A stretch of DNA of 64,000 nucleotides. Origin: Acidobacteria bacterium Ga0077534 (GTDB lineage: Bacteria > Acidobacteriota > Blastocatellia > Pyrinomonadales > Pyrinomonadaceae). Location: positions 1-64,000 of the forward strand of contig LNEI01000026.1 of assembly GCA_001464455.1 (NCBI GenBank). Reading direction: 5' to 3'. How positions within the stretch are numbered: position 1 is the first letter of the stretch; every line of letters starts with the position of its first letter. A program made the position numbers and the translations under genes. A model generated the notes under the pieces. That model was given only the letters and a program-made list of their open reading frames with translations. It ran no database searches and was not told where the DNA came from. Positions 1 to 64,000 of the stretch are shown here, piece by piece.

Positions 1-192
1 CTAATTCTCTGCGGCCACGGGCTCGGCGCCAGCCTCGCCGAACTCGCGAGACTCACCAGCCTAAACAGCTCAACCGTCGCCCGCCGCCTCGAATCCGCTC
101 GAACATCGCAACGCGATAACGACAACCTCAAAGAAATGGTAGCGAACGTTAGGAGTAACTACGAGAAGCGGAAGAATTGCAATATTGCATGA
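1..192 (+). CDS. REP-associated tyrosine transposase, C-terminal fragment
   Basis: The open frame enters from the left edge and stops at TGA 190-192, leaving 63 residues. It contains GLGASLAELARL followed by SSTVARRLE, a helix-turn-helix resembling the DnaA-C-like domain found at the C-terminus of long REP-associated tyrosine (Y1/HUH) transposases. The catalytic HUH and Tyr parts would lie outside the window. Such enzymes mobilise short palindromic REP-type repeats. The fragment is followed directly by a 20-bp tandem duplication. Assignment rests on the C-terminal HTH only, so it could also be another protein with a DnaA-like tail. Confidence 0.6.
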   Translation, partial: LILCGHGLGASLAELARLTSLNSSTVARRLESARTSQRDNDNLKEMVANVRSNYEKRKNCNIA

Positions 193-229
193 CTGACCCC
201 TTGACTTTATGACTGACCCCTTGACTTTA
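190..229. repeat. Perfect 20-bp tandem duplication
   Basis: TGACTGACCCCTTGACTTTA occurs twice back to back, at 190-209 and 210-229, starting on the stop codon of the transposase fragment. A degenerate third start (CATGACTGCCCTGACT) follows. It looks like a copied element end or a slippage product at the edge of the transposase unit. Confidence 0.85.
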
Positions 230-522
230 GACCCATGACTGCCCTGACTGCGTTTTTGCCGTACTTACCCCTCCTAAACGGAACATCACGCGAAGCGGTA
301 GCCGAGGCGGCGAGGGTGGCTGAGGTGGAGATCTGGTTGCGGTAGATGCGGTTAGAAAACGCTCTGATAGGGCGTTTTTGATACATATCACGCCACGATT
401 TCTGCCAAAATGTCGATCTGACACAGTCCTAGTTGCTACAGTAAGCCTGAATTGCTTTATCGTGTAATCGAACTACAGACTTTCCGCGCTACAATCTAGA
501 AAAACTTATCGGAGGCTTTTAG
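193..522. other. Intergenic region, no supported gene
   Basis: This 330-base gap holds the tandem duplication, a hairpin terminator near 356-379, and the leader of the downstream M20 gene. The 65-aa minus-strand ORF at 227-424 has a low-complexity Pro/Ser composition and no recognisable start signal, so it is not called. A TACAAT hexamer at 490-495 is a weak -10 candidate for the downstream gene. Confidence 0.6.
356..379 (+). terminator. Hairpin with T-tract
   Basis: AAAACGC (356-362) pairs with GCGTTTT (372-378) around a 9-nt loop and runs into a T-run. It fits a Rho-independent terminator closing the transposase-side transcript before the M20 gene. Confidence 0.5.
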
Positions 523-1812
523 ATGACAAAATTGTTGGCGGGTGTCGTTGTGCTCTTTTTGTTCGCGAATACGGTATCGGCCGTTGATATGAGTAAGGAC
601 GTCGATGCAGCGACGGCCAAGGTCATGTCGAAGGTGATCGATTGGCGGCGGCACATACATCAATACCCTGAATTAGGGAACAGCGAAGTTAAAACCGCAA
701 AATACGTCGCTGACCATCTCCGATCGCTCGGTATCGAGGTTCGAACAGGGATCGCCAAAACCGGAGTCGTAGGCATCCTAAAGGGCGGCCAACCCGGGCC
801 GGTGATAGCCTTGCGTGCCGATATGGATGGGCTTCCGGTTACCGAACGCAACTCGCTTCCCTTTGCTTCGAAAGAAAGAGCGAAGTTCAACGGCCAGGAC
901 GTCGGTGTAATGCACGCCTGCGGACATGATACGCATGTCGCTATGTTGATGGGCGCAGCCGAGGTACTCGTCGGGATGAGGGACAAGATCAAAGGGACTG
1001 TGGTGTTTATCTTCCAGCCCGCCGAAGAAGGGCCGCCGGCCGGCGAAGAGGGCGGCGCCGCGTTGATGGTCAAGGAAGGCGTAATGGACAACCCGAAGAT
1101 CGAAGCCATTTTCGGCATCCATATCAATTCGCAGACCGAGGTCGGCAAGATCCGTTACAAATCGGGTTCTACAATGGCGGCGAGCGATTGGTTCGAGATC
1201 AAGGTCAAGGGTAAGCAGACACATGGTGCCTATCCCTGGGAAGGCGTCGACCCGATCGCAACGGCCACGCAGATCTACACCGGACTACAGATGATCGTTG
1301 CCAGGCGATCGGAACTTCCAAAAGCTCCGGTTGTAATTACGGTCGGCCGCATCAATGGCGGCGTTCGCGAAAACATTATCCCGGAAGAACTAACGATGGC
1401 CGGAACGATCCGTACGCTCGACAGCGCGATGCAGAAAGATGTTCACGCAAAGATCCGATCGACTGTAAAAAGCATAGCCGAGAGTATGGGAGCGACGGCA
1501 GAGGTTTCTATCGACACCAAGGCTCCGGTTACCTATAACACGCCGGAACTCGTCCAAAAGATGCTGCCCTCTCTTCACAAAGCAGCCGGGAAGGAAAATG
1601 TGATCGAGGCTCCGTGGGTTACCGGAGCGGAAGATTTTTCATACTTTGGCGAGAAAGCTCCGGCGTTTTACTTCTTTGTCGGAGGTATGCCGAAAGGCAA
1701 AGACCCAAAGACTGCCGCTCCTCATCACACGCCGGATTTCTTTATCGACGACAGCCGGCTCGATGTCGGGGTCAAGGCGTTCTGTAACCTGGTCTTTGAC
1801 TACGCGTCCTAA
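523..1812 (+). CDS. Secreted M20-family amidohydrolase (hippurate/N-acyl-amino-acid hydrolase type)
   Basis: 429 residues. A signal peptide covers about residues 1-20 (hydrophobic core, ANTVSA cleavage region), so the enzyme should act outside the cytoplasm, unlike most family members. The dinuclear-metal signature HACGHD lies at about residues 131-136 and QPAEEG at about 165-170, giving the Cys/His ligands and the Glu-Glu pair of the M20D subfamily. A lid/dimerisation domain and the closing TGAEDFSYF stretch are present. The family hydrolyses the amide of N-acylated amino acids or peptides. Start: ATG 523 has GGAGG at 511-515 with good spacing. Length is normal for the family. Substrate cannot be read from sequence. 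Confidence 0.9.
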   Translation: MTKLLAGVVVLFLFANTVSAVDMSKDVDAATAKVMSKVIDWRRHIHQYPELGNSEVKTAKYVADHLRSLGIEVRTGIAKTGVVGILKGGQPGPVIALRADMDGLPVTERNSLPFASKERAKFNGQDVGVMHACGHDTHVAMLMGAAEVLVGMRDKIKGTVVFIFQPAEEGPPAGEEGGAALMVKEGVMDNPKIEAIFGIHINSQTEVGKIRYKSGSTMAASDWFEIKVKGKQTHGAYPWEGVDPIATATQIYTGLQMIVARRSELPKAPVVITVGRINGGVRENIIPEELTMAGTIRTLDSAMQKDVHAKIRSTVKSIAESMGATAEVSIDTKAPVTYNTPELVQKMLPSLHKAAGKENVIEAPWVTGAEDFSYFGEKAPAFYFFVGGMPKGKDPKTAAPHHTPDFFIDDSRLDVGVKAFCNLVFDYAS

Positions 1813-1895
1813 AAGATATTGATACTTTTTGACTGTCGACCCCGCCTTTCAGGTGTAGGGGAAAGTTTCCCTATTCGGAGAAAATAGGAGTAGAC

Positions 1896-2240
1896 ATGTT
1901 CAAGAAGACAATTATTTTTACACTCGCATTGTTATTGACTGTTGGATCATTTAACTCGGCTGCCCTTGCCGCCGCACACACTGATCGGGAAAAACAGGGC
2001 AGTGGTAGGCCGGTTGCAGAAGGGGAATCTAAGTTCACACGGGAAAAGCTTGAGGGTTTGTTTCCGAGGTCCGAGGCACAGCTTTCAGAGAAAAGCACGA
2101 TGGCCGAATATCAACAGGCTCAGGCCAAAGGCCGTGGGTTCTCAAAGGGCAAAAAGATCGCGCTTGGAGTCGGTATTGCGATCGGCGTTGTCGCGATCGC
2201 AGTTTTTGCGGCAAGCCGTGATGAGATCAGAACATTCTAA
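1896..2240 (+). CDS. Small exported/membrane protein of unknown function
   Basis: 114 residues with a clear N-terminal signal sequence (KK charge, hydrophobic core, alanine-rich cleavage site near residue 26), a charged middle, and a second hydrophobic stretch near residues 88-107 rich in Gly/Ile/Val that should span the membrane. AGGAG at 1886-1890 supports ATG 1896. No family recognised. It ends before a strong bidirectional terminator facing dps. The single C-terminal transmembrane segment suggests a small envelope protein with most of its chain on the periplasmic side. Confidence 0.7.
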   Translation: MFKKTIIFTLALLLTVGSFNSAALAAAHTDREKQGSGRPVAEGESKFTREKLEGLFPRSEAQLSEKSTMAEYQQAQAKGRGFSKGKKIALGVGIAIGVVAIAVFAASRDEIRTF

Positions 2241-2262
2241 GACGATTTGATCTTTGATCGAG

Positions 2263-2295
2263 AAAGGGCGAACCGGGAGCGGCCGCCCTTTTTGT
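2263..2295. terminator. Bidirectional terminator between convergent genes
   Basis: AAAGGGCG (2263-2270) pairs perfectly with CGCCCTTT (2284-2291) across a 13-nt loop and is followed by T-rich sequence on the plus strand. It separates the small membrane protein from dps, which converge here. Confidence 0.75.
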
Positions 2296-2302
2296 TTATA
2301 TC

Positions 2303-2782
2303 CTAAGCCTGCAAATGGGCCTCCACAAACCAAAGCTGCTTGTCGATCGCCCGTGAGATACCGGTGAACAGATCCGCAGTATCTGCGTCGCCCAATTCAT
2401 CGGTCTTGTCGATGTCCGCACGAACCTTCTTGCCGAAATCGGCAAGAGCGGTCGACAAAGCGTCTACGTGAGCAGCACCGTCGGTTATTTCTAGAGGATA
2501 CTCGTCCAAGGACGAAGTCTGTGCGGCAACCCTGATAGTTCCCATGGCGGTTCCGCCGAGTGTCGTTATGCGTTCGGCGATATCGTCGACATGAACGTCG
2601 AGTTCGGTTGCAACCTGGTCGAAAAGCTCATGCAGGGCGATAAAGTTCATTCCCTTGACATTCCAGTGAGCCTGTTTCGCCTGCGACTTCAGGTCCGCGG
2701 CGTCGGCCAGGCGTTGGTTCAAGATCGCGATAACTTTTTCGCGTTTGCCTTTCGGAAGGTCTATTTTTGTAGAGTGCAGCAT
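2303..2782 (-). CDS. dps: Dps ferritin-like DNA-protection protein
   Basis: 159 residues, normal Dps length. The ferroxidase ligands fall at the classical spacing: His39 (AHWNV), His51 (LHELFD), Asp66 and Glu70 (DDIAER). Dps oxidises Fe(II) with hydrogen peroxide and stores the iron in a 12-subunit shell, limiting hydroxyl-radical damage. Monocistronic, reading away from the type IV pilus operon. Its promoter region carries a perfect 19-bp palindrome of PerR/Fur type, which fits peroxide or iron control. AGGGA lies just upstream of the ATG. Confidence 0.95.
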   Translation of the reverse strand: MLHSTKIDLPKGKREKVIAILNQRLADAADLKSQAKQAHWNVKGMNFIALHELFDQVATELDVHVDDIAERITTLGGTAMGTIRVAAQTSSLDEYPLEITDGAAHVDALSTALADFGKKVRADIDKTDELGDADTADLFTGISRAIDKQLWFVEAHLQA

Positions 2783-2794
2783 AATAAATCCCTA

Positions 2795-2813
2795 ATTTAG
2801 AATTATTCTAAAT
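2795..2813 (-). promoter_or_regulatory. PerR/Fur-like operator of dps
   Basis: ATTTAGAATTATTCTAAAT is a perfect 9-1-9 palindrome. Its core TTAGAAT-N-ATTCTAA closely resembles the PerR box (TTATAATNATTATAA). It overlaps the predicted -10 hexamer of dps, so a bound repressor would block RNA polymerase. Confidence 0.75.
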
Positions 2814-2833
2814 TATAAATCGCTGGTGGTCAA
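2805..2833 (-). promoter_or_regulatory. dps promoter (-35/-10)
   Basis: On the minus strand TTGACC (2828-2833) is followed after exactly 17 nt by TAGAAT (2805-2810). The -10 lies inside the palindromic operator. The start codon is about 23 nt downstream of the -10. Confidence 0.65.
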
Positions 2834-2884
2834 CAACTATTAATTTTTATGGGGACGCTACGCATATCGCTACTTAGGAAAATA

Positions 2885-3580
2885 CTAACGAATGATATTT
2901 GGCATGTTAGCCGGGAAGCGGCGACCGCCGGGAATCACCCTTCCCGTTCCGGTTCCGCGAAAAAGAGGCGTGTAGACCCAACGCGAATGATTTTCGATAC
3001 CGTAATAGGCGATGATCGATTTTGCTTTGCTTTGGCTCGCTACCCCGATAAAGGGCGTATTTTCGGTCAAGATCTCTATACCCTCATCATCAGGGTCTTC
3101 GATCTCGCCTTCGATCTCGGTATTCAAGGCGCTGACCACAACTACGCCATAGCGATCAAGCGTTGAGCTGGCGTTCGGAGGAAGTTGGCCGCCGTAGTAT
3201 GCCTGGACCCGCTTTGCGAACGGACCGAGTGTTGTAACGTCTGCCTTTATCAAACGCCACTTGCCATCCTCGCTCAACGGGTCGATAGCGGCTGACGCAC
3301 GAAGGATCTGACGTTTTTTAGTGCCTTGGGGTAAGCCTTCGAGAAGATCGTCCATTGAGGTCGGGAGCCGCGATCCACGATAATAATCTACATACTGTCG
3401 GATCGCATCGGCTACCTCTTCACCACGACGGATGGACTCGAGTTCTTTTTCTCTCTGGATCTCTTGATGTATCGACGGAGCAACAGCCATCAGCCCGACT
3501 GCAAAAACAACCATCATTGCCATGACCGCCAAGAGCGTCATGCCACGTTCGCTGCTATGGTTTTTCATTGTCGTCGACAT
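2885..3580 (-). CDS. Type II secretion/type IV pilus pseudopilin-like protein
   Basis: 231 residues. A class III signal is visible: a short leader ending RG, then MTLLAVMAMM and a hydrophobic helix, with cleavage predicted after Gly13. Position +5 of the mature form is Ala, not the usual Glu, as seen in some minor pseudopilins. The helix is followed by a GspG-like region with an SRLPTSMDDLL stretch and a KRQ/W-R block. It is the last gene of the pilN-pilO-PilP-like operon and its start overlaps the preceding gene by 26 nt. A role as minor pseudopilin or assembly factor is inferred. M5 (3568) is an alternative start. Confidence 0.75.
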   Translation of the reverse strand: MSTTMKNHSSERGMTLLAVMAMMVVFAVGLMAVAPSIHQEIQREKELESIRRGEEVADAIRQYVDYYRGSRLPTSMDDLLEGLPQGTKKRQILRASAAIDPLSEDGKWRLIKADVTTLGPFAKRVQAYYGGQLPPNASSTLDRYGVVVVSALNTEIEGEIEDPDDEGIEILTENTPFIGVASQSKAKSIIAYYGIENHSRWVYTPLFRGTGTGRVIPGGRRFPANMPNIIR

Positions 3581-4634
3581 CGTCTTTTGAATTTGGCGGC
3601 GGCCTTCTCTGCACGTCCGGCCGAGGTGGCTGTGGCTGAGGGATCATCCCGGGGCGAGCCTGACTGCCAGGCGGCATTCCTGGCTGCATGCCCGGTGTGT
3701 AAGGTATGAATCCGCCTCCCGGAGGCGCACCGCCCGGACCGGCTGAAGCCGCTGTGACCATAGCGATCCGATGCTTAAAGCCGAGAGACGTGTCCTCCAC
3801 AACAACTTCCTGTGATGATATATCGACGACGCGAAATCTCCCGCCGATCACATCGTTTAAGCGTGCCCCGAACGGTGTCTGTTTGTTTGCCTCTAAGAAA
3901 TACGCCGTATCGTTGTTGTAGCGCGTCCTGCCGATCATACCGATGTACTGGAAGTTCGTCGGCTTGGGCGGCGGCATGATGGTCATGGTGAAACCGGCAG
4001 AATAAAGACGGCCGTCGGGCGTCTGTACGTTGATCTGCTTTCCGCCTTCCTGCGCGACCATTGACTCAGGGATCATTGCCGAAACCGACTGAGGGCTGAC
4101 GAACTGGGTCGGCATCTCGGTCTGGTTGAAATAGATGCGAGCGTCGGGCGTGAATTCTCCGCCGAAGACCTCTAGCTTAAAAGCCCCCTTAGTACCCGCA
4201 TAACGCATGGTCGGCGTTACCGAAGCTATGGTGAACGGCGGCGGCGGCGGCGGAACAGGTGTCGGAGTCGGTGGCGGCGGCGTAGCCGGCGGTGGAACGT
4301 ATGGTGTTGGCTCAGGCGGCTCGTAAAACGCAAAAATATTTCGTCCCGCATCTGGAGCTGAGCTGCTGGCCGGATTGTAAGCAACCGGAACGATCATATT
4401 AAGGTCGTCCTCGGTTTTCGAAGGTAAACGGAACTGAGTATTATTGGCCGCCGTTGTGGCCGGGGCCTTTGGCGACGGCGATGGTGACGCCTTTGTTGTC
4501 GCAGTCGTGGTAGATCCACCAATAAAGCTGCGGCCGAACGCCATATAGAGTGCGACAAGCGATACCACCCCGAGCACTGCCGCGGCGATGATCTTTTTCT
4601 TTTCAGCTGGAGATTTTCCTTCGAGTATTGCCAT
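3555..4634 (-). CDS. PilP/GspC-like inner-membrane protein with IPT/TIG domain
   Basis: 359 residues. Order: short cytoplasmic tail, one transmembrane helix at about 14-34, a low-complexity region, a long Pro-rich stretch (about 105-135) able to span periplasm, an IPT/TIG-like immunoglobulin fold (about 137-215), then a small beta domain around YIGMIGRTRY and FRVVDISSQEVVVED that resembles the PilP/GspC homology region, and a Pro/Gly-rich disordered tail. PilP and GspC link inner-membrane assembly platforms to the outer-membrane secretin. The gene abuts pilO with no spacing (TAAATG), fitting the pilN-pilO-pilP order. The IPT insertion is not part of classical PilP. Confidence 0.65.
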   Translation of the reverse strand: MAILEGKSPAEKKKIIAAAVLGVVSLVALYMAFGRSFIGGSTTTATTKASPSPSPKAPATTAANNTQFRLPSKTEDDLNMIVPVAYNPASSSAPDAGRNIFAFYEPPEPTPYVPPPATPPPPTPTPVPPPPPPFTIASVTPTMRYAGTKGAFKLEVFGGEFTPDARIYFNQTEMPTQFVSPQSVSAMIPESMVAQEGGKQINVQTPDGRLYSAGFTMTIMPPPKPTNFQYIGMIGRTRYNNDTAYFLEANKQTPFGARLNDVIGGRFRVVDISSQEVVVEDTSLGFKHRIAMVTAASAGPGGAPPGGGFIPYTPGMQPGMPPGSQARPGMIPQPQPPRPDVQRRPPPNSKDDVDDNEKP

Positions 4635-5519
4635 TTACTGCGTCACCGGAGCGATGCCCGGACGGCGGAAGTATGCCGCCATCTCTATCCTTAAAGTTAC
4701 CGTCTCGCCGTGCTTCTTTCCTTTGAATCTGGAGGAATTATCTTGAACTGGAGCCGCGGGCTGTACCATCATCGGCATGCCCGTAGTCGGGTTTATGGTA
4801 GTTTCGCCAGAGGTTTGCGTCCTGGTTTCTGCGTTCGACCGGCTCTTGTCGCCTTCGGAGGGGACAAGTTCAACTGCACTTACTATCACGAACTCGCGCC
4901 CCGTCTCGATCTCGCGGATAAACCGCCGTAGGTTTTGGTAGCTCCCCTCGAGACTTGTTGTAACGTAAACACCAGGATACAAGCTTCGGAACTTTGCTCT
5001 TCCACGCTCCTCTTGTGTCTCGGTTCCGGAGTTCGCATCGATGGTTTCGAGCGGCACATAATCAGGCCCCGACGTATTGATCAACCCATAAGCTCGTATC
5101 AGGCCGTTCAATCTCTGGTACAGAGCCGCCTGGCCATTTGCCGTTACTGGCAAAAACCTCGCTTCAAAATTGTCGATGCTTTCAACGATCTTCGTGACCT
5201 GCGTCTGAGAATCAGTTATCTCGCCGTATTTTCCTTTAGCTGAGATCAGTTCGGCCTCTAGCCGGTCAGCCTCGGACCGATTCTTGATGAGTTCCCGGTT
5301 CGACGGAACCACCCAGAAAAAGTAAGCGACCAACGCCATGATCACGGCAAGTCCACTGACCGCGACTGCCCCTATCTCTGGTGGCCCCCACATTCCGGCG
5401 TAGACCTTTCGCGGGCGGTTGGGCGGTATGGTGTTCCATTGGTGCTCAGTAACCAGCTCAGTTTCCTGACCCTCAAACACCACTGCGGTATCCATCTGCT
5501 TCTGTTCCAGTTCAGCCAT
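4635..5519 (-). CDS. pilO: PilO-like type IV pilus alignment protein
   Basis: 294 residues with a roughly 45-residue cytoplasmic N-terminus, one transmembrane helix at about 46-70, a coiled coil (NRSEADRLEAELISAKGKY region) and a periplasmic ferredoxin-like region ending in a fold with EIETGREFVIVSAVEL. This is the PilO layout. PilO pairs with PilN to form the alignment subcomplex between the inner-membrane platform and the secretin. The start overlaps the pilN stop (TAATG), so translation is probably coupled. A Ser/Thr/Gln-rich insertion near residues 220-260 is variable sequence. Confidence 0.75.
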   Translation of the reverse strand: MAELEQKQMDTAVVFEGQETELVTEHQWNTIPPNRPRKVYAGMWGPPEIGAVAVSGLAVIMALVAYFFWVVPSNRELIKNRSEADRLEAELISAKGKYGEITDSQTQVTKIVESIDNFEARFLPVTANGQAALYQRLNGLIRAYGLINTSGPDYVPLETIDANSGTETQEERGRAKFRSLYPGVYVTTSLEGSYQNLRRFIREIETGREFVIVSAVELVPSEGDKSRSNAETRTQTSGETTINPTTGMPMMVQPAAPVQDNSSRFKGKKHGETVTLRIEMAAYFRRPGIAPVTQ

Positions 5520-6148
5520 TATTGTGCGTTGCCTCCCTGGATATTTTGAGCGACATCGGACGAGGGCGGAGCTGAGGAGTAGCCGTAGCCCGGCGTGTAG
5601 ATCACGCGGAATGTGTATTCAGTGAACGTGATCCGCTCGCCTTTTTGAAGATCCTGACCGCGAAGCTCTGCCAAAAAGAGCCCCGAATTGTTCATTCGCT
5701 CGATCATTACCATCACCGCCGGATAATCGCGGCTGATGACGCCAAGTTCGAGTTCAGCTTTTAGACGGTCACCGTCCTGATAGATATTTTCGACGCCAAT
5801 TCTAGATGCAGAAACACTCGGCGGCAGGACGGTCTCCAGATCGGCGAATAGCCTCGACCACCCGAATGATTTATTCGCGACCAGCTTATGAGATGCCGTA
5901 AGCAAGGATCGCTGGTCGGGGGTGAGGAGCTGCTGTACCTTTTCGCCTTCACCCTTCAGTTTCGATATTTCGCCTTCTCGTTCCTGAATTGCTTTTACAA
6001 GCAGATCATTCTTATCGCGGTTTTCACTGAGCTTGGCAATGCAATAGACGCCGCCGAACGCACTGATCACAAGCAAAAAGCTCGCAAAAAGATACGGAAG
6101 CACCCTGTTCCGAAAGGGATGGGTCGAGAGATTTAACTTCGTTATCAC
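5519..6148 (-). CDS. pilN: PilN-like type IV pilus assembly protein
   Basis: 209 residues starting at GTG (6146-6148). The N-terminus INLSTHPFRNR-like (KLNLSTHPFRNR) is the conserved cytoplasmic motif through which PilN contacts PilM, followed by one transmembrane helix (about 18-38), a coiled coil and a periplasmic domain. First gene of the four-gene pilus operon. No pilM lies upstream, where an FHA-GGDEF gene is found instead, nor is pilQ here, so the rest of the machine must be encoded elsewhere. Confidence 0.75.
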   Translation of the reverse strand: MITKLNLSTHPFRNRVLPYLFASFLLVISAFGGVYCIAKLSENRDKNDLLVKAIQEREGEISKLKGEGEKVQQLLTPDQRSLLTASHKLVANKSFGWSRLFADLETVLPPSVSASRIGVENIYQDGDRLKAELELGVISRDYPAVMVMIERMNNSGLFLAELRGQDLQKGERITFTEYTFRVIYTPGYGYSSAPPSSDVAQNIQGGNAQ

Positions 6149-6259
6149 CTAAATTACTACCGCCTAAAGGGCCAAAGGGCCGAAAAATCCGAAACAGAAT
6201 TCTAACACGAAAGAATTCCGTTGTCTTTCACGTTTTTGGCGCCTAAATTGTTGCAAAAC

Positions 6260-7192
6260 TTAATCGCGGCGAGGTGGAAGGTGACGGTTTAGCTCTTCTG
6301 GAGTCATGTCCCGATATGCGGCAACGCGGTTGCGGCCTTCCCTCTTTGCTCGGTACAGGGCCGAATCGGCCATTTCAACGAGCTCGATTGGATCTGACGA
6401 GTCATCGGGAAAAGATGAGACCCCGATGCTCACAGTTATATGGTGAGTTTCCCTGTTCTTACCTTGCCGGAGAACACTGAATTCGTATTTTTCTATGCTT
6501 GAGCGAATACGCTCTGCCGCTGTCAGGCCTTGAGGCAGGTCTGCGTCGAGCAGGAAGGCAGCAAATTCATCGCCGCCAAAACGTGCCGCTGCGTCCCCGC
6601 TACGCAGGTTTGTCATTATGGAAAAGCCGATCTCTTCAATAGTCTTGCTACCGGTCAGGTGGCCATAACTATCGTTTACACTTTTGAAATTGTCACCGTC
6701 CATCATTATCACGCAGAATGGGCGGTTTTCCGCGGTCGCACGCCCAGCCTCGCGCCGGAGTTCAGAGAAAAAAGATCGACTGGAAAGGAGTCCGGTAAGG
6801 TCGTCGTGGGAGATCAATCGATGGATCTGGCGTTGATATTCGCGATCGATCTCGTCGAGCAGGTCAAATCTTAGGATCGTTTCTCCGATCGTGATCTTGT
6901 CTCCGTTTTGCAGCGTTTCGCGGCGGACACGGACACCATTGAGAAAAGTCCCATTTCGCGAGGCGAGATCGGTTAAGACATATTCGGTCGAGCTTTTCGT
7001 TTCGCCTTTTACTGCTGTTACCTTGGCATGCTGTCTAGAGACTTGCGTATCGTTCACACGAACGTCGGCCTCGAGAGCCCGACCGAGAATTACATCCTCA
7101 CGCTCAAGCGGGATCGGAACGGCTATCAATTCACCGCTCAGGAAAACAAGCGCGGGCTTCAAGTCCCGGCGTATCATCTCGGAATCGTTCAT
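6260..7192 (-). CDS. FHA-domain diguanylate cyclase (GGDEF)
   Basis: 310 residues, cytoplasmic. An FHA domain at about residues 30-110 shows the GR, SRQHA and NGTFLNG signatures for phosphothreonine binding. A GGDEF domain follows at about 125-295 with an intact GGDEF active site. An RSGD lies five residues upstream, the RxxD inhibitory c-di-GMP site, so the enzyme should be active and product-inhibited. It makes c-di-GMP from two GTP. Its place just upstream of the pilus operon, and a PilZ-domain gene at 27.6 kb, suggest control of pili or surface behaviour, perhaps with input from Ser/Thr kinases through FHA. Confidence 0.9.
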   Translation of the reverse strand: MNDSEMIRRDLKPALVFLSGELIAVPIPLEREDVILGRALEADVRVNDTQVSRQHAKVTAVKGETKSSTEYVLTDLASRNGTFLNGVRVRRETLQNGDKITIGETILRFDLLDEIDREYQRQIHRLISHDDLTGLLSSRSFFSELRREAGRATAENRPFCVIMMDGDNFKSVNDSYGHLTGSKTIEEIGFSIMTNLRSGDAAARFGGDEFAAFLLDADLPQGLTAAERIRSSIEKYEFSVLRQGKNRETHHITVSIGVSSFPDDSSDPIELVEMADSALYRAKREGRNRVAAYRDMTPEELNRHLPPRRD

Positions 7193-7287
7193 AGTGAACC
7201 ATTGGGAGCTATGGTAAAACTAGAATAACCTATTCATTGCAATAATTACCAGAGATTTTAGAAACGAAGCATATCCGTTTCTACGAG

Positions 7288-9816
7288 TTATTTCTCACTT
7301 CCAAAACGCTTTACTTCAGCCGGTGTTGGAATGACGGCCAGCAATACATCAGCTGTTTCGCGGCCTGCGAAAGACTGCACACCAGTAGGTTTTGTCGCGG
7401 GAATCATTTTTTCAGGCAGTGTCTTTTCGTCGATATAGAAGATGTGTTCACCCGGCGGGAGGTCGGCAACGGTGAAGTTGCCGTCGCTATCGCTCAGCGT
7501 GTCTCGTCCGCTTGCGGTCACTATGCGAACGTCAGCGAGCGGGGACTCGCCCTTGTCGAATACTCCGTTTCCATTAGTATCAAGCCATACACGTCCGGTC
7601 ACACGTCCGGTCCGCACAAGGCGAAAGTCGAATTGGGTAGTCCTTCCGGGTTCAAGGATCAGATTGCGGGCACCCGAGTCGAGGAGCGTTAGGTCGGCAC
7701 GGACTGACAAAAGGTCGACATAAACCTTTCGCTCGCCCGACTGTAGAGCGTCGAAGGCGAATAGTCCATTGACATCGGTTTCGACGTATCGGTTTCCGTC
7801 TACTCGGACCTTAACGTTAGCCTGCGGCTTGTCGACGGCCGCGTCGTATTTTCCGTCACCATCGATGTCCTGATAAACCCGTCCAGAAACGCGGCTGAAG
7901 CTGTTTACCTCCGATGGAAGCGAATCTAAATATGCAGTTGCGTCGCGCTTGCGAAACAGGAGACCACGAAGCTTGACCAGGATCGTTGGCCCGGCACTTG
8001 TGTTGAGATAGTTGACCTGCAGCATCGATTCGCGTGGCAGATTAATATTCGCGCTCAACTTCTGATACGACGTGATACCGCCGCTCGGGTTGTAATTGTA
8101 ACCAAGCCCAGCTGCAAGGTTAATACGGTCGCTGAAGAAACGATTTGTGCGCCATTCAATGAGACCGTTCGAGGATCTTTGGCTCGCAAATCCCTGATTA
8201 AGCTCGATCGTGTTTCGATCGTTTACTTGAACATTTGCTCCGACCTGAAAGTTTGCCGATGCTGGGCCAAAGTTCTTGACCCGGCTCGCGTTGCCGAAAA
8301 GTCGCACCCGCTGAAAATTCTTCGAGACGTTTAACAGCGTGAACTCGCCTTTCCTGAAGTTCTGTGAGCTACTTTGCGTGTGTGAGATGTAAAAGGTCGG
8401 CTTATTCCCCCCTGGCGAGATCGCTACTGAGCTGGATATATAGCTCTCTGCGGATCCAACCCTGTTGGGTCGCTTTGTCGAACTCGCGGTAAGAGAGGTC
8501 GTCAGCCATTTCGTTGGCGACCAGGCAACACCGCCAGCCTTTAGATCGACCGGCTCTTTGCTGCCGGTCTGTGGAGCGAGAAAACTTGATCCGACATGAG
8601 CAAATCTAGCCTGAAACGATAGGTTCTCAGTCACTTGATAGGTGCCGGAAACCTCGAACGCGGCACCAGGACCATCGACGACACTGCCGTCATTTCGCGT
8701 TCCGCTGAACTGCCCAAACCCGACCTCAGTTTGAAACTGAGCCCTTCGTCCACCGAAATTAAAGCTTGTAGCAGCGACGTTTCCGGTTCGTCCTGAGCCT
8801 GAGAATCTCATGCCGCCCGCCGTGACGATCAGTGGCTGGAGGGGCCCGGAACCGAAAGGCTTGGTCGTCGTTGTGACGCCAAATATGTTCGTATCACGCG
8901 AATATCCAACGACTGTCGTGCCCGGCTCATCAAAAGTTCCGCCTCTCGTCGGGCTGCCCGAATTTGCTCGTCCCCCAAATGCGGCAATAGTGAAGTTTCC
9001 GACTGGAATACTAACCAATCCTCCGCGGACGTTTGAGGCTATAAGCTGCAATCCAGCAGCAGCACCGAGGTCGCCGGCAATATAGTTGTGCCCGTTTGGA
9101 CGTTCTAGATTGAACGTGAAATTACGCGGGGAAAACTTTCCTATCGAACTTGCAGATGAGTTTGAGACAAGACTGAACCGCCCATCGCCGAGACGGCCGA
9201 TGGCATTGATCGAAAGGTCGTGCGAGTTTGATGAAAAATAGCGATTTAGATTGTATTCGTATTCGGCAAGATATATCTCACCGATACCCCGTTTTTCCTT
9301 CTGTTGGGTTACTATCCCGGCTATTCCACGCCCTATCTGAACAACGTTCTTTTCCTTTTCAAATCTGATCGAGACTCCAAACAGCGGTGAAACGATCTCA
9401 ACGGGGAGCATCAGTTCGTCAAGGAACGGGGAAATGACGATCTGCCCCGGGTTTGAGATCGAAAGGACTGCCGAACCGTTTTCGAATACCTGGCCGCTGC
9501 GAGCGTCGAATGCGGTTCGAACACCGGTTTGGAGTAGCACGGAGAGCGAGCTGTTTGCGGTGTCGATCAAAACCGAATCACCCAGTGCGCGGGCTATGGC
9601 GGCAATCGGAATGTACAGACGCCCGTCGCGCATCTGGGCGGCGCTATTCGGCCCGGTTAAAGCACGACCATTGACTACGATCGTCGAAAACCCGACCTGC
9701 GTTTTCGCTCCGGATGCTGATCGTGTATCCCGATCTGACCTGTTGTCTATGGCCGGTGCGAGGCGCACCAAGGCCATCAGCATCAGGAGGGCCGGAATCA
9801 GGAATAGCGGTTTCAT
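7288..9816 (-). CDS. Usher-like outer-membrane barrel protein with stalk and SdrD-B-like domains
   Basis: About 842 residues from ATG 9816; the ORF track begins at an upstream TTG. Signal peptide at the start (KPLFLIPALLMLMALV). Residues about 45-165 look like a duplicated copper-amine-oxidase N-terminal-like stalk domain (RLYIPIAAIARALGD, LMLPVEIVSPLFG). Then come about 450 residues of alternating polar/hydrophobic strands typical of an outer-membrane barrel, including GDLGAAAGLQL..VRGG, loosely like the GD..F..RG motif of fimbrial ushers. The C-terminus has two SdrD-B/Cna-B-like domains starting GRVYQDIDGDGKYD and GRVWLDTNGNGVFD, with calcium-loop-like DxDGDG and DTNGNG. Position after a chaperone and three subunits suggests a secretion/assembly pore; this role is inferred. 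Confidence 0.6.
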   Translation of the reverse strand: MKPLFLIPALLMLMALVRLAPAIDNRSDRDTRSASGAKTQVGFSTIVVNGRALTGPNSAAQMRDGRLYIPIAAIARALGDSVLIDTANSSLSVLLQTGVRTAFDARSGQVFENGSAVLSISNPGQIVISPFLDELMLPVEIVSPLFGVSIRFEKEKNVVQIGRGIAGIVTQQKEKRGIGEIYLAEYEYNLNRYFSSNSHDLSINAIGRLGDGRFSLVSNSSASSIGKFSPRNFTFNLERPNGHNYIAGDLGAAAGLQLIASNVRGGLVSIPVGNFTIAAFGGRANSGSPTRGGTFDEPGTTVVGYSRDTNIFGVTTTTKPFGSGPLQPLIVTAGGMRFSGSGRTGNVAATSFNFGGRRAQFQTEVGFGQFSGTRNDGSVVDGPGAAFEVSGTYQVTENLSFQARFAHVGSSFLAPQTGSKEPVDLKAGGVAWSPTKWLTTSLTASSTKRPNRVGSAESYISSSVAISPGGNKPTFYISHTQSSSQNFRKGEFTLLNVSKNFQRVRLFGNASRVKNFGPASANFQVGANVQVNDRNTIELNQGFASQRSSNGLIEWRTNRFFSDRINLAAGLGYNYNPSGGITSYQKLSANINLPRESMLQVNYLNTSAGPTILVKLRGLLFRKRDATAYLDSLPSEVNSFSRVSGRVYQDIDGDGKYDAAVDKPQANVKVRVDGNRYVETDVNGLFAFDALQSGERKVYVDLLSVRADLTLLDSGARNLILEPGRTTQFDFRLVRTGRVTGRVWLDTNGNGVFDKGESPLADVRIVTASGRDTLSDSDGNFTVADLPPGEHIFYIDEKTLPEKMIPATKPTGVQSFAGRETADVLLAVIPTPAEVKRFGSEK

Positions 9817-9840
9817 GGCTTCGAAATATATCGACAAAAG

Positions 9841-10689
9841 CTACGGCTTCTTAGGCTGGTTGCCTGAGTTTGCGATTTGCGGTGCGGGGTTAATAACTAG
9901 GTCGGTAACACCTTCGGTAGGGGGGCGCCCGTCTTTGAAATCGATCCTATATTTGACCGTATACTTTCCAGCAACAAGTTCCTTTTCGATCTTGGTTGGC
10001 TTTGCGGTTTCAGTGTTCGCAAGTATCGGCAGGATCTCCGATTCAGGAACATCAGCAACCGCTCTGCCCTCCGCATCAAAGACCGAGATCGAGGCTGTTG
10101 GACGAATGACACTGTTTCCTTCGTTCCTCAGTTTGGGCGTGACGGTTACGCCGCCGTCCTTTGCCTCGGCGATTAAGTCGCCGAATTCGCCCTTCCGGGT
10201 GAGCTTTCCAACCTTGATATAGAAGACTGACGCGAGGCGATAGCGGACAACGATCTGCTTCGAGTTTTGAGCAAACTTTAGCGTGTCAGCCCTCTGCTCG
10301 ATGATCAACGCTGCAAGATGATCGCCAGCCGCCGCATTAGCGGGAACCGAGACGGTTACGCGGATAGCGTGCGGGACATTTGGTGATACAGCAGCCTCGC
10401 CCGGCGTGTAGATGAGCCACGGGCTTGCTGAGTTCGGACGGGTATTTGCGGGAAAATATTCAACGAGGCCTTCCTTACTTATTGTCCAGTCATTTAGTGT
10501 CGCGACGATGCGAACCGGCTTGGCGACTGCGTCTTCGGCCTTATAGTCGAGGTTGAGAACGACGGTTGTCTCCGTTCCCGGCATCATCTCAAGCTCGAAG
10601 CGGGCAGGTGATAACGCCATGCTGCCGCTCTGCCCAAAGGCTGCGGAGGTTAATAGAAGTACAAATAATGAAATGAGAAGTTTATTCAT
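9841..10689 (-). CDS. Periplasmic pilus-chaperone-like protein (PapD-like fold)
   Basis: 282 residues with a signal peptide (LLISLFVLLLTSAAFGQ). The N-terminal part (MALSPARFELEM then a TVVLNLDYKA strand, ASPWLIYTP, VPHAIRVTV) reads like the first Ig-like domain of fimbrial chaperones. A second beta domain follows, containing VRYRLASVFYIKVG. In chaperone/usher systems this protein donates a strand to subunits in the periplasm and delivers them to the usher. It sits between the subunit genes and the usher-like gene, 24 nt before the latter. The classical Arg/Lys anchor pair could not be assigned with confidence. Confidence 0.65.
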   Translation of the reverse strand: MNKLLISLFVLLLTSAAFGQSGSMALSPARFELEMMPGTETTVVLNLDYKAEDAVAKPVRIVATLNDWTISKEGLVEYFPANTRPNSASPWLIYTPGEAAVSPNVPHAIRVTVSVPANAAAGDHLAALIIEQRADTLKFAQNSKQIVVRYRLASVFYIKVGKLTRKGEFGDLIAEAKDGGVTVTPKLRNEGNSVIRPTASISVFDAEGRAVADVPESEILPILANTETAKPTKIEKELVAGKYTVKYRIDFKDGRPPTEGVTDLVINPAPQIANSGNQPKKP

Positions 10690-10710
10690 GACAATTTGTT
10701 GATGCGGTGC

Positions 10711-11385
10711 TTAGCAAACAAGTGCGGGCCCGGAACCTATAGTGAAGGTAACAGTTGTGCTGTTGCTGCCCGCAGCATAAAACTGCGGGGTCATTACAAA
10801 GATGACGTTGATTATCCAGCCATTGTCGGTTCGTCGGCTAGCGTTGATACGGGAAAGTGTGGGTCCGCTAAGAATAACGGTCGAACCAGTGACCGTCGCA
10901 AGAGACGAAACATAGGATATTCTTCCTGCGGCATTCGTGGTAATTCCAACTGCGGGATTCGCCGTGATCGCCGGATTGTATGTATCGGGGGTCGAACAAG
11001 TTTGCGAGCGATTTCCCATTTGTGTAAATGTTCGTTCGAGGCCGAAGCCAACGTCTGAACGCTGCAGAGCCTGGGGATCGACGTTGGTACCACCGGAGAC
11101 CGAAACCGATACTTGATAGGCGGCGACGCTGCGTATCGCGATTGGTACATTGGCTGTTATGATCCCGTTGGTGTTTGATGGGGACACTTCTCCCCAATTG
11201 ATGGTAACGCTCAGGTTGGTCACCGTGCTCGAAGTGCCAACGATCGATCCGCCCTGTGATCCGATCAGGGTCGGCAAGCCTCCACTCGAAATGTCGAATG
11301 TTTGAGCCGCTACAACACCGGCAGTAACGAAAACAAACACGACGATGCGAAGCAAACCACTAAGCTTTGTATTTGAACTGATCAT
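10711..11385 (-). CDS. Fimbrial-like subunit 3 (divergent, possibly minor or tip)
   Basis: 224 residues with a signal peptide. It shares with its two upstream neighbours the pattern (V/I)xxGE(L/V)xPSNTxxxxTAxxP, a DVGFGL motif, and a closing xPQFYxxG...TVTFTI strand pair, but is otherwise diverged. It has a Cys pair region (SQTCS) and a C-terminal Cys that the other two lack. The start overlaps the preceding stop (ATGA), so it is translationally coupled to subunit 2. Divergence and position suggest a minor, adaptor or tip subunit; this is inference. Confidence 0.6.
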   Translation of the reverse strand: MISSNTKLSGLLRIVVFVFVTAGVVAAQTFDISSGGLPTLIGSQGGSIVGTSSTVTNLSVTINWGEVSPSNTNGIITANVPIAIRSVAAYQVSVSVSGGTNVDPQALQRSDVGFGLERTFTQMGNRSQTCSTPDTYNPAITANPAVGITTNAAGRISYVSSLATVTGSTVILSGPTLSRINASRRTDNGWIINVIFVMTPQFYAAGSNSTTVTFTIGSGPALVC

Positions 11386-12089
11386 GGTGCTGAGATCGTG
11401 AAGGTAGCGAGAACAGTCGTCGTCCCATCCTCGTAGAACTGAGGCTTAATAGCAAAAATTGCGGGTAGAGTGAGGCCGTTCGTGTTGCTTCGAGGAACGG
11501 CGTTCATGACGAACGAACCCGTTAATGCGGTGGTCGCTGCTGCAAATGATCCAAGATGCGAGCGAATGGCGGTGAACTGATACCGTCCGGTCGTAGCGTT
11601 CACGGAACCGTTGGATGCGAGGGTCGGATCACCGGATGTTGCGTTGGTATCCGTTCCGCCGGTATTTACGCCGATGCCGGTTCGCGAGATAGTTCCGAGT
11701 CCGAACCCGATGTCGGAAGCCGTGATCCGATTCGCCGTAGTCCCGGTGCTTGAGACCGCGGCGGACATCGTCAAAGCGTAGCTTGCGTTGGTGCGGAGTT
11801 TAAGGGGTATGCTTGCGGTAACAAAGCTGCTCGTATTTGAGGGGCCGAGTTCGCCGAGGTTTATGACAACGGCAAGAGGGTTGTTCGCTGTACCGTTGGT
11901 GGTAACGCCGCCTCCCGAGTTGCCGGTAAGCGTTACAGAGCCGCCCGAGTCCAACTCGACAAATTTTGAAACTGTGGCACTCATGTTAACGGTGCCGGTT
12001 GTGCTTTGCGACAATGCGGAAGATGCGAGTGCTACAAGAACAGCGATCGCCGCCAGGAGCAGCGAATACGCTCTACTCATTCCTTTCAT
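11382..12089 (-). CDS. Fimbrial-like subunit 2
   Basis: 235 residues: signal peptide (about 1-27), then a beta-rich, Thr/Ser/Asn/Gly-rich domain. Conserved blocks are VSKFVELDSGG, VVINLGELGPSNTSSF, SDIGFGLG and KPQFYEDG, ending in alternating hydrophobic ATFTISAP. It is very similar to subunit 1 along its whole length, indicating a tandem duplication. Such sequences fit an Ig-like subunit held by a chaperone. Alternative start at M4. Confidence 0.65.
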   Translation of the reverse strand: MKGMSRAYSLLLAAIAVLVALASSALSQSTTGTVNMSATVSKFVELDSGGSVTLTGNSGGGVTTNGTANNPLAVVINLGELGPSNTSSFVTASIPLKLRTNASYALTMSAAVSSTGTTANRITASDIGFGLGTISRTGIGVNTGGTDTNATSGDPTLASNGSVNATTGRYQFTAIRSHLGSFAAATTALTGSFVMNAVPRSNTNGLTLPAIFAIKPQFYEDGTTTVLATFTISAP

Positions 12090-12173
12090 CTAAATTTCTC
12101 CAACTAAGGTTGGTGATGCCGCCGCCGGCATGTCCTGCGGCGGCACAACCAGGCAATGGCCGTTAGGCCTAAG

Positions 12174-12869
12174 TTATGGTGCGGTTACCGTAAAAGTAGC
12201 TGCAACGGTCGTGGTGCCAACTTCATAGAACTGCGGCTTGACCGCGAAAATGGCAGGAACTGTCAGTCCGTTAGTATTGCTACGCGGGACTGCATTTAAT
12301 ATACGTGCACCGCTGAGAGCGGTTGTCGCTGCTGTGAATGCCCCCAGGTTTGACCGGGTGGCGGTGAATTCGAAACGTCCGCTGGTCGCATTTACTGCTC
12401 CATTGGCCGCGAGAGTCGGGTCTCCCGAGGTGGCATTGGTGTCGGTTCCAGTTGTATGGACCCCGACGCCGCTTCGGGTAACCGTGCCGAGACCGAAACC
12501 TACGTCAGCGGCGCCGATCTCTTCTGCTGTTGTTCCCGTGCTGCTGACCGTCGCGGTAAGCGTCATGTTGTAAGCCGCGTTGCTGCGAAGCTTGAGAGGC
12601 ACGCTTGCTGTAACGAAGCTCGATGTATTGCTTGGGCCAAGTTCGCCGAGATTGACGACGACCGCAAGCGGGCTATTCGCGGTGCCGTCCGTGGTGACGC
12701 CACCGCCGGTGTTGCCGCTTAGTGTAACGGCACCACCGGACTGGATCTCGACGAATTTCGAGACAGTTCCGCTTAAATTCACAGTGCCTGTGGTCTGCGC
12801 GTTAACGCCGACCGCAACCAGCGAGGTGAACAATACCGCTTTTACGGCTGTTGTGATGGTTTTGAACAT
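12174..12869 (-). CDS. Fimbrial-like subunit 1 (probable major subunit)
   Basis: 231 residues, first gene of the five-gene surface-fibre operon. A signal peptide ends near VNAQT. The mature part is a single beta-rich domain with VSKFVEIQSGG, VVNLGELGPSNTSSF, ADVGFGLG and KPQFYEVG blocks, ending in ATFTVTAP. No cysteine is visible in the mature part. A good Shine-Dalgarno (AGGAGT) lies upstream of the ATG. A strong-looking promoter lies about 200 bp upstream, leaving a long leader. Not a recognised DUF from sequence alone; the alternation of the last strand is typical of donor-strand-complemented subunits. Confidence 0.65.
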   Translation of the reverse strand: MFKTITTAVKAVLFTSLVAVGVNAQTTGTVNLSGTVSKFVEIQSGGAVTLSGNTGGGVTTDGTANSPLAVVVNLGELGPSNTSSFVTASVPLKLRSNAAYNMTLTATVSSTGTTAEEIGAADVGFGLGTVTRSGVGVHTTGTDTNATSGDPTLAANGAVNATSGRFEFTATRSNLGAFTAATTALSGARILNAVPRSNTNGLTVPAIFAVKPQFYEVGTTTVAATFTVTAP

Positions 12870-13077
12870 TTTTCTATTCCTAACTCCTAAAGGTGATGTA
12901 GATAATTCATACGGATATCCTAGGGAGCAATAAATGCTTCTCCGAAAAGCGCTTTATCTCGCTCACGCTTGTTCCTACAGATCGGGTCAAGCGTTCAACG
13001 CAGTCATTTCGAAAGCGACACAAATTGTTGTGGGGATATTCGTGGCAGGATGCGCGGAAGAACCACGCACTTTTGAG

Positions 13078-13104
13078 ATTATAGGAACAACCGCGAGGTG
13101 TCAA
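13078..13104 (-). promoter_or_regulatory. Consensus promoter of the fibre operon
   Basis: On the minus strand TTGACA (13099-13104) and TATAAT (13078-13083) are both perfect consensus hexamers, but with a short 15-nt spacer. Transcription would start near 13071 and leave about 200 nt before the first subunit ATG. Short spacers often mean activator dependence (MerR-type promoters have the opposite, long spacing), so the spacing itself is notable. Confidence 0.55.
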
Positions 13105-13110
13105 CAATTT

Positions 13111-13126
13111 TGTTAAAGTTTTAACA
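13111..13126. promoter_or_regulatory. 16-bp palindrome next to the fibre promoter
   Basis: TGTTAAA-GT-TTTAACA is a perfect 7-2-7 palindrome that ends 7 nt upstream of the -35 hexamer, the usual place for an activator site. Confidence 0.5.
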
Positions 13127-13231
13127 GCCACGGTAAATTGTCGACAGCGGCACTCAAGAAAATGCTCACATCGGTTGCGGGCAATGACCTTTTTACTACT
13201 GAGTGATATTATCTGAAAGAGGCAATAAGAT

Positions 13232-13537
13232 ATGAAATTACCTGGTGGATTAGACATACAGTCGATGATGCAGCAAGCCCAGCAGATGCAGGAGCAGATG
13301 GGGCGACAGATGAAGGAGCTGGTAGTCGAAGCAGCTGCGGGTGGCGGCGCCGTTTCCGTAAAGATGCGGGGCGACTTTGAAGTATTGGGGCTTACGATAT
13401 CGCCTGACCTCGTAAAGGACGGCGACGTTGAAATGCTTCAGGATCTTACTGTTGCTGCTCTTAATGAAGCTCGGCGCAAGGTTGAAGAATCGCTAAAAGG
13501 AAAATTGGGCGGAATGCTGCCGCCGGGACTGATGTAG
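13232..13537 (+). CDS. ybaB: YbaB/EbfC nucleoid-associated protein
   Basis: 101 residues. The sequence opens with a helix rich in Gln/Met (MMQQAQQMQEQM) and continues with the conserved VEAAAGGGAVSV and MRGDFEVLGLTISPDLV segments of YbaB/EbfC, a dimeric tweezer-shaped DNA-binding protein. It is followed 64 nt later by recR, the pairing found in a wide range of bacteria. A weak purine-rich ribosome site precedes ATG 13232. Confidence 0.95.
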   Translation: MKLPGGLDIQSMMQQAQQMQEQMGRQMKELVVEAAAGGGAVSVKMRGDFEVLGLTISPDLVKDGDVEMLQDLTVAALNEARRKVEESLKGKLGGMLPPGLM

Positions 13538-13601
13538 TTCGAAGAGTTACTTTCTTTAGAGCACTGCGCGCTTGGAGTCGAGTACCTTGAAATTTTCTTA
13601 A

Positions 13602-14216
13602 ATGTTGGATTATTCAGAACCAGTCGCAAAGCTGATAGACGAGTTCAAGCGACTTCCCGGCGTCGGTCATAAGTCAGCTCAACGGCTGGCTTTTTACATT
13701 TTGCGCAGACCGCAGGCTGAGGTTGATGCGTTCGCTCAGGCGCTGATCGAGGTAAAAGCCCGAATTGTCTTTTGCTCGAATTGTAATAATCTGACGGATG
13801 TCGACCCGTGCCTATACTGCGGCAATCCGAAACGTGACCGCTCGACCATCTGCATCGTTGAAGAGCCGTACAATGTCGTAGCGGTTGAAAAGACTAGGTC
13901 CTTCAAAGGTTTGTATCACGTCCTTCATGGTACGTTGTCGCCAATGCGAAATATTGGCCCGGATGAGCTGATGCTCGCAAACCTTATCCCACGGCTTCGT
14001 CCGGAGAATAATCAGGGAATAGAGATCAGGGAGATAATAGTCGCTACTAACCCTACTACGGAAGGCGAGGCGACGGCGAATTATATCGCTCGTCTCCTGA
14101 AGCCGCTGGGAGTCATGGTCACAAGGATCGCGATGGGAATGCCAGTCGGTTCTGATTTGGAATTTGTAGATGAAGTGACAATGGATCGTGCTTTGGCTAA
14201 TCGCCATGTGATCTAG
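13602..14216 (+). CDS. recR: Recombination mediator RecR
   Basis: 204 residues, full length. An N-terminal helix-hairpin-helix (RLPGVGHKSAQRLA) is followed by a zinc finger (CSNC and CLYC, about residues 58-73) and a Toprim domain with VEEPYNVVAVE and TNPTTEGEATA. RecR with RecO loads RecA on SSB-coated gaps. ATG 13602 places the HhH at the usual distance from the N-terminus. Located after ybaB as in many genomes. Confidence 0.97.
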   Translation: MLDYSEPVAKLIDEFKRLPGVGHKSAQRLAFYILRRPQAEVDAFAQALIEVKARIVFCSNCNNLTDVDPCLYCGNPKRDRSTICIVEEPYNVVAVEKTRSFKGLYHVLHGTLSPMRNIGPDELMLANLIPRLRPENNQGIEIREIIVATNPTTEGEATANYIARLLKPLGVMVTRIAMGMPVGSDLEFVDEVTMDRALANRHVI

Positions 14217-14294
14217 TGCCGGAACCAGAAATAGAAGCGACCGGTAATTCCCCCAAAGGGCACAAAGTACCGGCCGCAATAACGGTAGTTTGGA

Positions 14295-14909
14295 TTAGAA
14301 CCTAACCGATTCTTCCTTAGCGTCAGACGCGCTTCGCGAAATACGCCATTCCTCTTCAGTCTCGTAGAAATTTACATCAAAGCTAAGCAAAGATTTTGCC
14401 GAGATACCCTCGAATTCATTCGGGGCATCCTCAAACCTTGCGATCGTACCGATACCGATGACTTCGCTGCCGACTTCCTTGACTAGCTCAATGGTTTCAC
14501 GAATAGCTTTTCCAGAGCGGTTGATATCGTCGACAATTATCGCCGGATATACTTCATAGTCCGACATATACTGCCGAAACTGCCGGGTTCCGTTTTCCAT
14601 CTCCGCCCAGTAGATCTGGTCTGCTCCGAGGGCTTCCCGAACACCGAAAGCTACCATGATGCCGCCCGGACTTGGGCTGATCACTGAAACGCGCGGTAAC
14701 CGGCTCGCAATCGATTTTTCTTTTCGAAAGAGACGGCTTAAACCGACCGAGAGGATCCGTGCATTGTCGTAAAACCGAAATGCCAGCGGCATCTGGAAGT
14801 AGTGCGACGCGTGCTTGCCATTAGGGTAAACGAAGTGTCCTTTGCGGTAGGCACCTGTTTTTGTGAGGATGTCCATCACCGCTTCGGGCGGGGGAACAAG
14901 ATCGACCAT
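14295..14909 (-). CDS. pyrE: Orotate phosphoribosyltransferase-like PRTase
   Basis: 204 residues from ATG 14909, which has AAAGGAG upstream; the ORF track extends 15 codons further without a ribosome site. An N-terminal KTGAYRKGHFVYPNGKHASHY segment matches the OPRTase substrate loop, and IIVDDINRSGKAI is the PRPP-binding motif (hydrophobic-DD-xxx-SG). OPRTase converts orotate and PRPP to OMP in pyrimidine synthesis. The PRPP motif has Asn-Arg where Thr-Thr is usual, so a related salvage role is possible. carA, another pyrimidine gene, is 45 kb away. Confidence 0.7.
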   Translation of the reverse strand: MVDLVPPPEAVMDILTKTGAYRKGHFVYPNGKHASHYFQMPLAFRFYDNARILSVGLSRLFRKEKSIASRLPRVSVISPSPGGIMVAFGVREALGADQIYWAEMENGTRQFRQYMSDYEVYPAIIVDDINRSGKAIRETIELVKEVGSEVIGIGTIARFEDAPNEFEGISAKSLLSFDVNFYETEEEWRISRSASDAKEESVRF

Positions 14910-14994
14910 AGAAGTTTTTCTCCTTTTACTAAGACAAAAGTATACAACGCCCATCGACTTCGGAGAAAGTCGAGTAATGTCGAGAGTTTAGAGG

Positions 14995-15024
14995 TTCGAG
15001 GTGCGAACGACGGATAACCTCGAA
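14995..15024. repeat. 8-bp inverted repeat downstream of the NUDIX gene
   Basis: TTCGAGGT (14995-15002) and ACCTCGAA (15017-15024) form a perfect 8-bp stem with a 14-nt loop between the NUDIX stop and the PRTase start. A second short stem (CGACTT/AAGTCG, 14955-14972) lies beside it. No T-tract follows, so terminator function is uncertain. Confidence 0.4.
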
Positions 15025-15039
15025 TTAGGATGTCAAATG

Positions 15040-15495
15040 TTACTCGCCCCATCCAAGAGCACGCCTAACAAGGAATTGTTGATCAAGACTCATCTCCGCA
15101 GGAACGGTTTCAATATCGAACCAACCCAGCTCCAGGATCTCTTTGCTCAAAACCCTAGCCTCGCCAACCGCCGTAGCGGTAAAAATGATCTCGATATGAC
15201 GCTTTAATGTGCGGGTCCGATAGAGCGAAACATCGCGAAGATCGAGTCCAGTCTCCTCCTTGATCTCTCTCCGAAATCCAGCCTCGGGCTGCTCCCCCGG
15301 TTCCAGAAAGCCGCCCGGCACGCCCCAGCCCGAGTCCGGCCTTAGAACGTGATTTAGCAACAAGACCTGGCCATCGTCATTTACAATGACGCCGGCGGCC
15401 GAAACGGTGAATTTCGTCTGCACGCTTCGCGAAACCAAAACACGCATGCCCCTCGGCATCCGTTTCCATATTTTCCCCGCTATCGTATAAAGCAT
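15040..15495 (-). CDS. NUDIX hydrolase
   Basis: 151 residues from ATG 15495; the ORF track begins at a TTG 11 codons earlier with no better ribosome site. The Nudix box is complete: GFLEPGEQPEAGF then RREIKEETGL, matching Gx5Ex7REUXEExGU. The family cleaves nucleoside diphosphates linked to another moiety. The N-terminal KRMPRGMRVLVSR region is common to a subgroup of uncertain substrate. Confidence 0.9.
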   Translation of the reverse strand: MLYTIAGKIWKRMPRGMRVLVSRSVQTKFTVSAAGVIVNDDGQVLLLNHVLRPDSGWGVPGGFLEPGEQPEAGFRREIKEETGLDLRDVSLYRTRTLKRHIEIIFTATAVGEARVLSKEILELGWFDIETVPAEMSLDQQFLVRRALGWGE

Positions 15496-15627
15496 CAGCT
15501 GGTACGAGTTTACGCTAAACAAAAACAAGGAAACAGTCGCACTTGCTTTGCGCTTGACTCGTGTTTTCGGAACTTTGGTTATAACATTGTCGGCTGGACG
15601 TAAAACCTACGTTTCAACTCAAAGTGT

Positions 15628-16194
15628 ATGCCAAGGATCTTAGCCCTAGCGGGCAGCTATCGCGAAAATTCGTTTAACAAGCGCGTTCTGGCGATCGCCG
15701 CCGATGGTGCCCGTGCTGCCGGGGCAGACGTGACGCTTATCGACCTTCGAGATTTTCCATTACCGATCTTTGATACAGATGCGGTCGAAAGAAACGGGTT
15801 TGACGCCCAAGCTCTGCGTCTGCAGGACATCATGAATGACCATGATGGGTTTCTGATCGCGTCGCCCGAGTATAACGGCGGCATTCCGGGCGGCTTTAAG
15901 AACGCGATCGACTGGGCTTCGCGGGCGAATGATAAATACAAGATGTACGGCCCGATCAAAGGCAAGACGGCGGCTTTGATCACCGCCTCGCCGGGGCAAT
16001 TTGGTGGGATTCGTTGCTTGGCGCATCTTCGCGGTGTCTTTACGATCATGGGCGTTCACGTATTGCCAATGGAGATCGCGGTCGGGTTTGTCAGTCAGAA
16101 GTTCGAAGTCGACAGCGGCGAGCTGACGGACGAGAAGACCAAGAGCTTGCTCGAAAATCTTGGCGCGACCCTCGCGAATGTGTTAAAAACCTAG
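15628..16194 (+). CDS. NADPH-dependent FMN reductase-family flavoprotein
   Basis: 188 residues of flavodoxin-like fold. GSYRENSFNKR near the start binds the FMN phosphate, and SPEYNGGIPGGFKNAIDW is the conserved family signature (about residues 80-98). Members reduce quinones, azo dyes or chromate using NAD(P)H. The gene is followed 15 nt later by an AraC-type regulator, probably co-transcribed. Confidence 0.9.
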   Translation: MPRILALAGSYRENSFNKRVLAIAADGARAAGADVTLIDLRDFPLPIFDTDAVERNGFDAQALRLQDIMNDHDGFLIASPEYNGGIPGGFKNAIDWASRANDKYKMYGPIKGKTAALITASPGQFGGIRCLAHLRGVFTIMGVHVLPMEIAVGFVSQKFEVDSGELTDEKTKSLLENLGATLANVLKT

Positions 16195-16209
16195 AACGCG
16201 GTTTTTACG

Positions 16210-17028
16210 ATGATATTTCGGGCACACATACCCAGATTCCCGCTCGGCCAGTTTGTCGAGGTGATCATCTATTACGAAGGCGTCCAGCACACGCACAAGG
16301 TCGATCGCTTTCTGCCGAATGGCGACACCGAGATCCTGATCGATTTTCACGACGCTCCACAGTACATCTACGACAACGAAAGTCTCAAAGAGATCCAGGC
16401 TTGCAATCACGTTTGGGCTTCGGGATTTCGTACCGAGCCGATCACGATCCCTTCCGGAACCGACGCGGCGATGATGGTGATCGCTTTCAAAAAAGGCATG
16501 GCTGCGCCGTTTTTCCCGTTCCCTATGGGAGAAATTGCGGATAGTGTGGTCGATGCCGATCTGGTCTGGGGAACTGATTTTGGTTTGCTTCGCGAGCAGT
16601 TGCTGGCAACCAAAGACGTCGACGAGCGGTTCCGCATCGTCGAGGATTTCCTAATTCGTGAGTTCCAATCCCAAATGGCGATAAACCCCTGCGTGGCTTT
16701 CGCAGTCGAGGAAATGACTACGCATCCCGATGCCGTGAGCATCGCCCGGATGAATGAAAAGATCGGCTACTCACAAAAGCATTTCACCGACATGTTCCGC
16801 CGACAGGTCGGCGTGACGCCGAAATCGTATCTAAAGATAATGCGCTTCCAAAAGGCCGTCCGTACCATCGACGCCGCCGACAACATCGATTGGGGCCAAA
16901 TCTCGCTCGAATGCGGCTTTTACGACCAGTCACACTTCATCAACGATTTCAAGCACTTCGCCGGCTTCACGCCCGAGCAGTACGCTAAGATCCATACGAA
17001 TTATCAGAACTACATTCCGGTTGGTTGA
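16210..17028 (+). CDS. AraC-family transcriptional regulator
   Basis: 272 residues. The N-terminal half (FRAHIPRFPLGQFVE, then a DAPQYIYD segment) looks like the sensor domain found in AraC regulators of the DUF6597 type. The C-terminal half has the double HTH: IGYSQKHFTDMFRRQVGVTPKSY and ISLECGFYDQSHFINDFKHFAGFTPEQY. It lies 15 nt after the FMN reductase, and may regulate it and the DUF genes that follow. The ligand is unknown. Confidence 0.9.
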   Translation: MIFRAHIPRFPLGQFVEVIIYYEGVQHTHKVDRFLPNGDTEILIDFHDAPQYIYDNESLKEIQACNHVWASGFRTEPITIPSGTDAAMMVIAFKKGMAAPFFPFPMGEIADSVVDADLVWGTDFGLLREQLLATKDVDERFRIVEDFLIREFQSQMAINPCVAFAVEEMTTHPDAVSIARMNEKIGYSQKHFTDMFRRQVGVTPKSYLKIMRFQKAVRTIDAADNIDWGQISLECGFYDQSHFINDFKHFAGFTPEQYAKIHTNYQNYIPVG

Positions 17029-17175
17029 CCGTCCGTTATTGATTTGCGTTTCCTTGCGTACCTCGCGGGCGTTGCATGAAACCGCATTTATCACGAACAG
17101 ATCGCCAAGAGGCCGCAAGCAAAGCAGGTAATTTTTTTCCAATACATCTCGCTTGGCGTCGCGTAATCTCGCGAT

Positions 17176-17580
17176 ATGGAAAACTTTTACATCAATCACA
17201 TTGCCGTCCTGGTTTGCGCATTGATGAGTCTCGTTATCGGCGGGCTCTGGTGGTCACCTCTGTTGTTTGCCAAAGCGTGGCAGCGCGAAACTGGGCTGAG
17301 CGACGACCAATTGAAACAGATGAATCCGGCAAAGACCTTCGGACTGACATTTATGCTTGCCTATCTAGCGTCGTACAATCTGGCGTTCTTTCTCGGTGAC
17401 GGCGGTACAACGTGGAAATGGGGCATCACGGCCGGTTTGCTCGCAGCGTTCTGGGCGATCGCGATGTATGTGATCATCAGCTTGTTCGAACAACGCTCGC
17501 TCAAGCACATTCTGATAAACTGCGGCTACATCGCGGTCTACTTTGCGGCGATCGGGTTTATTCTTGGAGTTTGGAGGTAG
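17176..17580 (+). CDS. DUF1761 membrane protein
   Basis: 134 residues with four hydrophobic helices. The WWSPLLFAKAW motif after the first helix and the LSDDQLKQM loop are features of DUF1761. Function unknown. Downstream lies a purine-rich tract (repeated GGAAAAG/GTGAAAAAG units) whose complement-like CCACTTTTCC copies follow, giving an imperfect stem before the next gene. Confidence 0.85.
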   Translation: MENFYINHIAVLVCALMSLVIGGLWWSPLLFAKAWQRETGLSDDQLKQMNPAKTFGLTFMLAYLASYNLAFFLGDGGTTWKWGITAGLLAAFWAIAMYVIISLFEQRSLKHILINCGYIAVYFAAIGFILGVWR

Positions 17581-17674
17581 AAGGTGGAAAAGGGCAAAAG
17601 GTAAAAAGTGAAAAAGTTGTCGCGGTCCCGTAATAACTTTTCCACTTTTCCACTTTTCTGTTTAACAAAGCATC

Positions 17675-18247
17675 ATGGCACAGAAAACATCAGGTGAATT
17701 TGAAAAGGAATTTATGGACGGGCTCAACAGCTCGACTGGCAAAGATCTTGGTACATGGCTGAAGATACTTGACTCGTTCAACAGCAAAAAGCGAAACGAG
17801 GTTATTGCGTGGTTAAAGGACGAACACAAGTTCAATCATATGCACGCCTCGCTGCTCGCTGGTATTCACGCCAATGGCGGCAAGCCGGTTTACGGAAGCA
17901 CGGATAGCCTGCTCGACGACCAGTTCGCAAAGGCCGCGGACATGCGGCCACTGTACGGGGCGTTCGTAGCGTTCATCGCAAAGAATTTTCCAAACGCGAC
18001 TTTCTTGCCGAAAAAGACCTATGTTTCGGTACTCGAAAATCGCGAATTCGCAGCTGTAAATATCAAGAAGGCTGAGCTCAGGATCGGCCTCGACCTCGGC
18101 GACCGGCCGTTCGACGAGAAGGTCGAAAAAGCCAAACTTACCGGTCCGATGCCGCGGATCTCGCACATGGTTGTGGCAACGGACGATAGTCGATTTGATG
18201 TGGAACTGGTCGAGTTGCTGAGGCAATCGTATTCGCGATGTCACTAA
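17675..18247 (+). CDS. DUF4287/DUF5655 domain protein
   Basis: 190 residues. Residues about 15-70 (TGKDLGTWLKILD, KKRNEVIAWLKDEHKFNHMHA) match DUF4287, and the rest (DMRPLYGAFVAFIAK, VSVLENREFAAV) matches the DUF5655 type that is often fused to it. Cytoplasmic, function unknown. Part of a plus-strand run of small metabolic or unknown genes after the AraC regulator. Confidence 0.8.
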   Translation: MAQKTSGEFEKEFMDGLNSSTGKDLGTWLKILDSFNSKKRNEVIAWLKDEHKFNHMHASLLAGIHANGGKPVYGSTDSLLDDQFAKAADMRPLYGAFVAFIAKNFPNATFLPKKTYVSVLENREFAAVNIKKAELRIGLDLGDRPFDEKVEKAKLTGPMPRISHMVVATDDSRFDVELVELLRQSYSRCH

Positions 18248-18263
18248 GAATTCAAGGTACATC

Positions 18264-19205
18264 ATGATCAAACTAGCAGCTCTATTTTCAATTCTTCTTC
18301 TAGCGTCGAGCATCAACGCTCAGCCCGCGAGTTACAAGATCGCCTTCAACACCCTCGAAGACTCAAAAGCTGATGATTACGACATTTACACGATGAACCT
18401 CGACGGCTCGGGCGAAAAGAACATTACAAAGAACAAAGATGTCGCGTGGACCTATTATGCGTGGAAAGACCGTTTGTTCTTCGTCAGCGATCGCGGAGCA
18501 TGTCGGCGCTGTTACTTTTTGCACGAATCGGACGCCGATGGCGCGAATCTAAAGAAGGTCAGCAATCTTCAGCTCGAAGACTCGTGGCTAGGTGCGAGAG
18601 ACGACGGCAAAGAACTGGTCGTTTCCGGTCGGATCGATACGCGCGTGCGTTTTCAGCTTTTTATCGTCGATCGGGAGACAGGACAATACAGACAATTGAC
18701 TTACGAACCTGCGGCTGCGTTTCGCGATCCGAGCTTTTCGCCGGACGGAAAGCAGATCATCTACGTTTACAAAAAGAACCGCACCGACCGCTCAGAGATC
18801 GAAGAGCTTTACATAATGAACGCCGATGGCTCAAACCGCCGCAAACTGACCACCTATCCAAAGGACGACCCGCTCGGCAAAGATCCCGGCTACCACGTCG
18901 GGCCGCCGCATTGGAATGCGAAGTACAAGTTCATCACTTACCAATCAAATCAGGCTGGCAAACAAAGCATCTACGCCGTCACGCCCGATGGCAAAAAGCA
19001 ATGGAAGTTGACCGACAGCAAACTCGACGAAGGCTGGCACGACTGGTCGCCCGACGGCGAGTGGCTTGCGTTTGACAGCCGCGACCCAGCGACCGGCAGA
19101 TATGAGGTTTATGTAATGAATTACAAGACCAAAGAAACCAAAAATATCACGGGCGGCAGCCCTTTGAAATACCATCAGGCACCAGTTTTCGTCATCGCCA
19201 GATAG
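18264..19205 (+). CDS. TolB-like PD40 beta-propeller, exported
   Basis: 313 residues with a signal peptide (LAALFSILLLASSINAQ). Repeated PD40 units are visible: YDIYTMNLDGSGEKNIT, PSFSPDGKQIIYVY, LYIMNADGSNRRKLT, SPDGEWLAFDSRD and YEVYVMNYKT, making a TolB-type six-bladed propeller. Probably periplasmic and involved in protein binding. There is no tol operon nearby, so a role in Tol-Pal is not implied. Starts 16 nt after the DUF4287 gene. Confidence 0.85.
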   Translation: MIKLAALFSILLLASSINAQPASYKIAFNTLEDSKADDYDIYTMNLDGSGEKNITKNKDVAWTYYAWKDRLFFVSDRGACRRCYFLHESDADGANLKKVSNLQLEDSWLGARDDGKELVVSGRIDTRVRFQLFIVDRETGQYRQLTYEPAAAFRDPSFSPDGKQIIYVYKKNRTDRSEIEELYIMNADGSNRRKLTTYPKDDPLGKDPGYHVGPPHWNAKYKFITYQSNQAGKQSIYAVTPDGKKQWKLTDSKLDEGWHDWSPDGEWLAFDSRDPATGRYEVYVMNYKTKETKNITGGSPLKYHQAPVFVIAR

Positions 19206-19266
19206 GCGGCTTTGAATCCAAGGCTAGTCAGGCGTAGAATTTTCTTGTCCAAGAGAAACTCATACG

Positions 19267-20172
19267 ATGACGAACTTTCCAGAGATGCCGCTCGACGCTT
19301 GGCGGCCGACCAAGAACACACTCCATCTGTATTTGCAGATCGTTGGCAAGATCCGGCTCGCGATGCACCCACGTGTAAATCATTGGTGGCATGTGCCGTT
19401 TTACGTTAGTCCGCGGGGGCTGACCACGCGGGCGATCCCGCACGAGGGCGGGAGCTTTGAGATCGAGTTCGATTTTCACGATCACGAACTGAAGATCCGC
19501 ATGAGCGATGGGCGCATAGAGGATTTTGCTCTATACGACGGACTAAGCGTTGCCGATTTTTACGCCAGCGTTTTTGCGAATCTCACAAAGCTTGGCCTTG
19601 AACTCGCGATCAAAGCTCTGCCGTACGAGGCCCCGTCGACTACGCCTTTTGCCGAGGACCATGAGAACAAATCTTACGACAAGGATCAGGTCGAGCGGTT
19701 TCACAAGATATTGGTCGCGGTCGATGACATTTTTCAGGAATTCCGCGGCCGTTTTACCGGTAAATCAACACCCGTTCACCTCTTCTGGCACAGCTTTGAC
19801 CTCGCGTTGACGCGGTTTTCGGGTAATGCGGCACCGCCGATACCCGAGGCCAATATGGTCACGCGTGAGGCGTATTCGCATGAGGTTATCAGCTTCGGAT
19901 TCTGGTTCGGCGACGACAAAGAGGGCAGCATTGCGGCCCCGGCGTTTTATTCATACACTGCTCCAAAACCTGACGGATTAGAAAATGAGCCATTACAGCC
20001 TGCTACCGCATTCTGGACACCCGACGGCGGCATGGCTTTGCTGAAGTACGACGATGTTCGAACAAGTTCCGATGCGAAACAGCAGGTGCTCGATTTTCTC
20101 GAGTCGACGTATCAAGCCGGTGCAAAGCTTGCGAAATGGGATGTAGATGGCTTTCGAGCAACGGCTCGGTAA
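19267..20172 (+). CDS. DUF5996 family protein
   Basis: 301 residues, no signal peptide. The opening MPLDAWRPTKNTLHLYLQIVGKIRLA and the HWWHVPFYVSPRGLTT segment are hallmarks of DUF5996, as is PVHLFWHSFDLALTRFSG in the second half. Function unknown; the conserved His/Trp pattern could indicate a binding site. It follows the TolB-like gene on the same strand. Confidence 0.85.
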   Translation: MTNFPEMPLDAWRPTKNTLHLYLQIVGKIRLAMHPRVNHWWHVPFYVSPRGLTTRAIPHEGGSFEIEFDFHDHELKIRMSDGRIEDFALYDGLSVADFYASVFANLTKLGLELAIKALPYEAPSTTPFAEDHENKSYDKDQVERFHKILVAVDDIFQEFRGRFTGKSTPVHLFWHSFDLALTRFSGNAAPPIPEANMVTREAYSHEVISFGFWFGDDKEGSIAAPAFYSYTAPKPDGLENEPLQPATAFWTPDGGMALLKYDDVRTSSDAKQQVLDFLESTYQAGAKLAKWDVDGFRATAR

Positions 20173-20233
20173 ATAATTTCGAACTGATCTCAGACTTCTC
20201 TGCATCATAAAGAAAAATTTTTGGAGGATATCT

Positions 20234-21087
20234 ATGCGATCGTTTCTTTGCGTTGTAATTATTAGTTTGTTTGCTCTCTCTGCCTTCGGGCAAGAGCTGA
20301 AGGTCCCGGTCCTTAGCCCGTTGAGCGAAGTTACTCAGGAGGTTGGACTGACGCAGGTCAAGCTTAGCTATGCTCGTCCGAGTGCTAAGGGCCGAAAGGT
20401 CTTTGGGGATCTCGTTCCGTTTGGCGAAGTTTGGCGAACTGGTGCGAATGCCTCGACCAAACTCACGTTTTCGGAGGACGTTAAGATCGAAGGAAACGCG
20501 CTCAAGGCCGGGACTTACGCGCTCTACTCGATCCCCGGCGAAAAAGACTGGACTATCATTATTCATACCAACACTCGTCATCGTTCGATCGCTGGTGATG
20601 TTTACAAACCTGCCGAAGACGCTTTCCGCTTCAAAGTGCCGAGCGGCAAGACTTCGAATTACGTCGAAACGTTTACGATCGCGTTTGGCGATATCACCAC
20701 AAATTCGCTCAAGGTCGCCCTCGCCTGGGAGAATACCGAGGTCAAGTTCAGGATCGATTTTGACGTCGATGCTGGTGTCGATAAACAGATCGCCGCTCTG
20801 GCAACCGCTCCAACCGGAATGAGTCACGGTGCCCAATTCCTGGCGGCCGAATACTACCTGCACAACAACAAGAACTCAACAAAGCCGACGAATGGATCAA
20901 GTCGGCGATGGAAAAGAGTGCCAAGAACTCACGCTACGGCCTGCTGCGAGCAAAGATCCTCGCGAAAGCAGGAAAACGCGATGAGGCTCTAAAGGTAGTC
21001 GCCGAAGCCAACGCCTGGGCGAAAGAAGCCAAAAACGCTAACTACGTCGAGCAGACGCAGCAGTTCTGGGATTCGATAAAGAACTAG
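20234..21087 (+). pseudogene. DUF2911 exported protein with frameshifted C-terminus
   Basis: ATG 20234 with GGAGG upstream starts an exported protein (signal peptide ending SAFGQ) whose first about 210 residues are a typical DUF2911 domain (LSYARPSAKGRKVFGDLVPFG, WRTGANASTKLTF). After residue 213 (HNNK) the frame changes: the ORF runs out at 20992 with an abnormal Arg/Ser-rich tail, while the next frame reads LNKADEWIKSAMEKS onward, a TPR-like tail ending at TAG 21085-21087. One missing base near 20870-20874 explains it. Either a real recent mutation or a sequencing/assembly error. The tail stop overlaps the convergent dehydrogenase stop. Confidence 0.8.
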
Positions 21088-22133
21088 TCCGATCCGATCG
21101 CCATATCGATGACGGTTACTCCCACCGTCTTATCTTCGTTCATTTCCATCAGTGCAGCCGCTCCGGCTTCGAGTGAGACCACTTTTCCGATCAGCTTGCC
21201 AGGGTCGAGTTGGCCCATGGCGATCATTTTTAGCATTTCATCATAGCGGTAAGCCTGCATTCCGTGGCTGCCGATGATCTCGAGTTCGCGGCCGATGATC
21301 TTATCAACGGGAACAGGCGAGGAATGAAAGCCCGATTCCATTATCCCGATCTGAATGTGCTTGCCGCGTTTGCGTAAGGATGAGATCGAGTTGAACAGCA
21401 GTTCGGGATGCCCGAGAGCGTCGATCGAGATGTGAGCACCGCCATCCGTGGCGTCGAGTATAGCCTCGACCGGGTTTCCGTACGTCGAATTAATGACCGT
21501 TTCGGCACCGAGTTCTCTCGCTAGCGTGAGTTTGTCCTCAGCGATGTCGATCGCGATGACCCTTGCTCCGAAAGCGGCGGCGATCATGATCGCGGAAAGG
21601 CCGACACCCCCGCATCCGTGGACCGCCACCCATTGTTCAGGCCTGACTTTTCCCTGATCGACCACGCCGCGAAATGAGGTTGCAAATCGACAGCCGAGGC
21701 TCGCCGCTGTCACCATATCGATCTCGTCCGGCAGGCGGACGAGATTACTGTCCGCATACTCGATCGCGACATACTCGGCAAAGCCGCCCCACGCCGTAAA
21801 TCCTGGCTGAAACTGCCGGTCGCAGACCTGCTGATCGCCAGCGAGGCACGGTTCGCAGGTGCCGCATCCGCATACGAAAGGCAGTGTCACCCGATCGCCG
21901 GGTTTGAAATTCAGGACCTCAGATCCAACTTCGATGATCTCGCCGGCAAGCTCGTGGCCAGGCACGTGCGGCAGGCGGATGTCAGGGTCATTATCCATCC
22001 ACCCATGCCAATCGCTGCGACAAACGCCGCAGGCACCGACCTTGAGAACGACACCCGTCGCCGAGGGCTTCGGGTCTATTACCGTCTCTATGTTTATCGG
22101 GCCTTGAAATTTTTCAAATAAAGCAGATCTCAT
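21084..22133 (-). CDS. Zinc-dependent medium-chain alcohol dehydrogenase
   Basis: 349 residues. [11 protein letters not shown] and [12 protein letters not shown] give catalytic zinc ligands; the structural zinc site has the four-Cys cluster [17 protein letters not shown] (about residues 90-107). The Rossmann motif [13 protein letters not shown] (about 174-186) binds NAD(P). The substrate is not clear; closest in feel to the alcohol/threonine/sorbitol dehydrogenase group. Transcribed away from the peptidoglycan-binding gene, sharing a short divergent region with a palindrome. Confidence 0.92.
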
Positions 22134-22139
22134 CTCTTT

Positions 22140-22156
22140 CTAACGTAGAACGTTAG
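22140..22156. promoter_or_regulatory. 17-bp palindrome in a divergent promoter region
   Basis: CTAACGT-AGA-ACGTTAG is a perfect 7-3-7 palindrome. It sits just upstream of the dehydrogenase ATG and 12 bp from the -35 of the divergent gene, a good position for an operator acting on either gene. Confidence 0.5.
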
Positions 22157-22168
22157 CCTAAAAAAGGC

Positions 22169-22197
22169 TTGACACAAAACTGAAATCCGCTGATAAT
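22169..22197 (+). promoter_or_regulatory. Sigma-70-type promoter
   Basis: TTGACA (22169-22174), a 17-nt spacer and GATAAT (22192-22197) form a near-consensus promoter for the peptidoglycan-binding protein, leaving a leader of about 90 nt. Confidence 0.7.
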
Positions 22198-22293
22198 TTG
22201 AGCATTCGAAAATTAACATTACGGTGCGTTTACAGGACTTTCCACGTCCATCGGGTAGGCCTCTCATGCTCCGTGAAATAAAAGGAGAAACTC

Positions 22294-23004
22294 ATGTTTA
22301 AGAAGATATTGGTTGTGTTCTCGCTCTCGCTCGCCATGGCATTTGGTGCCTATGGTCAAGGAACTTCTTCAACGGCCAGCACGGCAAAGGCGGCCGAGCC
22401 AGCCAAGAAAGCGCCTGTTTTTAGGCCGACCAAAGATCAGATCAGAGAAGTCCAGACAATGCTCAAGGACAAAAAGTTATACACCGGCGAAGCCAGCGGA
22501 ACATATAACAACGACACCCGTTCGGGGATCAAGGTCTTTCAAAAGGATAACGGCCTCGCTCAGACCGGTACGCTCAATCGTGCTACGCTCGAAAAATTTG
22601 GCGTCGAGTTGACCGAAACACAGAAGGCATCGCCGGTGCTTGATAGCTCATTTGCCAAACCCGAAAGTGAATCAAAAACAGAGAAAGCATCTTCAACGGC
22701 CTCGAAAACGACCAAATCATCGTCAACCGGGCCAAAACGGCCTGCTCCATTCCGTGCGAATGCCGACCAGATCAAGGCTGTGCAAAAGCTGATGAAGGAT
22801 GGCAAAATGTACGCTGGTGAAGAGACCGGAAAGCTCGACGATGCGACGCGAGAAGCCCTCGGCAAATATCAGGAGGCGAACGGACTCAAAGTCACAAAAA
22901 CTCTCAACGCTGTAACTCTCGAAAAAATGGGCATTGCATTGACCGACGCACAGAAACAGAATGTTGCCGCCCAGGCAGCGTATGACGAATCGCGCAAGAA
23001 TTAA
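22294..23004 (+). CDS. Exported protein with two peptidoglycan-binding domains
   Basis: 236 residues: signal peptide (LVVFSLSLAMAFGAYGQ), then two PG_binding_1-like three-helix domains at about 48-105 and 155-215. They are near-copies of each other (DQIREVQTMLKDKKLYTGE and DQIKAVQKLMKDGKMYAGE), separated by a Ser/Thr/Lys-rich linker. It probably binds cell-wall glycan in the periplasm; no catalytic domain is attached. AAAGGAG precedes ATG 22294 and a consensus promoter lies upstream. Confidence 0.88.
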   Translation: MFKKILVVFSLSLAMAFGAYGQGTSSTASTAKAAEPAKKAPVFRPTKDQIREVQTMLKDKKLYTGEASGTYNNDTRSGIKVFQKDNGLAQTGTLNRATLEKFGVELTETQKASPVLDSSFAKPESESKTEKASSTASKTTKSSSTGPKRPAPFRANADQIKAVQKLMKDGKMYAGEETGKLDDATREALGKYQEANGLKVTKTLNAVTLEKMGIALTDAQKQNVAAQAAYDESRKN

Positions 23005-23027
23005 CCAACTAATTTTCAAAGAACCGG

Positions 23028-23054
23028 AGCGGCGGGCGTTCTTGCTTGCCGCTT
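23028..23054 (+). terminator. Possible weak terminator
   Basis: AGCGGC (23028-23033) pairs with GCCGCT (23048-23053) before TTAT. The T-tract is short and the next start codon is only 13 nt downstream. Confidence 0.35.
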
Positions 23055-23066
23055 TATCAATTTAAG

Positions 23067-23492
23067 ATGAAAAAACTGCTTCTTATCACCGTCGTTCTTC
23101 TCGCTGCTGTATCGTTAAATGCTCAGAAACCCGAGGTCGAGATCCGCAAAATAATGGACGCGCAGGCTGCGGCGTGGAATCGGGCTGATATCGAGGCGTT
23201 CATGGATATTGGTTACTGGAAGTCCGAAAAGCTCAAATTTGTCTCCGGTGACAAGATCACGCTCGGCTGGCAGCAGACGCTTGATAATTACAAAAAGACC
23301 TACGGAACAGGAGCCGCGATGGGCAAGCTGACGTTTTCCGATCTCGACATAACCGTTCTTTCAAAGGACGCGGCATTTGTCATCGGCAGTTGGTCGCTGT
23401 CACGTGAGAAAGACAACCCGAAAGGGAAATTCACTCTGCTTTTCCGAAAGCTCAAAGAAGGCTGGCGGATCGTTGCAGATCACTCGAGTTGA
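23067..23492 (+). CDS. Exported SnoaL/DUF4440-like protein
   Basis: 141 residues from ATG 23067, where the signal peptide MKKLLLITVVLL begins; the ORF track starts 7 codons earlier. The mature part is a compact NTF2-like fold: IRKIMDAQAAAWNRADIEAFMDIGYW, then a strand pair ending LLFRKLKEGWRIVADHSS. This is the DUF4440/SnoaL pattern. Role unknown; such proteins are small ligand-binding or isomerase-like folds. Confidence 0.8.
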   Translation: MKKLLLITVVLLAAVSLNAQKPEVEIRKIMDAQAAAWNRADIEAFMDIGYWKSEKLKFVSGDKITLGWQQTLDNYKKTYGTGAAMGKLTFSDLDITVLSKDAAFVIGSWSLSREKDNPKGKFTLLFRKLKEGWRIVADHSS

Positions 23493-23517
23493 GTGCCGGC
23501 CCGATCCGCCATTGTTC

Positions 23518-26217
23518 CTATTCCTGCCCCACAAAATCCACATTTGAAAGGGCCGTTGTAACGTTCAGCGTCTGGGTTGTGAACCGATAGCGCTTCGACG
23601 AAACACCTACGAAATACGACTGTCCGGGCAGGACATTGGGAAATGAATAGATCCCAAACGAACTGGTCGTTGACGTCCTGCGAACACCCTGAGCGTCGGT
23701 CATCGTGACCTGAGCGTTTCGCAGGCCCTGGCCGCCGGGAGTCGTAACGCGGCCCGCGATCAGCACAGGCAATGCCTGCGGCGAAAACGCCGGTATCTGC
23801 CACATGCCGCGACCATGCGTCGCGATTCGGATCATATTGCCCGCAGTTTTTGCCATGTCGAAAACAGCGACGCGCGGGTAGCCAGTTCCGAACGGATTCC
23901 ATGTCGTGCCGCCGTCAGGCGAGACATAGACGCCGATATCGGTGCCGGCGTACAGGATGTTCGAGTTGGCAGGGTCGACGATAAACGCGCTCACCGGAAC
24001 ACGCGGCAGCGTGCCTGAGATGTTGGTCCAGGTCGGCGGATTTGCGTCGAGGTTCGTTGTTTTGTAGACATTATTTACGCCGAAGTTTGCGAGCGTTACA
24101 TAGGCGGTCTTCACATCGTTCGGGTCGATAACGGCGCGAGCGATAAAACCGCTTGGTATGACATTGGTCGGATCGAGATCGGTCAGAGTTGAACTGCCGG
24201 TATTTGTGCCCCAGAGCCCGCCGGTTCTCAAACCTACGACGCGGACGTTGTCATTCTGCGGTGCGATGCCAATCGAGCTAACGGCGACGCCGCTCTGGAT
24301 CGGTGCCTGGCTGACGACCGTGTGCGTCAGGCCGAGATCGGAACTGCGGTAAACGCGGTCCGTTCCGTAGTAGATCGTATTCGGACTTCCCGGCCCGGGT
24401 TCAAGCGGGGCGTAGAACAACACCGCGGTGTCGTTACAGTTGATGCCGTTGAGCGGCGTCGACCCGTTACCACAACCGCGAAATGTCCAACCCCCTGAGG
24501 TCGATCCCCGCGTCGTATATCCGACGATGCTGTTTATCCTGCTAAAGAAGGTGTGATACATGCGGACATTAGTGGTGTCCGTCGCGTTTTGGTCGATGAC
24601 CGAGTAACCGCCGTCGCCGCCGTTCACGCGGGTCCAATTTGTTGCTGCAGGGTCTAGGTAGTTCGTCCCGTTGTCCTGCGTGCCGCCGATCGTAAAGTTT
24701 GGATCTGTAGGATGGACCGAAAGGCCCATGAACTGCGTCGCCGAGAACTGACTCGTGTTCAGGTGCTGATAGCTGACACCGCTATTTGTCGATTTGTAGA
24801 TGCCGCCATCGGTTCCAAGGTAAATGATGTTCGGGTTCGACTGCGAAACTGCCAACGCGTGCGTATCGACGTGGACGCCGGAGCCTCCTTCCGTAAATGC
24901 GGCGCCGCCATTTAGCGAATATGCCGCAACTACGGCCGGGGCACCGCCGACATAAACCTGATCCGGGTTTACCGGATCGACCGCGATCGCAATGTTGTAG
25001 AAACACTGAGGATTGCAGAAGCCGTTATTGGCACGCTGCTCCCACGTCAGGCCGCCGTCCGTTGACCGCAGAACGCGCCCACCGCCGTTTCCACTTGCCG
25101 CGTAAAAAACCGGACTGCCCGCACCCGGAGCACGCGTCACTGCAAATTCTGTTGTTAATTCGCTTGTTGATGTGCCCGCGTAGGTTAACGTCTGGCTAAA
25201 TGTCGGAACTGCGGACAATGCATTCGCGGTGCGATAGATGCCGCCGACCGGGCCGGCAGCCACCACGCCGACGACCATAACGTTTGGATCTGCCGGATCA
25301 AACGCGATATCTCGTACGCTGTCGTTCGTTCCACCTGTACCCGCAAGACGTTCAAATGTAGGCGACGCGCCCGCTGCATTTGTCGACCGATACACGCCAC
25401 GCGCCGGAAGCACGCTGTTTGCTGCCCCGCCAATGCCGCCAACCCCCGAGGTGGTCGCTACAAAGATCGTGTTGATGTCAGTCGGATGTACCAGGATCTC
25501 GCTGATGCCACGGCCGGTAAAAACATCAGCACCAAGCCCGTTGCGATTCAGCGGGCCGCTCCTGTCTGCTGTTGTCGATGCATTTTCTATCCGGTAAACG
25601 CCTACTCCAAAGAAGCTGTCGGATGAGAAATTTGGTTCGCCGGTTCCTACGTAAATTGTTTCGGGATTGGTCGGGGCGATAGTGATCGCACCGATCGCGA
25701 GGCTTTCTGCCGAATCCATTATTGGCGTCCACGTCGTTCCGCCATTCGTCGTCCGGTAAACGCCGCCCTGTGCCGCACCAACGTAGACGATGTCGGGATT
25801 TGTCGGGTGAACGGCTATCGCCGTTACACGGCCTGAGTAGCGGAAACTACCGGCAAAGATAGGCGCAGGGCCGATCGGTGCCCAATCGGCAAGAAGCGCG
25901 TCCTTAAAACTAGATTCAGGGAGCCGCCGTAGATCTGTCTGACGTTCATCGAGTTCCTTGACCGCGTCGGAGCGTAATTGCGGATCGACAAACGAGTCTT
26001 CACTGAGCCCGCGAAGCAAGGCATTACCGGCTGCCCGGCCCTCTCGAAATTCATCGACCGTGGTCGTAGCCTTCGCGGCCTTGAGCATGGCGGGAAAGTC
26101 CGGGTCACGCTCAAAGAACGGGATGTCCATTTGAGCAAGAGTACCCGATATCGGCGACCAGAAAACGGCGGCCGACACGACGACAACGACTGCGAGCAGA
26201 ACAAACAGCTTTTTCAT
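23518..26217 (-). CDS. Secreted BNR/sortilin-like beta-propeller with carboxypeptidase-regulatory-like C-terminus
   Basis: 899 residues. Signal peptide (LFVLLAVVVVVSAAVFW), an N-terminal helical region, then about 600 residues of BNR-type units (VYRTTNGGTTW, VLRSTDGGLTWEQRA, IYKSTNSGVSY, VYVSPDGGTTW) forming one or two propellers as in the sortilin/VPS10-like and exo-sialidase-like families. The last roughly 75 residues, starting [19 protein letters not shown], form a carboxypeptidase-regulatory-like Ig domain that ends exactly at the C-terminus (VDFVGQE). The same terminal domain occurs in the proteins at 46.4 and 53.0 kb. No sialidase active-site residues could be assigned. Confidence 0.85.
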   Translation of the reverse strand: MKKLFVLLAVVVVVSAAVFWSPISGTLAQMDIPFFERDPDFPAMLKAAKATTTVDEFREGRAAGNALLRGLSEDSFVDPQLRSDAVKELDERQTDLRRLPESSFKDALLADWAPIGPAPIFAGSFRYSGRVTAIAVHPTNPDIVYVGAAQGGVYRTTNGGTTWTPIMDSAESLAIGAITIAPTNPETIYVGTGEPNFSSDSFFGVGVYRIENASTTADRSGPLNRNGLGADVFTGRGISEILVHPTDINTIFVATTSGVGGIGGAANSVLPARGVYRSTNAAGASPTFERLAGTGGTNDSVRDIAFDPADPNVMVVGVVAAGPVGGIYRTANALSAVPTFSQTLTYAGTSTSELTTEFAVTRAPGAGSPVFYAASGNGGGRVLRSTDGGLTWEQRANNGFCNPQCFYNIAIAVDPVNPDQVYVGGAPAVVAAYSLNGGAAFTEGGSGVHVDTHALAVSQSNPNIIYLGTDGGIYKSTNSGVSYQHLNTSQFSATQFMGLSVHPTDPNFTIGGTQDNGTNYLDPAATNWTRVNGGDGGYSVIDQNATDTTNVRMYHTFFSRINSIVGYTTRGSTSGGWTFRGCGNGSTPLNGINCNDTAVLFYAPLEPGPGSPNTIYYGTDRVYRSSDLGLTHTVVSQAPIQSGVAVSSIGIAPQNDNVRVVGLRTGGLWGTNTGSSTLTDLDPTNVIPSGFIARAVIDPNDVKTAYVTLANFGVNNVYKTTNLDANPPTWTNISGTLPRVPVSAFIVDPANSNILYAGTDIGVYVSPDGGTTWNPFGTGYPRVAVFDMAKTAGNMIRIATHGRGMWQIPAFSPQALPVLIAGRVTTPGGQGLRNAQVTMTDAQGVRRTSTTSSFGIYSFPNVLPGQSYFVGVSSKRYRFTTQTLNVTTALSNVDFVGQE

Positions 26218-26311
26218 AAAGATAATGCGGAGGGTATCAAAATAATAGTTTACGTGCGGCTGATGTTCAAGGGCAAATATCTGTCAGAACAGAATGCGTC
26301 CCAGGAATTTG

Positions 26312-27409
26312 CTACCGTTCGATCCGCACCATGCGTCCCAACGAATTTGATCGGCGCGCGGCATCGAGCACTCGCTGAACCTCGAGGCCGTCTTCGAAGG
26401 TCGCCGCGTCGTTGATCGATGTGCGTCCCAAACGGAGCGCGTCGACGATCTCTTTTGCGATCACTGTAAAACCACGGGTGAAACCGGTGTCGGGATAATC
26501 CGGCACTGCCGGGGCTAGCTCGACGTCGACTGCGTCCCAGGATTCAAGGCTCCGACGCGCTATGAAAACGTCGCCTCGATGGTCGATGCGTATCGCCCCT
26601 TCGGTTCCGTAGAACTCCATACGGTTTTGGTACTTTGGAATTTCGAGCATCGAAACTGAGACGAGTCCGGTTGCGTCCCAGGAAACCGAGCCGTCGTGAA
26701 AGCGGAGAAGCATATTCGCTTCGTCATCGGTTGTCACCGATCTCAGTTCGCCGTCTGCTGCGCGTCGTTGTTTGATGTGCGAGTGGAGCTGGCAAAAAAC
26801 TGTGTCGATCGGCGAACCGAGAAACCAATTGAACGAGTCGATGATGTGAGAGTTGATCGCTCCCAAAGCTCCACCGCCCGACGCTGCGTCGGACCACCAG
26901 TTCCACGGCAGCGACGCATCGCCGCGGCTCGGGGCCTGAAAGATCGCTTTCGCATGGCGGACTTTGCCTATAGCCCCTTCGCGAAGCATATCTCTTGCGA
27001 TCTGTCTTCCGGGCTGGAAGCGGAGTTCATGATCGATAAGAGCAAGTATCGATTTGCCGGCAGCCGCGTCGGTCATTTCTTGAGCTTCGCCGACGTTCAT
27101 GGCCATCGGCTTTTCGCAAAGGATGTGCTTGCCGTGCTCGATCGCGAAAAGCGTCATCTCGCGATGCAAATTTGGAGGCGTCGTGATGCAGACCAAGTCT
27201 ACATCAGGGTTAGAGACGGTCTCACGCCAATCTGACGAAAAATGAATAATACCGTGCTCTTCTGCCGTGCTTTTCGCATTCTCGTAGCTGCCGCTCGCAA
27301 CCGACGCTATCCAGGCCCCCGCACAAGCCAAAAACGCCGGTATCTGCACCCGCCGTGCAAAACCCGTCCCGATCAATCCGATGCCTACTTTATCTTTCAC
27401 GAGACTCAT
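26312..27409 (-). CDS. Gfo/Idh/MocA-family oxidoreductase
   Basis: 365 residues. The N-terminal Rossmann fold has VGIGLIGTGFARRVQ and the family motif HILCEKPMAMNVGEA (about residues 93-107), whose Lys is the usual catalytic residue. The C-terminal alpha/beta domain has the GGGALGAINSHIIDSFNW segment, with the His conserved in the family. Substrates are typically sugars or inositols using NAD(P). It stands alone between the BNR protein and a repeat palindrome, so no pathway can be named. Confidence 0.92.
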   Translation of the reverse strand: MSLVKDKVGIGLIGTGFARRVQIPAFLACAGAWIASVASGSYENAKSTAEEHGIIHFSSDWRETVSNPDVDLVCITTPPNLHREMTLFAIEHGKHILCEKPMAMNVGEAQEMTDAAAGKSILALIDHELRFQPGRQIARDMLREGAIGKVRHAKAIFQAPSRGDASLPWNWWSDAASGGGALGAINSHIIDSFNWFLGSPIDTVFCQLHSHIKQRRAADGELRSVTTDDEANMLLRFHDGSVSWDATGLVSVSMLEIPKYQNRMEFYGTEGAIRIDHRGDVFIARRSLESWDAVDVELAPAVPDYPDTGFTRGFTVIAKEIVDALRLGRTSINDAATFEDGLEVQRVLDAARRSNSLGRMVRIER

Positions 27410-27520
27410 TCACCCTTCCTCGGCTTCTCTTTGCGAATCTACACATTTTGATCCGAAATTGGAATGCTAAACCGCGTAGATCGCAGCAAAACGCACAAAA
27501 TGATGCAAAATGCTTGAAAT

Positions 27521-27597
27521 GCAAAAGTCCGCGCTTCAGCAAGGGCGATACACTCAGTGCGAGCGGGTATCGCCCTCGCTGACGCGCGGGCTTTTGC
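27521..27597. repeat. Large palindromic repeat, 31-bp arms
   Basis: Left arm 27521-27551 (GCAAAAGTCCGCGC...) and right arm 27567-27597 (...GCGCGGGCTTTTGC) are inverted copies with only three mismatches and a 15-nt loop. The arms contain AAGGGCGATAC/GTATCGCCCT. This is the form of a REP/MITE-type palindromic repeat moved in trans by REP-associated transposases. It sits after the PilZ stop and before the oxidoreductase start, and may act as a terminator. Confidence 0.85.
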
Positions 27598-27608
27598 AAA
27601 ATAAGGTC

Positions 27609-28073
27609 TTAATCTATGCCGAGTTCAAGGCTTCCGGTCGGGCGAGGGCCGCGGTGACCGCGGCGAAGGAATGTTTCGTACGTTTCTTTGTCGGCACCGA
27701 CCAGGGTCAGAATGTGGGCTCCAACCAGAAAACGTTCGGTCGAGATGTGGACACCGACCTTCTCATATCGTTTTCCCATGACCTTCATGTGGACCTTGCC
27801 GGTTGGCAGATCCATTTCGACATTAAGAGTAAGGTCGTGGCCGACGAGGTATTTTTCTTTAAGGCGGATCGAGGGTACTACAAAAGCGATGCCCGTGCGG
27901 CTGATGTCGTAGGTTTCGCCGAGGACGCAGGATGAGCGGGCAAGTTCGCGGGCACGTTCTGAGTTGATATCCGGCTCGATCCAGATCTTTACCGGCGCTG
28001 TGTGCCGTCGTCGTGATGAGACCATGCTCTCAGTCAAAGAGCGATTGAACTTGCTTATCAGCTTGCGTAACAT
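27609..28073 (-). CDS. PilZ-domain protein
   Basis: 154 residues. A conserved basic stretch RRRHTAP (about residues 22-28) and DISRTGIAFVV (about 58-68) correspond to the RxxxR and (D/N)xSxxG motifs that bind c-di-GMP; the beta-barrel continues through MDLPTGKVHMKVMG. It is probably an effector for c-di-GMP, such as that made by the FHA-GGDEF protein at 6.3 kb. No attached output domain is seen. Confidence 0.8.
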   Translation of the reverse strand: MLRKLISKFNRSLTESMVSSRRRHTAPVKIWIEPDINSERARELARSSCVLGETYDISRTGIAFVVPSIRLKEKYLVGHDLTLNVEMDLPTGKVHMKVMGKRYEKVGVHISTERFLVGAHILTLVGADKETYETFLRRGHRGPRPTGSLELGID

Positions 28074-28170
28074 CTGCTTGTACCTCGTAAAGCTAAGTGA
28101 AAGACAAGAAACTAGATATAACGGTTTCTATCGGTAATATCAACAACGTTTATGCATTTTTTTCCACAGG

Positions 28171-29067
28171 CTAATTAGCTAACGGTTTGCCTCCGTTGTC
28201 TCGGCTCGTGACGCGCGATAGTCCTTTCGGGTCGGGTTTCAGCAGGAACGACAATTTTCCGCTCTTGCCATACTCGGCCGGCGTTGCCGTTGCGTAATAA
28301 TTCTTCTTGTCCGGCGTGAGGTGAATGACGTAATCGTAACCGGTCGATTCGCTTGTTTTCGCGTCCTCGGGCAGCAGCCCGGCACCTATAAGTGATGCGA
28401 TATCCGCAAAGACGCCGCCGTTCTGGATCGAAGTCGCAAGCTGTGCCTTCGATATCCGCTCGAGCATTTTCTTTGCTTCTTCCTGATGGGTTTCGATGCG
28501 AAGGTTATAGAAGTACCGCTTGCCTTCCTTGCGGATCCGCGCCTCGGCCTCGGGGTCGACGGACTGGATTATCCAGACATCGCCCTGCTTTACGAGCTTG
28601 AGTGGCCTTAGCTCCTTGGTGCCGTCATCGGTTGGGAAATTTGCGGTGACAGTGGCGGAGTTTCCGGTCGTGATCTCGCCATTTATCTCGATCTCAGCTG
28701 GTATCTCACCCGCAAGCTGGGCAAAATCGAGCGAAAAATCACTAAGCTCCGCGTCCGTCAGGCCTTCGATCGCCGGACGTAGATTTGTTAGGAAGATCGC
28801 GTCGCGAAACTTCTTTTCCCGCAGATATTTGTAGAATACACGTACAGTATCAGCCGGGCCATTTGGCTCGATCGGGATCGTCGCACCTTTCGGCGGTTCG
28901 GCTTCGGTCCTTGCGGCTGCGGGTTGCTGATCTGCAGAGGTTGGCGGATTGGCGTTCGCGGACGTTTTTGGTTCGGTGACCGAGCATGCGCTAAATAAAA
29001 ACGCCAAAAATGCCGTGAGACAACCGACGATCACGATCCGATAACCATGGGCTGGAGAAAACTTCAT
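28171..29067 (-). CDS. Lipoprotein with NTF2-like and pseudopilin-like regions
   Basis: 298 residues from ATG 29067; the ORF track begins 12 codons earlier. A lipobox (LFSAC) marks lipid attachment after a transmembrane-like signal. A low-complexity Ala/Pro stretch follows, then a DUF4878/NTF2-like domain (VRVFYKYLREKKFRDAIFLT through VWIIQSVDPE). The C-terminal part (ATSIQNGGVFADIASLIGAGLL, YYATATPAEYGKSGKLSF) resembles the globular region of type II pseudopilin-like proteins common in Acidobacteria. Outer-membrane or periplasmic anchoring and a structural or sensing role are inferred. Confidence 0.65.
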   Translation of the reverse strand: MKFSPAHGYRIVIVGCLTAFLAFLFSACSVTEPKTSANANPPTSADQQPAAARTEAEPPKGATIPIEPNGPADTVRVFYKYLREKKFRDAIFLTNLRPAIEGLTDAELSDFSLDFAQLAGEIPAEIEINGEITTGNSATVTANFPTDDGTKELRPLKLVKQGDVWIIQSVDPEAEARIRKEGKRYFYNLRIETHQEEAKKMLERISKAQLATSIQNGGVFADIASLIGAGLLPEDAKTSESTGYDYVIHLTPDKKNYYATATPAEYGKSGKLSFLLKPDPKGLSRVTSRDNGGKPLAN

Positions 29068-29207
29068 TGTAAAACGAATACGGATGTAAATGCGGTGCCG
29101 CACCAGTCGAGGAAAGTGAAACGCGACACGCTATCTAATGTATAGCATTTTGCGTTAAAGGAAGTAAAACAATTTCTTTTCTGTTTTACCTGCAGATGTT
29201 GGCCGCA

Positions 29208-29249
29208 AGAAAGGGCGATACGGTCAATACTGATCCGAATCGCCCTCTT
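29208..29249 (-). terminator. Terminator after the OPT transporter
   Basis: GGGCGAT-A-CGG (29213-29223) and CCG-A-ATCGCCC (29235-29245) pair with one internal mismatch and an 11-nt loop. On the minus strand a T-rich run follows. It ends the transcript of the OPT transporter. Confidence 0.65.
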
Positions 29250-29276
29250 ATGTGCGAGCTTGCGAAAGGAGTCAGG

Positions 29277-31622
29277 TTACTCCTCAGTTTTGCTTTGGCC
29301 GCTAGGCTTGAACAATCTCTCTCGGCCGACAAGATAGAGAAAGACCATCAGCACGATAAACGGAACATACGCCAGCGTATCGGCCCACGGGCCGTCGTAG
29401 AATGGATTGCCCGCCTTTGACAGCTCGGTAAAGTAGTTCACGAGGTCGCTGAAATAGACCGCCGACAGCGCAATGATGATTCCCGCCAAGGCTCCCCCCG
29501 CGATATAGCCCGAAGCGAGCAGGACGCCGGAACTCTTGTCGGTTTCCGCAATGAACTCTTCCTCGGTCAGCTCCTTCTCGGCAAACTTACGTTTTAGATA
29601 CTTATCGACGCCCCAACGAACCAGGCCGCCGAAGAATATCGGCGACGAAGCCGAGATAGGCAAATAAAGCCCCACAGCAAAAGCGAGCGATGAAACACCG
29701 CACAGTTCCAGCGTAACGGAGATCATTACGCCGAGCAGGATCAGGCCCCACGGCAGCTGTTGGCTCAGGATGCCCTCGATAATGTAGCTCATCAGCGTCG
29801 CCTTTGGTGCGCGGTATTTTTCGACCGACTGCATTATCGGCTGGCCATTTTCGTCGACGCCTATCTGATTTTCCTTAACCACGCCGTTAATGCCGGGGTC
29901 GACGAGATATGCGGGTTTGCCCTGCGTATTGACGAGATAACGGCCTTTCGCGCCGTTCGCTGCGTCGGTGTTGTGCCAGACGCGATATTGCGCGGTGTCC
30001 TTTGTTCCGAGAAACCCACCGACCGCCTCGCTCTTAAAAGTGCCGCCTTCGCGGACCAGTTCCTGTTCCGAAACCTGAAAATCAGGAGCAAACGCAGTGG
30101 CCGCGACCGGTTGATAAACAGAGGATGAATTGTTCAGCTGAATTAGGATCGGACCAAGAAGCAATGCAGAGGAAAGCGCGCCGATGAGGATCGCGGTTTG
30201 CTGTTTCCACGGCGTTCCACCGACCCAGAAGCCGGTTTTCAGGTCCTGTGAGGTCGTGCCGCCGTTCGATGCGGCGATGCAGACGATGCCGCCGACGCTA
30301 AGGGCCGTCACAAAATATGGGTCAGGCTGCGTCCAGCCCAAGAGCAAAAATGCGAGCGAAGTAAACAAAAGCGTCGCGACCGTCATTCCCGATATCGGGT
30401 TTGACGACGAGCCGATCTCGCCTGTTAAACGCGATGAGACCGTAACGAAGAGAAACCCGAGAACAATGATCAGGATCGCGCCGAGGATGTTCATCTTCAG
30501 CGTCGGGATGAGCGTGATCACGACGACCAGGGCCAGGACGCCGATCATCACCCAGCGGAGCGAGATGTCCTGTTCGGTTCGCGGCAAAGCTCCTGCCGCT
30601 GCCTTATCCGCACTCTTGGCTTTTAGGTCGCCGTAGCTGCCCTTTATACCGTTCCAGATGGTCGGCAGCGACCGGATCAGCGAGATGATGCCGCCGGCTG
30701 TCACGGCTCCGGCACCGATGTAGAGGATGTATTCGCTCTGAATGCTTCCGCCGCCTTCGATCGGCATGTTCCTGATCAGCGTCGTAGCCGGAGCGAGCGG
30801 TTCGGTCAGCGAATCGCCAAAAAAGCGGATCATCGGGATCAGGACAAGATAAGCCAGAGCGCCGCCTGCGCACATGATGCCCGCGATGCGCGGCCCGATG
30901 ATGTAGCCGACGCCGAGCAAGGCAGGATTATTTTCGATCGAAAAGCTCCCGCCCTTGAAAGGCGCGTCAAATTCCTTGGTCGGATACTCCTTCCATCCCG
31001 CAAAAACGCTCATTACGGCCTTGTACGCGAAGCCGATCGCAAAACCGGCGGCGATGATTAGCCCGCCTTTGGTTTCGGTATCGTCCGACGCTTTTGCGAT
31101 CTCGGAATTTGCCTTCGATTCGTCGCTGGCGCTGGCGATCAGCACCTGAGCGCACGCCGTACCCTCGGGATACTTGAGAATGCCGTGCTGATCGCGAATG
31201 AGAGCGCGTCGCAGCGGGATCATCATCAGAATTCCCAGCAAGCCGCCCAAAACCGCGACCATCGTCACCCGCCAAACCTCAAGCTCGAAGCCGAGGATAA
31301 GGATCGCCGGCATCGTCACGCCGATCCCAAAAGCGATCGATTCGCCCGCGGAACCGGTCGTTTGGACGATATTATGTTCGAGAATGGTCGCGTCCTTCGC
31401 CCCCAGTTTCGACAGGATACGAAACAGCGTGATCGAGATCACGGCGACCGGGATCGATGCCGAAACCGTCAGCCCGACCTTCAGAACCAAATAAAGCGAC
31501 GAAGCCCCAAAGACAACCCCGAGCAGAACGCCGACGATCAGCGGAAATGGCGTCAGTTCGCGAAGATTCGTGACCGAAGCCGGGATGTATGGTTTAAAGT
31601 TCTCGAGAAACGGATTCTTCAT
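29277..31622 (-). CDS. OPT-family oligopeptide transporter
   Basis: 781 residues with about 14-16 hydrophobic helices. The opening ELTPFPLIVGVLLGVVFGASSLYLVLKVGLT is the standard bacterial OPT start; SNGGTTSQDLKTGFWVGGTPWKQQ (about residues 460-483) is the characteristic conserved segment. A roughly 130-residue soluble insertion at about 520-600 contains QYRVWHNTDA and VENNQIG-like sequence. The family imports oligopeptides or metal-peptide complexes using the proton gradient. It lies upstream of, and divergent from, an M14 carboxypeptidase, which would fit a peptide-use role. Confidence 0.9.
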   Translation of the reverse strand: MKNPFLENFKPYIPASVTNLRELTPFPLIVGVLLGVVFGASSLYLVLKVGLTVSASIPVAVISITLFRILSKLGAKDATILEHNIVQTTGSAGESIAFGIGVTMPAILILGFELEVWRVTMVAVLGGLLGILMMIPLRRALIRDQHGILKYPEGTACAQVLIASASDESKANSEIAKASDDTETKGGLIIAAGFAIGFAYKAVMSVFAGWKEYPTKEFDAPFKGGSFSIENNPALLGVGYIIGPRIAGIMCAGGALAYLVLIPMIRFFGDSLTEPLAPATTLIRNMPIEGGGSIQSEYILYIGAGAVTAGGIISLIRSLPTIWNGIKGSYGDLKAKSADKAAAGALPRTEQDISLRWVMIGVLALVVVITLIPTLKMNILGAILIIVLGFLFVTVSSRLTGEIGSSSNPISGMTVATLLFTSLAFLLLGWTQPDPYFVTALSVGGIVCIAASNGGTTSQDLKTGFWVGGTPWKQQTAILIGALSSALLLGPILIQLNNSSSVYQPVAATAFAPDFQVSEQELVREGGTFKSEAVGGFLGTKDTAQYRVWHNTDAANGAKGRYLVNTQGKPAYLVDPGINGVVKENQIGVDENGQPIMQSVEKYRAPKATLMSYIIEGILSQQLPWGLILLGVMISVTLELCGVSSLAFAVGLYLPISASSPIFFGGLVRWGVDKYLKRKFAEKELTEEEFIAETDKSSGVLLASGYIAGGALAGIIIALSAVYFSDLVNYFTELSKAGNPFYDGPWADTLAYVPFIVLMVFLYLVGRERLFKPSGQSKTEE

Positions 31623-31711
31623 CAGAAGTGCTCCTAAAAAGATAGGTTTAGGGGAAAGGGTCTGACTTGGAATTTACAGTGGAATGGTCAAAAAGGCAAT
31701 ACGGCTTTTTA

Positions 31712-31781
31712 GCCACGAATGGCACGAATGACACGAATGGAGGACCGCGAAGCAATTCGTGTCATTTGTGTTATTCGTGGC
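31712..31781. repeat. Inverted repeat of CACGAATG units
   Basis: Left arm 31712-31738 (GCCACGAATGGCACGAATGACACGAAT) and right arm 31755-31781 are inverted copies with about four mismatches around a 16-nt loop. Each arm itself is three tandem CACGAATN-like units. This repeat type is dispersed in many environmental bacterial genomes. Here it lies between the OPT and M14 genes, about 65 bp before the M14 start. Confidence 0.8.
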
Positions 31782-31845
31782 AAATCCTTCCCGCGTTACT
31801 GAATGGCTTGCGCGTAAGGGCTTATTTATCGGAAACTACGCATAT

Positions 31846-34140
31846 ATGAAACATCTCTGCTCGCTCTCGGCCTCTCTGCGTCTCTGCGGTTTAGTTCTTG
31901 TTTGCGCGTTCGGTGCATTTGCCCAAAACGTTCCGGCACCGAAAGACGTTATCGGCTTTACGCCGGGTGATGATAGAAAACTCGCGAGTTGGGCAAGCAT
32001 TGTCGATTACTTTCAAAAGCTCGACAAAGCCTCCGACCGGATGACATTTCAGGAGATCGGCAAGACGACAATGGGCGTGCCGTTCGTGTACGCGACGATC
32101 AGCTCGCCTGAGAATCTGAAACAGATCAAGAGATACGAGGATATCAACGATAAACTCGCCGATCCGCGCAAGATCAAGAGCAGCGACGCGGCGGCTAAGG
32201 CGTTGATAAAGCAGGGCAAAACGATCGTGTTGATCACTTGCGGCATCCACTCGACCGAAGTTGGCTCGACGCTTTCGAGCATGCTCATCGCTCATCGTCT
32301 CGCATCGAGTAACGAGCCTGAGATACAGAACATCCTCAAAAACACGATTATCCTCCTCGTCCCGTCGCTTAACCCAGACGGAGTGGATATCGTGAAAAAC
32401 TGGTACGACAAAACGCTCGGCACCCCGTACGAAGGCACCACGCCGCCGGAGCTTTATCACAAATACGTCGGCCACGATAACAACCGCGACTGGTACGCCT
32501 TCACGCAGGTCGAGACGCAGCTCACGGTCGACAAGATCCACAACGTCTGGCACCCGCAGATCGTGCACGACATTCACCAGCAGGGAGCAAACGGCGCACG
32601 TCTGTTCCTGCCGCCCTACATGGCGCCCGTCGAGCCAAACGTGCCAAAACAGATCGTCGAAGGCTACACCGAGCTCGGCAACGCCATGGCAGCCGACCTG
32701 CGTTCGAAAGGTTTTGAAGGGATAACCACCAACACTACCTACGACGCCTGGACACCGGCTCGTGCCTACTCACACTACCACGGCGGCGTGCGGATCCTCT
32801 CCGAAACCGCTTCGGCACGGCTCGCTTCACCGATAACCGTCAAATTCGAAGACCTCCGCGGCGCCTCCGGCGGCCTCGACGCCAAAAAAGAATCTCCAAA
32901 CTTCGGCCCCCTCTGGAAAGGCGGCGAATGGAAGCTGCGAAACATCACCGACTACATGACCGGAGCCTCGTTCTCGTTATTGAACCACGCAGCGAATAAT
33001 CGCGAGAAGTGGTTGTCGAGGTTTTATGAGATCGGAAAAGAGGCAGTGCGACCGCGAAACAAAGGTGAAGTTCTTGGATATCGATTTTCGGTAAGAAGCA
33101 CTGGTGTAAAGGAAATACTGGAGCGGGGCGGAGTTGTAGTTGGAACGGTCGAAGGTGGTGAAGATCAACCGTTCGACGATCACTATGTAAAACTTGCTCA
33201 ACCATACGGAAACTTCGCGAAGGCCTTGCTCGAGAAGCAGACATATCCGGATCTGAAGAATGAGAAGGGCGAACCCATTCAGCCCTACGATGTGACGGCT
33301 CATACTTTGCCTCTACTTGTAAGAAACATAGCCGCGGTCCCGGTCTACGAGTTGCAAAAAGAAAAGACCTCAATACGGCTTGATCGTCTTTGTCAGCCAG
33401 TTGTGAAAAATGGAGTCGCTCTCTACCGTTCCTTCATACCTTCGATGGACGAAGGGTGGACAAGATGGCTACTCGAAAGAGATCTATTCCAATGCGGGGA
33501 CGTTGTTTTCAAGCCCTTGATCAACCCTAATGTTCAAACCGCACGCTTCCCAGATTTGAAGACGATCATTTTCCCCGACCAACCCACCAATCAGATCCTC
33601 AACGGCTATGCGAAAGGCTCGATGCCGGATGAGTATGTGGGCGGCGTGGGGAAAGAGGGCGTGGAGAATTTGAAGAAGTTTGTCGAGAACGGCGGGACGC
33701 TGGTGTTTTTGAACGAATCGTCGAATTTTGCGATCCGTGAGTTCAAGCTGCCCGTCAAAAACGTAACTGCCGGCCTCAACCGAAAGGATTTCTTCATCCC
33801 CGGCTCGATCCTCCGCACCGAACTCGACACCACGCACCCGATCGCCAAAGGAATGCCAAAAGAGTCGATCGCCTGGTTCGAGGACTCACCCGCCTTCGAG
33901 ATCCAAACCGACCCGCTCGCCCTAACCAACAACTTCCGCATCATCGCCAAATACCCGACCGACCCAACGAAAATATTATTGTCGGGCTGGGCTCTGGGCG
34001 CGGAAAAAATAGCGGGCAAGGCAGCATTGGTCGAATTTGCGATAGGCAAAGGCAAGATCGTCCTGTTCGGTTTCAGACCGCAATACCGGGCACAGTCATT
34101 GGCGACGTATCCATTGTTATTTAATGCGATATCGCAATAG
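31846..34140 (+). CDS. Exported M14-family zinc carboxypeptidase
   Basis: 764 residues from ATG 31846, where the signal peptide (MKHLCSLSAS...FGAFAQ) begins; the ORF track starts 29 codons earlier inside a dispersed repeat. The zinc site HxxE is in GIHSTEVGS (about residues 130-138), with the third ligand candidate in HDIHQQGANG. The C-terminal half has a Rossmann-like/GATase-like region (GGTLVFLNESS, FGFRPQYR) typical of this long secreted subgroup. It would remove C-terminal residues from peptides outside the cytoplasm. The stretch about 33000-33570 has visibly different wobble-base use from the flanks. Confidence 0.85.
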   Translation: MKHLCSLSASLRLCGLVLVCAFGAFAQNVPAPKDVIGFTPGDDRKLASWASIVDYFQKLDKASDRMTFQEIGKTTMGVPFVYATISSPENLKQIKRYEDINDKLADPRKIKSSDAAAKALIKQGKTIVLITCGIHSTEVGSTLSSMLIAHRLASSNEPEIQNILKNTIILLVPSLNPDGVDIVKNWYDKTLGTPYEGTTPPELYHKYVGHDNNRDWYAFTQVETQLTVDKIHNVWHPQIVHDIHQQGANGARLFLPPYMAPVEPNVPKQIVEGYTELGNAMAADLRSKGFEGITTNTTYDAWTPARAYSHYHGGVRILSETASARLASPITVKFEDLRGASGGLDAKKESPNFGPLWKGGEWKLRNITDYMTGASFSLLNHAANNREKWLSRFYEIGKEAVRPRNKGEVLGYRFSVRSTGVKEILERGGVVVGTVEGGEDQPFDDHYVKLAQPYGNFAKALLEKQTYPDLKNEKGEPIQPYDVTAHTLPLLVRNIAAVPVYELQKEKTSIRLDRLCQPVVKNGVALYRSFIPSMDEGWTRWLLERDLFQCGDVVFKPLINPNVQTARFPDLKTIIFPDQPTNQILNGYAKGSMPDEYVGGVGKEGVENLKKFVENGGTLVFLNESSNFAIREFKLPVKNVTAGLNRKDFFIPGSILRTELDTTHPIAKGMPKESIAWFEDSPAFEIQTDPLALTNNFRIIAKYPTDPTKILLSGWALGAEKIAGKAALVEFAIGKGKIVLFGFRPQYRAQSLATYPLLFNAISQ

Positions 34141-34163
34141 GGAGCGGTCGGCTCCGATGCATG

Positions 34164-34449
34164 CTACAAACAGGCCGCCCCGCTGGGGCTCAGTGGCTTA
34201 TTCAACATTCGGTTCTACAAACAGGCCGCCCCGCTGGGGCTCAGTGGTTTATTTTACGTTCGGTTCTACAAACAGGTCGCCCCGCTGGGGCTCAGTGGCT
34301 TATTCAACATTCGGTTCTACAAACAGGTCGCCCCGCTGGGGCTCAGTGGTTTATTTAACGTTCGGTTCTACAAACAGGTCGCCCCGCTGGGGCTCAGTGG
34401 CTTATTCAACATTCGGTTCTACAAACAGGACGCCCCTTCGGGGCTAAGA
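34164..34449 (+). repeat. 51-bp tandem repeat array, five full units plus a partial
   Basis: Units begin at 34164, 34215, 34266, 34317, 34368 and 34419, each exactly 51 bp apart. Every unit starts CTACAAACAGG(C/T)CG and contains the perfect hairpin GCCCC-GCT-GGGGC, followed by CTCAGTGG. Odd and even units differ in a consistent way (CTTATTCAACATT versus TTTATTTAACGTT), so duplication probably occurred in pairs. Because 51 is a multiple of three the array stays open as an ORF, but it is not a gene. The last partial unit has a TTC loop instead of GCT. Confidence 0.9.
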
Positions 34450-34550
34450 TCACATTGACTTACGTTCTAAGTCCCGAGAGGGACGGCCTGTTTGTAGCAA
34501 ACGTTCATCCATTTTAGAACCCAGCTCCGTAGGAGCGACCTCCAACCGCG

Positions 34551-35012
34551 ATGGCAAACACATTTTCCCAGATCTATATTCAAATCGTCTTTGCGGTTGA
34601 GGGTCGGCAAAATCTAATAAGACCAGAATGGCGGGAAGAATTACACAAATACATTACCGGCATCGTTATAAAACGCGGGCAAAAACTGATCGCAATATTC
34701 TGCATGCCAGATCATATCCACCTGCTCGTCGGGATCAAACCGTCGATCGCGATCTCGGATCTCGTACGCGATATAAAAACGGGATCATCGAACTTCATCA
34801 ACGGAAAAGGATGGATCCGCGGTCGCTTTAACTGGCAGGAAGGATTCGGCGCCTTTTCGTATTCACGAAGTCAGATAGACGCGGTCAGCAAATATATTCT
34901 CGAACAAGAAATTCGGCACACGGACAGGTCCTTTAAGACGGAGTATATCGGATTGCTGGAAAAGTTTGAGGTCGAATACGACGAGAAATATCTTTTTGAT
35001 TGGATAGAATGA
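34551..35012 (+). CDS. tnpA: IS200/IS605-type Y1 transposase TnpA
   Basis: 153 residues, the full length for TnpA of IS200 type. The HUH motif is His55-Ile-His57 in MPDHIHLLVG, and the nucleophile is probably Tyr115 in VSKYILEQ. These enzymes excise and insert single-stranded DNA by recognising subterminal hairpins. Here such hairpins lie directly upstream, including GCTCC-GTA-GGAGC 14 nt before the ATG. All catalytic residues are present, so the gene is probably functional. No TnpB/IscB partner is adjacent. Confidence 0.92.
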   Translation: MANTFSQIYIQIVFAVEGRQNLIRPEWREELHKYITGIVIKRGQKLIAIFCMPDHIHLLVGIKPSIAISDLVRDIKTGSSNFINGKGWIRGRFNWQEGFGAFSYSRSQIDAVSKYILEQEIRHTDRSFKTEYIGLLEKFEVEYDEKYLFDWIE

Positions 35013-35324
35013 CGGCTGCGCCAAGTCTCAACCGCGGGGCATCGGCGGAAGTTGGCGACGTGTTTATCCCATACGACCTTCCGGACCAGCAGCATGGTTT
35101 TGCAGACCATACGCGTACACCTGGCGCACCATTCGAGTGAACTCGGAGTGACCACATGGCTTTAAACCCAGGCGGAATATGAAGATCTGCACTGTGGCAC
35201 GGCTATTGTAATGAACACGGCGAGATTGATAAGTGCTTAATTATCAATCAATTACAAAACTTTACACTTCTTGGAAATTCATTCAGAAATACGTAAAGCG
35301 AATTCATAGAACAAGGAGTCTGTC
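35013..35324. other. Intergenic region, no supported gene
   Basis: The first 150 bp are G+C-richer and include a possible right end of the IS element; a minus ORF at 34871-35157 overlaps the transposase tail and is not supported. The second half is A+T-rich with an inverted repeat TTGATAA/TTATCAA (35226-35247) and probably contains the promoter of the next gene, whose AAGGAG ribosome site is at about 35311-35316. Confidence 0.5.
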
Positions 35325-36020
35325 ATGAGAACAATTGATATTAAGAAAATCGCCGCAGTTTCGGCATTAGGTTTGGTTACGCTTTTTGGTACAAGCCAGT
35401 TGGCGAACGCACAGAACCGCGACAACCGACGAGATGATCGCCAGGATGAACGTCAGGATCGCAAGATCGACAAGCAGCGTGAAAAGATACAGAAGCAGCG
35501 TGCGAAGATCGAACAGGAACGCATTCGAGCGGAAGAGATCCGCCGGGCGGAGTGGAATCGACGCAACGTCAACAGCGGCAACGACCGTTCGAACGGCAAC
35601 GGTTATTACAACGGTAATGCCAACGCAAACACTAACCGTAACCACCGTTATCGCGTAAATCGCAACGGTTCGTATTACAACACCGACCAGCGCGGCGTCG
35701 ATCTGCTTAGACAGGCTGTTAACGCCGGTTACCAGCAGGGTTTCCAGGCTGCAAGAAACGACCGAAATCGTAACCGACGAGGTTCGTACTCAAACTCGAA
35801 CGTTTACCAAAGCGGAACGTACGGCTATCAGAGCTATGTCAGCCAGAGCCAGTATCAGTACTACTTCCGACAGGGTTTCCAGCGTGGTTATCAGGACGGC
35901 TCTAATACCCGTTATCAGAATGACTACGACGGCCAGTATCAGTACGGCTACAGCAACAACGGCTCGATGAGCATTCTCGGGACGATACTTAGCCAGATCC
36001 TGAATATTCAGCAGTACTAG
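35325..36020 (+). CDS. Exported low-complexity Arg/Gln/Asn/Tyr-rich protein
   Basis: 231 residues: signal peptide to about residue 30 (ANAQ), then a highly charged RQDERQDRKIDKQREKIQK helix/coiled coil (about 33-75), then an Asn/Gly/Tyr-rich segment with repeated YQ.G and YxNG units (GYQQGFQAARND, QGFQRGYQDGSN). The C-terminal 15 residues (SILGTILSQILNIQQY) are a hydrophobic/amphipathic helix. No family recognised; similar secreted proteins are frequent in Acidobacteria. AAGGAG precedes the ATG and a strong terminator follows, so it is a single-gene unit that could be well expressed. Confidence 0.75.
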   Translation: MRTIDIKKIAAVSALGLVTLFGTSQLANAQNRDNRRDDRQDERQDRKIDKQREKIQKQRAKIEQERIRAEEIRRAEWNRRNVNSGNDRSNGNGYYNGNANANTNRNHRYRVNRNGSYYNTDQRGVDLLRQAVNAGYQQGFQAARNDRNRNRRGSYSNSNVYQSGTYGYQSYVSQSQYQYYFRQGFQRGYQDGSNTRYQNDYDGQYQYGYSNNGSMSILGTILSQILNIQQY

Positions 36021-36041
36021 TTCGATCTAAACGCAAAAACT

Positions 36042-36074
36042 AAAAAGCCCGGGCCAGCGGTCCGGGCTTTCTTC
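36042..36074 (+). terminator. Strong Rho-independent terminator
   Basis: AAAGCCCGG (36044-36052) pairs with CCGGGCTTT (36062-36070) over a 9-nt loop, followed by CTTCGTTTG. It has an A-run before and T-rich sequence after, so could act on both strands for the convergent genes. Confidence 0.85.
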
Positions 36075-36093
36075 GTTTGTGATGAGTTAGCTG

Positions 36094-36510
36094 CTATGCC
36101 TTCGCATATGGGTTCGTAAGAAACATCAACGCCATCAACAGCAGGAAATAAGGCACCAAAACAGCCGCTCCCGGATAATCCTTCGCTATCCGCTGACCGA
36201 AGAATAGGGCGACGATCGCGATCGCACCGACCGATGCCCCGCCGAAGATCATAATCGTGGAACCTGTGGCCAAAAAATAGACGATCGCCGCCGCACTGGT
36301 CAGGCCGGCGAGCAGTTCAAGTATCGTGATCTTTACGAGCATCAACGGCACGAACGGGGCTAGAAAGGTCTTGGAGAAGTGACCCTTTAGCCACTCGACG
36401 TTTCCCTTCCAGTCAAAAACCTTGTCGAGTCCGGACTGGATGAACAGGATCGCGACGAGCAGGGCCCCGAGTAGGGCGGGAAGGTTTTTGATCACGGTTT
36501 CGAACTGCAT
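36094..36510 (-). CDS. DoxX-like membrane protein
   Basis: 138 residues with four transmembrane helices. LFIQSGLDKVFDWKGNVEWLKGHF after helix 1 fits the DoxX family pattern, as does a second helix pair rich in Ala/Gly. DoxX-like proteins are associated with redox or quinone functions, but the role is uncertain. It begins 9 nt after the brnA stop and is thus the last gene of the pepP-brnT-brnA operon. Confidence 0.65.
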   Translation of the reverse strand: MQFETVIKNLPALLGALLVAILFIQSGLDKVFDWKGNVEWLKGHFSKTFLAPFVPLMLVKITILELLAGLTSAAAIVYFLATGSTIMIFGGASVGAIAIVALFFGQRIAKDYPGAAVLVPYFLLLMALMFLTNPYAKA

Positions 36511-36519
36511 CGAGGATCC

Positions 36520-36783
36520 TTACGTGTGAGATTCGGCGTAGTCACGCAGAGCGTTGTTCACAAGTTTGTGGTACTCGCTGCCATGCTGCTTATACCAATC
36601 CAGCACTTCGCTGTCGACGCTCAGAAGAACAGACGATTTGCCATGGGGCATTCGAAGTGTCGCCCTCTTGAAGAAGTCTTCGTTTACCTCCGTTATGTCG
36701 GACGTATCGATCTCGTCATCCGTCATCGTCGCCAAACGGTCCCAATTGGTCTTCGAGATATTTGATGAATTTTTCGCGTTCAT
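36520..36783 (-). CDS. brnA: BrnA antitoxin
   Basis: 87 residues. SKTNWDRLATMTDDEIDTSDI is the typical BrnA N-terminus, and the C-terminal SSVLLSVDSEVLDWYKQHGSEYHKLVNNALRDYAE is its ribbon-helix-helix DNA-binding part. BrnA neutralises the BrnT ribonuclease and represses the operon. Its first 68 nt overlap the 3' end of brnT in another frame, which is longer than the usual few-base overlap. A later start at M20 would remove the conserved NWDRL segment, so the long form is preferred. Confidence 0.88.
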   Translation of the reverse strand: MNAKNSSNISKTNWDRLATMTDDEIDTSDITEVNEDFFKRATLRMPHGKSSVLLSVDSEVLDWYKQHGSEYHKLVNNALRDYAESHT

Positions 36784-37024
36784 TTTTTAGTGCTCGCCGC
36801 AGCGAGATAATCCGAATTGTATCACCATTTCTTTCAGTAAAAACTATCGCAACGATCAGGTTTCTCAAGAAACCGAAACCGAGATATCGAATTTCACCGT
36901 AGTCATTTCGAGCATCTGGTTCGGCGATTATCGGACCTTCAAATATCTCCCAGGCATCGAAAAAATCAAGATCGTGTTTTCGAATATTATCGCGATTCTT
37001 GTCCTCATCCCATTCGAAGTTCAT
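36716..37024 (-). CDS. brnT: BrnT ribonuclease toxin
   Basis: 102 residues. FEWDEDKNRDNIRKHDLDFFDA is the family signature with its catalytic His; IRIISLRRALKNEREK follows at the usual place (R.I..RRA...E). BrnT is a RelE-fold ribonuclease that slows translation. Beyond the normal end the protein has an acidic extension (LEDQLGPFGDDDG) produced by overlap with brnA. Its start overlaps the pepP stop (ATGA), so expression is coupled to a housekeeping peptidase. Confidence 0.9.
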   Translation of the reverse strand: MNFEWDEDKNRDNIRKHDLDFFDAWEIFEGPIIAEPDARNDYGEIRYLGFGFLRNLIVAIVFTERNGDTIRIISLRRALKNEREKFIKYLEDQLGPFGDDDG

Positions 37025-38325
37025 CTCCGTTTTGCCATCAACGCCTCTATCTCATCCGGATCTTTGGTAACAGCGGCGGTCAGGTTAATGTTGCCGGTTT
37101 CGGTGACGATGACGTCGTCTTCGATGCGGATGCCGATGCCTCGGTATTTGGCCGGTGCGGATTTGTCGTCGGGTGGGATGTATAGGCCGGGCTCGACGGT
37201 CAGCGCCATTCCCGGAGCATAGGGCCTCGACTGGCTGGCTTGTTGATCGACGTAGTAGCGTCCCGCGTCGTGTACATCGAGACCGAGCCAGTGGCCGACA
37301 CCGTGCATGTAGTATTTCAGGTACGCTTTCTTCTTGATCAGGTCCTGCGTTTTTCCTTTAAGCAGACCAAGCTGTTTCATGCCTTCGGTAAGCAGCTCGA
37401 TCGAATACTCCTGACGCTTTTGATGCGTATTTCCAACCACAGTGAAATCGATGCATTTGCGCTGAACATCAAGCACGACGTCGTAAACCTCGCGTTGGGC
37501 TTTGGAGAATTTACCGTTGACCGGGAATGTTCGCGTGATGTCGGAAGCGTAGCCTTCGTACTGAGCACCTGCGTCGATCAGGATCAGGTCGCCATCTTTG
37601 AGCGGCATGTTGTTTTCGACATAATGCAGGATAGTCGCGTTGTCACCGCCGCCGATGATCGAGTTATAGGCGACGCCAGCGGCGCCCTTGTCCTTCATGT
37701 AGGCTTCCATCAACGATTCGACCTGGCTTTCGTTCATGCCTGGTTTTACCGACTTCATCGCGAGGATATGAGCTTCGGCGGCGATGTCGGCTGCTTTCTG
37801 CATCAGGCCGATCTCTTCCTTATCCTTGTGCAGACGCATTTCGCCGGTGATGATCGTCGGGTCTTTGATGGTGTGCGGCGGATAGGCCGATTTCAGGCGG
37901 CGAACTCGCTGCTCGGTCAAATAGCCGAGGATCGTCTGGTCGAGCTTGTGATCGACCGCGAAACGATAATAAAGAACGTCGTGGCCGTCGAGGATCTTGC
38001 CGAGATCGGCAGCAAATTTGTCAATCGAGACGGCTTTGTCGGCTCCGTAATTCTTCACCGCGCCTTCGACACCCTGACGGCGGCCGTACCAAGTTTCCAT
38101 CAGCGGATCTCGCGGGCGAACGTATAGCGTGAACGGCTTTTTCGCCTTAGGATTTATCACGGCGATCGCGTCCGGCTCAGGAAAACCGGTCAGATAGCGA
38201 AAGTCCGGATCCTGATGAAACTTGAACTCGGTATCGTAGCTCCGCGTAACCTCGTGCGCCGCCGGGATAATTGCGATGGAATTTTCATCCATCTGCTCGA
38301 TAAAACTCTTTAATTGTCGTCGCAT
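37021..38325 (-). CDS. pepP: Xaa-Pro aminopeptidase (aminopeptidase P)
   Basis: 434 residues from ATG 38325 (MRRQLKSF); the ORF track starts 12 codons earlier. The N-terminal AMP_N domain has FKFHQDPDFRYLTGFPEPDA. The catalytic pita-bread domain has all metal ligands: Asp in DAGAQYEGY, Asp in ASDITRTF, His in GVGHWLGLDVHD, Glu in TVEPGLY and Glu in GIRIEDD. It removes an N-terminal residue preceding proline, using manganese. First gene of pepP-brnT-brnA-doxX. Confidence 0.95.
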   Translation of the reverse strand: MRRQLKSFIEQMDENSIAIIPAAHEVTRSYDTEFKFHQDPDFRYLTGFPEPDAIAVINPKAKKPFTLYVRPRDPLMETWYGRRQGVEGAVKNYGADKAVSIDKFAADLGKILDGHDVLYYRFAVDHKLDQTILGYLTEQRVRRLKSAYPPHTIKDPTIITGEMRLHKDKEEIGLMQKAADIAAEAHILAMKSVKPGMNESQVESLMEAYMKDKGAAGVAYNSIIGGGDNATILHYVENNMPLKDGDLILIDAGAQYEGYASDITRTFPVNGKFSKAQREVYDVVLDVQRKCIDFTVVGNTHQKRQEYSIELLTEGMKQLGLLKGKTQDLIKKKAYLKYYMHGVGHWLGLDVHDAGRYYVDQQASQSRPYAPGMALTVEPGLYIPPDDKSAPAKYRGIGIRIEDDVIVTETGNINLTAAVTKDPDEIEALMAKRR

Positions 38326-38421
38326 ATCACAAAAGTGTAACCCAAAGCCGCAACTGGGCAAAGAGCTCGCTCGATGGCTCCGTGCTCGGCCGATGCGATA
38401 GGCTAAAAATCAGACGAATAT

Positions 38422-38430
38422 TGCTATAAT
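38422..38430 (+). promoter_or_regulatory. Extended -10 promoter for queE
   Basis: TGCTATAAT is a perfect extended -10 (TGnTATAAT). No good -35 is seen, which is typical for this class. Transcription would start near 38437, giving a leader of about 70 nt that contains the GCCGGC-bounded stem region. No preQ1 riboswitch pattern was recognised. Confidence 0.5.
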
Positions 38431-38507
38431 CATCCGAATTGGCCGGCCCATGATCGCGGCCCGATCTCGCCGGCAATGATCGATCGCTAGAACCTAGAAA
38501 GCGCTAG

Positions 38508-39152
38508 ATGGAACTGCGAATTACAGAAATATTCCTCTCGATCCAGGGCGAGTCGTCGCACGCGGGGCGGCCATGTTCGTTCGTGCGGCTCACGGGCTGC
38601 CCGATGCGGTGCGTCTGGTGCGATAGTGAATATACCTTTACTGGAGGCGAAAGGATGTCGTTTCACGATATTCTCACAAGGATTGCAGAATTCGGTTGCA
38701 ACCTCGTCGAGGTCACCGGCGGCGAGCCGCTCGCTCAGAAAAGCGTATTTCCATTCATCACCGAGCTTTGTGACCGCGGTTACGAAGTTTTGATCGAAAC
38801 GGGAGGCTTCGTTTCGACTGAGCGGGTCGATCCGCGTGCAGCGATAATTCTTGATGTAAAATGCCCCGCTTCGGGCGAAGCTGAACGCAATCACTGGCCA
38901 AATCTCGAACGCCTGCGACGGGACAAGGACGAAGTAAAATTCGTCGTGGCGGATATGGCCGACTGGGAATTTGCCAAGGAAATGATCGCGAAATACGACC
39001 TCGCGAACCGGACTAAAGAGATACTTATCTCACCCGTTCACGGCATCGATATGCGTCCGCTTGCCGAGGCAGTTGCGACGAGCGGTTTGCGGTTTCGATT
39101 TAATTTACAGCTTCACAAATATGTTTGGGGAGCAGATGTTCACGGGGTTTGA
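38508..39152 (+). CDS. queE: 7-carboxy-7-deazaguanine synthase QueE
   Basis: 214 residues. FLSIQGES opens the protein and CPMRCVWC (Cx3Cx2C, about residues 32-39) is the radical-SAM cluster motif of QueE. VTGGEPL is the SAM-binding glycine motif. It makes the ring-contracted 7-carboxy-7-deazaguanine from CPH4 in queuosine/preQ0 synthesis. It is directly followed by queC; queD and queF are not in the window. Confidence 0.93.
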   Translation: MELRITEIFLSIQGESSHAGRPCSFVRLTGCPMRCVWCDSEYTFTGGERMSFHDILTRIAEFGCNLVEVTGGEPLAQKSVFPFITELCDRGYEVLIETGGFVSTERVDPRAAIILDVKCPASGEAERNHWPNLERLRRDKDEVKFVVADMADWEFAKEMIAKYDLANRTKEILISPVHGIDMRPLAEAVATSGLRFRFNLQLHKYVWGADVHGV

Positions 39153-39162
39153 CGTTACTAGG

Positions 39163-39855
39163 ATGAGTAAAACAACGGCAATTTGTTTGGTTTCGGGCGG
39201 CATGGATTCGTGCGTGACGGCGGCGGTCGCCAAGGCTGAAAACGCTGAGGTCGCATTCCTCCACATTTCATACGGTCAACGAACCGAGGCTCGCGAGCGT
39301 AAGGCGTTCAACGACATCGGTGATCACTATCGTGTCGAAAAACGTCTCGACATCTCGATCGAACACCTCGCTAAGATCGGCGGTTCGTCGCTTACGGACG
39401 TGACGATAGAAGTTACCGAAGCTGACCTCGAATCGCAAGAGATCCCGACCAGCTACGTTCCCTTTCGTAACGCCAATATGCTAGCGATCGCGGTTAGTTG
39501 GGCTGAGGTGATCGGGGCCGGTGCGATATATATCGGTGCTGTTGCCGAAGATTCGAGCGGCTATCCTGATTGCCGGCCGGAATTTTACGAGGCGTTCGAG
39601 AAAATGATCGACACCGGAACGAGGCCGGAAACAAAGATAGTGCTGCGCACGCCGATAATCAAAATGTCGAAAGCCGAGATCGTTGCGAAGGGTATTGAAC
39701 TGAACGTACCGTTGCACCTGACGTGGTCGTGCTATCGAAGCGAGACGTTAGCGTGCGGAACATGCGATTCCTGCGGGTTGCGACTACGTGGCTTTAATGC
39801 CGCAGGGATCGAGGATCCAATTGAGTACTTACAGAATCCAAAAGCGTTAAAGTAA
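39163..39855 (+). CDS. queC: 7-cyano-7-deazaguanine synthase QueC
   Basis: 230 residues from ATG 39163, matching the usual start just before the PP-loop ICLVSGGMDS. The ORF track begins 34 codons earlier inside queE. The zinc-binding Cys cluster is at the C-terminus (WSCYRSETLACGTCDSCGLR). It converts carboxydeazaguanine to preQ0 using ATP and ammonia. ATG 39136 has a better Shine-Dalgarno (GGGGAG) but would add a nonconserved extension. Confidence 0.95.
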   Translation: MSKTTAICLVSGGMDSCVTAAVAKAENAEVAFLHISYGQRTEARERKAFNDIGDHYRVEKRLDISIEHLAKIGGSSLTDVTIEVTEADLESQEIPTSYVPFRNANMLAIAVSWAEVIGAGAIYIGAVAEDSSGYPDCRPEFYEAFEKMIDTGTRPETKIVLRTPIIKMSKAEIVAKGIELNVPLHLTWSCYRSETLACGTCDSCGLRLRGFNAAGIEDPIEYLQNPKALK

Positions 39856-39859
39856 TTTT

Positions 39860-40402
39860 ATGATTATCCACCTTCTTTTCATCGTACTTGCTTTGGGAAT
39901 TGCACCCGCCCTCGCTCAAAAAAACTATCTGATAACGTCAAACTCTGCTGGTGGAGTGAAGATTGGCATGACCGTTAGTCAAGCCCGCAAGGCTCTACCC
40001 GGTTGCCGCCTAAAAAGAGGCAGCGATGGAGAAGGGGTCGTACTGATAGCGGCTGATTGCAGCGGTAAACAGGTGATGACATTTTACGCCGGCGAAGAAG
40101 ATTTCGAGGCTCGAATCAATGAAGGGGCAAAAATCGAGTTTATCGAGGTGTGGGATCCCCGTTTTAAAACACCCGACGGCGTTCATCAGAACATGCTTGT
40201 CACGGTTGCGGAAAAGCGGCTTGGCCGCGTGAAAGAAATCGTGATGACTCAGACGGAATCGCGGGAATTCATAGAGTTTACGAAGAAGCGAAAAAGAATC
40301 GCGTATCGCATATATGGCGGTATATATCCGTCTGGAGAGACTACGACTGCTCGCTATAGGCGGGGCACCAAACTGCACAGCATTCAAGTTCGTGGTAATT
40401 GA
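39860..40402 (+). CDS. Exported protein of unknown function
   Basis: 180 residues with a signal peptide (LLFIVLALGIAPALAQ). The mature part contains GGVKIGMTVSQARKALPG, a motif seen in small secreted proteins that sense or assemble outer-membrane components (BamE/SmpA-like 'G.t..ev...lG'), but the rest is not recognised. Two cysteines (PGCRL, AADCSG) could form a disulfide. Starts 2 nt after queC, so it may be co-transcribed. Confidence 0.6.
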   Translation: MIIHLLFIVLALGIAPALAQKNYLITSNSAGGVKIGMTVSQARKALPGCRLKRGSDGEGVVLIAADCSGKQVMTFYAGEEDFEARINEGAKIEFIEVWDPRFKTPDGVHQNMLVTVAEKRLGRVKEIVMTQTESREFIEFTKKRKRIAYRIYGGIYPSGETTTARYRRGTKLHSIQVRGN

Positions 40403-40440
40403 CTGGGGCGTTTGCCCGCGGGCGACAAACCCAATCATCA

Positions 40441-40470
40441 TGATGTGTGGGTATTGACATCAACACATCA
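40441..40470. promoter_or_regulatory. Operator/promoter candidate of the VapBC-type pair
   Basis: TGATGTGT (40441-40448) and ACACATCA (40463-40470) are a perfect 8-bp inverted repeat with a 14-nt spacer that holds TTGACA (40454-40459). An antitoxin bound here would cover the -35. The resulting transcript would start almost at the ATG 40490. Confidence 0.5.
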
Positions 40471-40489
40471 ATCGGGTGAAAATTAGCTT

Positions 40490-40747
40490 ATGCGTACGAC
40501 AATGACAATTGACGAAGACATTGCCGCTCAGATCAAAAAGAAGCGAATCGTCGAGAATGGTAAATCGTTCAAGGAAGTTGTAAATGAGACCTTACGAGAC
40601 GGCCTTCGGTTTGCTGCCGAATCTGAGCGGAAGCCAAAAAGGAAATTCGAGCTAAAAGGGCGAATATTGCGTTCAAGAATGGCGTTCAACTTTAATAAAG
40701 TGCATCAGCTTGTCGAGGTCGTTGACGAGGAGCATGACTTTAAATGA
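40490..40747 (+). CDS. VapB-type ribbon-helix-helix antitoxin
   Basis: 85 residues. MRTTMTIDEDIAAQIKKK is the standard N-terminal strand and helix of RHH antitoxins, followed by KSFKEVVNETLRDGL; the C-terminal part should bind the toxin. The stop overlaps the toxin start (ATGA), as normal for this module. An inverted repeat upstream is the probable operator. Confidence 0.85.
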   Translation: MRTTMTIDEDIAAQIKKKRIVENGKSFKEVVNETLRDGLRFAAESERKPKRKFELKGRILRSRMAFNFNKVHQLVEVVDEEHDFK

Positions 40748-41175
40748 TCCTGACCGATGCGAACGTCCTGATTTACGCCTATAACGAGAATGCACGTGAA
40801 CACACGGCGGCTAGGTCTTGGCTTCAGAGAACATTAGCGGGCCCACAACCTGTAGCTTTTTCGTGGATCACACTAATGGCTTTCGCTCGGGTCGCTACGA
40901 ACAAAAAGATCTTCTCAAAGCCATATTCTACCAACGAAGCATTCGAGGTCATTGAAAACTGGCTCTCTGCACCTGGGAGCCTGATCCTCTCCCCGGGCGA
41001 GGACCATCTCGGTATTGTTAAACGTTTAGCACATGAAAGCGGCGTCTATGGGGCAACCCTTACAGACGCAAATATCGCAGCTCTGGCTATCGAATACAGC
41101 GTCCCACTAGCAACAACTGACAAAGATTTCGAATCATTCAAAGGTCTAAAGGTAATCAATCCACTGGCCGACTAA
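40744..41175 (+). CDS. PIN-domain toxin (VapC-type ribonuclease)
   Basis: 143 residues. The PIN acidic residues are visible: Asp5 (LTDANVLIYAYNE), a Glu/Asp in the middle, and TLTDANIAALAIEY with TTDKDFESF near the C-terminus. The TDANVLIY start and TTDKDF end match the subgroup often annotated type II toxin-antitoxin VapC. It would cleave tRNA or rRNA when free. Coupled to the RHH antitoxin by a 4-bp overlap. Confidence 0.9.
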   Translation: MILTDANVLIYAYNENAREHTAARSWLQRTLAGPQPVAFSWITLMAFARVATNKKIFSKPYSTNEAFEVIENWLSAPGSLILSPGEDHLGIVKRLAHESGVYGATLTDANIAALAIEYSVPLATTDKDFESFKGLKVINPLAD

Positions 41176-41184
41176 CGTCGATCT

Positions 41185-41841
41185 CTAACCTTTTTGCCAT
41201 AAGTTCGCCCGCTTTTCTTCCAGCTGCCGCAACTCAGCTTTTAGTTTTTCGATCTGTTTGTCGATCTCCCCTAATCCCGTATCTGCTTTATGACTGAGCT
41301 TATGAAAAACCGGCGTAACCACAGTTAGAGCCGCTATTACGATCGAAAGCACTCCGATCAGCCTGCCGACAAAATCGCTTGAACTTTCGGGTTCTAGCCA
41401 CAGGATGTACAGAAGGATCGTTGATAGGATCGAGACAGCGGCGTAGATGAGGTGGCGTGACCAGATGAATCTTTTGTCGAGCGTCGCGAGCGAAATCAGG
41501 CAGAGCAGTGTACCCGAGGTTGCAAGTAGGCTGGCGGTTGCGGCGCTCTTCCAGATAGCCGAAATACCATTGTCGCCGGCCCAGATCATGTAGATGCCGA
41601 GCATCGCGGCGATGAGCGAAGATGTGATGCCCGCTCCGGGCAATATCCGCGCGTTCTTCGAGTCGTAATATGCTCCGCAGGCGAGGCCGAGGATGCTGGT
41701 CAGTGTGATCGTAAAGGTTGTCATCAGCACGCGGCTTTCAAGTTCGCCAAATGAGCCTAATAGGATCACACCTATGCCGAGTACCGCACTAACCGCGACT
41801 GAACCGATGAGCGTGTAGAGGAAAAGACGTTTTAGATTCAT
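41185..41841 (-). CDS. Six-helix membrane protein with C-terminal coiled coil
   Basis: 218 residues. Six hydrophobic helices fill residues 1-180, followed by a charged coiled coil (EIDKQIEKLKAELRQLEEKRANL) reaching the cytoplasm or periplasm. No family recognised. It follows the M16 peptidase by 60 nt on the same strand, so might share its transcript; nothing links the two functions. Confidence 0.7.
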   Translation of the reverse strand: MNLKRLFLYTLIGSVAVSAVLGIGVILLGSFGELESRVLMTTFTITLTSILGLACGAYYDSKNARILPGAGITSSLIAAMLGIYMIWAGDNGISAIWKSAATASLLATSGTLLCLISLATLDKRFIWSRHLIYAAVSILSTILLYILWLEPESSSDFVGRLIGVLSIVIAALTVVTPVFHKLSHKADTGLGEIDKQIEKLKAELRQLEEKRANLWQKG

Positions 41842-41900
41842 ACAGTTATCTTCCCCCTTGTATGAAATTATTTACGAAGTTTGTGATGCTGATGTTTCGC

Positions 41901-43169
41901 TCAAAGGGCCAGACGATCGCGGTCAATGGTAAAGCCGTCAAGATCACCGAGAGCGGCGAAAGCGACCTTTTCCGTGACAAAGAATTCCTCGGCTAGCGCG
42001 GCCATGTCTTCGATGGTTACAGCATCGACCTTTTCGAGCGTCTCGTCAACCGGGATCTGGCGTCCGTAGACCATTTCGGATTGCGCGAGAACAGCGGCTC
42101 GCGAGGCGGAATCCTCAAGGCTCAGAAGGATCGAGGCACGCGATTGCTGCTTTGCCAGATCGAGTTCTTGTTGAGTAACGCCGTAACGCACGACGCCACG
42201 CATTTCCTGAATGCTCAAATCTACAACCTCGCCAACCTGCACCGGCGATGTGCCGGCAAAAATGGAGAACACTCCGCAGTCCTGATACATCGCCGCCGAA
42301 GTACCGACCGAATAGGCGAGGCCTCGTTCCTCGCGTACCTTCTGCCAAAGCCGGCTCGACGTGCCCCCGCCAATAATATTTGTAAGCAGATCCGCCGCGT
42401 ATCGGCGTCCGTCCGTCGCACCGACGAACGGCGTCGCGATGATCAGGTGGGCTTGTTCAAGATTCTTATTCTGCTTGACCAGTATCGGAGCCGCCACGAC
42501 TGGAGGGTTAGCATTCTTGCCCGCCCGTTTCTTCTCATCCGCGGAAAAAATCGCTTCCGCGAGATTCAAAACCTGATCGTGATCTACGTTTCCGGCTGCC
42601 GCTATCACCAGATTGCCGCTGTGATATGTGTTTTCGAAATAGTTCCTGACCGTATTCGCGTTAAAACTGCGAACGATCTTTGGCGTTCCGGCGATATTTA
42701 GGCCCAGAGGATGCCCGGCAAAAAAGGCCTCGCTAAACAGTTCACCGAGATACTCTTCGGGCGAGTCCTCAACCATTTTCATCTCTTCGATGATGACCTT
42801 TTGTTCGCTCTTTAGATCCGCTTCGTCAAAACGCGGATTCGCCAGCATGTCAGAGATCAGGTCGAATGCCGCAGGTAGTTGATCGTCGATGACCTTGATC
42901 GCAAAGCCGGTCTCCTCGTGCGAGGTAAACGCATCAAGATTTCCTCCAAGCCTATCCTGCTCGACCGCGATATCGAGAGCCGAGCGTTTCGTCGTACCTT
43001 TGAAGACCGTGTGTTCGATGAAATGAGAGATGCCGTTCAGTTCAGCAGGCTCTTGGCGCGAACCGGTGCGAAAGAAAAAGCCGAGAGTCGCGCTTCGCAC
43101 TCCCGGCATTCGATCCGTTAAAATTGTGAGCCCATTGGGCAAGCGTGTTTCTTTAATATCTTCCTTCAT
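41901..43169 (-). CDS. M16-family zinc metallopeptidase
   Basis: 422 residues with two M16 halves. The inverted zinc motif is HFIEH (about residues 48-52) with the distal Glu in the VIIEEMKMVEDSPEEY stretch, so it is catalytically complete. The C-terminal half carries the NIIGGGTSSRLWQKVREERGLAYSV signature. These processing peptidases degrade or process small peptides. No signal peptide, so it is cytoplasmic. Confidence 0.93.
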   Translation of the reverse strand: MKEDIKETRLPNGLTILTDRMPGVRSATLGFFFRTGSRQEPAELNGISHFIEHTVFKGTTKRSALDIAVEQDRLGGNLDAFTSHEETGFAIKVIDDQLPAAFDLISDMLANPRFDEADLKSEQKVIIEEMKMVEDSPEEYLGELFSEAFFAGHPLGLNIAGTPKIVRSFNANTVRNYFENTYHSGNLVIAAAGNVDHDQVLNLAEAIFSADEKKRAGKNANPPVVAAPILVKQNKNLEQAHLIIATPFVGATDGRRYAADLLTNIIGGGTSSRLWQKVREERGLAYSVGTSAAMYQDCGVFSIFAGTSPVQVGEVVDLSIQEMRGVVRYGVTQQELDLAKQQSRASILLSLEDSASRAAVLAQSEMVYGRQIPVDETLEKVDAVTIEDMAALAEEFFVTEKVAFAALGDLDGFTIDRDRLAL

Positions 43170-43221
43170 CGCGAAGCAATAGAGACTACCACGCGGCGCA
43201 AGATTTACGAAGAGACGGGCA

Positions 43222-43608
43222 TCATGACTTTTCGATCGTTAATTTGACCATATTCGGCTGGGCGACCATTCGATGATTTTCGCCCGGCCTAGGCGTCAGT
43301 TCGGCAATGCGAAATAAATAACCAAACGAGCTAACGACTTTCGGATCGATCCCCGTGTTAACCTCGATGGTCTTTCGCGATTTACCCCGTGATATGACTA
43401 ATCTAACTTTTGCATTTCCGGCCCAGACGCAAGCCGCTCCGACCGGACATCGCGAATCTTCGACGATCGAAACAAACTTGATCCCGAGTTTTCCCTTATC
43501 GGCGAGGCCACTCTGCCCAAGACGTATGTTAAGTGTTTCGGGATCTTTGGCTAAGATCGTCATTGACATTGTTGCTGCCAGCACCAGAAGTGAAAGTAAC
43601 TTTTTCAT
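43222..43608 (-). CDS. Small exported protein of unknown function
   Basis: 128 residues with a signal peptide (LLSLLVLAATMSMTILA). The mature part has a Cys pair in SRCPVGAACVWAGNAKV, a segment seen in small secreted proteins with a single beta domain, and ends ENHRMVAQPNMVKLTIEKS. Six or more strands are predicted by eye. Function unknown. Lies between the M16 peptidase and the isocitrate dehydrogenase, all on the minus strand but with gaps of 50-110 nt. Confidence 0.75.
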   Translation of the reverse strand: MKKLLSLLVLAATMSMTILAKDPETLNIRLGQSGLADKGKLGIKFVSIVEDSRCPVGAACVWAGNAKVRLVISRGKSRKTIEVNTGIDPKVVSSFGYLFRIAELTPRPGENHRMVAQPNMVKLTIEKS

Positions 43609-43715
43609 GAGGACTCCTTTTGCGGGAAAATCTTCCCCGCAAGTATTAGAACGGAGTTCACACGTGCCGGTTGCAGTAAATATGGACTTAGATCGTTGTC
43701 AACGGAATTGTCAGG

Positions 43716-44720
43716 TTAGCTATTCATCTTTTCTTCTATCGCCCGGGCAAATTCGTTGGTCTTTGCTGTACCCCCGAGGTCGCGGGTGATCGACTTGCCG
43801 TCAGCGAATACGGCCAGTAGGGCATCGTGCATCTTTTTTGCTGCTTCCCGTTCGCCAATGTGGTTAAGCATCTGGACCGCTGAAAGCATCAATGCAGTCG
43901 GGTTTGCGATGCCTTGACCGGCGATGTCAGGTGCCGAACCGTGAACTGCTTCGAAAACCGCTCCAAATTCGCCGATATTCGCTCCAGGAGCCAGGCCGAG
44001 GCCACCGATAAGACCCGCGCACAGATCGCTAACGATGTCGCCGTAAAGATTCTCCATGACCAGGATGTCAAACTGCTCGGGTCGCATGACTAGCTGCATA
44101 CAACAGTTGTCAATGATCTTGTCATCCGCCTCGATATCGGGAAAAAGCTTTGCCTGTTCATAAAAGCACTCGAGGAACAGGCCGTCGGACAGCTTCATGA
44201 TGTTCGCTTTGTGAACAGCTGTGACTTTTTTGCGGTCGGTATTGCGGGCGTATTCGAACGCGTATTTGGCAATGCGAGTCGAAGCTTTTTCGGTTACTAT
44301 TTTTAACGATTCAACAACGCCGGGAATGACTACGTGCTCAAGCCCGGAATAAAGTCCCTCGGTATTTTCACGGACGATCACGAGGTCAAGTTCTGGATAT
44401 CTGCACGGGACGTTTGGCAAAGCCTTGACCGGGCGAACGTTCGCATACAGATCAAGAGCCTTTCTCAGGCCGACATTTACGGACGTAAACCCTTTACCAA
44501 CCGGCGTCATCTGCGGCCCCTTGAGAGCGACCTTGTTCGTTTTTATCGATTCGATGGTCGTTTCAGGTAACGTGACGCCATATTTTTCGAGAGCCTGGGA
44601 ACCCAGGATCTGCGTTTCCCATTCAATATCGACTCCAGTTGCCTCGATAACCCGCACTGTTGCAGCTACAATTTCCGGCCCGATACCGTCGCCGGGAACC
44701 AATGTGATCTTATGCTTCAT
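43716..44720 (-). CDS. NAD-dependent isocitrate dehydrogenase (IDH3-like)
   Basis: 334 residues, short form of the beta-decarboxylating dehydrogenase family. ITLVPGDGIGPEI opens the protein. SVNVGLRKALDLYANVRPVK includes the substrate Ser and Arg residues of isocitrate dehydrogenase, and LVIVRENTEGLYSGLEH matches the IDH3/NAD-IDH type rather than LeuB. The metal ligands lie in NLYGDIVSDLCAGLIGGLG. It oxidises isocitrate to 2-oxoglutarate in the TCA cycle. Homoisocitrate dehydrogenase is an alternative that cannot be fully excluded. Confidence 0.9.
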   Translation of the reverse strand: MKHKITLVPGDGIGPEIVAATVRVIEATGVDIEWETQILGSQALEKYGVTLPETTIESIKTNKVALKGPQMTPVGKGFTSVNVGLRKALDLYANVRPVKALPNVPCRYPELDLVIVRENTEGLYSGLEHVVIPGVVESLKIVTEKASTRIAKYAFEYARNTDRKKVTAVHKANIMKLSDGLFLECFYEQAKLFPDIEADDKIIDNCCMQLVMRPEQFDILVMENLYGDIVSDLCAGLIGGLGLAPGANIGEFGAVFEAVHGSAPDIAGQGIANPTALMLSAVQMLNHIGEREAAKKMHDALLAVFADGKSITRDLGGTAKTNEFARAIEEKMNS

Positions 44721-44792
44721 AACCTTACCTACATTTTACGATATCACCGTACAACAAAAAAGGCCGCCTGTTGTAGGATTTAGATCAAAGAT

Positions 44793-45161
44793 ATGGAACA
44801 TTCAACCGAGTTTCTAGAGTTAGTGTCGGAGGTGATGCCTCGCGTCCGCGAAGTTTCGGTCAGTGAAGCGATCATGCGGAAAAATAGCGGAGCGACACTG
44901 ATCGACGTGCGAGAGGATAACGAGTTCGCCACCGCCCATGCTGCAGGTGCCAGACACATGGGGCGTGGGGTCATCGAGCGCGATATCGTCCAGACGTTCC
45001 CTGACAAAGATGCCGAACTCATCCTATATTGCGGCGGCGGTTTTCGCTCGGCACTCGCGACAGACAACCTTCAAAAAATGGGCTATCGCAACGTCTGGTC
45101 GATGGCCGGCGGATGGCACGCTTGGGAAGAATCTGGCTCGCCAATTGAACAGGATGGCTGA
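44793..45161 (+). CDS. Rhodanese-domain protein
   Basis: 122 residues, a single rhodanese domain. DVREDNEFATAHAAGARHMGRGVIE is the CH2A region, and the active-site loop is YCGGGFRSALA with Cys at about residue 79. It would carry a persulfide and transfer sulfur. The active loop CGGGFRS is close to those in thiosulfate sulfurtransferases of the GlpE/PspE size. Cytoplasmic; no partner is adjacent. Confidence 0.9.
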   Translation: MEHSTEFLELVSEVMPRVREVSVSEAIMRKNSGATLIDVREDNEFATAHAAGARHMGRGVIERDIVQTFPDKDAELILYCGGGFRSALATDNLQKMGYRNVWSMAGGWHAWEESGSPIEQDG

Positions 45162-45168
45162 ACCAGTT

Positions 45169-45597
45169 TCAGTTCAGAACAGTTATCGCGACTGAGTAAG
45201 CCGCCCGGCTCGGACGGTCATTCACGTCTTTTACACCGTAGATCTGGATGCTGTATTCGCTAGTGATCGGAGCAAGGCCGGAGAATTGGCGATAGTCGGG
45301 TTTGCTATCGAAGATCAGGTCTTCGTCCGGGCCGAGCTGTTTTGTTTCGTACACTGAAAACGATGCATCGATGTCTGTGGTGGTCAGCGTGACGGTGAGC
45401 CGCTGCCCTTTTTTAAGGTTGATCGTGTATGCGTGATATTCGGCGACCTTGGCGGGCAATTTACCCTTGTAGACAACGGTGTTCTTTCCTTTCGGGAAAA
45501 CTACTTTTTTGACGACGTCGTTTGCAAACGCATTCGGAACAACAATTGCCACCGCCATAAAAGCCGCAAAAACAATTCTGATCGATCTATTTTTCAT
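45169..45597 (-). CDS. Exported PPC-like domain protein
   Basis: 142 residues with a signal peptide (IVFAAFMAVAIVVPNAFA). The mature part is one beta-sandwich with YHAYTINLKKGQRLTVTLTT followed by a DASFSVY strand and SEYSIQIYGV, the pattern of bacterial pre-peptidase C-terminal (PPC) domains. Here the domain is alone, not attached to a peptidase. It converges with the rhodanese gene with only 7 nt between stops. Confidence 0.7.
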   Translation of the reverse strand: MKNRSIRIVFAAFMAVAIVVPNAFANDVVKKVVFPKGKNTVVYKGKLPAKVAEYHAYTINLKKGQRLTVTLTTTDIDASFSVYETKQLGPDEDLIFDSKPDYRQFSGLAPITSEYSIQIYGVKDVNDRPSRAAYSVAITVLN

Positions 45598-45659
45598 AAC
45601 TTCACCGTTTGTCTACGCGAAATTTCTGATGAAAAAGTATCATATTACTTTCAAATATC

Positions 45660-46334
45660 ATGGATAAAGAGGCAAAAGAAAAAGCTAGAGAGCGAGTGGC
45701 CGAGATAGCTTCGGAGCATTACAAACGCGGTGACGTGATGGGCTGGTTCGAGGCCTTGTACAAAGAATCGGCAGGGAACAATGAAATGATCCCATGGGCC
45801 GACCTCGAACCAAACCGCTTTTTTCATAAGTGGGCCGAGGCGACCGGACTCAAGGGCGAAGGGCGAAATGCATTGGTGGTGGGATGCGGGCTCGGTGACG
45901 ATGCCAAATTTTTGCACGATCTTGGTTTTAAGGTGACGGCATTCGACATCTCGCCGACGGCCATTGAATGGGCGGAGAGACTACATGCGGACCGCGATAT
46001 CGCCTTCGCCACCGCTGACCTCTTTAAACCGCCCGCCGCGTGGCTCGGGGCATTCGACTTCGTACTCGAGATATATACCATCCAGCCGCTGCCGATCGAG
46101 ATGCGTGACAACGTGATGGATGCCATCGCTGGCTTCGTCGGCCCGTCGGGAACCTTGGTGGTGGTCACCCGCGGACGCGAAGATGATGATGAGACCGACC
46201 TGCTGCCTTGGCCCGTTTCGCGGGAAGAGCTGAGACTATTTGAGAAAAGCGGCCTCAGGCAAACTGACTTTCGAATAATGCCTGGCGACGAGGGCGAACC
46301 CGACCGCTTCGTGGTCGAATACCGCCGAGGATAA
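45660..46334 (+). CDS. Thiopurine-methyltransferase-like class I SAM methyltransferase
   Basis: 224 residues. An N-terminal WFEALYKESAGNNEMIPWADLEPN stretch resembles the TPMT family; the SAM site is ALVVGCGLGDDAKFLHDLGFKVTAFDIS (about residues 63-90). The family methylates thiol, selenium or tellurium compounds. A weak stem-loop follows before the convergent propeller gene. Confidence 0.85.
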   Translation: MDKEAKEKARERVAEIASEHYKRGDVMGWFEALYKESAGNNEMIPWADLEPNRFFHKWAEATGLKGEGRNALVVGCGLGDDAKFLHDLGFKVTAFDISPTAIEWAERLHADRDIAFATADLFKPPAAWLGAFDFVLEIYTIQPLPIEMRDNVMDAIAGFVGPSGTLVVVTRGREDDDETDLLPWPVSREELRLFEKSGLRQTDFRIMPGDEGEPDRFVVEYRRG

Positions 46335-46336
46335 AA

Positions 46337-46362
46337 AAGGCGACCCTTTTTCAGGCCGCCTT
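46337..46362. terminator. Hairpin between convergent genes
   Basis: AAGGCG (46337-46342) pairs with CGCCTT (46357-46362) around a T-rich loop; an A-run lies 5' of it (a T-run when read on the minus strand). It may end transcripts from both sides. Confidence 0.5.
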
Positions 46363-46394
46363 AGGTTTGTCGGTGATGGAGCTTAGTGAAGTTT

Positions 46395-49300
46395 TCATTC
46401 CATCGCGACAAAATCTACCTCGTTCAGCGTATCGACCACGTTGATCACCCGTGAAGCGAATCGGTAGCGCCGCGACATCACGCCGATCACTACGGTCGAC
46501 CCGGCCTCAACCTCTTCAAACCGGTAGAATCCGAACGAGCCCGTCGTCGCAGTGCGAATGGCACCATTAACATCGGTGATCGTCACCTGTGCGTTTCTTA
46601 AGCCCCGCCCCTCGGGAGTCAGGACGCGGCCTGATACCTCAACCCCCGAAGCGGTCGAACCGACCTGGACCACACCAGAAATATATGTCGCAGGAAGGAG
46701 TGCTCCGCTGGCATTTGAAACGCTCTGCACGGTCGGCGTCGAAGAGAACGTGATCGGATAAAGCCCGAGCGGAGCGTTTGCGGGTATGTTGTAGGTGATC
46801 CTCACGATCTCGCGAGCCCCGGCCGCGTAGGTATTAACCGAATCTACGAGGATACCGACGCTGCCCGGAGCGAGATTGAGGTTTGTCCCTAGATTCGAGC
46901 CCGCCGGAACGCCGCTGCCGAGAACGACGACCGGATTGGTCAAAACGTCAGGTACCGCGATCTCAGGCACGCCGCCACCGGGAGTGTTCGCTCTCACGAC
47001 GGAGAAACTCGTCGACGATTCATTTCCGAGAGCGTCGAGCACCACCGAGATCGTCACCGTCCCGCCCGGCTGCCCCGCTGCATTGACGACACGAATGTTC
47101 CGGGTCCCGCTCGGAGTCGGAGTCGGAGTCGGCGTTGGAGTAGCCATCGGAGTCGGCGTCGGTGTTGGTGTTGGAGTAGCCGTCGGCGTCGGTGTAGGAG
47201 TTGCCGTTGCCGAAGGAGTCGGGGTAGGTGTTGGTGTAGGCGTTACTGTAGGTGTTGCAGTCGGCGTAGGTGTAGGCGTTGCCGAAGGAGTTGGTGTTGG
47301 TGTTGCCGTAGGTGTTGGCGTTGGAACCGGGCTGGTGCCGAACCAATCGGGGAAGCGGTCGTTCGCCGGGTTATTGGTCAGGTTAACCGGACTGGCACCG
47401 AAGCTGCCCATGACATAGACCTCGCCATTTCCGTCTCGTGTCGTATCAAAGATCACATTTGCTCCGTTGGGCGAACTTCCCGGCTCCCAATCGAGAGCTG
47501 CATTATTTGTAAGGCGTTTCTGCCCGGAACCGTCGGTGTTCATTGAATAGACCTCGCTGTTACCGTCTCGGTCACTCGCAAAAAAGATCTTCAGGCCGTC
47601 ACGAGACCATGCGGGCTGGTAGTTAGAAGAGCCGGCGGTGTTCGATATATTTGTTTGACCGGAGCCGCTAGCATTCATTCGAAAGATCTGAAACTGCCCC
47701 GTACGATCGCTCGCAAATACGATCTGGCTACCATCAGGCGACCATGTTGGGTCGGAATCGTAGGCCGGGTTGTTGGTCAGGTTGGTCGGTGAGCTGCCAT
47801 CTGCCGCATTTACAGAATAGACCTCAAAATTGCCGTCGCGGTTCGTAACAAATGCGATCTTTGTCCCATCCGGTGACCACGATGGCCTGTCTTCCTCGGC
47901 CATTGAATTTGTTAGGCGAGTCTGGCCGGTTCCGTTGGCATTCATCACATAAAGCTCGAAATTACCGTCGCGGTTGCTAACAAATGCTATTTTCGAACCG
48001 TCAGGGGACCAGGCGGGCTGCGTGTCAGACGCCGAGTTATTCGTCACGCGGGTCTGGGCCGTTCCGTCAGCGTTCATGACATATATTTCGTTGTTGCCGT
48101 CTCGATTGCTTGTAAAAGCTATCGGACCAATGTTTGTTGGTGGCGTCGGTGTCGGCGTCGGCGTCGGCGTCGGCGTTGGAGTTGGAGTTGGGGTGGGCAA
48201 TGGCCCCGCGAAGGATCCCAGTTTTACAACAATGGCATCCGCCCATTGACTTCCGTTAAATGGCAGAACCGGAGTGCCCCAGGTCGCATTGCTCTCGCCT
48301 GTAACATATACATTCCCATTGCTATCGGTAGCTACATCGATACCTACGTCGGAACCGCCTCCTCCAAGAAAAGTATTCCAGTTTACGGTAGCGGAACCTC
48401 CATTAAGACTGATCACAAACGCATCATTTCCGGCCGTGTGCGGCCTAACTGGCGTTCCAAAAGTGGAGCCTCCAACCCCAACAACCAGTATGTTGCCTGC
48501 TCCGTCAATGGCCAGATCGCGACTAACCTCGCAGCCTGCTCCTCCGATGAAGGTGTGCCAAGTTAAAACTCCGCTAGCTCCGTCAAATTTCGCCGCAAAT
48601 GCGTCAAAACAGCCGCCGAAAGGAGTAATAGGAGTTCCCCAGGGAGCATGACTTTCACCGGTTATTAGGACGTTATCACTCGCATCGATGACAAGTCCCT
48701 GGCCAACGTCATTCGCCGTACCGCCCACAAATGTATTCCATGAAAGTACCCCGTTCAGAGCGTTTAGGCGTGCGACGAAAGCATCTTGCTGGCCGGTGAA
48801 GGGCCGTACCGGGGTTCCCCACGATGTCGAACTGTATCCGGTAACATACAAGCCGCCGCCTCGAGCAGCAGCATTGAACGCAACGTCCGTGCCATTTCCG
48901 CCAAAAAACGTGTTCCAGTTTAAGGTGCCCGTCACAGAATTGATGCTGACAACTCCGGCTTCGCGACCAGAGCCAAACGGACTAACTGGTGTTCCCCAGG
49001 TGAGATCACTCTCTCCAACGACAAAGAGATTGCCGTTCGCGTCGGGCCCGGCGAGTTGAAACCCATAGTCACCTCCAGTACCACCGATAAATGTGGTCCA
49101 AACTACCGCTCCATTCGTGGGATCGAGACGCGCAACAAAGCCGTCAAATCCGCTCGTGTAGGGCCGAAGGGGGTTTCCCCACGCCGCATTGCTATTTCCG
49201 ACGACATACAGATTGCCTGCGGAGTCAACGACGCAGTCCGCGGCAGCGTCGGTTCCGGTTCCTCCTAAGAGCACGTTCCAGGCAAGCGCCCCTGTCGCCG

Positions 49301-49658
49301 CGTCCAGACGAGTGACAAAGGCATTTGCGGATGTGTTATCCGGCACTTCACCGCAAACAAAAACATTTCCGGAATTGTCCGCTGTAATGCCGTTGCCTCT
49401 ATCAGTGAACGGTCCGCCGAGGAATGTGCTCCAAGTCAAGGACGACTGAGAACCAGCCCCGATCATGACGTCATCGGATGCACCGGCCCGCCCTGAATGG
49501 TACAGGGAGATGCTGACGGTCGCTAAGAAGAACAGAGTCAGGGCTCCCAGGTGAAAGCTACTAGATATGGAACCTCGAAATTGTAGGTACTTCCTGTGCC
49601 GAGACCGGTAAACCCCATTTCGAAGTGAAGATACTATGATTTCAAACAATAAACTCAT
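46395..49658 (-). CDS. Giant exported protein: SBBP and PD40 propellers, cohesin-like domain, carboxypeptidase-regulatory-like C-terminus
   Basis: About 1087 residues from ATG 49658 with GGGAGG 8 nt upstream; the ORF track uses an adjacent GTG. A signal anchor at about 38-56 follows a long basic N-terminus. Seven W-(N/T/H)-T-F-(L/I/F/V)-G-G repeats (SBBP type) form a first propeller to about residue 480. A (TP)n linker leads to six PD40 units (IAFxSNRDGNxExYxMNxDG) to about 790. A long second Thr/Pro/Ala/Ser linker is followed by a cohesin-like domain ([17 protein letters not shown]...ITFSSTP). The last roughly 75 residues are the shared C-terminal domain ([19 protein letters not shown] ... 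EVDFVAME). Divergent from the ECF sigma factor. Confidence 0.85.
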
Positions 49659-49676
49659 CACGGATTCCTCCCTTTT

Positions 49677-49717
49677 GCATAACAGGGCGGAAAATCCATT
49701 AAAATTGGGTCAATAAA
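49677..49717 (-). promoter_or_regulatory. Conserved two-box element upstream of the SBBP protein
   Basis: GCATAACAGGGC (49677-49688) and TCAATAAA (49710-49717), read on the plus strand, recur with the same 22-nt offset upstream of the FG-GAP protein at 55.4 kb. In gene direction this is TTTATTGA, then GCCCTGTTATGC. The second box ends 18 nt before the ATG. Confidence 0.6.
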
Positions 49718-49726
49718 ATCAAAAAA

Positions 49727-49756
49727 TGGAAAATATTCTCACTATTCGCATATAAT
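49727..49756 (+). promoter_or_regulatory. Promoter of the ECF sigma gene
   Basis: TATAAT (49751-49756) is a perfect -10, with a weak TGGAAA (49727-49732) 18 nt upstream as -35. The start codon lies about 22 nt downstream, so the leader is short. Confidence 0.4.
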
Positions 49757-49778
49757 CTCGGTGTTCTGCTACAAGAGA

Positions 49779-50339
49779 ATGTCCGATCAGCACGATGTAA
49801 CGCAGATGCTAGATGCGATCGCCGCCGGTGACCAGAAGGCTCCGGAGCGGTTGCTTGAGCTCGTTTACGGCGAGCTGCGGAGACTTGCTCACGGTTATAT
49901 GAAAAATGAGCGTAGCGATCATACTCTGCAGGCAACGGCTCTTGTTCATGAGGCGTATATTCAACTGGTCGATTGGAAGAATGTCTCTTGGCAGAACCGC
50001 GCCCATTTCTTTGCCGCAGCGGCCCAGATGATGCGCAGGATCCTCGTCGATCACGCTCGCGAAAGGAAAGCTCAGAAGCGGGGCGGTGGTCTTCGCACGA
50101 TCGCTCTCGATGAGGCGGTAAGCTTTCCCCATAGTAATGACCTTGATATTGTTTCGGTCGATGATGCCTTGCTCGAGCTTTCGTCGTTCGACCCTCAGCA
50201 GGCACGTATTGTCGAACTACGATTCTTTGGCGGCTTGACCATCGAAGAAACGGCGCACGCTCTCACCATTTCGGAATCAACCGTGAAACGGGACTGGCAG
50301 ATCGCCAAGGCGTGGCTCTTCAATCGCCTCAGCAAATAA
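49779..50339 (+). CDS. ECF-type RNA polymerase sigma factor (acidobacterial/planctomycete subgroup)
   Basis: 186 residues from ATG 49779; the ORF track begins 6 codons earlier. Region 2 has LVYGELRRLAHGYMKNERSDHTLQATALVHEAYIQLV, a feature of the subgroup known as TIGR02999-type ECF-like sigma. AHFFAAAAQMMRRILVDHARERKAQKRGG is the adjoining segment, and region 4 is LSSFDPQQARIVELRFFGGLTIEETAHALTISESTVKRDWQIAKAWL. No anti-sigma factor is adjacent. It is followed by a Ser/Thr kinase one base later, so control through phosphorylation is likely. Confidence 0.93.
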   Translation: MSDQHDVTQMLDAIAAGDQKAPERLLELVYGELRRLAHGYMKNERSDHTLQATALVHEAYIQLVDWKNVSWQNRAHFFAAAAQMMRRILVDHARERKAQKRGGGLRTIALDEAVSFPHSNDLDIVSVDDALLELSSFDPQQARIVELRFFGGLTIEETAHALTISESTVKRDWQIAKAWLFNRLSK

Positions 50340-50340
50340 C

Positions 50341-52779
50341 ATGGACGCGGCAACATGGGCTAGAGTGAAAGAAATATTCTCGGCAGTGGTGGAACTCGAC
50401 CGGGATCAACAGGTGCGAGTGCTTGATGATTGTTGTGCTGGGGACGAAGCAGTTCGAGCCGAGGTTGAGGCTTTGATCGCGGCAAACCTAAAAGTCGAGA
50501 ATTTTATCGAGGAGCCTGCCTTCGCCGCACCCGGGGCCTTTGACGCAGACGAAGATCTGACCATAGACCGCGTCGTAGGCCACTATCGAATTGTCCGCGA
50601 GATTGGTCGTGGCGGCATGGGAGTGGTCTTTCTCGCTGAGCGCGATGACGGAGAATTTCGCCAGCGTGTCGCTCTCAAAGTGGTTAGCAGTGCCTATCTA
50701 GGCCGCGAGAGCCTCCGGCGTTTCCGACAGGAACGGCAGATACTTGCCGGACTTAATCATCCGAACATCGCCCGACTGCTCGACGGAGGCGTGACGGAGG
50801 ACGGGCTTCCCTATCTAGTAATGGAGTTCGTCGAAGGCAAGCGACTACTCGAGCACTCTGAAGCTCAGCAGCTTTCGGTCGACGAACGCCTGCGGTTGTT
50901 CGCACAGATCTGTGACGCCGTTTCGTACGCCCATCGAAACCTCATCGTCCATCGCGACCTCAAACCATCGAATATTATCGTAACGACGGAAGGCGACCCG
51001 AAACTTCTCGATTTTGGACTTGCAAAGATGCTTGATATCGAGCCCGATGCCGAGCAAACGCAGACTCAATTTCGGGCTTTGACGCCTGCGTATGCATCCC
51101 CGGAACATCTCCGCGGCGAGCCGATCACGACCGCCTCGGATATCTATTCACTTGGCATCGTCCTCTACGAGCTACTGACCGGTGCTCGGCCGTATGACCT
51201 TGGATCAATGCCGCTCGACCGGCTGACTGATGCTATATCCGTCTCCGATCCGATCAAACCAAGCTCACGGATCGCCGGCCTCTCTACGCGATCATTCGGC
51301 AAAGAAAAGCAGCATCACAGCGGCGATATAGACAACATCGTACTCTCCGCCATGCGCTACGAGCCGGAGCGCAGATACGTGTCAGTCGAGAAATTTGCCG
51401 AGGATATCGAAAGATATCTGAACGGCCTTCCGGTTTCGGCCTCTCCTTCGACGTTGCGATATCGAGGAACGAAGTTTGTGCGCCGCAACCGTTTCGCCGT
51501 GGTTTCGGCGTCGATCATTGTGATCGTCCTGTCAGCCGGAATCGTTGCAACGCTTTGGCAGGCAAGAGAAGCTCGCCGCGAGCAGGCTAAGGCAATGAGG
51601 GTCACCGGGTTTCTTCAAAACATCCTGGGCTCGGTCGCGCCCGAAGCACGGGGAACGAGCGTCACGATGCGCGAAGCACTAGACGAAGCATCTGCACGGG
51701 CGAGGATCGAGTTTGTGGATTCGCCGGAGATCCTCGCCGACGTTTTGATGACGACCGGAAAAACTTACACCAGCCTGACCGTAAACGACCGGGCGGAGAC
51801 GGACCTCCGCGAGGCTCTCGAGCTCAGCCGTCGTGTAAACGGTGAACGTCATGCGACAACGCTCGCAAGTATTTCTATGCTCGGCATCGCGCTGGCATTC
51901 CAAAACAAGCCGATCGAGGGTGAAAGGCTAGCTCGGGAAGCTGTCGAGTTGAACCGGCTACATTCACGCACTTCAGGCGAGAACCTTGGCATAGCGTTGT
52001 ACGCGCACGCTGTTAATCTGCTTCAGCTCGGCAAGGCTAGCGAATCTTTGCCGATCGCGATGGAAGCATCAGAGGTGATACGCCAAACACTTGGCGAGTC
52101 GCATGGGTATTACCTCGCTACGCTTAACGCTCTGGCACTAGCGAAGCAATCGACGGGTGACCGCCCCGAGGCAGAACGTATCTTTCGCGAGGTGCTCGAT
52201 CGCGGCAGCGGAATGGAGAACCGCTTTCGTATATACGTCGCACAGGCTTCGTCGTTTCTTGCATGGCAGCTTATCGATGACAAGCGGCTCGACGAAGCAG
52301 AAAGCCTCTCGAGAGATGCCAAAAAGCTATACGCCGAAGTGCTTGGAAATTCGAACCCAAGCATCGCGGTATCTTATCTCCAACTTGGAACCGTATTGTA
52401 CGAGCGAGGCGATCTCGCAAAAGCTGAACCGGAACTTCGCCAAGCCCTTTTGCTGTTGGAGACAAGCGAATTAGCAGCTTCGCATTACAGTACAGCGGCG
52501 CAACTTCGTCTTGGCTCAACGCTCGTGAAGCAAGATAAGGCGGCGGAAGGTGAGCCATATCTGAGAAGGGCGATCGCAGGCTCTTCATTACTAGGGTCGG
52601 ATACACGTCGCTATTATGAGATCAGATTTCCACTTATCGAGTGCATGCTAAGTCAAAAGAGGTATGACGACGCTCGGACACTCATAGACGACCTTGAAGT
52701 CGCTGCTAGCGATCATCTTTTGCCGCCGACCGCAGTTCTTGAAAAACTGACCAGCTATCGCCGAGCCCTTCGGCGATGA
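50341..52779 (+). CDS. Ser/Thr protein kinase with transmembrane helix and TPR domain
   Basis: 812 residues. A short N-terminal helical region (WARVKEIFSAVVELD) precedes a complete PknB-like kinase domain: IGRGGMGVVFLAE, the Lys in VALKVV, HRDLKPSN, DFGLAK. A transmembrane helix at about 381-403 (RFAVVSASIIVIVLSAGIVATLW) is followed by about 400 residues of tetratricopeptide repeats (pairs such as AETDLREALELSRRVNGERHATTLA and GEPYLRRAI), probably outside the cytoplasm as the sensor. One nucleotide separates it from the sigma gene, so the two form a unit. The kinase may phosphorylate the sigma factor or an FHA protein; this is inferred. Confidence 0.93.
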   Translation: MDAATWARVKEIFSAVVELDRDQQVRVLDDCCAGDEAVRAEVEALIAANLKVENFIEEPAFAAPGAFDADEDLTIDRVVGHYRIVREIGRGGMGVVFLAERDDGEFRQRVALKVVSSAYLGRESLRRFRQERQILAGLNHPNIARLLDGGVTEDGLPYLVMEFVEGKRLLEHSEAQQLSVDERLRLFAQICDAVSYAHRNLIVHRDLKPSNIIVTTEGDPKLLDFGLAKMLDIEPDAEQTQTQFRALTPAYASPEHLRGEPITTASDIYSLGIVLYELLTGARPYDLGSMPLDRLTDAISVSDPIKPSSRIAGLSTRSFGKEKQHHSGDIDNIVLSAMRYEPERRYVSVEKFAEDIERYLNGLPVSASPSTLRYRGTKFVRRNRFAVVSASIIVIVLSAGIVATLWQAREARREQAKAMRVTGFLQNILGSVAPEARGTSVTMREALDEASARARIEFVDSPEILADVLMTTGKTYTSLTVNDRAETDLREALELSRRVNGERHATTLASISMLGIALAFQNKPIEGERLAREAVELNRLHSRTSGENLGIALYAHAVNLLQLGKASESLPIAMEASEVIRQTLGESHGYYLATLNALALAKQSTGDRPEAERIFREVLDRGSGMENRFRIYVAQASSFLAWQLIDDKRLDEAESLSRDAKKLYAEVLGNSNPSIAVSYLQLGTVLYERGDLAKAEPELRQALLLLETSELAASHYSTAAQLRLGSTLVKQDKAAEGEPYLRRAIAGSSLLGSDTRRYYEIRFPLIECMLSQKRYDDARTLIDDLEVAASDHLLPPTAVLEKLTSYRRALRR

Positions 52780-52996
52780 CAGGAATGATGTGATCGATCA
52801 TGATTTCGAGCGCTGCCGCAGAAGCGCAGACACCAAGAGTCTGAGATCTAAAGTCAACTAGCCTTGTAAATTCCGTCGCAGTCTGCCTCACATCCCCGAG
52901 CGTATGTCTATCGCGACGCCTCCCTCCTTGAAGTGCATCACTTCTGGTCGAACATTACCCGGCTTGCTCATCCGTGATGCGGGGTTGTCGATAAGC

Positions 52997-55420
52997 CTAT
53001 TCCAAACCGACAAAATCTACATCAGTCTGCGACGCGAAGACCTGTATCGATCTGGGGGCGAAGCGGTATCTTTTTGATAACACACCGAGCACAAAGGTTG
53101 ATCCGTTAGGTATGTTGTCAAAACTGTAGAGTCCAAAAGAGCTGGTCGTTGCGCTCCGAACGCTACCGTCTGCTAGTGTCATCCGCACAGACGCGTTCCT
53201 AAGGCCTTGCCCTGTCGGGGTCACGACCCGGCCCGAGATCTGGAACATGACTGGCGGTGGCGACGGGATCGGGCCCCAGCTGGGCTCTACATCGTTCAGT
53301 GAATTGGTGGTAACGCGGGTTTGGTTCGTACCATTTGCATTCATTGTGTAGACCTCAGAATTACCGTCCCGCGTGGTCCAGAACGCGATCTGATCGCCAT
53401 CAGGTGAAAAGACCGGATCTTGTTCGAGAGTGGAATTGTTGGTTAGCCTCATCTGGTTGCTGCCATCGCTATTCATCACGTAGATCTCGTTGTTTCCGTC
53501 CCTCCCGCTGGTAAACGTTATCTTTGTACCGTCAGGCGAAAATGAAGGAAAACTGTTGAACCCTGGCGGATTGGTCAGCTGAACGATGTTCGTCCCGTCT
53601 GAGTTCATTCGAAAGATCTGATTCGCCCCTCCCGATAGCGTGACCCAGGCTATAAGAGTACCGTCGGGTGAGATCGCAGGTTTACTGTCGCACGCCGCTG
53701 TCTGGGTCAGTCTCACCTGATTTGTCCCGTCTGCGTTGATCTTGTAGATATCGCAGGCCTTTTCGAAGGCGATGACACCGGTTGCAGATATAGTTGGATC
53801 CTGGTCGCCTTGCCCATCGTTAGTAAGCCGTGTCTGACTGCTGCCGTCCGCGTTCATGATATACAACTCGGAACTGCCTCCATCGCGAAAACTATGGAAA
53901 ACGATTCGTGAGCCATCCGGATGGAACGTCGGGTGATCACTGCTCCCCGGATTATTTGTCAGTTGGACCACGTTTGTCCCGTCAGGGTCCATCGTAAAGA
54001 TCTCTGGCCCACCGCCGTCGCGATTACTCTCGAAGGCGATACGACCCGAGGCCGCCGGGGTTGGGGTAGGCGTAGGCGTTGGTGTTGGCGTGGACGGTGT
54101 GCCGAGGGTGAAGGTGTAGGCAGAACCCTGGTCGGAGGTCGTTCCGACATTATGTTCCGGCGATCCTGCAATCACCGAATTTCCGGAAATGGAGATACCT
54201 GTCCCGAAGTCGTCGCTTGCCGCGCCATCGCTGGCGAGTAGCTTTTGTTGCTGTATCCAGGTTGCCCCGTTGAAAACAAAGACATATGCAGAACCTTGAC
54301 CTGAGTTGCTGCCTATGTCGTCCTCGCGTACTCCAATCACTATAGTGTTCCCGTCCACATCGACGCGGTTGCCAAATCGGTCGAACGCTGCGCCGTCAGC
54401 AGCCGTAATATTCTGCTGCAGCGTCCACACTCCACCACTGCGGGCGAAGATGTAAACCGAGCCCCGGTCGGTGATCCCCCCGATGTTCTCGTTCTCAGCC
54501 CCGACGACCAGAGTGTCACCAGATAGACCGAGACTAAGGCCAAACTCGTTATCCGTATCGACGCCCGAAGCCAGCAATTTTTGCTGCTGAGTCCACGTCG
54601 AGACACTAAGAGTGAATACGTAAGCTGCTCCGTCATTGATGCCCGCGAAACCGCCTTCAACCGCACCGATTACCGCAGTACCGCCAGATATGACTACGCT
54701 TGTTCCGAAAAAGTCGGACGGCGTTCCGTCTGAAGCGGACAGTTTTTGCTCTTGCGTCCAGATAGTTTGATTGGTGCGAGCGAAGATATAGGCCGATCCC
54801 AGACGGTTGCCTCCGTTGTTCGACGGCGCTCCGACAATTGCATTGTTCCCGCTTATCGCTACGGTCGAGCCAAATTCATGATTAACTTGGCGGTCTGCTG
54901 CGACAAGTCTCGCCTGCTGCGTCCAAAGTGTTCCGTTGCGAACGAAAACATACGCTGCCCCTCTGCCATCGAAGAATGATGCGGGATCGTCATTCGGAGC
55001 CCCGACGATCACCGTATCCCCATCGAGAGCAACACTCAGTCCGAACTCATCTTGTGTTGCCCCATCTGCAGCAGTTAGTTTCTGCTGCTGCAGCCAGGCC
55101 ACCCCATTGCAAACAAAGACGTAAGCGGCTCCTTGGTTAGCTCTGCCCTCGACATCAGCGCTAGGGGCTCCGACAATTGCCGTATTGCCATCAATCATTA
55201 CGCTTGTGCCAAAGCGGTCGAATGCCGCGCCATCCATTGCGAGCAACTTTATCTCACCGCAAGATGATTCTACGTTTGAACCCAACACGTAATCTTGCGA
55301 GTCGCTTGTATGGCCGCTAACAACCGAGGCTTTGTGCCAAGTTGCAGAATAAGCGGCAATAAGAATTGCAGCGATGCCGAAAAATCGAATTGCTTGTGAA
55401 GTCGTACTGTTTGGTTTCAT
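52997..55420 (-). CDS. Exported FG-GAP and PD40 propeller protein with shared C-terminal domain
   Basis: 807 residues with a signal sequence (FFGIAAILIAAYSATW). Seven FG-GAP repeats (FDRFGTSVMIDGNTAIVGAP and six more, spaced about 55-60 residues) form an integrin-alpha-like seven-bladed propeller to about residue 445. A (TP)n linker leads to PD40 units with SNRDGG, SFRDGG and TTRDGNSE motifs. The last roughly 75 residues are the same domain as in two other proteins here (GRVVTPTGQGLRNASVRM ... VDFVGLE). Transcribed toward the kinase gene, convergent with it. Probably a surface protein that binds ligand or calcium through FG-GAP loops. Confidence 0.85.
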   Translation of the reverse strand: MKPNSTTSQAIRFFGIAAILIAAYSATWHKASVVSGHTSDSQDYVLGSNVESSCGEIKLLAMDGAAFDRFGTSVMIDGNTAIVGAPSADVEGRANQGAAYVFVCNGVAWLQQQKLTAADGATQDEFGLSVALDGDTVIVGAPNDDPASFFDGRGAAYVFVRNGTLWTQQARLVAADRQVNHEFGSTVAISGNNAIVGAPSNNGGNRLGSAYIFARTNQTIWTQEQKLSASDGTPSDFFGTSVVISGGTAVIGAVEGGFAGINDGAAYVFTLSVSTWTQQQKLLASGVDTDNEFGLSLGLSGDTLVVGAENENIGGITDRGSVYIFARSGGVWTLQQNITAADGAAFDRFGNRVDVDGNTIVIGVREDDIGSNSGQGSAYVFVFNGATWIQQQKLLASDGAASDDFGTGISISGNSVIAGSPEHNVGTTSDQGSAYTFTLGTPSTPTPTPTPTPTPAASGRIAFESNRDGGGPEIFTMDPDGTNVVQLTNNPGSSDHPTFHPDGSRIVFHSFRDGGSSELYIMNADGSSQTRLTNDGQGDQDPTISATGVIAFEKACDIYKINADGTNQVRLTQTAACDSKPAISPDGTLIAWVTLSGGANQIFRMNSDGTNIVQLTNPPGFNSFPSFSPDGTKITFTSGRDGNNEIYVMNSDGSNQMRLTNNSTLEQDPVFSPDGDQIAFWTTRDGNSEVYTMNANGTNQTRVTTNSLNDVEPSWGPIPSPPPVMFQISGRVVTPTGQGLRNASVRMTLADGSVRSATTSSFGLYSFDNIPNGSTFVLGVLSKRYRFAPRSIQVFASQTDVDFVGLE

Positions 55421-55439
55421 GATCTTGTTCCTTGAAAAG

Positions 55440-55497
55440 GCCCTGTTATGCCCTTTGCCTAATAGGGCGAGAAAACCCAGCGGAAGCGCTCAATAAA
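55440..55497 (-). promoter_or_regulatory. Conserved two-box element and inverted repeat upstream of the FG-GAP protein
   Basis: GCCTAATAGGGC (55457-55468) and TCAATAAA (55490-55497) match the pair at 49.7 kb at identical spacing. An inverted copy GCCCTGTTATGC (55440-55451) is the exact reverse complement of the 49.7-kb box, making a 12-bp-arm palindrome with two mismatches next to it. Confidence 0.6.
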
Positions 55498-55568
55498 TTT
55501 TTTGTTAGCGATCTTTAGCGAAACTGAGCAGAACCCATAGGGCATTCGACCCTGCTGAAGCTTGCGTT

Positions 55569-55597
55569 TTGTGCAGAGCATTGTAAGCCGCTATAAT
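55569..55597 (+). promoter_or_regulatory. Promoter of the lipoamide dehydrogenase gene
   Basis: TTGTGC (55569-55574), a 17-nt spacer and a perfect TATAAT (55592-55597) precede the TTG start by about 46 nt. Confidence 0.55.
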
Positions 55598-55643
55598 TTG
55601 AGATTCGCTATTTATTTGAAATTTTTGATCAGAGGACACTACA

Positions 55644-57053
55644 TTGGCAGAACAATTTGACGTAACAATCATCGGATCGGGTCCCGGCGGCTATGTGGCT
55701 GCCGTGCGCGCTGGGCAGCTCGGGCTCAAGGTCGCGATAATCGAGAAGGAAAAGGATGCTCGGCTGGGTGGTACATGCGGCCTGCGGGGATGTATTCCGA
55801 CTAAAGCTTTGCTCAATGCGGCTCATTTGTATGAAAAAGCGAGCCATTTTGAGAATTTTGGCCTTAAGGTTACGGGCCTCAGCTACGACTGGGCAGGCGT
55901 ACAGAAGTACAAATCCGACGTGGTCGCTAAAAACTCAGCCGGCGTAACTTATCTGATGAAAAAGAACAAGGCCACAGTTTTCAATGGCTTTGGCAAGATC
56001 GTCGGAAAGGGCAAGGTCGAGGTCGCTCTGGCTGACGGTAAGACGCAGACGATCGAAACCAAGAACATTATCATCGCCACCGGCTCGGTCGTGCGCCCAA
56101 TCCCAGGATTCGAGACCGACGGCAAGCAGGTCGTTAATTCAGATCACATTCTGGAGCTGACCAAAGTTCCGAAGTCGATGATCGTCATGGGCTCGGGGGC
56201 TGTCGGCGTCGAGTTTGCTAGTGTCTATCACCGCTTTGGCTGCGACACGACGGTCGTGGAGTTGATGGACCGCATCGTTCCGATCGAGGACGCTGACGTT
56301 TCTAAGGAACTCGCGAGAAGCTTCAAAAAATCCGGAATCAAGTGCGAGACAGGCATCAAGCTCGACAAGCTAACCAAAGACAAGAAAGGCGTTAAGGTCT
56401 CGGGCAAGAATGCGAAAGGTGATGACGTTACCTTCGAAGCCGAAATGCTCCTCGTCGCTGTCGGCCGCATGCCATCGATCGAGGGCATCGGCCTCGAAAA
56501 TACGAAAGTCGTCGTAAACCCACGCGGAACGATCAAAGTCAACGAATACTGCGAGACCGACGAACCGAACGTCTTTGCTATCGGTGACGTCATCGACACC
56601 GCGTGGCTCGCACACCTAGCTTCGAAAGAGGGAATTCTCGTCGTCGAAAAGATCGCCGGCAAAAAGGTCGAGCCGATCAAGCAAAACCTCGTCCCGAACT
56701 GCACCTACTGCGACCCAGAGGTCGCCAGCGTCGGCCTGACCGAGGCAAAGGCGAAAGAGGCAGGTTATGACGTAAAGGTCGGCAAATTCCCCTTCTCGGC
56801 CTCAGGAAAGGCTCGCATCCTCGGTGAGACGGACGGCTTCGTCAAGATCGTCTCCGAGAAAAAATACGACGAAGTCCTCGGCGTCCACATCATCGGCCCC
56901 CACGCGACCGAGCTCCTAGCCGAAGCCTGCGTCGGCATGGCCCTGGAAACCACCGCCGACGAACTAGGCCGCATCATCCACGCCCACCCAACCGTCTCCG
57001 AAGCCGTAATGGAAGCCGCGGAAGGTGTACATGATCTGACGATCCATATGTAG
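55644..57053 (+). CDS. lpdA: Dihydrolipoamide dehydrogenase
   Basis: 469 residues, full length. The start codon is TTG at 55644, with AGAGGA 8 nt upstream; no ATG fits. FAD motif IIGSGPGGYVAAVRAGQLG, redox disulfide in GGTCGLRGCIPTKAL (Cx4C), NAD motif GSGAVGVEFASVYHRFG, and the closing HAHPTVSEAVMEA with the catalytic His. It reoxidises lipoyl groups of 2-oxoacid dehydrogenase complexes and the glycine cleavage system. The active-site sequence (CGLRGC instead of CLNVGC) is a variant. Confidence 0.95.
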   Translation: MAEQFDVTIIGSGPGGYVAAVRAGQLGLKVAIIEKEKDARLGGTCGLRGCIPTKALLNAAHLYEKASHFENFGLKVTGLSYDWAGVQKYKSDVVAKNSAGVTYLMKKNKATVFNGFGKIVGKGKVEVALADGKTQTIETKNIIIATGSVVRPIPGFETDGKQVVNSDHILELTKVPKSMIVMGSGAVGVEFASVYHRFGCDTTVVELMDRIVPIEDADVSKELARSFKKSGIKCETGIKLDKLTKDKKGVKVSGKNAKGDDVTFEAEMLLVAVGRMPSIEGIGLENTKVVVNPRGTIKVNEYCETDEPNVFAIGDVIDTAWLAHLASKEGILVVEKIAGKKVEPIKQNLVPNCTYCDPEVASVGLTEAKAKEAGYDVKVGKFPFSASGKARILGETDGFVKIVSEKKYDEVLGVHIIGPHATELLAEACVGMALETTADELGRIIHAHPTVSEAVMEAAEGVHDLTIHM

Positions 57054-57059
57054 GTTAGT

Positions 57060-57380
57060 ATGAGTAGAGCGGAGCCCGGATCGATGCAGGAAACAGGAGC
57101 GGATGCTCTCGATATTGTCGAGGGCATGACTCACAAGAATGTCGGTTTGCGTCTCCGCTTGAAACAACCTCAAAACAAATATGAGAATGGGTCGCTTAAA
57201 GGGCGTTTCGAAATATTAGCCGAAGGTACGGGAACCTATGCGGAACATATTCGTCCGCTTGTTGGCCAAACTATGAACTCGCAGGATCTTTTCGAATCCG
57301 TCTCAACGTCCCTTGGAAAAACGAGTGTCACTAAACTTACAATTGTTGACCGTAACAGCCTGCGTGTTGTTCGTCCTTAA
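57060..57380 (+). CDS. Small protein of unknown function
   Basis: 106 residues, beginning 6 nt after the lpdA stop. No family recognised. Predicted as soluble, mixed alpha/beta (GLRLRLKQP, LKGRFEILAEGTGTYAEHIRPLV, SVTKLTIVDRNSLRVV). The plausible hydrophobic patterning supports a real gene. Alternative: unused ORF. Possibly co-transcribed with lpdA. Confidence 0.5.
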   Translation: MSRAEPGSMQETGADALDIVEGMTHKNVGLRLRLKQPQNKYENGSLKGRFEILAEGTGTYAEHIRPLVGQTMNSQDLFESVSTSLGKTSVTKLTIVDRNSLRVVRP

Positions 57381-57397
57381 TTGGCCGGCTCTTTAGG

Positions 57398-57580
57398 TTA
57401 AGGAATCGACATCCTCGCCTCCGTCCATTTCCCTCTCGTAAAATCAGGAAACTTGATCGGCATTGAACCTTTGGCGACGGAGATTTCGCTCAGGGGGCCG
57501 GGGGCGGACCAGGCGGCGGCGTCGTAGACGTCGATGTCGGGGACGGGGCCTTCACGGAAGCAATACGCCCTGTAATTGAT
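57398..57580 (-). pseudogene. Relic of a GH109/Gfo-Idh-MocA-type gene, C-terminal fragment
   Basis: Read on the minus strand, 57580 to 57398 gives a clean frame of about 60 residues ending at TAA. It includes DVYDAAAWSAPGPLSE, VAKGSMPIKFPDFTRGKW and a closing short tail. This is the conserved C-terminal end of Gfo/Idh/MocA-like glycosidases of the GH109 group. Upstream a stop codon interrupts the frame and no N-terminal part follows. It is too short for the ORF track. It must be a decayed or truncated copy of a gene otherwise absent from the window. Confidence 0.7.
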
Positions 57581-57675
57581 TTAATGGCCAGACTCCCGCA
57601 TAATTATGAGTTTTGATATTTACCGCTTTTTAAGATAGCTGAGATGCGAGCAATTGACCCTCGCTTTTAACAAAA

Positions 57676-59796
57676 ATGAACGATTACGTTATTTATTTAG
57701 TGCCCGCGTTCGGGTTGGTTGGTTTGCTGGTGATGGCGTTTAAGTCTGCCTGGGTGTCCAAGCAGGATGCGGGCGACGCAAACATGCAGGAGCTCGCCGG
57801 CTATATCGCCGACGGTGCTATGGCGTTTCTTAAAGCCGAATGGCGTGTGCTCAGCATTTTTGTGCTGATAACCGCTGCTTTGCTTGCTTACACGGGAAGC
57901 ATCCACGAGGTTGGCGGAAGGCAGATCCATTCAAGCTGGCTGATCGCCGTGGCGTTTATCATCGGGGCCGTTTTCTCGGCGACCGCCGGGTATATCGGGA
58001 TGCGGGTCGCGACCAAAGCAAACGTCCGCACCACACAGGCTGCCCGGACTTCGCTCAAGCAGGCTTTGAAAGTCTCATTTACCGGTGGAACGGTGATGGG
58101 CCTTGGCGTCGCTGGGCTCGCGGTTTTAGGGCTTGGTGGTTTGTTCATCGTGTTTCTCGCGATCTTCGCCGGACTCGGAGCCAATCAGGTCAAGACTGCT
58201 ATCGAGGTGTTGACCGGCTTCTCGCTCGGAGCCGAATCGATCGCCCTTTTTGCACGCGTCGGCGGCGGTATCTACACCAAGGCTGCTGACGTCGGTGCCG
58301 ACCTCGTCGGTAAGGTCGAGGCTGGCATTCCCGAAGACGACGTTCGCAACCCCGCGACCATTGCCGATAACGTCGGCGACAACGTAGGGGACGTTGCTGG
58401 TATGGGAGCCGACCTTTTCGGTTCGTATGTTGCGACGATCCTCGCGACGATGGTCCTCGGTCAGGAGATCAGGGTAAATGACGCCTTCGGCGGTATGTCG
58501 CCCATCCTGCTGCCAATGATCGTCTGCGGCCTCGGGCTTATTTTCTCGATAGTCGGGACGTTCTTTGTACGCATCAGCGATGAGAAATCGAGCGTGCAGA
58601 ATGCTCTTAATCTCGGCAACTGGTCGTCGATCATCCTTACGGTCATCGCGTCGTTCTTCGCCGTCATGTGGATATTGCCCGAGGGAACGATAACGCTGCG
58701 AGGCACTAGCTTTACGCGGATGGACGTTTTCTGGGCGATCGTCGTCGGAACCGTCGTCGGTGCGATCATGAGTATCGTCACCGAATACTACACCGCAATG
58801 GGCAAAAAGCCCGTCATGTCCATTGTTCGACAATCCGCAACGGGCCACGCAACAAATATCATCGGCGGCCTGTCGGTAGGCATGAAATCCACGGTCATAC
58901 CGATCCTCACGCTGGCGGCCGGTATCGTCGTAAGCTACTATTTTGCGGGCCTTTACGGTGTAGCCATCGCAGCAGCCGGTATGATGTCGACCACGGCAAT
59001 GCAATTGGCCATCGATGCCTTCGGACCGATCGCTGACAACGCTGGCGGCATCGCCGAAATGAGCCAACTACCACCCGAAGTCCGCGAACGCACGGACAAC
59101 CTCGATGCGGTTGGCAACACCACGGCGGCTACCGGAAAGGGCTTTGCGATCGCGTCAGCGGCCCTAACGGCCCTTGCACTTTTTGCGGCCTTTGTAGGTA
59201 TGGCAGGGATCGACCGTATTGACATCTACAAGGCAAACGTCCTAGCCGGCCTGTTCATCGGGGCAATGATACCGTTCATTTTTTCGGCACTTTGTATCCA
59301 GGCTGTCGGCAAGGCAGCGATGGATATGGTCCAGGAGGTTCGCCGTCAGTTCCGCGAGATTCCCGGCATCATGGAGTACAAAACCAAACCGGAATACGAG
59401 AAATGTGTCGCTATCTCGACCAAGGCCTCGATTCGAGAGATGATGCTGCCGGGTGCGATCGCTTTGATCACGCCGGTCATTGTCGGGTTTAGCTTCGGGC
59501 CGGAAGTCCTGGGTGGATTGCTTGCGGGTGTAACGGTTTCAGGCGTACTAATGGGCATCTTCCAGAACAACGCCGGCGGTGCGTGGGACAATGCTAAGAA
59601 GTCATTCGAAAAAGGCGTCGAGATAAACGGAGAGATGGTCTACAAGGGTTCCGATGCCCACAAGGCGTCAGTCACCGGCGACACCGTGGGCGACCCTTTC
59701 AAGGATACGTCAGGCCCGTCGATGAACATCCTCATCAAGTTAATGTCGATCGTTTCGCTCGTGATCGCACCGTATATTTACGGTATTGGTCAGTAA
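57676..59796 (+). CDS. hppA: Membrane-bound ion-translocating pyrophosphatase
   Basis: 706 residues with about 16 transmembrane helices. The active-site motif is [35 protein letters not shown] (about residues 209-243), the hallmark of this family. The second DNAGGIAEM and the [11 protein letters not shown] segments are present; Ala at the GNTTAA position (where K+-independent forms have Lys) indicates the K+-dependent class. It splits pyrophosphate and pumps H+ or Na+ out. Which ion cannot be fixed from this reading. No clear Shine-Dalgarno precedes ATG 57676. Confidence 0.95.
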
Positions 59797-59818
59797 CTAG
59801 CAACCAGTTGATAAAGGG

Positions 59819-59858
59819 ATAGGACGTGTAGGTCGTATATGGCCTGTACGTCCTATTT
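59819..59858. terminator. Shared terminator between hppA and carA
   Basis: ATAGGACGT-GT-AGG (59819-59832) pairs with CCT-GT-ACGTCCTAT (59843-59856), broken by one 2-nt mismatch, followed by a short T-run. The right arm overlaps the carA stop codon (59853-59855), so it can serve both convergent genes. Confidence 0.7.
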
Positions 59859-60935
59859 CCGCATTAGATCTACAAACCGCTCAAACAAATACTCAGAATC
59901 ATGCGGCCCCGGGGCTGATTCGGGATGATACTGGACACTAAAAACCGGCAGCGACTTATGTCTCAATCCAGCGACGGTTTGGTCGTTGAGGTTGATGTGC
60001 GTGACCTCGACATCAGCCGGTAGGCTGTTAACGTCGACCGCAAAACCGTGGTTGTGGGCGGTGATCTCGATCTTGCCCGTGGTCAGGTCCTTGATCGGCT
60101 GATTGCCGCCGCGGTGGCCAAATTTTAGCTTGTAAGTCGTGCCGCCAAAGGCCTCACCTATTAGTTGGTGGCCGAGGCATATGCCGAACATAGGCTTTTG
60201 CGATGTGGCCAGTTTTTTGATCTCTTCCACGACATTTATCATCGACGCCGGGTCGCCGGGGCCGTTTGAGAGAAAGATGCCGTCTGGCTCCAGAGCAAGG
60301 ACTTGCTCAGCAGTAGTTTCAGCCGGGACGACCGTGATGCGACAGCCTAATTTTGAAAATTCGCGGAGGCTGTTTGTCTTGACACCAAAGTCGTAGGCCA
60401 CTATATGGTACTTCTCGCGGTCACCCGCAGGATAATCGTAGTTTGAAGCAACCGTGACGGAGCTTGCGAGCTCACGGTTGGCCATCTCGGGCGAGGACAA
60501 GACGCGTCGCAGCAGGGCTTGAGGATCAGTCTCTACCGTCGAGATGCCGGCCCGCATTGCACCTTTGTCGCGGATGTGTCGAACGAGAGCCCGCGTGTCG
60601 ATGTGCTCGATGCCAACTATGCTATTTTCCTTCAAGTAATCCTGTAGCGACTTGGTTGACCGAAAGTTCGAGGCAACGCGGCTTGCTTCGCGAACGACAA
60701 ATCCCTCGACCCATGGCCGACGCGACTCGACATCTTCTTCATTGACGCCGTAGTTTCCGATCAACGGATAGGTCATCGCGACTATCTGCCCGGCGTAGCT
60801 TGGGTCGGTCAATATCTCCTGATAACCGGACATCGACGTGTTAAAGACCATTTCGCCGAACGCCTCGCCATCGGCACCAAATGAAATACCTTCGAACGAA
60901 CGCCCGTCTTCAAGAACCAAGATCGCCTTAGCCAT
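59853..60935 (-). CDS. carA: Carbamoyl-phosphate synthase small subunit
   Basis: 360 residues, full length. N-terminal [44 protein letters not shown] is typical; the class I glutaminase nucleophile is Cys in FGICLGHQ, with catalytic His and Glu in [13 protein letters not shown]. It supplies ammonia to CarB for carbamoyl phosphate used in pyrimidine and arginine synthesis. carB is not in the window. lepB lies about 100 nt upstream on the same strand. Confidence 0.97.
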
Positions 60936-61036
60936 AAGTCACAGATTCTAACGCAAAGACGCCGAGGGGCAAAGGAACAGTGTCTCAACGTCTCAGTGGC
61001 CGGAGGCGGAATAGCTCAGACAGCTGAAAACTTTTC

Positions 61037-61744
61037 TTACTTATCGTCGGAGCTGGAGTCGCTCTTGTTGGCGGGCGTAGTCGGGATGCTCGGGTCGTAT
61101 TCACCGTGTTCGAGGAATCCGATATTGTTGGGTTTCCAGTAGCGGAAGAAGGCTTTACCGTAGATGTACTTTTCTGGAACGAGGCCCCAGTAGCGGGAAT
61201 CGGAAGAATTATCGCGGTTGTCGCCCATGACGAAATAGTGGTGCTCATCCACCTTCTTCTGCATGGGAGGCGGCATTGTCTGAGTAAATTCTTTATCGAG
61301 ATAGTCCTCGTTAAGTTGCTTACCATCTACGTAAACGCGGCCGCTCTTTATCTCGACCGTCTCACCAGGCAAACCGATGACGCGTTTTACGTATGACTTG
61401 TCAGGATCGTTTGGGAACCAGAAAACAACGATGTCGCCGCGTTCGATATGCCCCCAGCGGACGCTTTGAATGCGGTAGTAAACGAGCTTGTTAACTAACA
61501 GCCGTTCGCCATCATGAAGCTGCGGCAGCATAGAAGTGCCTTCAACAACCACCGGCTGGACAAAAAATACGCCGAAGAGAACAAAGACAATGATGATCAG
61601 GAAAATGTCGCGAACGAGTTTAAAGCCTTCTGTTAAAAGGCCTTGACGCGACTCTTTTGCAATGTGGGTCACTTCGATATCAGTGTCGTCAAAGACCGAC
61701 ACCAGACCGAACTCAACCTGATTTCTTTTCCTAAGGTCTAACAT
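61037..61744 (-). CDS. lepB: Signal peptidase I
   Basis: 235 residues. One transmembrane helix at about 41-63 (DIFLIIIVFVLFGVFFVQPVVVEGTSM) is followed by the catalytic Ser in EGTSMLP and the catalytic Lys in SYVKRVIGLPGE. The FVMGDNRDNSSDSRYWG signature (box E) is complete. It removes signal peptides from exported proteins, of which this window has many. A 35-residue cytoplasmic N-terminus and a 25-residue polar tail are extras. Confidence 0.96.
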   Translation of the reverse strand: MLDLRKRNQVEFGLVSVFDDTDIEVTHIAKESRQGLLTEGFKLVRDIFLIIIVFVLFGVFFVQPVVVEGTSMLPQLHDGERLLVNKLVYYRIQSVRWGHIERGDIVVFWFPNDPDKSYVKRVIGLPGETVEIKSGRVYVDGKQLNEDYLDKEFTQTMPPPMQKKVDEHHYFVMGDNRDNSSDSRYWGLVPEKYIYGKAFFRYWKPNNIGFLEHGEYDPSIPTTPANKSDSSSDDK

Positions 61745-61820
61745 AAGTCTGAGCTACTAGCTGTTCGCTCACTAACCTTTTATAATCCGCTTATCAACGC
61801 TACTTTGTCAAAAGAATTGT

Positions 61821-62945
61821 ATGAACCCTGCGATCCGAAAACTCTTTAAGGTCACCGAAAAACTTGCGTATCTTAACAGTGCTGCGGTTTCGGCGATCCC
61901 GTCGACGGCGATCGAGGCGGTCAATCTGCAACTTGCCGACGTCGCGGCCCATGGAACTGCCCACTTTAGCGAATGGGTAGCGACCAAGGATCGCTCGCGA
62001 GCTCTAGTAGCTCAGATGCTAAAAGTCCGTTCGGAGCAGGTCGCTTTTATCCGGAACACATCTGATGGCGTTGCGTCGATAGCAAACGGCCTTTCGTGGA
62101 AGGCGGGCGACAATATTGTTAGCTTCGAGCGAGAGTTTCCGGCGAATTTCTATGCGTGGAGACGAGTTCACGATGAGTTCGGGGTCGATCTACGACTTTG
62201 CCCGGAGCGTAGCGGCCGGATCGATCTGGATGAACTCATTTCAATGATCGATTCAAATACGAAGGTCGTCGCCCTTTCTGCCGTCCAGTTTGCATCGGGC
62301 TTCCGCACCGATCTGGAGCGCGTCGGACGTGCGGCTCGGGCGGTGGATGCGTTGTTCTGCGTGGATATCATTCAAGGATTCGGGGCGATGCCATTCGATC
62401 TGCCAGCTCAGTTTGTCGATGCGGCATGCGGAGCGAGCCACAAATGGCTTTGTGCTCCAGAGGGTTGCGGGATGATCTATCTTTCATACCGGGCAAGAGA
62501 GAGGATAAAGCCTACGCTCGTCGGGTGGATAAGCGTGGGTGAGCCCTGGGATTTCGAAGATCGGGCTCAGTCATTCAAACCGACGGCCCTCGCCTGGGAA
62601 AGCGGCACTGGCCCGGCCGCACTCTTTTATGGGCTAGAGCAAAGTCTGGAACTGCTTCGATCAGCCGGGGCTGAGAACATTCAGACACACATTGCAGAGC
62701 TAACCGACCATCTGTGCGACGGCCTGAAACGGCTCGACTACGATATCATCAGTTCCCGACTTCCCGGTGAAAGCTCAGCGATCGTATGTATCAAGCATCG
62801 CAAGGGCCTGAGCTCGAATCAGGTCGCCGCCCATTTGGAGGCTGACAACGTTGTGGTAAGTCCTCGCGGTGATCGCGTCAGGATAGCTCCGCATTTTTAC
62901 AATAATCTGGAAGATGTCGAACGACTGTTAGAGTGTCTTCCTTAA
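61821..62945 (+). CDS. Class V aminotransferase family PLP enzyme
   Basis: 374 residues. LNSAAVSAIPSTAIEAVNLQL starts the family; the PLP Lys is in CGASHKWLCAPEGCGMIYLS (about residue 212), with the preceding Asp/Gln region VDIIQGFGAMPFD. NTSDGVASIANGLSW binds cofactor phosphate. Could be a cysteine desulfurase-like, kynureninase-like or isopenicillin-N-epimerase-like enzyme; the lack of the desulfurase Cys loop disfavours IscS/SufS. Reaction not assigned. Confidence 0.88.
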   Translation: MNPAIRKLFKVTEKLAYLNSAAVSAIPSTAIEAVNLQLADVAAHGTAHFSEWVATKDRSRALVAQMLKVRSEQVAFIRNTSDGVASIANGLSWKAGDNIVSFEREFPANFYAWRRVHDEFGVDLRLCPERSGRIDLDELISMIDSNTKVVALSAVQFASGFRTDLERVGRAARAVDALFCVDIIQGFGAMPFDLPAQFVDAACGASHKWLCAPEGCGMIYLSYRARERIKPTLVGWISVGEPWDFEDRAQSFKPTALAWESGTGPAALFYGLEQSLELLRSAGAENIQTHIAELTDHLCDGLKRLDYDIISSRLPGESSAIVCIKHRKGLSSNQVAAHLEADNVVVSPRGDRVRIAPHFYNNLEDVERLLECLP

Positions 62946-62953
62946 GAAGCAAA

Positions 62954-63745
62954 CTAGTCTCCGAGCAGCCGTTCCGGAATGATGTCGGGCGTGAAACCGT
63001 CCAAATTTAGCCGTGTCATGCCGCCAGCGTCTGAAAACGTTGGCAAACTAGCACGGTGGCGGTATCGGCTGGAGTAAAACAGAAAACCGACAACAATGCC
63101 GCCAAGCAACGCGAAGCCCGCACCCCCAACTATCACCAGGGTAGTCGAAAGAAAGATCTGAGATGTGGTAATTACAAAAGCTCGCTCGGCACTTAGGGCG
63201 AATGGGTTATTGCCCAGCCAGGTGATCTGTTTCTCGTACTTTACCTGATCGATAAGATCGTTCGCGGCCCAACCGCCAGATGCATCCAGGACAAACACGT
63301 TGTAGTTCCCGATCCGCTTATTAAAGGTCTTTCCGTCACCTGCGGATTGGATCCAGGCGTTGATCTTGTTGTCCGTCTCGATAGAGGCTTGCGGGCTTGG
63401 GTGTTCGAGGATAATGAGGGTGCCGGCGTCGTAACTGGCTGTCGCGGCTTCGCTGCCCGGCGAAAATTCAATGACGTCGAGCAAAGAGCGGTCGCCCAAT
63501 ACAGCTCGAAGCTCACCCGAATCTCTCGCCAGCCGTGCAGATCCGCGTTTATTCTCCCAGTCCGGAAGGTGCTTTATCAACACAGGGATGCCGTCGACCT
63601 CTGATACCTCCTGGCTTTTGTATTCCGTCAAACTAACATCCTGAGCTGCACCAGCTATGGTAAAAGTCAGCATCAGCATTGCCGTCGCCAGTGAACGACT
63701 CAAGAATGATCTAGAAATGATGGGATATTTGCTCAGTTCGAACAT
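62954..63745 (-). CDS. Exported or membrane protein of unknown function
   Basis: About 263 residues; ATG 63745 is preferred over the GTG two codons earlier. A hydrophobic signal (LATAMLMLTFTIAGAAQ) opens a periplasmic domain (IPVLIKHLPDWENKRG, NYNVFVLDASGGWAANDLIDQVKYEKQITWLG). A transmembrane helix near residues 205-228 (LVIVGGAGFALLGGIVVGFLF) is followed by a cytoplasmic tail of about 35 residues. No family recognised. Convergent with the aminotransferase with 8 nt between stops. Confidence 0.7.
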   Translation of the reverse strand: MFELSKYPIISRSFLSRSLATAMLMLTFTIAGAAQDVSLTEYKSQEVSEVDGIPVLIKHLPDWENKRGSARLARDSGELRAVLGDRSLLDVIEFSPGSEAATASYDAGTLIILEHPSPQASIETDNKINAWIQSAGDGKTFNKRIGNYNVFVLDASGGWAANDLIDQVKYEKQITWLGNNPFALSAERAFVITTSQIFLSTTLVIVGGAGFALLGGIVVGFLFYSSRYRHRASLPTFSDAGGMTRLNLDGFTPDIIPERLLGD

Positions 63746-64000
63746 AAACACTACTTTCGCACGATTTTACCATTCTTTAGGCGAAAACACCGTGAATACG
63801 GAGCAATTCGCGATTACACCAAAACGTGTAGTCGATAACGCTTATGTAAAGACGGCCAGCTCGTGCATCTGCCTTTGGATGTTGTTCGAAAACAAAAATA
63901 TGCCCATTAATTGGAACAAAAACGGCTGGCGGGCGTCTAAATACTGATCGGAAACAGATTTCTCGATTGTTTGGCACGACAATTGAAGATTACACAGCGA
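63746..64000. other. Right-edge region, no supported gene
   Basis: The two short ORFs here (63657-63947 plus, 63777-63977 minus) lack family features and ribosome sites. The region is probably the promoter and leader of the preceding gene plus the start of something outside the window. Confidence 0.5.

Follow-up and report, generated by a model that had tools for sequence, protein, structure and literature searches.

Five minus-strand genes at positions 7288-12869 of the window (the whole stretch of 64,000 nucleotides that was analysed) very likely constitute a diverged chaperone-usher operon, which would assemble and secrete a surface fibre by donor-strand exchange, very probably in the manner of E. 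coli type 1 pili. The basis for this reading is the homology of the chaperone, the C-terminal domains of the usher, a barrel that appears plug-less by model and sequence, the donor-strand-like N-termini of the subunits, and the gene order; strand exchange, secretion, the tip position, gating, and adhesion are steps that we infer. What is new is an apparently plug-less usher with a stalk-type N-terminus in an operon with a PapD-type chaperone, and a gene set that is widespread in the Acidobacteriota and missed by the family models. In the literature searched for chaperone-usher systems in Acidobacteria/Acidobacteriota or with DUF4402, a search that left most subscription journals outside its scope, no such system was described.

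Organization of the locus

The five ORFs were confirmed as open and tightly packed, as the first-pass annotation had described them, and encode, in gene order, three subunits (P0005, P0004, and P0003), a chaperone (P0002), and a barrel protein (P0001). The features of the locus, with their basis in parentheses, are as follows.

13076..13104, minus strand: candidate promoter TTGACA-N17-TAATCT, ~235 bp upstream of the first gene (sequence elements)
12174..12869, minus strand: P0005, class 1 subunit of 231 aa and candidate major pilin, encoded by the first gene (ORF)
12111..12151, minus strand: strong RNA hairpin in the spacer between the first and second subunit genes (MFE, shuffles)
11382..12089, minus strand: P0004, subunit of 235 aa, class 1 (ORF)
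10711..11385, minus strand: P0003, subunit of 224 aa, class 2, candidate tip subunit (ORF, alignment of 21 subunits)
9841..10689, minus strand: P0002, PapD-family periplasmic chaperone by homology, 282 aa (ORF, hhalign to the FimC family)
7288..9816, minus strand: P0001, usher-type outer-membrane protein, 842 aa (PDB fold search, hhalign to ushers)

The intergenic gaps are 84, -4, 21, and 24 bp, where the barrel gene is counted from the ATG at 9816, which gives 842 aa; a TTG at 9837 is an alternative start (ORF 7288-9837). The candidate promoter elements are also found at -256 in the relative G025, and TTGACA at -240 in G034. The spacer hairpin has an MFE of -38.1 kcal/mol (z -3.8 against shuffles) and, lying 3' of the first gene, would tend to make P0005 the most abundant of the subunits.

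Against Pfam and NCBIfam, none of the five proteins gave an usher, PapD, or pilin match. The only domain names that Pfam assigned were to P0001, namely Cu_amine_oxidN1 for the stalk and SdrD_B / CarboxypepD_reg stretches, and nothing exceeded the curated Pfam cut-off for the subunits, P0002, or the P0001 barrel itself. A PHROGs search returned no usher, chaperone, or pilin names, the PDB sequence searches gave nothing useful, and a single-sequence scan of the genome contigs gave no matches. Both the PF00577 usher and the PF00345 chaperone are absent from the whole genome that contains the window (G000).

The chaperone

P0002 has no significant Pfam match, PapD_N included. Profile comparison by hhalign was unclear with few sequences, so that wider alignments were required, and E-values from the global mode were left out of the evidence. 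The close relatives of P0002 aligned with FimC-type chaperones at E 2.5e-10, and the wider set of relatives aligned with the FimC/PapD chaperones over both Ig domains at E 3.8e-14 (probability 98%), whereas the reversed and shuffled controls never fell below 0.013, and were 0.36 or higher for the 3.8e-14 comparison. In addition, the P0002 profile detected the chaperones adjoining true PF00577 ushers in other Acidobacteriota (E 2.4e-8 and 2.1e-6), which are themselves PapD_N proteins by Pfam (E 2e-14 and 4e-14). The alignment to the FimC type and this profile link to PapD_N chaperones together indicate that P0002 is, by homology, a two-domain periplasmic chaperone of the PapD family. The earlier call of a PapD-like chaperone is thus upheld, and no significant match to an unrelated family was seen.

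P0002 might instead be a WxLIP-like anchor of surface subunits in a WxL-like system of the Gram-positive type, operating without strand exchange. WxLIP_PGBD does match P0002 (E 0.002) and its relatives (6.5e-5), all under the curated cut-off. However, the PapD match spans both domains, the end of P0002 has no membrane helix or hydrophobic stretch at its C-terminus, no WxL domain was found in the subunits by Pfam, and the set includes an outer-membrane barrel, which makes such an anchor very improbable. A reading of P0002 as CopC, for which there was a weak PDB sequence match (E 0.01) covering the second Ig domain only, was rejected.

The barrel protein

The AlphaFold model of P0001 (pLDDT 71, pTM 0.42) contains an N-terminal domain, a barrel of ~25 strands, and two C-terminal sandwiches. 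The domains and motifs of P0001 are as follows.

9331..9687, minus strand: N-terminal stalk-type domain, residues 44-162 (Cu_amine_oxidN1)
7960..9282, minus strand: beta-barrel, residues 179-619, ~25 predicted strands, no plug insertion (AlphaFold model)
7612..7899, minus strand: C-terminal domain 1, SdrD_B-like, equivalent of FimD CTD1 (hhalign with FimD)
7843..7869, minus strand: calcium-type loop DIDGDGKYD in C-terminal domain 1 (relatives against ordinary ushers)
7327..7611, minus strand: C-terminal domain 2, SdrD_B/CarboxypepD_reg-like, equivalent of FimD CTD2 (Pfam, hhalign)
7555..7581, minus strand: calcium-type loop DTNGNGVFD in C-terminal domain 2 (relatives against ordinary ushers)

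In a PDB fold search with P0001, the best 14 matches by E-value were all FimD or PapC (1.9e-19 to 3.3e-8), the first of them aligned over 931 columns at E 1.9e-19, and a streptococcal protease ranked 15th. The TM-scores to FimD were low (~0.3), so the match to the usher fold is one of layout and not of fine geometry, and barrel-only usher chains gave E-values no better than those of TonB receptors. By sequence, P0001 aligned with ushers at E 2e-7 in hhalign, whereas its barrel core alone reached 0.006, which does not improve on the TonB control, and sequence homology of the barrel is therefore not claimed. Neither Usher (PF00577), PapC_N, PapC_C, CooC_C, nor TcfC was matched by P0001 in Pfam. 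The barrel protein is so diverged that the standard family models miss its probable usher identity.

The C-terminal part of P0001 is collinear with CTD1-CTD2 of FimD (hhalign E 3.2e-10), while the reversed, shuffled, TonB, and LptD controls gave 0.0078 or worse. The first-pass annotation had rightly recognized two SdrD-B-like domains here (SdrD_B E 1.9e-11, in two stretches), as well as a calcium-type loop in each; a DxDxDGxxD or DxNxNGxxD loop opens each C-terminal domain, and it recurs in all eight close relatives of full length but was not found in any of the 15 ordinary ushers compared. Its proposal that these Ig domains have taken the place of the ordinary C-terminal usher domains, however, is contradicted by the collinear alignment with CTD1 and CTD2, and to judge from the sequence comparisons they are the usual usher domains plus added calcium-type loops. 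In E. coli EcpC, a CarboxypepD_reg resemblance is found at the corresponding C-terminal place (E 1.2e-4).

These comparisons also bear on whether P0001 is a TonB-type receptor, a porin, or some other large outer-membrane protein, with the chaperone and subunit genes belonging to an unrelated neighbouring system. The absence of usher similarity in the sequence of the barrel core agrees with that account, as does the entry of TonB receptors into the fold list from ~3e-7 (first TonB-type barrel, E 3.4e-7). Conversely, full-length ushers precede all other folds by many orders of magnitude, the C-terminal domains match FimD and not FhuA/FepA/CirA or LptD, chaperone and barrel remain paired across the phylum, and Pfam finds no TonB plug or receptor domain. 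We regard this account as very unlikely, and a direct assignment of P0001 as a TonB-dependent receptor was rejected (hhalign E 0.04 and 0.0078, no Pfam TonB match, fold rank below the ushers). The usher-type identity of P0001, as originally annotated, is supported by the fold ranking and the C-terminal alignment with FimD, and neither the lack of a barrel nor a TonB-type fold was seen.

Known ushers comprise five domains, the barrel, plug, NTD, CTD1, and CTD2, of which the plug is the channel gate (PMC8410936). In the model of P0001, consecutive barrel strands are never separated by more than ~20 residues, and a plug profile found no match within its barrel, though it did in the barrels of L111, L113, and L115 from other loci. 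P0001 thus appears, from model and profile, to have no plug inside the barrel, and is classed as a plug-less variant and not as a standard usher. The N-terminal domain was correctly annotated as stalk-type: Cu_amine_oxidN1 matches at E 1e-7 with the whole profile covered, and the region corresponds to one full-length Pfam domain, which we take as two predicted beta-alpha-beta units. As a diverged PapC_N it was rejected, the hhalign E-value to usher NTDs being 0.11 (not detectably related). The predicted departures from known ushers are therefore the absent plug and the N-terminal domain that is not PapC_N.

A true chaperone-usher operon with an ordinary usher, in which the plug was overlooked and the stalk is a diverged PapC_N, would account for the stalk and PapC_N occupying the same place, and the barrel model is only moderate. 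We nevertheless consider it unlikely, given the short inter-strand gaps, the lack of a plug match, and the E-value of the stalk against PapC_N. Moreover, the ~440 residues of the barrel equal what we take to be the length of the FimD barrel minus its plug, by arithmetic from literature positions of FimD.

Two plugged ushers from other Acidobacteriota, L113 and L115, bridge the plug-less P0001 and the classical proteins. Their N-termini are related to the P0001 stalk domain (E 3.3e-5), their C-terminal domains to those of P0001 (E 1.9e-7), and their chaperones, which exceed the PapD_N cut-off, to P0002. In contrast to P0001, they keep the plug and a FimD-like barrel core (hhalign E 3.8e-7 against FimD), and L115 has a DUF4402 subunit and C-terminal SPOR domains.

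The subunits

P0004 is 70% identical to P0005, and P0003 is more distant; the annotation of three exported, beta-rich, mutually related subunits was confirmed. The AlphaFold model of P0005 (pLDDT 86.9) shows a beta fold from residue 40. A donor-strand profile was built from E. coli K-12 pilins, with significance assessed by 500 shuffles per protein, and located two candidate strands.

12753..12788, minus strand: candidate donor strand of P0005, GTVNLSGTVSKF, residues 28-39 (donor-strand profile)
11961..11996, minus strand: candidate donor strand of P0004, GTVNMSATVSKF, residues 32-43 (donor-strand profile)

Each is the best profile match in its protein and lies at the mature N-terminus, the score being reached in 1 of 500 shuffles for P0005 and in 24 of 500 for P0004; the P0005 segment lies outside the predicted beta fold. 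The comparison strand is that of YcbV, GTVNISGSFRRN. P0005 and P0004 carry a FimA/FimG-like donor strand, as a sequence motif only. For P0003, no donor-strand match was found (406 of 500 shuffles were equally good); in the alignment of 21 subunits its body starts directly, with no N-terminal extension, and it contains two cysteines. P0003, being without a donor strand, may be the tip subunit.

The PDB fold matches of the subunits were weak, with a best E of 0.008 and none below 0.001, FimA rods and CsuA/B being among them. An hhalign match between the subunits and pilins (E 1e-6) was rejected because it was lost upon removal of the signal peptides (E 0.04-0.12).

Proposed mechanism

In the proposed pathway, signal peptides would carry the three subunits into the periplasm, where P0002 would lend a strand to hold each incomplete Ig-like subunit. 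The chaperone-subunit complexes would be handed to P0001 in the outer membrane, whose C-terminal domains would hold the growing base, and the N-terminal strand of the incoming P0005 or P0004 would displace the chaperone strand in the preceding subunit. P0003 would begin the fibre and sit at its tip, with P0004 and P0005 as the repeating subunits, and the fibre would leave through a pore of ~24 strands.

A pore that lacks a plug must be closed by other means, and the stalk domain or a C-terminal domain with its calcium-type loop may serve this purpose. A natural plug-less usher, if true, would mean that the gate is dispensable or supplied otherwise, and it offers a direct test of how ushers remain shut. 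More tentatively, and with rather less than even probability in our estimation, the Acidobacteriota might possess a separate, phylum-wide chaperone-usher branch that current family models do not detect, with a plug-less pore gated by periplasmic domains, possibly via calcium bound to the C-terminal domains.

Comparison with known pathways

The locus shares with the classical pathway (type 1 FimA-FimC-FimD, P pili) the kinds of genes, the chaperone family, the C-terminal domains of the usher, the full-length fold ranking, and the donor-strand motif in two subunits. It differs in lacking Pfam matches to Usher, PapC_N, PapC_C, and PapD_N, in the plug-less P0001 with a stalk-type N-terminus and calcium-type loops in both C-terminal domains, and in its candidate tip subunit, which has one domain where the classical adhesin has two.

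The archaic (sigma) pathway is widespread outside the Proteobacteria, with Cyanobacteria and Deinococcus-Thermus named (PMC4654587). Such a spread is shared between this pathway (Csu pili, spore coat U) and the present set, and the P0002 profile reaches the PapD_N chaperones adjoining true ushers in Acidobacteriota (E 2.4e-8), whereas the subunits of the locus have no SCPU domain and P0001 is missed by PF00577. With the alternative (alpha) pathway (EcpA-E, CFA/I), the locus shares the EcpC-type CarboxypepD_reg resemblance, whereas P0001 has neither CooC_C nor TcfC.

Distribution in the Acidobacteriota

Among the 37 genomes searched in the genus of the window, the barrel protein was found in four (G000, G008, G025, and G034), and the chaperone in the same four. 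In G025 and G034, the ORFs are open and the gene order is kept; the neighbours ebfC and recR on one side are common to both, and a GGDEF gene on the other side is kept in G034. The order of the gene set is also seen in G141, G132, G148, and G122, with the barrel gene inverted or distant in some. Because the ORFs are open and the order is kept in relatives, the five-gene locus is not due to chance, in line with the original description of an acidobacterial locus of conserved gene order. Homologues of P0005 were found in G025, G034, G141, G122, G132, G148, and G052. The same kinds of genes occur in other genera of the family and in one other family of the class; L040 has the barrel gene in inverted orientation, and near the barrel gene, L040, L042, L043, and L024 also carry a divergent fourth subunit gene. 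The dN/dS values were saturated in two of three pairs.

The wider chaperone profile detected members in 41 of 396 Acidobacteriota genomes from across the phylum, belonging to 25 of 210 genera. In all 20 of the chaperone neighbourhoods analysed, a large protein is encoded on the same strand, next to the chaperone or close by; 17 of the neighbourhoods give a match to the barrel profile, which rests largely on the C-terminal domains, and the remaining three have a same-strand protein of 829-895 aa. In comparison, of 297 other genomes of the phylum, 9 were found to contain PF00577 ushers, which suggests that such systems are commoner in the Acidobacteriota than Pfam shows, and that surface fibres may thereby have been overlooked in a major phylum.

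Variation among related loci

In the related barrel proteins of L047, L048, and L109, a T2SS-T3SS_pil_N domain occupies the N-terminus in place of the stalk domain. This replacement indicates that the N-terminal end of the barrel protein is swapped between lineages.

A second diverged group in Acidobacteriota combines a stalk-like N-terminus with plugged ushers and PapD_N chaperones, as seen in L115, which additionally encodes DUF4402 subunits and four SPOR stretches, C-terminal, and in L113.

L115 2649-8961, plugged usher locus
L113 4302-7841, plugged usher locus

In the Acidobacteriota genome G132, the chaperone and barrel genes are present in two copies on separate contigs (L042 and L044). 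Four relatives, L042 among them, also carry a fourth subunit type close to the barrel gene.

L040 10872-11531, opposite strand to barrel gene, fourth subunit type
L042 7789-8361, opposite strand to barrel gene, fourth subunit type
L043 8197-8823, opposite strand to barrel gene, fourth subunit type
L024 2482-3099, opposite strand to barrel gene, fourth subunit type

A search of the window's genome for this type found no separate copy, the only matches being the operon's subunits P0004 and P0005 (E ~2e-6).

Genes flanking the operon

Window 6260-7192, FHA-GGDEF protein (Pfam diguanylate cyclase, E 8e-40)
Window 3555-6148, minus strand, three genes upstream of the GGDEF gene

The FHA-GGDEF gene lies immediately downstream of the operon and also adjoins the locus in G034, a genome of the same genus; fibre production may be tied to c-di-GMP. 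Judged by their layout, the three genes resemble those for the type IV pilus proteins PilN, PilO, and PilP; Pfam did not confirm these identities.

A further open frame with SdrD_B-like repeats in the class

An open frame in G038, from another family of the class, is apparently unrelated to the operon.

G038:C36 48994-54264 (L007, L013-L020), open frame of 2798 aa with >10 SdrD_B-like repeats
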